Shown here: positions 1 to 21,633 of the stretch, in pieces | How the letters are laid out: each line of letters starts with the position of its first letter | How positions within the stretch are numbered: the first letter of the stretch is position 1 | IMG/VR virus record: IMGVR_UViG_3300024319_000085 | Coordinates: 1-21,633 of that record | DNA from: a virus | Length of the DNA stretch: 21,633 nucleotides | Strand: one strand, 5' to 3' | Program-made: the position numbers and the translations under genes | The notes under the pieces: model-generated | The model's input: only the letters and a program-made list of their open reading frames with translations | Databases searched by the model: none | Told to the model about the DNA's origin: nothing

Positions 1-2
1 GT

Positions 3-227
3 TTTTGGACTATGAGTTTATATGATGAAGATGATAATTTATTAGTTTCTAATATTAAATTGGTTGCAAATTATCCTTTGTTATTTACACATAGAAATGT
101 AAATTTTCCTTCAGGCGATTTTTATTGCGAAATAGCTGATACTTCTGCTACAATTAGTAGAAATTCTTTTTCGTCAGGAGAAGCTAAATTATTATATTTA
201 ACACAAGAAGAAATTGAATTGATATAA
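3..227 (+). CDS. Phage baseplate plug protein (DUF6983-like), 5' end outside window
   Basis: This is the C-terminal part of a small baseplate protein. The frame is open to the left edge, and the residues before the first internal Met (Phe-Trp-Thr, then MSLYDEDDNLL) fit the middle of the plug family: an aromatic-rich strand, a short 'd.dg.LL' turn, a second strand (VSNIKLVANYPLL) and a proline-glycine strand (FPSGDFYCEI) followed by an Asp. That family, with cyanophage Pam3 gp18 as its type, sits at the centre of simple contractile baseplates next to the hub. The hub gene starts one base after the stop, which fits. The ATG at 12 is therefore probably internal and the true start lies outside the window. 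The family call rests on pattern memory. Confidence 0.6.
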   Translation, partial: FWTMSLYDEDDNLLVSNIKLVANYPLLFTHRNVNFPSGDFYCEIADTSATISRNSFSSGEAKLLYLTQEEIELI

Positions 228-228
228 T

Positions 229-1077
229 ATGAATAGATTATTTAAAAGAAAAGCACAAGTTATAATCGGAAAACTAGGTTCAAAAGGTAGATTATTAGAT
301 GGCGTTAGAATTTCTTTTGATATAGATATGGATGATAATAAAGAAACTAATACAGGAAAAGTTAATATTTATAATTTATCAGAAGAAACTATTGGTTTAT
401 TAGAGCAAAAAGATGTTTCTATAATATTGAAAATAGGATATGACGGAAAAGAATTAAGCACTTTATTTATAGGAAACGTCGTTGAATATGAGCATGATTT
501 TAACGGATTCGATGTTATTACTAAAATCACTTTAAAAGATGGTTATATTCCTTTGACAAGTAAAAAATTATCTCTTTCATTTGCAGAAAATTCTAATACT
601 AAACAAATAATAGAAAAAATTGTAGGAGAATTGAATTTAGCTAAAAGTGATTATTCACTACTTCCTAATTATATTTATAAACAAGGTTTTTCATTTATAG
701 GAGCTCCTGGAACTGCATTAGATATTATTTTAGCAAGAATAGGCTATCAATGGACAATAGCAAATAATGTTTTGATAATAACTAAGCCAAATGAAAGTAA
801 TAAACAAGTAATAGCTCAATTTTTATCTCCTGAAACAGGATTAATAGATAAGCCAAAAAGATTTAAAGAAAAATCTGTAAAAACAAAAACTAAAGAAAAT
901 AAATTAATAGATGGATGGAAAATAAATAGTTTAATTATTCCTTCTATTCAGCCAAAGAATTTAATTAAAGTTCAAAGTTCTGAAGTAGATGGAACATTTT
1001 TAGTAAAGTCAGTTAAATTTAACGGTGATACTGAAGATAGTAATTGGTTATGTCAAATTCAAGCAATACAAAAATGA
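229..1077 (+). CDS. Baseplate hub protein (E217 gp41 / Mu gp44 type)
   Basis: A 282-residue protein that probably forms the baseplate hub ring on which the central spike and wedges assemble. The N-terminal region has the hub signature: an 'RISFDIDMD' strand, then 'NTGKVNIYNLSEET' (NxaxIxIYNLs), then 'ILKIGYDGKELSTLFIGNV', the usual 'L.aGY....lif.G.v' strand pair. The C-terminal half includes FSFIGAPGTALDIILARIGY, which resembles the segment of hub proteins that packs against the tail tube, and ends in a beta-rich domain (residues 225-282). It lies between the plug and the spike genes and overlaps the spike start by ATGA. Start ATG follows the upstream stop by one base without a Shine-Dalgarno sequence. 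The role is inferred from motif pattern and gene order. Confidence 0.72.
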   Translation: MNRLFKRKAQVIIGKLGSKGRLLDGVRISFDIDMDDNKETNTGKVNIYNLSEETIGLLEQKDVSIILKIGYDGKELSTLFIGNVVEYEHDFNGFDVITKITLKDGYIPLTSKKLSLSFAENSNTKQIIEKIVGELNLAKSDYSLLPNYIYKQGFSFIGAPGTALDIILARIGYQWTIANNVLIITKPNESNKQVIAQFLSPETGLIDKPKRFKEKSVKTKTKENKLIDGWKINSLIIPSIQPKNLIKVQSSEVDGTFLVKSVKFNGDTEDSNWLCQIQAIQK

Positions 1078-1769
1078 CAATAAGAAATATAGAATTATTA
1101 AATATTATTATTGCTAATAAGATTGCTGATATGCATATTTGTATGCCTGCAAAAATATTAGAATATGATTATACAAAACAAAAAGCAAAAGTTCAACCAT
1201 CTCTAAATCAGAAATACAACGATGGAGAGGTTATTGAGCTTCCTGCGATATATAATGTTCCAGTAGTGCATCCTGCTTCTGGTGGCGCTTCTATTACATT
1301 TCCTGTCAATATTAATGATACAGTTTTACTAGTATTTTCTGAAAAAAGTTTAGAAGAGTGGCTTTCAAATGGAGAACAAGTTACTCCAGATGATCCTAGG
1401 CAAAATAATTTAACGGATGCTATTGCTTTATTAGGATTAAACCCTTTTAGCAAAACATCTCCTGCTGCTAATAATACTGATTTACTTATTAAATATGACG
1501 GTTCAGAAGTAAAATTAAAACCTTCTTCAGAAATAGATGTTAGTAGCACTACTATTAATATAATAGGTTCTACTGAAATAAAATTAAATAGTTCTACTGA
1601 AATAAAAGTAGAAGCTCCTGAAATACAATTAAATGGTTCTAGTGAAATAAAAGTAGAAGCTCCTCAAATAAACTTAAATGGGGGTGTAAAAATAAACAAT
1701 CAGCCTTATAATAGTCATACTCATACTGGTGTAACTTCTGGTCTTTCTAATACTGGACCTGTAACTTAA
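1074..1769 (+). CDS. Baseplate central spike protein (Gp138 N-terminal domain, HxH-tipped beta-helix)
   Basis: A 231-residue membrane-piercing spike that would form a trimer at the tail tip. I chose the ATG at 1074, which overlaps the hub stop as ATGA; an upstream TTG/ATG at 1044/1050 is open but would overlap the hub more. Residues 20-130 match the Gp138 N-terminal OB-fold: a 'MPAKILEYDYTKQKAKVQP' strand pair, then 'LPAIYNVPVVHPASGGASITFPVNINDTVLLVFSE' and a DPR.....DAIAL.GL helix-loop. Residues 134-205 are a triple-stranded beta-helix of near-identical repeats (STEIKLN, STEIKVEAPEIQLN, SEIKVEAPQINLN). The C-terminus has H215-T-H217-T-G before GPVT, the HxH motif that binds an iron atom at the apex of P2 gpV-like spikes. 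Domain order and place after the hub make this call firm. Confidence 0.85.
   Translation: MTIRNIELLNIIIANKIADMHICMPAKILEYDYTKQKAKVQPSLNQKYNDGEVIELPAIYNVPVVHPASGGASITFPVNINDTVLLVFSEKSLEEWLSNGEQVTPDDPRQNNLTDAIALLGLNPFSKTSPAANNTDLLIKYDGSEVKLKPSSEIDVSSTTINIIGSTEIKLNSSTEIKVEAPEIQLNGSSEIKVEAPQINLNGGVKINNQPYNSHTHTGVTSGLSNTGPVT
1591..1680 (+). repeat. Two 45-nt tandem repeats within the spike gene
   Basis: Units 1591-1635 and 1636-1680 are near-identical 45-nt copies. Both contain the same 21 bases starting at 1599 and 1644. Each unit codes for 15 residues of the spike beta-helix (SSTEIKVEAPEIQLN and SSEIKVEAPQINLNG). A diverged third copy of the first half lies just upstream, from about 1566. Recent unit duplication would lengthen the spike by one helix turn at a time. 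Confidence 0.85.
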
Positions 1770-1783
1770 TTTATTATGATATT

Positions 1784-2155
1784 ATGAGCACATTTGCATT
1801 AGATTCTAACAATGATCTTTATTTTAGTAATAAAAGATTAGCTGTTGTTTCAGGCAGTAATACTGATGAAGAAATAGCACAAAGACTTAGAATGAGATTA
1901 AAATTCTTTAAAGATGAATGGTTTTTAAACTCTGAACATGGCCTTCCATATTTTGAAGATATATTAGGAAGCAAAAATTTAGATCTTAATATTATTGAAA
2001 GTATATTAAGAGAACAAATTTTAGACGTAGAAGGGGTTAGAGAAATAGTTGAAAGTTCTATTGATTACGATGAAAATGAGCGTAAAGTTCAATATTCAGT
2101 CAATATAGTTTCAATAAACAATTCAGTAATAACCGAGAATTTGGTTGTACTTTGA
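1784..2155 (+). CDS. Baseplate wedge protein, gp25/gpW-like lysozyme family
   Basis: A 123-residue protein of the T4 gp25 / P2 gpW family, which joins the sheath to the baseplate wedge. The pattern fits throughout: an N-terminal 'ALDSNNDLYFSNKRLAVVSG' strand region, then 'EEIAQRLRMRLKFFKDEWFLNSEHGLPYFEDILG', the family core with EWF followed by G-x-PY-x-x-x-LG. A helix (SILREQILDVEGVREIV) and beta strands close the protein. Despite the Pfam name, family members do not need lysozyme activity. Gene order (spike, W, J, tail protein I equivalent) is the standard order for this baseplate type. Fourteen bases separate it from the spike gene. Confidence 0.88.
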   Translation: MSTFALDSNNDLYFSNKRLAVVSGSNTDEEIAQRLRMRLKFFKDEWFLNSEHGLPYFEDILGSKNLDLNIIESILREQILDVEGVREIVESSIDYDENERKVQYSVNIVSINNSVITENLVVL

Positions 2156-2206
2156 AGAAGTTTTGTTTTAAAATTTAATTATTTAGAAATTCAATTTAAT
2201 TAGTTC

Positions 2207-3652
2207 ATGACTTACGGTGTTACAACTAACGGTTTTGTTAGAAAAACTAATGAACAAATCATAAGCGATTTAGAAAACAGATGGAAAACGCTATTTGGTC
2301 AAGATTCAGATTTAAGTGAAGATTCACCTAATTCCATTTTAATAGGTCTTATTGGATCTATGGCGGATTCCTTATGGCAAACTGCAGAAGACACTTATAA
2401 TTCGTTAAATAGAAATAGTGCATCTGGAGTTCCATTGGAAAATGCTGTCTCCTTAGTAGGTATAGATAAAAAAGGAGCTTCTGCATCAACTTCTAATGTA
2501 AGCTTTAGAGGAGATAATGCTACTTCTATTCCTTCAAATACTCAAGTCAAACAGTCTTCAACAGGATTAATATTTAAAACATCAGAAGATAAATTTATTA
2601 CACAAGGTGAATGTAATTGGATTCAAATAACAGTTACAACCGTAAGTAATAACGCAACATATCGTTTTTATATTGACGGTAATACTTACTCTTATATTTC
2701 TGATGGAACAGCTACAGCTGATGAAATTGTAGCAGGATTAAAAGCTGTTGTTGAAGCTGCCACAATTGGTTTAACCATAACTGACGAAGGATCTGGCTTA
2801 ATGACAATTGAAGCTACTGACAAAAATGATATTTATGATATTACAGCAGATTCTAAAATGACTGTTGGTAAAGTTCAATCTCAAATAGAAGTTACAGCTT
2901 TAGAAGTAGGTAAAAATGAAATAGCAGTTGAAACAATTGATGCAATTTCTACAGCAATATCTGGTTTAGATTCTATAAGAAATTATTACGCAGGAGAAAC
3001 TGGAAGAGAAATTGAAACAGATCAAGAATTAAGATTAAGAACACAACAAGATATTGCGGTTGCAGGATTTAATTTTGTTGATGCTATTAGAGCAAAAATA
3101 TTAGACGAAGTTTCTGGAGTAAGTTATTGTAGAGTATATGAGAATGATAGTTTAGTTACTGATTCAGATAATATTCCTGCTAAATCTTTTGAAACTGTTG
3201 CTGAAGGCGGTTCTAACGCAAATATTGCTGCTAAATTATTCCAAATGAAAGTTGCAGGCATAAAATCTCATGGAGATATTACAGTAGAAGTTAAAGACGA
3301 TCAAGATATTCCTCACAACATTAAATTTTCAAGACCTAGCAATTTATATATGTGGGTTAAAGTTGTTATTGATTCTTATAATAACGAGGAAGACTTCCCT
3401 GCTGACGGTGAAGCTGCAATAAAAGAATCGATATTAGAATTTGCTAAAGATTATTTTAATATAGGAGATGTTATTGTAACACAAAAATTTTATAAACCTT
3501 TGTATGAGATTGAAGGTATAGGATCTGCTACAATAACTATTGCTTCAACTGCAACAGCAGGAGGAACACCAACTTATAGTGCTTCTAATATTAATTGTTC
3601 AATAAAGGAAAAACCTTTATTTGATTTAAGTAGAATTGACGTTACATTATAA
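2207..3652 (+). CDS. Baseplate wedge protein, gpJ/gp47-like
   Basis: A 481-residue baseplate J-like protein, the main structural piece of the wedge around the hub. The N-terminus is typical (GFVRKTNEQIISDLENRWKTLFG, then 'DSPNSILIGLIGSMADSLWQTAEDTYNS', then 'ASGVPLENAVSLVGIDKK'). A shoulder domain with '.GNATSIPSNTQVKQSSTGLIFKTSED' follows. The segment at about 140-225 looks like an inserted Ig-like domain, with Y/F-rich strands and an 'ADEIVAGLKAVVEA' helix. The conserved core returns with 'AGETGREIETDQELRLRTQQ' and 'DAIRAKILDEVSGVSYCRVYEND', followed by an alpha/beta domain (KVVIDSYNNEEDFPADGEAAIKESI). The stop overlaps the next start by one base (TAATG). The 51-nt gap upstream is the largest in the baseplate block and shows no clear signal. 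Confidence 0.9.
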   Translation: MTYGVTTNGFVRKTNEQIISDLENRWKTLFGQDSDLSEDSPNSILIGLIGSMADSLWQTAEDTYNSLNRNSASGVPLENAVSLVGIDKKGASASTSNVSFRGDNATSIPSNTQVKQSSTGLIFKTSEDKFITQGECNWIQITVTTVSNNATYRFYIDGNTYSYISDGTATADEIVAGLKAVVEAATIGLTITDEGSGLMTIEATDKNDIYDITADSKMTVGKVQSQIEVTALEVGKNEIAVETIDAISTAISGLDSIRNYYAGETGREIETDQELRLRTQQDIAVAGFNFVDAIRAKILDEVSGVSYCRVYENDSLVTDSDNIPAKSFETVAEGGSNANIAAKLFQMKVAGIKSHGDITVEVKDDQDIPHNIKFSRPSNLYMWVKVVIDSYNNEEDFPADGEAAIKESILEFAKDYFNIGDVIVTQKFYKPLYEIEGIGSATITIASTATAGGTPTYSASNINCSIKEKPLFDLSRIDVTL

Positions 3653-4404
3653 TGAGCATTTACGATACTATAAAACAATTAAATATTGAGCAATTTAAAT
3701 CATCAGAGAATTTTAATAAAGTTCTCCAAGTTGCTACTAGTACTTTTGATGAATTAGATACTGTATTTGCTGATCTGAAAGTTATTTTGAATATAGCTAA
3801 TTCATCAGGAAAACAATTAGATTTAATTGGTCATATTATTGTAGAAGGAAGAAATGGTAGAAATGATGCTGATTATCGTTCAGCTTTAACTTTAAAAATA
3901 TTTAAGAATACTTCTAGAGCTTTTGTAGAAGATATTGTTGAAATTTTAACTATAGTTACAAATGCTACTAAAGTTGTTTATTCAGATAATCCTCCTGCTG
4001 CTTATACTATTTATACAAATGGAGAAACACTACCAACAAATATCAAAACAACAATTGATAGATTGTCGGCTGCAGGAGTTGCAGTTTTAATTTATGCATC
4101 AGATGGTCAAGTTCCATTTATTGCAACAGAGATTGAAACTACACAAGCGAATTTACAAACTGATTCAGGAGACGATCTTGTAGATGATGCAGGATCACAA
4201 TTTGTTGTTGATTATGAATCAGGAGTTGGAAGTAATAAACTCCAAACTATTTTCGGTGGAAGAGAATTTGGAGTTGTAGAAAATTTAGATTTAATAACTG
4301 ACACAGGAGATACTTTGGTCATAGATACAGGAGCAATTTTAGGTTGCTACGATGAAGATCAAAATATTACTGATGGAGGATTAGCAAATTTAGCTTATCA
4401 ATAA
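3652..4404 (+). CDS. Baseplate/tail protein, DUF2612-like (gpI equivalent)
   Basis: A 250-residue protein occupying the slot of P2 gpI, the thin wedge piece that follows gpJ. The N-terminal 150 residues fit DUF2612: 'LDTVFADLKVILNIANSSGKQLDLIGHIIVEGRNGRNDADYRSALTLKIFKNTSRAFVEDIVEILTIVT', where the 'G.qLD.iG.i.g..R.g..D..YR..L..ki..N.s..t..di' pattern is clear, and then 'LSAAGVAVLIYA'. Residues 160-250 are an extra acidic beta-rich tail (TDSGDDLVDDAGSQFVVD and ITDTGDTLVIDTGA look like a repeated strand pair) that may hold the fibre. Translational coupling to gpJ is by TAATG. Confidence 0.75.
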   Translation: MSIYDTIKQLNIEQFKSSENFNKVLQVATSTFDELDTVFADLKVILNIANSSGKQLDLIGHIIVEGRNGRNDADYRSALTLKIFKNTSRAFVEDIVEILTIVTNATKVVYSDNPPAAYTIYTNGETLPTNIKTTIDRLSAAGVAVLIYASDGQVPFIATEIETTQANLQTDSGDDLVDDAGSQFVVDYESGVGSNKLQTIFGGREFGVVENLDLITDTGDTLVIDTGAILGCYDEDQNITDGGLANLAYQ

Positions 4405-4420
4405 TTAATTATTTAATATT

Positions 4421-4873
4421 ATGTCGGTAAAACCAGATAATACAATAGAATGGGCAACTGATGATGCTACTGAAACTAGGCAAGGTGGAAGTAACAAATT
4501 AGAGCCAACAGATGAACTAAAACAAAACGGAAGTTTAGATGGAAATTATGCATTAAATCATTTAAATTTTATATTTAATGTTTTAGGGTTGTGGAGTAAG
4601 TTCACAAATGATATGGTAGAAGTTGTTGACGGTGTAGGAACAGGATTAACAAAAGATGGTCATTTTTCATTTATTGTTGCTTTTGATAGCACAAATTTAG
4701 ATGACTATGTTTTAGGTTTTGCTGATAAGCCAACATCTGCAGCTGCGTCAACAAAAATCATAAACAATAATACTTTAACATTTGGAACTGCTGATGCTGA
4801 TGGAACTATTCCTATATCTGGTGTTACAGCAGCAAATATTAAAGCTTTTAGTATTAATTTTAAAATTAGTTAG
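4421..4873 (+). CDS. Probable tail fibre adaptor / fibre N-terminal protein
   Basis: A 150-residue protein not assignable to a named family with certainty. Residues 1-60 resemble the baseplate-docking N-terminus of many phage fibres: 'P..TIEWATDDA', then a proline-containing linker, 'ELKQNGSLDG' and 'ALNHLNFIFNVLGLWSKFTNDMV', the usual 'lNwlfn..g.Wi.y' helix. The remainder is alternating small and polar residues typical of a beta sandwich (DSTNLDDYVLGFADKP, NNNTLTFGTADADGTIPISGV). It sits between the last baseplate gene and the C1q-tipped fibre, so a short fibre or a connector between baseplate and main fibre is the best reading. Confidence 0.5.
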   Translation: MSVKPDNTIEWATDDATETRQGGSNKLEPTDELKQNGSLDGNYALNHLNFIFNVLGLWSKFTNDMVEVVDGVGTGLTKDGHFSFIVAFDSTNLDDYVLGFADKPTSAAASTKIINNNTLTFGTADADGTIPISGVTAANIKAFSINFKIS

Positions 4874-4879
4874 AAAATT

Positions 4880-5884
4880 ATGGCAAATATTACAGTCCCA
4901 GGTTTACCAGCGAAAACAGGAACAATCCTAGATGCTGCGTATTTACATTTGAATGAGTCTAGTGTTGATAAAAAAGTCACAATAGCTCAGTTATTAGCAA
5001 AAATTGAAGCTCAATATTCAGCAGATATTGTTACCTTTTTAGGTTCAGCAAATAAAGCTGAAGGAAGAGCAAATTTATCTATTGATAGAAGAACAACTGT
5101 TGATGATGCAGCCTATGCTATTTTAGCTACAGATAAGGTCGTTGCTCAAATTGGAACTATGTCAGCAGCTAGAATATTTTCTTTACCCGCTGCTTCTACA
5201 TTTCCTGCAGGCGGTGAATTAGTTATTATTGATGAATCGGGAACTGTCACCTCTACAAATAAAATTACAGTTCAAAGAGATGGTGCAGATACAATTGATG
5301 GAGCAACAGCTATTGATATTTTAAATGCTTATGGCATTTTAAAATTAATTTGCGATGGAACTAATAGTTGGAAAATAGCAAATAGATTAATAGCAACACA
5401 AGCTGAAGTAGATACCTGGACAAATAGTTTAAAAGTAGTTACACCTGAAACTTTAGCAAATAGAAATATACCGATGTTCAGAGCTTATATGGGTTCTGCT
5501 CAAACAATAGCAACTTCAACAGTTACTAAGGTTCAATTTAATACTAAAAGTTTTGATACTAAGTCTTGGTATGATAATACAACTAATTATAGATATACAC
5601 CATTAAAAGCTGGTAAATATTTAGTTACAGCTAGGTTAATATTCAATAATAATAATTTAAGTAGTAGAGATTTATATATTCATAAAAATGGAGTCTCGGT
5701 TGCTCAACAGGGCATACATAATCCAAATACATATTTATTGACTAATGTAGTAACCTCTTTGATAGAAATGAATGGCTCTACGGATTATTTAGAAGTGTTT
5801 GCCGCACAAAATACAGGTGGCAATGCTAATACTTTTACTGGCATTAGTGCTACAGAATTTTCAGCAATTTATATAGGAGTTTAA
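4880..5884 (+). CDS. Tail fibre protein with C-terminal C1q-like receptor-binding domain
   Basis: A 334-residue fibre. Residues 1-70 look like a docking segment (LPAKTGTILDAAYLHLNE, VTIAQLLAKIE). Residues 72-168 fit a widespread phage fibre module: 'AYAILATDKVVAQIGTMSAARIFSLPAAS', 'GGELVIIDESGT', 'DTIDGATAIDI' and 'LICDGTNSWKI'. Residues 172-195 carry the 'ATQAEVDTWTNSLKVVTPETLANR' type linker (cited by position: TQAEVD...TPETL). Residues 199-334 match a C1q/TNF-like jelly roll: 'FRAYMGSAQTI', 'VQFNTKSFDT', 'YRYTPLKAGKYLVTARLIF', 'DLYIHKNG' and a final 'FSAIYIGV' strand. C1q-type heads on fibres usually bind receptors as trimers. The chaperone-like gene downstream starts two bases after the stop. 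Confidence 0.8.
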   Translation: MANITVPGLPAKTGTILDAAYLHLNESSVDKKVTIAQLLAKIEAQYSADIVTFLGSANKAEGRANLSIDRRTTVDDAAYAILATDKVVAQIGTMSAARIFSLPAASTFPAGGELVIIDESGTVTSTNKITVQRDGADTIDGATAIDILNAYGILKLICDGTNSWKIANRLIATQAEVDTWTNSLKVVTPETLANRNIPMFRAYMGSAQTIATSTVTKVQFNTKSFDTKSWYDNTTNYRYTPLKAGKYLVTARLIFNNNNLSSRDLYIHKNGVSVAQQGIHNPNTYLLTNVVTSLIEMNGSTDYLEVFAAQNTGGNANTFTGISATEFSAIYIGV

Positions 5885-5886
5885 TT

Positions 5887-6480
5887 ATGTTATATGCAAA
5901 AATAAAAAAATATCTATCGCAAAATAATATTAATGTAGAAGAGGTTAATAATTATTTTGAAATTAAAGATTTATCTGATAGCAATGGGGCTTTTATTGAT
6001 TATTGGGATGATGATAAAATAGGAATAATTGAGCCGACTCAAGAACAATTAAACTCTATTGATGAGAATTTAATTCTCTTACAAGAAGCTATTCAAAATA
6101 AATTACAACAATTAGATACTTATCATTTTAATTCTGATGAAATAAGACAAATGACAATTAATGAATATTTTATTTTGTCATTATCTTCTGAAGGTAGAAA
6201 TTTAATTGCTGAACAAATGCAAAGTTTAGATCAACAAATAAAATTAAATGTTATAACTGAAGAAAGTGCAATATTTGAATATTTCTATAATGGAGGATCA
6301 ATTGAAATTACTTTAGTTCAATTGAGACAATTGTATATATTCATGCTAAATGTTGTTAACACTAATTATAGCGTTTATAAAGCTCATATTCATGCAATAA
6401 AAAATCTATCTACAATAGAAGAAATAGAAGCTTATGACTTTACAGCAAATTATTTAAAAAATCAGAACTTAAATGTTTAA
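5887..6480 (+). CDS. Tail fibre accessory protein, DUF4376-like
   Basis: A 197-residue protein of the type found directly after fibre genes. Residues 55-190 match the DUF4376 layout: a lead helix (ENLILLQEAIQNKLQQLDTYHF), then a strand-like 'SDEIRQMTINEYFILSLSSEGRNLIAEQM', then 'GGSIEITLVQLRQLYIFMLNVVNTNYSVYKAHIHAIKNLSTIEEIEAYDFT', where the family has 'lt..ql..l..av....~~~~~~~h...I..l.t..el..Yd.t'. The N-terminus (MLYAKIKKYLSQNN...WDDDKIGIIEPTQEQ) is shorter than a full fibre. It probably helps fold or cap the fibre, but no chaperone activity can be read from the sequence. Confidence 0.6.
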   Translation: MLYAKIKKYLSQNNINVEEVNNYFEIKDLSDSNGAFIDYWDDDKIGIIEPTQEQLNSIDENLILLQEAIQNKLQQLDTYHFNSDEIRQMTINEYFILSLSSEGRNLIAEQMQSLDQQIKLNVITEESAIFEYFYNGGSIEITLVQLRQLYIFMLNVVNTNYSVYKAHIHAIKNLSTIEEIEAYDFTANYLKNQNLNV

Positions 6481-6482
6481 CA

Positions 6483-7109
6483 ATGGAAAAGGACTTAGAA
6501 ATATTATATTTAAAATCAAATATTCAAACAGCAATAGATGTTTTAGATAAAGATAAAATACACGTATTGTATTTTTCTTATTATTGTAATTTTCATAATT
6601 TATGGAAAAATCCTTTGTTATTAACTACAAAGCTTTTAAATAAATTTAATGGAGATGAATCAATTGATCATGTTAATCATATTTCTAGATTCAGATTTGA
6701 TGAGGAAGATGGCAAATGGGTTGCTAAAGTATTTGAAGCAACTATGGAAAGAGGGATGGAACAAAATGATTTATTTAATAAATTAAAAGCTTTTCAAGGT
6801 ATTTGTTACATAGAAACTATAGATAAAAAAGTAAATAAAACTAAAGCAAAAGCTTTTGAGAAAAAATATTATGGAGTTCCATATTCTAAAGAATTAGCGG
6901 CTAAGTCTGGAATTGATATCGATTCTTTAGATAAGAAAATTAAACAACCTAAAACTGATGGAGGATTTTGTTCATGGCTTGAAGCTCTATTTTTAATAGA
7001 TCAAGGAATAGATATAAGCCATATTGAAAAAGGAAATCCGTTAGAAATTACACCTGCTAATTTATTTCATGGTAATTTAGGTAATAAACGTATTTTATTT
7101 AAGTATTAA
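6483..7109 (+). CDS. Putative circularly permuted papain-like hydrolase (YiiX / NlpC-P60-like)
   Basis: A 208-residue protein with the order of motifs expected for permuted papain-fold amidases: His first, Cys late. 'DHVNHISRF' (H63 or H66) supplies the candidate His. 'GKWVAKVFEATMERGMEQNDLFNKL' is the usual 'v.eA...G......l' strand-helix. 'YYGVPYSKELAA' (129-140) is the 'g.pYd' element, 'GGFCSWLEALFLIDQG' (160-175) places C163 at the start of a helix as in 'CS.l', and 'LEITPANLF' is the terminal 't..P.dl' strand. Relatives act on cell-envelope peptides or lipids. Between fibre genes and lysis genes it could be a tail-tip enzyme or an accessory lysis enzyme. No signal peptide is present. The alternative is a structural tail protein with a chance match. 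Confidence 0.5.
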   Translation: MEKDLEILYLKSNIQTAIDVLDKDKIHVLYFSYYCNFHNLWKNPLLLTTKLLNKFNGDESIDHVNHISRFRFDEEDGKWVAKVFEATMERGMEQNDLFNKLKAFQGICYIETIDKKVNKTKAKAFEKKYYGVPYSKELAAKSGIDIDSLDKKIKQPKTDGGFCSWLEALFLIDQGIDISHIEKGNPLEITPANLFHGNLGNKRILFKY

Positions 7110-7113
7110 TGAT

Positions 7114-7716
7114 ATGGAAAATTATAAAACTAAATGTCGACAAATTGCAATCGTGTTTTTGCTATTTTGTTTAGTCATTTTAGGATTGAAATATAAAAGT
7201 CGATTTAATATTGATGAGTTTAATTCTAATGTGATAACAAAAGCGGCACAAGAATTAACAATATGTAAAGATGATTATTTTATTAATTATATATCTTTCA
7301 AAGACTCGTTCTTCAAAAAAGAATTAAGATTTATCGATCAGATAAAAATTATAAAAAATTCCAAAGGTCAATTTGAGCCTGTCAGTGTAAAATTTAGAAA
7401 TACCAATTGGGGAAAAACATTTTCTGTAAGCAACGATGTTTATAAACTAATTAAAAAAGGTGTTTCAAATCCTATCTATTTTAATAATCTAGAAAAATTA
7501 AAAAAATATAAATTAGTTGAAACTTTAATAACTAATTCGTATGAAACTCCTAAAAAAGTAGGTTTTATCGCAATAAAGAATTATATGGACATAGTTTATA
7601 TATTTGTTATTATAAATGTTAATGAGTCTAACACTGATTGTAATGAAAAAGAATTTAATACGATTCTTATGAATTTACATAATTTTGTGCAGGAATCAAA
7701 TAGTAAGTTATTTTAA
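7114..7716 (+). CDS. Unknown protein with N-terminal membrane anchor
   Basis: I do not recognise this 200-residue protein. It has one N-terminal hydrophobic segment (about 10-25, IAIVFLLFCLVILGLKY) after Lys/Arg residues, so it is probably anchored in the inner membrane with its bulk in the periplasm. The soluble part alternates beta-like stretches (VSVKFRNTNWGKTFSVS, VGFIAIKNYMDIVYIFVIINV) with Lys-rich helices, and has two Cys in the soluble part (C51 in 'ELTICKD' and one in 'TDCNEK') that could form a disulfide. It follows the papain-like gene by four bases and precedes the small membrane proteins of the lysis region, so a role in lysis or envelope modification is possible. Confidence 0.55.
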   Translation: MENYKTKCRQIAIVFLLFCLVILGLKYKSRFNIDEFNSNVITKAAQELTICKDDYFINYISFKDSFFKKELRFIDQIKIIKNSKGQFEPVSVKFRNTNWGKTFSVSNDVYKLIKKGVSNPIYFNNLEKLKKYKLVETLITNSYETPKKVGFIAIKNYMDIVYIFVIINVNESNTDCNEKEFNTILMNLHNFVQESNSKLF

Positions 7717-7727
7717 TTATAAAAGGA

Positions 7728-8078
7728 ATGGATATTTTTAATTTTATTTTAAATAATGGTCCCTTATGCGTGTTAGCTTTTTTCGGGTTTTTAGCTTTTT
7801 ATAAAGGCATACCATTTTTAATAAAACATAATGATGAAAGACATATTAAAGCTGAAAAGAAATTGGCTGAAATTGATTCTAGCTTAAAAAGCCATGTTAT
7901 ACAATTAAAAAATGATAAAGAATTTCTTAAAAAAGATGTTGAAGAAATAGAAAAAGATGTTGATATTATTCAAAAGTCAATAAAGAAAATTGAAGAGCAT
8001 CAACATAAACAAAAAGGTACTATGGATACAATTGAAGCTGTAATTTTAAAAGATTGGAAACCAAAAGACGATGAATGA
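7728..8078 (+). CDS. Small membrane protein with long coiled coil
   Basis: A 116-residue protein with a hydrophobic segment at about 12-33 (PLCVLAFFGFLAFYKGIPFLI) followed by a strongly charged heptad-like helix (about 38-100: EKKLAEIDSSLKSHVIQLKND, DVEEIEKDVDIIQKSIKKIEE). The layout, N-terminal anchor plus cytoplasmic or periplasmic coiled coil, resembles phage proteins often labelled DUF2730-like or holin-associated, but I cannot assign it to a family. AAGGA lies just 5' of its ATG, unusually close. It overlaps the next gene by eight bases, and the next gene has the same architecture, so the two may form a hetero-oligomer. Confidence 0.6.
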   Translation: MDIFNFILNNGPLCVLAFFGFLAFYKGIPFLIKHNDERHIKAEKKLAEIDSSLKSHVIQLKNDKEFLKKDVEEIEKDVDIIQKSIKKIEEHQHKQKGTMDTIEAVILKDWKPKDDE

Positions 8079-8283
8079 ACAAATGATTGAAATTATTTCT
8101 AAAGTTCCTGAGTTTTTAGCTTTAGTTTCTTTATTAATGGTAACCATTGCAATAAAACGTATGGAGAGAATTGAAAAAAGGGATGATGAGAAAATATCAG
8201 AACTTAAATCAACCATTAAAAAATTAGATGAAACTGTTTCATCTATAAAAGAAATGGTAATTATTTTAAAAACTAAATTATAA
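8071..8283 (+). CDS. Small membrane protein with coiled coil, partner of the preceding gene
   Basis: A 70-residue protein with a single hydrophobic segment (about 11-27, VPEFLALVSLLMVTIAI) and a charged C-terminal helix with regular hydrophobic spacing (ERIEKRDDEKISELKSTIKKL, then ETVSSIKEMVIIL). Its ATG lies inside the 3' end of the upstream gene (eight-base overlap), so the two are translationally coupled. The small size and one transmembrane helix are compatible with a holin or antiholin, but coiled-coil membrane proteins of this sort are also found in tail or lysis clusters without known function. I give no function. Confidence 0.6.
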   Translation: MNEQMIEIISKVPEFLALVSLLMVTIAIKRMERIEKRDDEKISELKSTIKKLDETVSSIKEMVIILKTKL

Positions 8284-8290
8284 TTGTATT

Positions 8291-8539
8291 ATGACTAATA
8301 ATTTTTTACAAGATTCTAAAGGTAATAAATCCTCAAAAAGATTATGGGGATCAATATGTATTGGTAATGGTATTTTATTAAAGAATGCAGAATGGGCGTG
8401 TGGATTATTTTATAAAGAATTAAGTTCTAACCAAGTTATGACTATGGAACAAGCATCTTCATCTTTAATAACCATAGGATGTGTTTTATTAGGTTTAGGT
8501 CTTGGTGAAAACATAAATAAAATGTTTAAAAGAAAATGA
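8291..8539 (+). CDS. Holin-like small membrane protein
   Basis: An 82-residue protein with an N-terminal 'D.KGNKSSKRLWGS' motif, which recurs in small phage membrane proteins of the holin type (D..G..SSkRl.g), followed by two hydrophobic stretches (about 20-40, ICIGNGILLKNAEWACGLFY, and 57-72, SLITIGCVLLGLGLGEN). It ends in a basic tail (KMFKRK). The position, directly before the spanin genes and overlapping the i-spanin start by ATGA, makes it the best holin candidate in the window. Hydrophobicity of the first segment is modest, so a single transmembrane helix cannot be excluded. Confidence 0.55.
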   Translation: MTNNFLQDSKGNKSSKRLWGSICIGNGILLKNAEWACGLFYKELSSNQVMTMEQASSSLITIGCVLLGLGLGENINKMFKRK

Positions 8540-8760
8540 AAAGTTTAATATTTAAAATATTTTCTGTAGTAGCTGGAATCGGAACTATATTTTTTTTCGG
8601 TTCTAATTCAGGCAGAAGAAAAGAACAAAATAAACAATTAAAACAAGAACATGATGAATTACAAAAAGATATTACAATTACCAAGAAAGTTAATAATTTG
8701 TCTTTTTCTGATAAGTCTAGCTTCTTGCTCTCTAAGCAGAGAAACAAAAATAATAAGTAA
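8536..8760 (+). CDS. Inner-membrane spanin (Rz-like)
   Basis: A 74-residue protein with a single N-terminal transmembrane segment (about 5-21, IFKIFSVVAGIGTIFFF) and a charged, helical periplasmic part (RRKEQNKQLKQEHDELQKDI). This is the Rz layout in a short version. The decisive evidence is context: a lipoprotein gene begins inside it in the +1 frame at 8651, the nested or overlapping arrangement typical of two-component spanins that fuse inner and outer membranes during lysis. It starts within the stop of the holin-like gene (ATGA). Most Rz proteins are longer (about 100-150 residues), so this is a compact example. Confidence 0.7.
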   Translation: MKSLIFKIFSVVAGIGTIFFFGSNSGRRKEQNKQLKQEHDELQKDITITKKVNNLSFSDKSSFLLSKQRNKNNK

Positions 8761-8971
8761 TTATTGTTATTTATATTCAACGTTTCCTGATGATCTTGAG
8801 CAAGATGTTATTTCATATTGGGTAGATAAAGAAAAAATTATTAATAATAAAAATTCTAATGGAGGAGTTAAAACTTCTGAAGAAAAATTATTTGAAATAT
8901 TTGTAGATTATGCAGGAACAAATGACAAAATATATTATGAAAAAAAGTGTGATGAAATTAATAACAATTAG
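8651..8971 (+). CDS. Outer-membrane spanin lipoprotein (Rz1-like)
   Basis: A 106-residue lipoprotein in the +1 frame relative to the i-spanin, sharing 110 nt with it and then extending 211 nt further. The signal peptide has a basic n-region (MMNYKKILQLPRK), a hydrophobic core (LIICLFLIS) and a lipobox L-A-S-C with C26 as the lipid-modified residue. The mature part has 'YCYLYSTFPDD' early and a Cys in 'KKCDEINNN' at the end, so a disulfide is possible; Rz1-type proteins of many marine and alphaproteobacterial phages share a similar C...C spacing. It is less proline-rich than lambda Rz1. The i-spanin overlap supports the call. Confidence 0.68.
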   Translation: MMNYKKILQLPRKLIICLFLISLASCSLSRETKIISNYCYLYSTFPDDLEQDVISYWVDKEKIINNKNSNGGVKTSEEKLFEIFVDYAGTNDKIYYEKKCDEINNN

Positions 8972-9524
8972 TTTTATATTTTTATTATCAACTTGTAATA
9001 TAGTATTAGCAAATGATGTTAGATGGAATGTAGGTATTTCTTATTTTTATGCTAATATAAATGATCCTGAATACGATTTTGTTGATAAGTATGAAACTCT
9101 TAAGAATCCAAAAGATCAATTTAAATCTATTTCTGTAGGATTATCTAAATTTTATGATAATAATTTTAATTGGTCAATAAGTACAAATAGATTATTTAAT
9201 AGTGAAATAAAAAGAAGTGTAAAAATAAAGTCTGATGGTTTAATATTTCAAAATGAAACTAAAATAACTATTGATTCATTACTATTAGGATATAGAATAA
9301 AAAGATTTAATCCATCTTTAATTATAGCTAATGTAGAAGCTAGTAAATTTTTATATTATAATAATTCATTAGTTGGATATGAAAATAAAAGAGCAATAAT
9401 TCCTGGTATTAATTTAGGATATTTTGCTACTAAAAATTTTGTTCCTTCTTTTTCTTATATTTTACCAAATAAAGAATTAGATTTAGAAGGTGCTTTTTCT
9501 TTAAATATTAATTATATATTTTAA
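8937..9524 (+). CDS. Phage-encoded outer-membrane beta-barrel protein
   Basis: A 195-residue protein (from ATG 8937; ATG 8952 is also possible and 8910 is open) with a signal peptide (MKKSVMKLITISFIFLLSTC) that likely ends at VLA before NDVRW. The mature part alternates polar and hydrophobic residues in strand-length runs (WNVGISYFYANI, QFKSISVGLSKFYDN, FNWSISTNRLF, IDSLLLGYRIKRF, PSLIIANVEASKFLYY, FVPSFSYILP) and ends in FSLNINYIF. The C-terminal aromatic residue on an amphipathic strand is the signal recognised by the BAM machinery. About 170 mature residues suit an eight-stranded barrel like OmpX or lambda Lom. It sits between the spanin and endolysin genes. Possible roles are superinfection exclusion, receptor masking or help in lysis; none is shown by sequence. 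Confidence 0.65.
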   Translation: MKKSVMKLITISFIFLLSTCNIVLANDVRWNVGISYFYANINDPEYDFVDKYETLKNPKDQFKSISVGLSKFYDNNFNWSISTNRLFNSEIKRSVKIKSDGLIFQNETKITIDSLLLGYRIKRFNPSLIIANVEASKFLYYNNSLVGYENKRAIIPGINLGYFATKNFVPSFSYILPNKELDLEGAFSLNINYIF

Positions 9525-9525
9525 T

Positions 9526-9960
9526 ATGCCAAGTTATTCAAATAGATCATTATCTAAGTTAAAAGGTTGCCGTGATGATTTAATTACTTTATTTGAAGAA
9601 GTAATTAAAGAATATGATAATTCTATATTAGAAGGTCCTAGGACTACAGAAAGACAACAAGAGTTATTTTCTCAAGGTAAATCTAAATTAGATGGTATTA
9701 CAAAAATATCTAAACATCAAATAACAGAATGTAGAGATAAATCTATGGCAGTCGATAGTGCCCCATGGCCAATTGATTGGAATGATTTAAATAGATTTTA
9801 TCATTATGTCGGTTATGTAAAAGGTGTTGCCGATAGATTGTATCATGAAGGTAGAATGGCTTATAAAATAAGATGTGGTGCTGATTGGGATGGTGATAAT
9901 TCTTTTAAAGATCAATCATTCCATGATTTACCCCATTTTGAATTAATAATTAATAATTAA
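9526..9960 (+). CDS. Endolysin, M15-family L-alanyl-D-glutamate / D-Ala peptidase
   Basis: A 144-residue zinc peptidase that cuts the peptide part of peptidoglycan. The M15C pattern is complete: 'EGPRTTERQQELFSQGKSKLDG' is the usual 'eGyRs.erQ..ly.qGkSk' entrance. 'SKHQ' gives H64 and 'KSMAVD' gives D77 as zinc ligands, 'PIDWNDLNRFYHYVGYVKGVADRL' and 'CGADWDGD' are family elements, and 'DLPHFEL' supplies the catalytic acid D134 and the third zinc ligand H137. The D-x-x-H spacing at the end equals that of phage T5 endolysin. The insert between H64 and D77 is longer than in T5. There is no signal peptide, so release through a holin is expected. Confidence 0.88.
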   Translation: MPSYSNRSLSKLKGCRDDLITLFEEVIKEYDNSILEGPRTTERQQELFSQGKSKLDGITKISKHQITECRDKSMAVDSAPWPIDWNDLNRFYHYVGYVKGVADRLYHEGRMAYKIRCGADWDGDNSFKDQSFHDLPHFELIINN

Positions 9961-9980
9961 TAACTATAATTTTAAATATT

Positions 9981-10271
9981 ATGTTACCTATAAAACTTGT
10001 AGATTCGCAATCTGGAGAATTCAATTTTAGGACTTCAGATCAAATATTAGAATACAAATTGGTCATAGAAGGCTCTCCTTCTTCAAATATAAAAGTTTAC
10101 TTTAACGATAAACACAAAGATTTTAATGGCTTCTTCCTTAAAGTTTATTGTAATAATTGGGCAAATTCCAGGGTTATTTTAAAATGCAAAGTGAATTTAG
10201 AAGATGATATATTTACTGAAACAGGGGATGTTTTCTATGAAAACAAATTATACAGATTTAAATATAATTAA
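9981..10271 (+). CDS. Unknown small beta-rich protein
   Basis: A 96-residue protein I do not recognise. It has no signal peptide or membrane segment. Alternating hydrophobic and polar residues (LEYKLVIEG, SSNIKVYFND, FLKVYCNNW, SRVILKCKVNL, YENKLYRFKYN) suggest six or seven short beta strands, as in a small Ig-like or carbohydrate-binding fold. It ends four bases before the esterase start and may be co-translated with it, so an accessory or chaperone role for that enzyme is possible but not shown. Confidence 0.5.
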   Translation: MLPIKLVDSQSGEFNFRTSDQILEYKLVIEGSPSSNIKVYFNDKHKDFNGFFLKVYCNNWANSRVILKCKVNLEDDIFTETGDVFYENKLYRFKYN

Positions 10272-10275
10272 AATT

Positions 10276-11556
10276 ATGTCAATATTAGATAAAAAGTTAG
10301 TAAATTCTACTAACGAGAATAGGAAAAAAGCTATATTAGTCGCAGGGCAATCAAACACTTCATGGGCTACACAATTCGGAGTATCACCAGTAAACACTGG
10401 TGGGCTCGATTTAAAAATAACTCAACTAGCAAGGCATAACCAAAATGATCTTATCCCTACTATAAGCGGCTTAACAAATATTCATTTTCAAACTGCGGAT
10501 GGGGCTAGAACAAGCTATGCATATAGTTTAGCAAAAGATATTAGAAATGATATTGGATGCGAAGAACTATTAATAATTCCTTGTGCTATTGGAGGAACAG
10601 GATGGTCAGGTGGTCAGTGGTCAGCATCAGGATCTTTATATCAAGATATGATAGCTAGAGTAGAATACACTGTAAAAATATTAAAATATGATATAGTTGG
10701 TATATTCTGGTCACAAGGTGAATCAGATACTAATAGTAGTATAAGTTCTGTTTATAAATACTTATTATATAGCTTAGTTTCAACATTAAGAACAGTTATT
10801 TATAATTCAGGACAAGGAAATGCACATAATATACCTTTTGTCACTTTTGATATGGTTACTAACTGGGTGGGTTCTGATGTAGATAGATTAAATGTACAAA
10901 ACGCATTAGAGACTATCGGTAACAATATTAATTTTACCGCTAATGCTGATACTACAAATTTACCTAGCGATCTAGAAAATGATATAATACATTATGATAC
11001 TAGACAAATAATAGAATTAGGCCATAGATTGTTTGATGCTTGGAAGATAGCTTTAAATAATGATTTGCAAAACATTTATCAAAATACTCCAGGGGAAACT
11101 ATATTATATAATAGAGATTATGGACAATATTATTCTAATATATGGGAGGCCTTGTATTTTGGAAATTCTGAAACAGATAATAAATTTTCAAGATTATCTG
11201 ATATTTGGAAATATGAAAATAATGGTAAGTTTAAGTTTAAATTAGAATGGACTATATCTTCTCAATTATATTATATTATTTGGGAACAAAATTATATACC
11301 TTATTTTTGTGTTCCGTTGATGTGTGCGGCTAGCCTTATGGAACATTCTAATGGGGCTGTTTTCGGAAGAGATGATGGTATGGGGTTTGTAGGTTTAGTA
11401 TTTGATGGAGTCGACACCTTTATAAAATTGAATTCGTCAGGTGAGTGGTGGACACCTTTAGGTCAAAAAGCCTATTACGGTGGCGGTATTCCTATTTCTA
11501 ATATTAATGGTGATAAACTTGCGTCTAATATAAAATTAAAAGCTATTAAAACTTAA
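10276..11556 (+). CDS. SGNH-type carbohydrate esterase (SASA/CE6-like) with extra C-terminal domain
   Basis: A 426-residue protein (ATG 10276, four bases after the upstream stop; ATG 10237 in the same frame is possible). Residues 1-265 fit the sialate O-acetylesterase/acetylxylan esterase group: 'KAILVAGQSN' with the nucleophile Ser in GQSN, 'AIGGTGW' block II, 'VGIFWSQGESD' block III, and 'HYDTRQIIELGHRLFDAW' with the catalytic His. Such enzymes remove acetyl groups from glycans. The C-terminal 160 residues (PGETILYN...GWWTPLGQ.AYYGGG) are not recognised; they are Trp/Tyr-rich and may bind glycan or mediate attachment to the virion. No signal peptide is seen. Likely substrates are host surface polysaccharide or capsule. 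The stop lies inside the terminator hairpin. Confidence 0.75.
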   Translation: MSILDKKLVNSTNENRKKAILVAGQSNTSWATQFGVSPVNTGGLDLKITQLARHNQNDLIPTISGLTNIHFQTADGARTSYAYSLAKDIRNDIGCEELLIIPCAIGGTGWSGGQWSASGSLYQDMIARVEYTVKILKYDIVGIFWSQGESDTNSSISSVYKYLLYSLVSTLRTVIYNSGQGNAHNIPFVTFDMVTNWVGSDVDRLNVQNALETIGNNINFTANADTTNLPSDLENDIIHYDTRQIIELGHRLFDAWKIALNNDLQNIYQNTPGETILYNRDYGQYYSNIWEALYFGNSETDNKFSRLSDIWKYENNGKFKFKLEWTISSQLYYIIWEQNYIPYFCVPLMCAASLMEHSNGAVFGRDDGMGFVGLVFDGVDTFIKLNSSGEWWTPLGQKAYYGGGIPISNINGDKLASNIKLKAIKT

Positions 11557-11566
11557 TAGCTTTTAA
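11536..11566. terminator. Bidirectional intrinsic terminator between converging operons
   Basis: A perfect 13-bp inverted repeat (11536-11548 and 11554-11566) with a 5-nt loop. Left arm TTAAAAGCTATTA, right arm TAATAGCTTTTAA. The right arm is followed by AAATTCTTTT on the + strand, and the stem itself provides the T-tract in each direction. It sits exactly where the + strand late operon meets the - strand early operon, and it contains the stop codons of both flanking genes (11554-11556 on +, 11546-11548 on -). The stem is AT-rich, so its strength as a terminator is not certain. Confidence 0.75.
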
Positions 11567-11788
11567 AAATTCTTTTATCTTTTTATTGATTCTTAGAAAT
11601 AATATATTAATCCAAAGTTCATCTTCAATATTTAGACAAAATCTTTTTATGTCAAATCCTGAATTATCAGCTTTTATAAATATTTGGCATAAATATTCTT
11701 CTCCTATAGATATAGATCTACCTGAAGCTTCACAAATATATTTTTTCTTAGCTTTAGGATGTCTAGTTTTAATTAGTCTTTCTGTCAT
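11546..11788 (-). CDS. Unknown small protein with a zinc-ribbon-like remnant
   Basis: An 80-residue protein from ATG 11788; the frame is open further upstream but that would overlap the neighbour more. 'KKKYICEASGRSISIGEEYLCQIF' (cited as residues about 15-36) resembles the first knuckle of small phage zinc ribbons ('C..C...I..Ge.Y'), but the second Cys is replaced by Ser, so metal binding by this knuckle is unlikely. Later Cys (in LCQIF and RFCLNIE) exist. It overlaps the 3' end of the upstream gene by 20 bases. Function is unknown. Confidence 0.5.
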   Translation of the reverse strand: MTERLIKTRHPKAKKKYICEASGRSISIGEEYLCQIFIKADNSGFDIKRFCLNIEDELWINILFLRINKKIKEFLKAIKF

Positions 11789-12011
11789 TGTTATAATAAT
11801 TAATTGAAGGGTTAATAATTTTAAAAGCAACTTCGTTACTTCTATTCTCAATTGCATTTTTAACTGAATCTAGTTGCCCTTTTAACTGTTCAATGTCAGT
11901 CAAAATTGCTTCTAAATTTTCGTAATTATTAGCAATTAAAAATTCTATATCAGATAAAACGCGATGCATAGATCTAGGTTTTGTCTGTTTAAAGTTTTTA
12001 CAAATTGTCAT
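11769..12011 (-). CDS. Unknown small helical protein
   Basis: An 80-residue protein with a long predicted helix (about 18-58: LSDIEFLIANNYENLEAILTDI and QLKGQLDSVKNAIENRSNEVA) with heptad-like hydrophobic spacing, so it may form a coiled-coil dimer. There is no signal peptide. The start is preceded by TTGAAAGAAA, the same leader as the next upstream gene, which supports the ATG at 12011. It lies in a three-gene unit of small proteins behind promoter 12273-12301. I do not recognise a family. Confidence 0.5.
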   Translation of the reverse strand: MTICKNFKQTKPRSMHRVLSDIEFLIANNYENLEAILTDIEQLKGQLDSVKNAIENRSNEVAFKIINPSINYYNNDRKTN

Positions 12012-12021
12012 TTTCTTTCAA

Positions 12022-12180
12022 TTAAATATTCATACAAAAACGGTAATCCTCATAAGTTGTATTAACAGCTTTACATCTAGCATGAGAACTAGCAGCAGCT
12101 TTATATAATACAAAACAAGATAGAGAGATAAATAAACCAGTTAAAATATAGACTAATATATTTTTATATAATGTTTTCAT
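12022..12180 (-). CDS. Small membrane protein (52 residues)
   Basis: A short open frame beginning MKTLYKNILVYILTGLFIS, with one hydrophobic segment (about 7-26) after two Lys, followed by a small soluble part (YKAAASSHARCKAV...YRFCMNI) holding two Cys that could form a disulfide in the periplasm. It starts with the leader TTGAAAGAAA seven bases before ATG, like the next gene, and is the first gene after the promoter at 12273-12301. Those three points are the reason for calling so short a frame a gene. Small inner-membrane proteins in early phage units often interfere with host functions or superinfection, but no function is shown. Confidence 0.5.
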   Translation of the reverse strand: MKTLYKNILVYILTGLFISLSCFVLYKAAASSHARCKAVNTTYEDYRFCMNI

Positions 12181-12272
12181 AATTAGTTTCTTTCAAATTG
12201 AATAATATATGGATAATTTTCTCTTTTAAAACCATTAATAAAATTAAGTGATTTTCATCAGCTTATATAATA

Positions 12273-12301
12273 ATTATATAACATTGATTTTTAAAAGTAA
12301 A
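12273..12301 (-). promoter_or_regulatory. Sigma70-like promoter for the small-gene unit
   Basis: On the - strand, TTTACT (12301-12296), a 17-nt spacer, and TATAAT (12278-12273). The block TATTTTACTTTTAAAAA followed nine bases later by TATAATTA is shared exactly with the promoter at 14428-14456. It stands about 90 bases upstream of the 52-residue gene. On the + strand the same bases also form part of a 7-bp hairpin (12293-12299 with 12303-12309). Confidence 0.72.
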
Positions 12302-12349
12302 ATACTTTTTACACATTTTAAAATATTTTTTATCTAAGCTCAAAACTGT

Positions 12350-13693
12350 CTAATTTTGATACAACTCATGTTTTAAATAATCAATCAAATCCTTTTGTGT
12401 CTTAGCTTTGCCTGATAATGCAAAGAATAATACTTTTTCATCTAAACAACCCTTGGCTATTAAATGGATATTTCTTACAATATTTTTTTGCCCTTGTCTA
12501 TGAAGTCTTTTATTGAACTGTTGATAATACTCTAAATTCCATGTTAATCCATACCAAATTATTACATTTCCACCATATTGTAGATTAAGGCCATGGCCTG
12601 CTGATGCTGGATGGGCTAATAATATTTTTATTTTTCCTTTATTCCAATCATCTTCTTGTTTAGCTGTTTCTAATTTAACAGCTTTAGGAAAAGCTTTTTG
12701 TAGTTTTTCTAAATCGTGTTTATAGTTATATGCTACTAAAAAATTTTCTCCTGGATTATCTTCAATAATTTCTTTTAGTCTTTCTATCTTTTCATTATGA
12801 ATTTCATGGACATTTCTTTCTGCGTCGTAAACTGATCCATTACATATTTGAAGCAATTTATTTCCAAGAGCCGCTTTAGAAGGTGATTCAATGTCAATAT
12901 CATCTAAAGAAATAATAAATTCTTTTTCTAACTCTTTATATTGTTGTTTTGCTTTATCAGGAAGTTCTATAAATTCATTTACATTTATACATTCAGGAAG
13001 CTCTAAATAATCTTCTGCGGTCATAGTTACACAAACATCTTTAATTAATTCCATTATTTGTTCTTTTGCTCCTGGTTTTAATTTATAATTATATCCCATG
13101 TAACCGTCAGGAACAAAGAATCTTTGCCTATAATTTGTTATTGTTCTTCCTAAACGTTCACCTTGGTCAATTAAATACATTTGGCTCCATAAATCCATCA
13201 TTCCATTAGGGCTAGGCGTTCCTGATAATAAAACAATAGATCTAATATATTTCATTACTTTTTTCAAAGCTCTAAATCTTTTTGCTCTTGCTGATTTAAA
13301 ACTACTACTTTCATCTATTACAACCATATCCCATTTCCACTTACATTTTTCTATAAGCCATGGCACATTTTCTTTATTTATTAAGGTTATAGTTTTATTT
13401 GAATTAATAGCAGATAATCTTTCATCTACTGATCCTGTAGCAATTGCGATATCAAGCTCTTGTAAATGTTCCCATTTTTGTGCTTCTTTATGCCATACAT
13501 TATTTGCAACTTTCAATGGCGCAATAATTAATATTCTTTCTACAGAAAAATTATAATATAGATCATGAATAGCAGTAAGAGTTGTTGTAGTTTTACCGAG
13601 ACCCATATCTAAAAATAAAGCACATTTCTTTTTATTTAATACTACATTTAAAGCAGAATTTTGGTAATGATGTAAATTTTCTCTTTTAAGCAT
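12350..13693 (-). CDS. SNF2/DEAD-like helicase
   Basis: A 447-residue superfamily 2 ATPase of the SNF2 type common in phages. The motifs are in order: 'HHYQNSAL' Q-like entry, 'LFLDMGLGKT' Walker A (30-35), 'ILIIAPLKVANNVW' motif Ia, 'DMVVIDESSSFKS' Walker B (DESS, 127-130), 'LLSGTPSPN' motif III, 'FLVAYNYKHDLEKL' in the second RecA domain, 'LAHPASAGHGLNLQ' motif V and 'NKRLHRQGQ' motif VI (396-402). Such proteins move on DNA and may help replication fork restart or initiation. The start overlaps the stop of the VRR-NUC gene by one base (TAATG), and a GGAAGA sequence lies just before it. The VRR-NUC plus SNF2 pairing occurs in many phage replication modules, which suggests they act together. 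Confidence 0.9.
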   Translation of the reverse strand: MLKRENLHHYQNSALNVVLNKKKCALFLDMGLGKTTTTLTAIHDLYYNFSVERILIIAPLKVANNVWHKEAQKWEHLQELDIAIATGSVDERLSAINSNKTITLINKENVPWLIEKCKWKWDMVVIDESSSFKSARAKRFRALKKVMKYIRSIVLLSGTPSPNGMMDLWSQMYLIDQGERLGRTITNYRQRFFVPDGYMGYNYKLKPGAKEQIMELIKDVCVTMTAEDYLELPECINVNEFIELPDKAKQQYKELEKEFIISLDDIDIESPSKAALGNKLLQICNGSVYDAERNVHEIHNEKIERLKEIIEDNPGENFLVAYNYKHDLEKLQKAFPKAVKLETAKQEDDWNKGKIKILLAHPASAGHGLNLQYGGNVIIWYGLTWNLEYYQQFNKRLHRQGQKNIVRNIHLIAKGCLDEKVLFFALSGKAKTQKDLIDYLKHELYQN

Positions 13694-13968
13694 TATTCTT
13701 CCATATTATTAAAAAGTACTATCCCTTCACCTACATTGTCAATTACATAGGTAGGAATATATTGATCTTGTAATTTATTTATAGTTTTTTGTTGTAGTTT
13801 AGTCGGTTTTTTACCTTTAGCTTTAAATTCAATAATAATAATTTTACCGTCTTTAAAGAAAATTCTATCAGGAACAGAACGGTTACCTGGACTAACCCAC
13901 TTATAACATAACCATCCTAAATATTTAGCATGGTTACAAACTTTAGTTTCAATCTCTGATTCTCTCAT
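13693..13968 (-). CDS. VRR-NUC domain nuclease
   Basis: A 91-residue protein of the VRR-NUC family (PD-(D/E)xK fold), a minimal stand-alone version. 'GWLCYKWVSPGNRSVPDRIFF' shows the family 'K..spg.rGvPDri' with D34. 'IIIIEFKAKGKKPTKLQQ' gives E47 and K49 (ExK) followed by the 'G.kpt.lQ' helix, and 'YVIDNVGEGI' is the last strand. Stand-alone members cut branched DNA such as Holliday junctions. The gene overlaps the dCMP deaminase 3' end by 20 bases and is coupled to the SNF2 helicase by TAATG, so a role in resolving replication or packaging intermediates is likely. Confidence 0.88.
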   Translation of the reverse strand: MRESEIETKVCNHAKYLGWLCYKWVSPGNRSVPDRIFFKDGKIIIIEFKAKGKKPTKLQQKTINKLQDQYIPTYVIDNVGEGIVLFNNMEE

Positions 13969-14389
13969 AAATAATGTCTACATTTAATTTTTTAAGCATA
14001 TCTATTCCAGATGTGTCAGCATATTCATCAGAATAAATAACTGTTTTACAAGATGTATTTGCGATCAATTTAGCACAAACAATGCAAGGAGATGTTGTAA
14101 TATAAATTGTGTCAATATCCATTACATTATCACATTGGAGCAAAGCATTTTGTTCTGCATGTGTTGCCATACATGAATTTAAGCCTTGAGATGATTTTTG
14201 TTTTTCACCTCCACAAGGTTTATCTATACAATGCTGGAAATTTTTTGGAACACCGTTATATCCTGTTGCTTTTATATGCCCATGTTTATTTATAATAACG
14301 CAGCCAACAGAACGCCTTGGACAAGTTGATCTAGTAGCAACTAATCTTGCTATTTTTAAGAAATATTGATTTTTTGATTCTCTTTGCAT
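13949..14389 (-). CDS. Deoxycytidylate (dCMP) deaminase
   Basis: A 146-residue zinc enzyme that turns dCMP into dUMP. 'STCPRRSVGCVIINKHGHIKATGYNG' is the typical start (C.R..vG.vi......i..gYNG). 'HCIDKPC' and 'CMATHAEQNAL' carry the family's Cys-His regulatory region and the catalytic H77-A-E79, and 'TTSPCIVCAKLI' gives zinc ligands C102 and C105. C-terminal 'YADTSGIDMLKKLNVDI' is normal. Its product is the substrate of thymidylate-synthase-family enzymes, and such a gene (17521-18177) lies in the same half. It is the first gene after a promoter at 14428-14456 and has no Shine-Dalgarno sequence. Confidence 0.92.
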   Translation of the reverse strand: MQRESKNQYFLKIARLVATRSTCPRRSVGCVIINKHGHIKATGYNGVPKNFQHCIDKPCGGEKQKSSQGLNSCMATHAEQNALLQCDNVMDIDTIYITTSPCIVCAKLIANTSCKTVIYSDEYADTSGIDMLKKLNVDIIYERIRD

Positions 14390-14427
14390 TATTTTATAAT
14401 TTTAAGATTATATTTTTAAACATTTTA

Positions 14428-14456
14428 ATTATAAAGCCTTATTTTTTAAAAGTAAA
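14428..14456 (-). promoter_or_regulatory. Sigma70-like promoter for the dCMP deaminase-VRR-NUC-SNF2 unit
   Basis: On the - strand, TTTACT (14456-14451), a 17-nt spacer, and TATAAT (14433-14428), about 38 bases upstream of the deaminase ATG. It shares a 17-base block (TATTTTACTTTTAAAAA) and the following spaced TATAATTA with the promoter at 12273-12301. The -35 element lies only a few bases past the stop of the upstream transferase-like gene. Confidence 0.75.
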
Positions 14457-14463
14457 ATAAATT

Positions 14464-15585
14464 TTAGTTATTGTAAATTAATTGTCTATATTCTTCTACA
14501 GTTAAATTATTTTCTTTTAAAATTTTATCGTCCGAAGGATGTTCAGGTTTATTGAAAGTGTCAATAAGGCCTAACTCTAACATCTTTTTTTGTCTTCCAA
14601 AAGGATGGTCAATTATATTGCTACTATTCCAGGTTGAATCTAAACAAAGATGGTCATAATCTGATCCTGGTTTAATATAATTTTCAATCCATCGTATAAA
14701 ATCGCAAGCAATATCTTCAGAATTATATGGAACTGCTCCTGTGTCATTATAAATTTTATCTGTTAAAGCATCAAGAAAATCTAATTGCTTCATTCCTTTA
14801 GGCCTTTCTGCTAAATAGTTTAAACATTCTATTGCATTTTTACCATAAAAGAAATGTGATTCTCTATTTATAAATCTAGGAAAAAAATCCGCAATGTCAG
14901 CCAAAGTTGCAGCATATTGGAATCTAAATACTTTAAAACCTCTTGCTTTATTGAATCTTTCTAAAAATCCCATTAATGTTCTGAAATTTTTAGCTGATCC
15001 AGTTTGTAAATAATTAGCAAAATCTTTACATAATCCTGGTAAATGTTCACACATAAAATAATCTCCTCCTAATTTATAATCTCCTTGAGCTTTAGGAAAA
15101 GGTGCTATTTGATAGCCTACGCTTGTAAATTTAGGTCCTTTAAATTCTTTTATTACTTTAACCATATCTTCTACAGAATCACAAGTATGGAAATGTAAAA
15201 GAATAGAATTATAATAACCAGATGGATTTTTAGCATAATTAATACCTGATCCTGTAAGTCTATGAACAAAAAAGACAAATAACCATTCAGGCAAATCCCA
15301 TAATTCTGTGTGAAATTTATCAACTATTTCTTTTCTCCATTTAGGCATTTTTGCTTTATATGGGTGAGTTTCATAATCATGCCATATATCTAAGACTAAT
15401 TGAGTAAAACCTGCATATTTTCTTGCACATACATCATAAAGATAAACATTCTTTATTAGATCATCATCCCATGGAGTTTCTTTATATGGAACTAATCCTA
15501 AATTACAATTTTCATGCTGCCATTTAGAAATTTTAGCATAATAAATAAATTCTTCGTAATATTTTGTTGTCTGTAAATTATGCAT
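14464..15585 (-). CDS. Putative DNA base-modifying enzyme, amino acid:DNA transferase / aGPT-Pplase-like
   Basis: A 373-residue helical protein. I chose ATG 15585, which overlaps the upstream stop as ATGCATAA; starts at 15627/15624 would add 14 residues and a 50-base overlap. The layout resembles the thymine hypermodification group first named alpha-glutamyl/putrescinyl thymine pyrophosphorylase, related to helix-hairpin-helix glycosylases. 'KETPWDDDLIKNVYLYDVCARKY' (about 36-57) parallels 'kPWT.DpIL..y.f.NV.Re.d', 'HRLTGSGINYA' (108-118) and 'GYYNSIL' parallel a 'ltGSGa......Gy.Nsil' motif, and 'IAPFPKAQG', 'FPRFIN' and 'PYNSEDIACDFIRWIE' are further conserved-looking blocks. Characterised relatives join an amino acid or amine to activated 5-hydroxymethyluracil in DNA. 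Its neighbours (hydroxymethylase, PLP enzyme) support this. The match is by memory and is moderate. Confidence 0.52.
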   Translation of the reverse strand: MHNLQTTKYYEEFIYYAKISKWQHENCNLGLVPYKETPWDDDLIKNVYLYDVCARKYAGFTQLVLDIWHDYETHPYKAKMPKWRKEIVDKFHTELWDLPEWLFVFFVHRLTGSGINYAKNPSGYYNSILLHFHTCDSVEDMVKVIKEFKGPKFTSVGYQIAPFPKAQGDYKLGGDYFMCEHLPGLCKDFANYLQTGSAKNFRTLMGFLERFNKARGFKVFRFQYAATLADIADFFPRFINRESHFFYGKNAIECLNYLAERPKGMKQLDFLDALTDKIYNDTGAVPYNSEDIACDFIRWIENYIKPGSDYDHLCLDSTWNSSNIIDHPFGRQKKMLELGLIDTFNKPEHPSDDKILKENNLTVEEYRQLIYNN

Positions 15586-16504
15586 AGTCAAAAGCTGATT
15601 GATCTCCCCATTCTCTAACTCCATCAATATCTTTCCAATTAGATATTTCTGAAAGTCTATTTTCTATTTGTTTATCTGATCCTACGTTTATAAATATAGC
15701 ACCAGGTTTTCCTTCATCAATAAATCTTTTATATGCTTTTGCATCATAAGTAGTTGTAGTATTAAACTCGGGCATATATTCTGATTTTTGATAAAAAGAT
15801 CTATGGTAAGATACTACATCAGCATTTCCTTTTTCTCCATCTTTAATATTTCTTGCTACAGCAACGCCTTTAGCATCAGCATTAGGCCAACCTATTTGTA
15901 AAGCTCTTATCATAGTTCCTGTTGAAACTGCGCAATAAAATTCTGTAGGTTCACCATAAATTAATCTATGATTTTCACACATATTTATTAATCCTGCAGT
16001 AACTTCAGGAGTATTTGCTAACCCGAAAGGTAAAGCAATAGCATTAAATTTTTCTGCCCAATCACGAATCCAAGAATTTAAACAAGGCATAGCTGGAATC
16101 TTAACGAATCTTAAATCACAATTCTTATAAGCTAAAACAACAGCTTGATGAGGCGTTACTTGTTTTGATGCTGCTGCAAAGAATACTGTCTTTTTATTAT
16201 ATATTTCTGAAAGCATTGCAATAGCTTCAGCAGCATGTCCTACTCTTGGAGCAGCATAACCTAATAAATTTGATCCCATTTCAGCAATAAACTTTTCTGC
16301 CCCATAGGCTTTTAATCCACATGGCCCTTTAGCAAAGTCTAAAATAAAAATATCATCTCTTTCAGGAGATGGATAAAATTCAGGCATAGGAAGTTTTGAT
16401 TTAAACTCCCCATATAAATTCAAATAATATTCTCTACATTCTCCGAATTGTATATTATGGAAAAGTTGATCTTTATTTTTATTTGATTCAGTTATTTCAT
16501 ACAT
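15578..16504 (-). CDS. Putative fold-type II PLP-dependent enzyme
   Basis: A 308-residue protein with a tryptophan-synthase-beta / ACC-deaminase-like plan. 'FAKGPCGLKAYGAEKFI' (57-73) sits where fold-type II enzymes have 'GGNK.R', making K65 the candidate Schiff-base lysine. 'APRVGHAAEAIAMLSEIYNKKTVFFAA' (85-111) matches the helix and strand after the substrate-binding loop (S.GN...A.A......). 'FYCAVSTGTMIRALQIGWPNADAKGVAVA' (189-217) matches the glycine-rich phosphate-binding 'GsGGT..G......p..kv.gV' with STGT. It is shorter than most family members (about 330-400). It could generate or tailor an amino group on a modified base or its precursor. It lies one base after the SGNH-like gene and overlaps the transferase-like gene by eight bases. 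Confidence 0.5.
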   Translation of the reverse strand: MYEITESNKNKDQLFHNIQFGECREYYLNLYGEFKSKLPMPEFYPSPERDDIFILDFAKGPCGLKAYGAEKFIAEMGSNLLGYAAPRVGHAAEAIAMLSEIYNKKTVFFAAASKQVTPHQAVVLAYKNCDLRFVKIPAMPCLNSWIRDWAEKFNAIALPFGLANTPEVTAGLINMCENHRLIYGEPTEFYCAVSTGTMIRALQIGWPNADAKGVAVARNIKDGEKGNADVVSYHRSFYQKSEYMPEFNTTTTYDAKAYKRFIDEGKPGAIFINVGSDKQIENRLSEISNWKDIDGVREWGDQSAFDYA

Positions 16505-16505
16505 T

Positions 16506-17501
16506 TTAATTCCAATTATAAATTGATCGATAATATTTAGGAGCTATGTGCACAGATGAGTGTAATTCCATTATTTCTTTTGCATATTCATCTCCTGGCA
16601 TTGTATACCATTCTTTAGGTGGTTCTATAAGATCAAAGTCAAAACAATAATCGTTAAGATATTTTATAAAGTCAAATGTAAATTTTAATCTTTCCCATCT
16701 TGCTCCATAAAAATTTTGTCCTTCGAATTGTCCTGTTTTAGGTAGTTTTCTTAATTCGTGTTCTATAGGAACAGGAGCACAAACTTTTATAGGGATGTTA
16801 TAAAAATTTTGCCATTTAATTATTTCTTTGGCATATAGATCAGCAAATTCTTTTGCAGTAAATGTTTTTAATCTTAATAAATGAAACCTTATATCAATTG
16901 ATCCTAAACATAATGTTATTTCTTTAATCTTTTTAGGTTTATTTTGGTAATTTAAAAATGAATCTAGTCCTGATTTACAAATTACACTATATAATGTTTT
17001 TCCATTTAATCTTGTTATTGCTTGATCTTTAGTTGAAAATGCTAGCGTGTGACTATCACCTATGATCCATTTATCTAAGTCAAGCGATTCCATTGGAAGA
17101 TATTTTGCTTTATTCAATATCTTTTCAAATTTTTCTAAGAAGTCAAAATCAACCATTTCTGAAGTTGTTTTTGCACCGATTCGTTTTTCTATTTGAGAAA
17201 TATAATTACAATCTTTTATTTTCCAATCTAAAGAAAATAATTTAGCTTCATTATCTACTGCTTCCATTAAATTATAACAATTTGAAACTATATCATCATT
17301 GAATCCTCCAAATAAGTTCAAAGATCCATGAAAATTAACCCCATGGTCAATATAAATATTTTCATAGTCTAATAAATCAGTTTCTTTTGTTGCTATGTCA
17401 GCATCTAATCTTTGCGCCCACATAAGTGCCCATCCTCTAATATGGCTTTTTTCTGATTTAGGAATTGGAGTAAAAGGATTATAAATTACAGATTTTTTCA
17501 T
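16506..17501 (-). CDS. GDSH-motif SGNH-like protein of unknown function
   Basis: A 331-residue two-part protein. Residues 145-331 have SGNH-like blocks: 'WIIGDSHTLAF' (GDSH at 148-151, Ser nucleophile position), 'VICKSGLDSFL' (block II Gly), 'LCLGSIDIRFHLLR' (GxxD in place of the GxND block III), and 'SSVHIAPKYY' (H318 as block V, with Ser where the Asp of DxxH is normal). The N-terminal 140 residues (YNPFTPIP, 'YENIYIDHGVNFHGSLNLFGGFNDD', 'KLFSLDWKIKDCNY') are not recognised and could bind a nucleotide or sugar. It lies between the hydroxymethylase (19-base gap) and the PLP-like enzyme (one-base gap), so it may act in the same pathway, for example as an acyl transferase or esterase on a modified base. 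Changed catalytic blocks leave activity open. Confidence 0.5.
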   Translation of the reverse strand: MKKSVIYNPFTPIPKSEKSHIRGWALMWAQRLDADIATKETDLLDYENIYIDHGVNFHGSLNLFGGFNDDIVSNCYNLMEAVDNEAKLFSLDWKIKDCNYISQIEKRIGAKTTSEMVDFDFLEKFEKILNKAKYLPMESLDLDKWIIGDSHTLAFSTKDQAITRLNGKTLYSVICKSGLDSFLNYQNKPKKIKEITLCLGSIDIRFHLLRLKTFTAKEFADLYAKEIIKWQNFYNIPIKVCAPVPIEHELRKLPKTGQFEGQNFYGARWERLKFTFDFIKYLNDYCFDFDLIEPPKEWYTMPGDEYAKEIMELHSSVHIAPKYYRSIYNWN

Positions 17502-17520
17502 TTTATTTTTATTAATTTTA

Positions 17521-18177
17521 TCATTTTATTAGATCAAAATGTCTAGGGTAAATATGAAGAGTTGCAGCATTCCAAAATAAATGCCCAAAACGCAAATGTT
17601 TATAAGTCTTCTTTAATTGTTTATATGCTAAGTCATGAACAAAATGATGCCAATAAGAATCGTTCTTATAACCAAATATTGCATCATTACTTCTCATATA
17701 AACATGATAATAAAGATAATCGTTTCTTATCATTAATTGAACACTATATGTGCACATAAAATCATTCATACCATCTCTTACAGCATCTGCATGCATAGAT
17801 GGACGAATATAAATCATGGTTGCTTGTCTTGATAATTTACCATTTTCTAATTTAGCTATGGCATTTTCAAATTGACTTCCATTCTCTTCTGAAAATATAC
17901 ACCAACCGTAATTTGAGTTTATCCAACCATCTTTTGTTGCAACTTCTTTCCATATAGAAGGGATTTTGCCTTCTATATCATTTACATTTCTACTTTGACT
18001 TAAATACCATTTTACTTCTGATTTAGCGTATTTTTCATTTAACTCTCCAAATATTACTAAATCATTAGAAATAAATGAAGCATTTAATATCTCATAAGTT
18101 CCATTATCAGAAAGTAATTTATTTTCTTTAAGTCTTATAAATTCTTTTCTTATATGTTCTACATTATATCGTTCCAT
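17521..18177 (-). CDS. Thymidylate-synthase-family pyrimidine hydroxymethylase (probable dUMP hydroxymethylase)
   Basis: A 218-residue TS-fold protein. The motifs are clear: 'GWINSNYGWCIFS' (the TS 'dLGpvYG..wr' strand), 'SRQATMIYIRPSMH', 'NDFMCTYSVQLMIRNDYLYYHVYMRSNDAIFGYKND' (residues 138-173) with nucleophile C142, R162-S163-x-D165 in place of QRS.D, and 'TLHIYPRHFD' (H208, Y210). MCT in place of the PCH of true thymidylate synthase and the short 'GYKND' loop are typical of phage hydroxymethylases, which add CH2OH rather than CH3. N172 is near the residue that distinguishes dUMP (Asn) from dCMP (Asp), but D173 is adjacent and the alignment is ambiguous. With a dCMP deaminase nearby, dUMP to 5-hydroxymethyl-dUMP is the better guess. 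Confidence 0.75.
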   Translation of the reverse strand: MERYNVEHIRKEFIRLKENKLLSDNGTYEILNASFISNDLVIFGELNEKYAKSEVKWYLSQSRNVNDIEGKIPSIWKEVATKDGWINSNYGWCIFSEENGSQFENAIAKLENGKLSRQATMIYIRPSMHADAVRDGMNDFMCTYSVQLMIRNDYLYYHVYMRSNDAIFGYKNDSYWHHFVHDLAYKQLKKTYKHLRFGHLFWNAATLHIYPRHFDLIK

Positions 18178-18569
18178 TATCCTAAAAATCTTTTTGTTAT
18201 ATTGCCTCTATTATCATATTGTATTTGATTTTCAGTAAAAAATTTTTTACCTTTTTCCGTTAAATATTTGCTATCTAATTTATCAAAATATTCTAATATT
18301 TTTTCTTTATCTTTTAAAAACCCTTCTAAAAGTTTTGCATAACCAATTATATCATGAATATTATCAATATAATTAGGATCACCACAAACGCATCTTGCTA
18401 TCTTATGAAATATCATGTGGAAAGCTTCAATGTGTTCTTCTTCTAATAAATCATAATTAGGTGCCTGTTTTAACACATTGCAAAGTCGTTGTGTTATTTT
18501 AGCATTATGTTCAAAAGATCCATATCTAGATCCTCTTTCTTTTAACGTTTTATCTATTTTATTTGTCAT
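18177..18569 (-). CDS. DUF6378-like protein (all-alpha, MazG-related pattern)
   Basis: A 130-residue protein from ATG 18569; the frame is open to a TTG six bases upstream, but ATG preceded by GAAA is the likely start. The family pattern is present: 'LKERGSRYGSFEHNAKITQRL' (R..rYG.f..na.i.q.l), then 'EEHIEAFHMIFHKIARCVCGDPNYIDNIHDIIGYAKLL' (residues 45-82; eal.MI..KiaR...Gd....Dn..DI.GYa.l). This arrangement of Glu, Lys and Asp on helices resembles all-alpha NTP pyrophosphatases. The C-terminal 40 residues are an extra. It overlaps the upstream small gene by 11 bases and its stop overlaps the hydroxymethylase ATG by one base, so it may belong to nucleotide pool control. Confidence 0.6.
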   Translation of the reverse strand: MTNKIDKTLKERGSRYGSFEHNAKITQRLCNVLKQAPNYDLLEEEHIEAFHMIFHKIARCVCGDPNYIDNIHDIIGYAKLLEGFLKDKEKILEYFDKLDSKYLTEKGKKFFTENQIQYDNRGNITKRFLG

Positions 18570-18765
18570 TTTCAATTTTAATATAGTTAATAAGAGTTAA
18601 AGAATCAGCTGAAGCTTCTTTTTTAAATTCTTGCTCAATCTCTCTGATTTGATATTGAGATAATAAAGATTTATCTGTATAAATAAAAGAATTACCGTAA
18701 CCGATTAAATTTTTCTTAGAATAAACATAACTTATAAAAAATTTATTCTTTTTTATATTAGTCAT
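18559..18765 (-). CDS. Unknown small protein
   Basis: A 68-residue protein. 'KFFISYVYSKKNLIGYGNSFIYTD' followed by 'LLSQYQIREIEQEFKKEASADSLTLINYIKIEN' gives a strand-turn-strand, helix, strand pattern, seen in small conserved phage proteins of unknown function (ISYv......G.Gn ... i..i.......~~.~.v.i...~.l). There is no membrane segment or metal motif. It begins eight bases after the MazG-like stop and overlaps the next gene by 11 bases. It is counted as a gene because of packing and normal codon pattern. Confidence 0.5.
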   Translation of the reverse strand: MTNIKKNKFFISYVYSKKNLIGYGNSFIYTDKSLLSQYQIREIEQEFKKEASADSLTLINYIKIENDK

Positions 18766-18773
18766 AATTTTAT

Positions 18774-19217
18774 TTAGTTTAGTTTATTTTCAGAGATTAA
18801 TTTTTCTATTGGATCATTCATAAATTCGAATAATGTCATTTGTTTAGGTCTATCTTCAACTAAATCACTCAAGTCAGGAGCAGTCCAACCTTTAGGCTTA
18901 ACTAAATCTAATTGGAATGATCCACGTTTTTGATTTTGCCCTATTTCTTTTTGACAATTAGCAATCATAACTCTTTCAAAAGCTTCTTCAAAAACTTCAA
19001 GCATACCTTGTCTTTCAGCAGTTCCGAAAGCAAATACAACAAGATCAACTAAAGCATCTAATTGATCTTCTTTAGTTTCAGCTTCTTTGTATTCGTCCAA
19101 TTCTTCTTGCATTGCACAAATTCTAAACTTCTTTTCTTCATCAGAAAATTTTACTTTTTCCGAAGTTATACCAAATTTGGTATGCATTTCTTTAACTAAT
19201 TTTAGCATTGTATTCAT
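18774..19217 (-). CDS. MazG-like nucleotide pyrophosphohydrolase
   Basis: A 147-residue all-alpha NTP pyrophosphatase of the phage phosphoribosyl-ATP pyrophosphohydrolase-like type. 'MQEELDEYKEA' (36-46) supplies the EExxE motif and 'DQLDALVDLVVFAFGTAERQG' the second metal-binding helix with D54 and D58. A downstream block 'EEAFERVMIANCQKEIGQNQKRGSFQLDLVKPKGWTAPDLSDLV' is the well-known phage extension of the family. The enzyme removes pyrophosphate from (d)NTPs. In a phage that may replace thymidine it could hydrolyse dUTP or dTTP to give the monophosphate. Residues 121-147 are a variable tail. Seven bases separate it from the GapR-like gene. Confidence 0.82.
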   Translation of the reverse strand: MNTMLKLVKEMHTKFGITSEKVKFSDEEKKFRICAMQEELDEYKEAETKEDQLDALVDLVVFAFGTAERQGMLEVFEEAFERVMIANCQKEIGQNQKRGSFQLDLVKPKGWTAPDLSDLVEDRPKQMTLFEFMNDPIEKLISENKLN

Positions 19218-19223
19218 TTTAAA

Positions 19224-19475
19224 TTATATTTCAATTAATAAGTCTTTATAAAGCTCTCTCGCATCTTCTTCGTTAACTACTTTTTGAAGATCTCTTTTAC
19301 GAAGTTTAATAACTTCTTTCATAGCTTTAACATCGTAACCTGCATTTCCTGCAGCTTCAAACGCTTCTCTAATTTCTAAAAGAATATCGTCTTTTTCAGA
19401 AATTTTCTTTTCAATATGTTCGACCCTATTTTTAAGATCTTGTTTAGTTTCATTTGTAATTGTGTTATTTATCAT
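19224..19475 (-). CDS. GapR-like DNA-binding protein (DUF2312)
   Basis: An 83-residue protein matching the DUF2312/GapR family: 'LKNRVEHIEKKISEKDDILLEIREAFEAAGNAGYDVKAMKEVIKLRKRD' (residues 14-62; family 'Lr.~ieRiE.LE.ek..i..dikevyaeAk..GfD.kalr.iirlRk.d'), then 'NEEDARELYKDLL' (e.e.lld.Y...l). GapR proteins encircle overtwisted DNA in alphaproteobacteria and stimulate topoisomerases ahead of forks. A phage copy next to replication genes may organise phage DNA or compete with host GapR. It is the first gene after the promoter at 19508-19536. It also supports an alphaproteobacterial host. Confidence 0.82.
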   Translation of the reverse strand: MINNTITNETKQDLKNRVEHIEKKISEKDDILLEIREAFEAAGNAGYDVKAMKEVIKLRKRDLQKVVNEEDARELYKDLLIEI

Positions 19476-19507
19476 TTTATTTTAGATTAAAGGTTAATAA
19501 TTTATAT

Positions 19508-19536
19508 ATTATAAAACATAATTTTTTATTTGTAAA
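19508..19536 (-). promoter_or_regulatory. Sigma70-like promoter for the GapR-to-transferase operon
   Basis: On the - strand, TTTACA (19536-19531), a 17-nt spacer, and TATAAT (19513-19508), about 32 bases upstream of the GapR-like ATG. The spacer holds the run TAAAAA and a G-T near the -10, as in the two other promoters of this strand (12273-12301 and 14428-14456). It would drive the eight-gene unit down to 14464. It lies 23 bases past the DNA polymerase stop. Confidence 0.75.
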
Positions 19537-19559
19537 CTATATTTTAGTAAAATTTTAAA

Positions 19560-21365
19560 TTATAATTCAGTAATTCCAAGATCGTCTAAAATCGACATTG
19601 ATTCTTCAATATATCGATCATAGTCAATATCTTTTGGAAATTCACAATTCAAATCCATAATTGGCCTAGATCCTTCAGATTTTGCCACTTTAGGAAATGT
19701 TCCTGTTTTATTAGGCTTTTTGTATTTAATAACGTCTCCGTTAGTTGAATAAATCCACCTTACGACGCGACCTAAATATGTGTCTTTATAAGTTGCTCCT
19801 CCCGTTACACTCCTTACATGCAAGAATTCTTTTAAATCTTTACAATTTCTGATAGTTTCAGAAATAGGAATATTATCAACTAAAAGTTTTATTACTGCAT
19901 TTATAATAATTGTTGCTTGAGGATTTTTTTGAAGTGAATCAAGAGTAAATATACCTTTTCCTTTATAGCCATAATCAGTTATTGCTAAATAATTATTAAC
20001 ATCTCTTGAGTAAAGCGCTTTATATCTAGTTTCTTCTAAAACAAAACCTGTAGTTAGTTCCCAATCAAAACAAATAGAATCATATCTTTCATATTGCTCT
20101 TTAGTTAATAATGACACAAACCCATCTGTATTAGATGAAATTACTGAAATATCATTATTTTCTAATTCTTCAATAAGCATTAACAAAGAAAGTTGCCCCG
20201 TTAATGTTACAGCAATCATTAAGTCAGGTGAGTATAAAGCTGAGTATTTACTTCCTAATTTACCAAATGATCCATTAATAACAATCTTTAATGATTCATT
20301 TACTATCTTATTACCTTCTTTTTTAGCTTTAAGCCTTTCCTCTACAATTTCTTTATATACGTCTAAAAAAGGTGTTCCTAAATGTCTTGGATAAAGTTTT
20401 TGATTTAAAATAATAGATGGATAATAAGACGCAACATCTTTATCTATTAAAAATTGATGTTCTGTTGGTATTATAGCTTGTTTCTTTTCTGTTGAGTGAA
20501 TACCACCTATTCCTAATTGATAAATAGAATTTCCTAATTCTATTTTAGCATTTTTTAAAACTGAAGGTAATTTAATTGATCCTTTACCATCTAATTCAAA
20601 ATCATTTGTTTTAATTATTTCTAATATATCTTTTAATTGTTTTGATTTAAATGAAATAAAATCAGGAACTTCATATTTAAAAGTTTTTCCATTAGGTATT
20701 TTAGGAGTTTTACAATATATTCTTTTCTTTGTTAATTCTGATTTAATAACAACTTCTGCTATTTGTGCATCTGATTTAGAAAGTAAATCTTGTCCGTATT
20801 TATTAGACATATCTACTCTTAGTTTTATTCTATCTTCAATTTGACGATATAAGTCAATTGTGGTATCAAGATCATTAATACAATATAACTTAGTCTCTTC
20901 CATTTCATTTTCTGATAATATAGAATTAGGTTCAATTGGAAGATCTTGTAATTTATCAGAGTGCATTCTACCTCCATAAAGTTTTAAGCTTACTCTAACT
21001 CCAGGTGAAGGTTCTTGAATATCAAAATGCTTTATTGAATTAGGCCAGAATAAACTAAAGTTTTGTAATGTTTTCCATCCAGGAGAGTTGTTTTCAATGA
21101 TGTAATTAGATAGTTTACATATTTCTTTTGCTGTTTTTCCTTGTAAAGCAAAAAGAATAATTGGCATATCATAATTTCTACTGTTAAAACCAAATGTTGT
21201 TCTAACAGTCATTATTTGTTGAAGTTTTTTTAATGAATTTTCATTTAATGAAGAACTTTTACCTTTTATCTCAATAGTAAAAGTTTTTTGATTATCTATA
21301 TTCTTAAATGCAAATAATGTATAATTTGGATAGACTTCACAGTCCAATACAACTAAATCTTTCAT
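19560..21365 (-). CDS. Family B DNA polymerase with 3'-5' exonuclease
   Basis: A 601-residue replicative polymerase, short for the family (usually 750-900). Exonuclease motifs: 'VVLDCEVYPNY' (D8, E10), 'FGFNSRNYD' (D66) and 'YCINDLDTT' (Y161, D165). Polymerase motifs: A 'DKDVASYYPSI' (D310, DxxSYYPS), B 'KIVINGSFGKLGS' (K360, N364, F367-G368), and C 'SSNTDGF' (N412-T413-D414). Motif C has Asn in place of the first Asp of DTD; the second Asp, the metal ligand, remains. 'YLAITDYGYKGKGIF' is the KxY-like block, and the C-terminus (residues 515-601) forms a short thumb. No TPR insertions of the protein-primed type are obvious. The start at 21365 has the only good Shine-Dalgarno sequence of the window (AAGGA), inside an elaborate leader. 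A polymerase with a modified-base diet is conceivable. Confidence 0.85.
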   Translation of the reverse strand: MKDLVVLDCEVYPNYTLFAFKNIDNQKTFTIEIKGKSSSLNENSLKKLQQIMTVRTTFGFNSRNYDMPIILFALQGKTAKEICKLSNYIIENNSPGWKTLQNFSLFWPNSIKHFDIQEPSPGVRVSLKLYGGRMHSDKLQDLPIEPNSILSENEMEETKLYCINDLDTTIDLYRQIEDRIKLRVDMSNKYGQDLLSKSDAQIAEVVIKSELTKKRIYCKTPKIPNGKTFKYEVPDFISFKSKQLKDILEIIKTNDFELDGKGSIKLPSVLKNAKIELGNSIYQLGIGGIHSTEKKQAIIPTEHQFLIDKDVASYYPSIILNQKLYPRHLGTPFLDVYKEIVEERLKAKKEGNKIVNESLKIVINGSFGKLGSKYSALYSPDLMIAVTLTGQLSLLMLIEELENNDISVISSNTDGFVSLLTKEQYERYDSICFDWELTTGFVLEETRYKALYSRDVNNYLAITDYGYKGKGIFTLDSLQKNPQATIIINAVIKLLVDNIPISETIRNCKDLKEFLHVRSVTGGATYKDTYLGRVVRWIYSTNGDVIKYKKPNKTGTFPKVAKSEGSRPIMDLNCEFPKDIDYDRYIEESMSILDDLGITEL

Positions 21366-21372
21366 ACTACGT

Positions 21373-21377
21373 TCCTT
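21373..21377 (-). promoter_or_regulatory. Ribosome binding site of the DNA polymerase gene
   Basis: AAGGA on the - strand, seven bases before ATG 21365. It confirms that start. It lies within CAAGGAACGT (21378-21369), whose exact complement occurs 122 bases upstream in the transcript in the loop of a hairpin (21509-21500). Most other genes in the window have no such site. Confidence 0.8.
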
Positions 21378-21387
21378 GAATTAATAG

Positions 21388-21481
21388 TTTAAGCGTAAAA
21401 TAAAGTAGGGTCTGATCCTACGTCTCTTAATAAAATATTAAGTATTTTAACTGTCACTAAATTATTTATTTTACGCTTAAA
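21388..21481. repeat. Perfect 17-bp inverted repeat enclosing two hairpins
   Basis: Arms 21388-21404 (TTTAAGCGTAAAATAAA) and 21465-21481 (its exact reverse complement). Between them on the + strand are GTAGG/CCTAC (21405-21409 with 21417-21421), directly abutting the left arm, and CTTAATA/TATTAAG (21426-21432 with 21436-21442), followed by 22 unpaired bases. As RNA this is a three-way junction; as DNA it could extrude as a cruciform or serve as a binding site. Confidence 0.85.
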
Positions 21482-21482
21482 A

Positions 21483-21531
21483 GTAACATTATGTTGCGCC
21501 AAGGAACGTTGAAACATCAACATAATGTCAC
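21483..21531. repeat. Inverted repeat with a loop complementary to the polymerase ribosome binding site
   Basis: Arms 21483-21496 and 21518-21531 pair over 14 positions with one mismatch (11 perfect pairs, 21486-21496 with 21518-21528). The 21-nt loop (21497-21517) holds CAAGGAACGT on the + strand (21500-21509), so the - strand transcript carries ACGTTCCTTG there, exactly complementary to 21378-21369 beside the polymerase start. Confidence 0.85.
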
Positions 21532-21633
21532 ATTTAAACGCAAAAAGTGCTAGTCTTTCCTAGCAGTCAGATAGTTAATTACTCTATCAATCGCCTTTCG
21601 GCTATTTGGCTCGGTCGTAGGGAAAAGCCCGAT

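Follow-up and report, generated by a model that had tools for sequence, protein, structure and literature searches.

What occupies the 268 nucleotides ahead of the DNA polymerase gene of this virus, and does the stretch work as an RNA? The window, by which we mean the whole stretch of DNA analyzed, covers an IMG/VR contig from end to end (21,633 nt; 27.7% G+C), and the element lies at its right edge (21366-21633). Downstream of the element, on the minus strand, is the DNA polymerase gene (19560-21365), which matches phrog_1252 (E 3e-194) and whose version in relatives is annotated as DNA polymerase B. A preliminary description had read the 268 nt as one large structured leader or noncoding RNA that may continue beyond the contig.

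An intercistronic junction of several parts

An ORF scan confirmed that 21366-21633 is free of ORFs of at least 60 aa, and a tRNA/tmRNA search found neither in this interval. The perfect 17-bp stem described previously is present (21388-21404 with 21465-21481, 100% complementary), as is the hairpin with a GNRA loop. We noticed, in addition, an inverted repeat larger than the 17-bp pair (21469-21496/21518-21545, 28 nt, 86%). The 268 nt as a whole folded with z = -4.9 on either strand, and 0 of 200 shuffles were as good. By part, the fold signal in the window was z = -7.4 for a hairpin that we call S1 and z = -5.6 for a module that we call S2. The edge segment with the GNRA hairpin folded weakly (z = -1.8; 10 of 200 shuffles equally good).

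The contig L004, whose polymerase is 100% identical to that of the window, extends past the contig edge. The expected continuation was found there, but the gene-free stretch goes on for only 17 nt, to the stop codon of the upstream gene. In the relative L038, this upstream gene encodes a gp2.5-like single-stranded DNA (ssDNA)-binding protein (Enc34_ssDNA-bd, PF10991/phrog_112), and a DUF2800 exonuclease-like gene lies upstream of it. The gene order DUF2800, OB-fold protein, polymerase is found in named phages, Vibrio phage LP.1 among them. Because the ssDNA-binding-protein stop sits 17 nt past the edge in L004, the 268 nt are an intercistronic junction.

A terminator scan assigned the segment next to the edge (21542-21633, minus strand) to the 3' untranslated region (3' UTR) and intrinsic terminator of the ssDNA-binding-protein gene. 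It contains the GNRA hairpin GCC-GAAA-GGC (21593-21602, minus strand), the terminator stem (21548-21565, minus strand), and a U-run (21542-21546). The terminator stem is compensated between lineages (CUAG/CUAG to CUCG/CGAG). The junction is thus not a single large RNA but several parts on the minus strand: a 3' UTR with terminator, S1, and an optional S2. The terminator hairpin TGCTAGGAAAGACTAGCA (21548-21575) also matches short, mostly unannotated spots of 21 to 28 nt in Acinetobacter and Cellulophaga phages and is probably a common terminator type.

A promoter scan, which covers the sigma-70-like type only, found no such promoter in 21300-21633. Elsewhere in the window, an AT-rich stretch of 338 nt without an ORF of 60 aa lies between minus-strand genes (12012-12349), and the interval 11500-12500 has 15 sigma-70-like matches versus 7.9 in shuffles. 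Side by side in another region on the minus strand (14464-18177) are genes resembling those for thymidylate synthase (PF00303) and threonine dehydratase (phrog_7093), together with two ORFs of unknown function; we take this group to resemble thymidine hypermodification clusters.

S1 is a conserved RNA hairpin on the polymerase strand

S1 (21469-21545, minus strand) consists of a 5' strand (21521-21545), a loop (21494-21520), and a 3' strand (21469-21493). In eight aligned copies, 98.9% of the cells of its 24-pair stem are paired and 7 pairs have changed on both sides; when the partner strand was slid by 1 to 3 columns, 42 to 54% of cells were paired and 0 to 3 pairs had changed on both sides. 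The covariation of S1 and S2 comes from three or four independent sequence lineages. Between the window and L017, a more distant relative, S1 is 83.8% identical, compared with 54.7% at third codon positions of the polymerase gene. The loop contains AACGUUCC, which is invariant in all S1 copies and is the only loop block invariant as such.

Across the copies, G-U pairs fill 22 cells, spread over 8 pair positions, and A-C fills none. S1 folded with z values of -7.4 (window), -8.0 (L017), and -8.6 (L012) on the polymerase strand but only -3.0 (window) and -2.4 (L017) on the opposite strand. The better fold together with the G-U cells indicates that the functional molecule is the RNA of the polymerase strand. 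S1 is therefore a genuine, evolutionarily conserved RNA hairpin on this strand. Its 5' strand starts inside the U-run of the terminator, so S1 would form only on RNA that reads through the terminator.

S2 competes with S1 for a shared strand

The S2 module (21388-21481, minus strand) is built from the 17-bp stem P1 (21465-21481 with 21388-21404), a one-sided bulge of 43 nt with conserved AGUGACAGUUAA and UUAAGAGAC (21422-21464, minus strand), and a short hairpin, H3 (21405-21421, minus strand). Support for its covariation comes mainly from L017, whose polymerase is 62% identical to that of the window in the best tblastn segment. Between the two, 4 pairs of S2 have changed on both sides (0 when the partner was slid), and P1 of L017 has a 3-bp insertion matched on both strands. 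The covariation check suggested at the outset thus came out in favor of both structures, with compensatory changes above the slid controls. The S2 core is 81.7% identical between window and L017, against the same 54.7% at third codon positions. S2 alone shows no strand polarity.

P1 reuses the 3' strand of S1, and the full S1 and S2 stems are therefore mutually exclusive. In lineages A and B (defined below), the S1 3' strand can pair either with the S1 5' strand or with the S2 3' strand. Constrained folds with the S1 base or with P1 were 1.7 to 3.3 kcal/mol apart (-39.6 versus -42.3 in L007), a difference small enough to make both folds plausible. The locus thus has one hallmark of a bistable switch, two conserved, mutually exclusive helices sharing a strand. 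We also considered pairing of AGUGACA in the S2 bulge with the S1 3' strand and dropped it, as this pairing is lost in L017.

The stem of S1 brings to mind sites for RNase III. S1 could be a processing or retroregulation site like lambda sib or the early intercistronic sites of T7, where a cut would separate or destabilize the binding-protein and polymerase messages. The sense-strand stem is long with few interruptions, is confined to read-through RNA by its start in the U-run, and is compensated while AACGUUCC alone stays invariant as a loop block, all of which fit such a site. At an RNase III site, however, the invariant AACGUUCC of the loop and an additional module with its conserved bulge would be superfluous, and we regard a processing site as rather unlikely.

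The S1 loop is complementary to the polymerase ribosome site

A segment of the S1 loop, ACGUUCCUUG (21500-21509, minus strand), is complementary to the Shine-Dalgarno (SD) region of the polymerase gene, CAAGGAACGU (21369-21378, minus strand). The match extends over 10 bp, which was reached in 2 of 5,000 shuffles for the window and 0 of 5,000 for L008, values to be read with the pairing having been picked post hoc and the shuffles ignoring relatedness. The duplex has a predicted energy of -16.6 kcal/mol. SD-like leaders are found in about 3 of the 28 window genes examined (those at 5887 and 7728 and the polymerase gene), and most starts follow A/T-rich sequence. Lineages A and C have practically the same complementary sequences, which leaves no covariation to score. 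Both the polymerase SD and the UUG of the loop are missing from lineage B (L017, L038). In lineage B and in the transferred copies described below (L028 and others), no SD is complementary to the loop, yet AACGUUCC is kept; the S1 loop must therefore have another role too, or instead. Loop/SD pairing does not explain AACGUUCC in copies without a matching SD, where it may instead belong to a processing site or to an operator bound by a protein.

We consider it about an even chance that the element is a cis-acting intercistronic leader RNA, carried on read-through mRNA of the polymerase strand, that limits polymerase expression. The conserved pairing, its strand and position, the mutual exclusion of the stems, and the loop complementarity are observed, whereas read-through, translational control, and a role for S2 are what we infer from the sequence. 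Most transcripts from the ssDNA-binding-protein gene would stop at the terminator, and those reading through would carry S1, which would limit polymerase output. In lineages A and C, the S1 loop and the SD may pair into a pseudoknot, masking the ribosome site. Such translational throttling is the most likely action there, and we propose it tentatively, with less than even confidence. The S2 3' strand would compete for the S1 3' strand, giving two folds of nearly equal energy, and S2 may in this way tune the effect of S1.

S1 is restricted to one clade

S1 is carried by the window, L004 to L011, and L013 (lineage A), by L012 (lineage C), and by L017, L032, and L037 to L039 (lineage B), and in all three lineages it lies before the polymerase gene. 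In the polymerase tree, A plus C and B are grouped (93/90), with one member, L194, lacking S1; since only L194 is without it in this grouping, one gain and one loss of S1 fit the distribution. S2 varies at the same spot within lineage A (present in the window, absent from L008) and within lineage B (present in L017, absent from L038 and L039). That S2 is dispensable in both lineages counts against the leader reading.

In relatives with 60 to 67% polymerase identity, the junction is mostly 29 to 64 nt long (up to 79 nt), with a hairpin near the start codon. Such short junctions with the hairpin so close to the start leave little room for a promoter, and the polymerase mRNA of these relatives most likely comes from readthrough of the hairpin. 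Readthrough of this kind would yield plenty of binding protein but little polymerase, and in the clade of the window S1 would have been added onto the read-through RNA. Searches with covariance models (CMs) found no S1 or S2 in these relatives. Across 96 sources, they found no copy beyond those found by pattern, and S1 occurred only in the clade and in the transferred copies. The preliminary description had named relatives with unrelated sequence as evidence against a functional RNA; within the clade S1 is kept, but outside it the short junctions are indeed unrelated. A widespread RNA class is thus not supported. Close relatives must express their polymerase without S1 or S2, a further point against the leader reading.

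Some further matches were set aside. Reverse-strand CM matches are the mirror of the same palindromes. Six S2-pattern matches in genome contigs have no H3 hairpin and were judged to be chance, and a looser S2 pattern in viral contigs added only L150, where the match is located inside an ORF.

The position of S1 between exactly the polymerase and ssDNA-binding-protein genes, with the invariant AACGUUCC loop at the end of its stem, suggests a third reading, an operator for autogenous repression by one of these two proteins. There is precedent in T4 for both (PMC3014915), where gp43 and gp32 of T4/RB69 act in this way. S1 is missing, however, from relatives with 60 to 67% identical polymerases, and the transferred copies stand before another gene, in a phage type whose longer contigs yielded no such polymerase. 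We judge repression by either protein to be quite improbable.

Several carriers have rearranged junctions. In L007 (4481-4903), and by the same rearrangement in L013, which comes from another metagenome, part of the polymerase start is present twice. The partial copy runs for 17 codons and then passes into the upper half of an S1 in its short form, lacking S2; a small membrane-protein-like ORF and then the intact polymerase gene follow, and the junction shares CATTAT. In L006 (3370-3547) and L011, a small membrane-protein-like ORF (MIGYLYYIILLILLGAIAFCHGKLIGKIDSSMKDR), similar to one in L007, lies between S2 and the polymerase SD. Among isolated phages, the Pseudoalteromonas phages AL and PHS21 (L152, 1470-1490, and the same place in L155) have a short hairpin between the terminator and the polymerase SD, with a compensated stem (TGTGG-CTACT-CCACA versus TGCGG-CTACC-CCGCA). 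This hairpin is possibly a separate leader operator of the polymerase.

The S1-S2 unit in another phage type

We also found S1 plus S2 in four contigs from four metagenomes (L028, L030, L033, and L034), where the unit is flanked by two small ORFs and precedes an HNH gene and a terminase gene. The gene that follows is an unrelated ORF of 102 aa, and the longer contigs of the L028 phage type yielded no relative of the window polymerase. Three contigs with terminases 97 to 99% identical (L054, L055, and L057) have an empty site; in L054, the identity downstream of this site is 100% over 1,380 nt. The transferred unit is about 160 nt long, its limits lie close to the S1 base on one side and the P1 end on the other, and it keeps its orientation relative to the downstream gene. 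Its right junction has AAACTATG in common with the empty site. With the same junction in four contigs from four metagenomes, we rejected an assembly artifact. The evidence for transfer is the one event seen.

The earlier claim of a functional RNA upstream of the polymerase, lying in the same orientation, is well supported by the compensatory changes in S1 and S2, by strand polarity, and by the absence of an Rfam match. The notion of one large RNA does not hold, since the edge is a 3' UTR with terminator and S2 is optional.

An inverted repeat that moves may also act as DNA, forming hairpins at a replication origin, a recombination site, or a mobile insertion. The occurrence of the unit in an unrelated phage whose relatives have empty sites, S2 being present or absent at one spot in two lineages, and the rearrangements adjoining the element would all agree with this. 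For S1, the 22 G-U versus 0 A-C cells and the much worse fold of the other strand argue against it; there is also no transposase and no clear target-site duplication, and the ectopic junctions share short sequence only. We hold a DNA-level element to be very unlikely, though S2, which alone shows no strand polarity, may yet be one. HEARO/IscB, retron, and other mobile-RNA identities were rejected as well, with no Rfam match and no partner gene adjoining the window copy.

If the leader reading is extended to the transferred copies, S1 plus S2 might be a portable, promoter-less RNA control cassette built on strand swapping (a, a', a). A unit of about 160 nt would move between unrelated phages and control whichever gene follows, and S2 would be an optional addition setting the switch. 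This is a speculative proposal that we think has a small chance of being right.

Relation to known systems

The element had been said to match no known class, and a search of Rfam 15 with the window and L017 agreed: no family reached the gathering threshold, and there were only sub-threshold, chance-like matches at E values up to 10. In the literature on phage polymerase leaders, we found no description of S1/S2. In our reading, S1/S2 is an undescribed, clade-restricted phage leader RNA.

Lambda sib/tI retroregulation depends on a long hairpin that forms only upon transcription through a terminator. S1 is alike in being a long hairpin that would form upon terminator readthrough, but lambda sib/tI leaves the conserved loop and S2 unexplained, and cleavage of S1 by RNase III is conjecture. 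PeSL cassettes are mobile promoter/stem-loop units of T4-like phages. As in PeSL, S1 plus S2 is a short intergenic stem-loop unit common to several phages, and it sits where small genes have been inserted. It differs in that its structure is kept on one strand by compensatory change and in its movement between different phage types, with one event seen. No sigma-70-like promoter was recognized in 21300-21633, whereas a PeSL has an early promoter joined to its stem-loop/terminator. PeSL cassettes of T4-like phages are cited in PMC4503421.

Functionally, the operators in the leaders of gene 43 (DNA polymerase) and gene 32 (Ssb) of T4/RB69, where a hairpin or pseudoknot lies near or over the ribosome site (PMC3014915), are the nearest known systems. 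Like S1, they are hairpins or pseudoknots in the leaders of phage replication genes. Their hairpins, however, have 16 to 18 bases compared with the 24-bp stem of S1, for which protein binding is putative. S1 also differs in following directly on a terminator, with the binding-protein gene on one side and the polymerase gene on the other, and in having an optional competing S2. The manA and wcaG motifs of marine phages are structured leader RNAs (PMC2864571) and, like S1/S2, are phage leader RNAs known mainly from metagenomes, but they belong to different genes, and S1/S2 has no Rfam match.

Replication-gene leader RNAs are well known in T4-like phages, and little is known of them for the large group of phages with a B-type polymerase and an Enc34-like ssDNA-binding protein. 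In these phages the junction comes in different forms, having a bare hairpin, S1, S1 plus S2, or an extra small gene, which makes the contribution of each part to polymerase output testable. If the cassette does move between phage types, it would be a case of regulation spreading without any gene.
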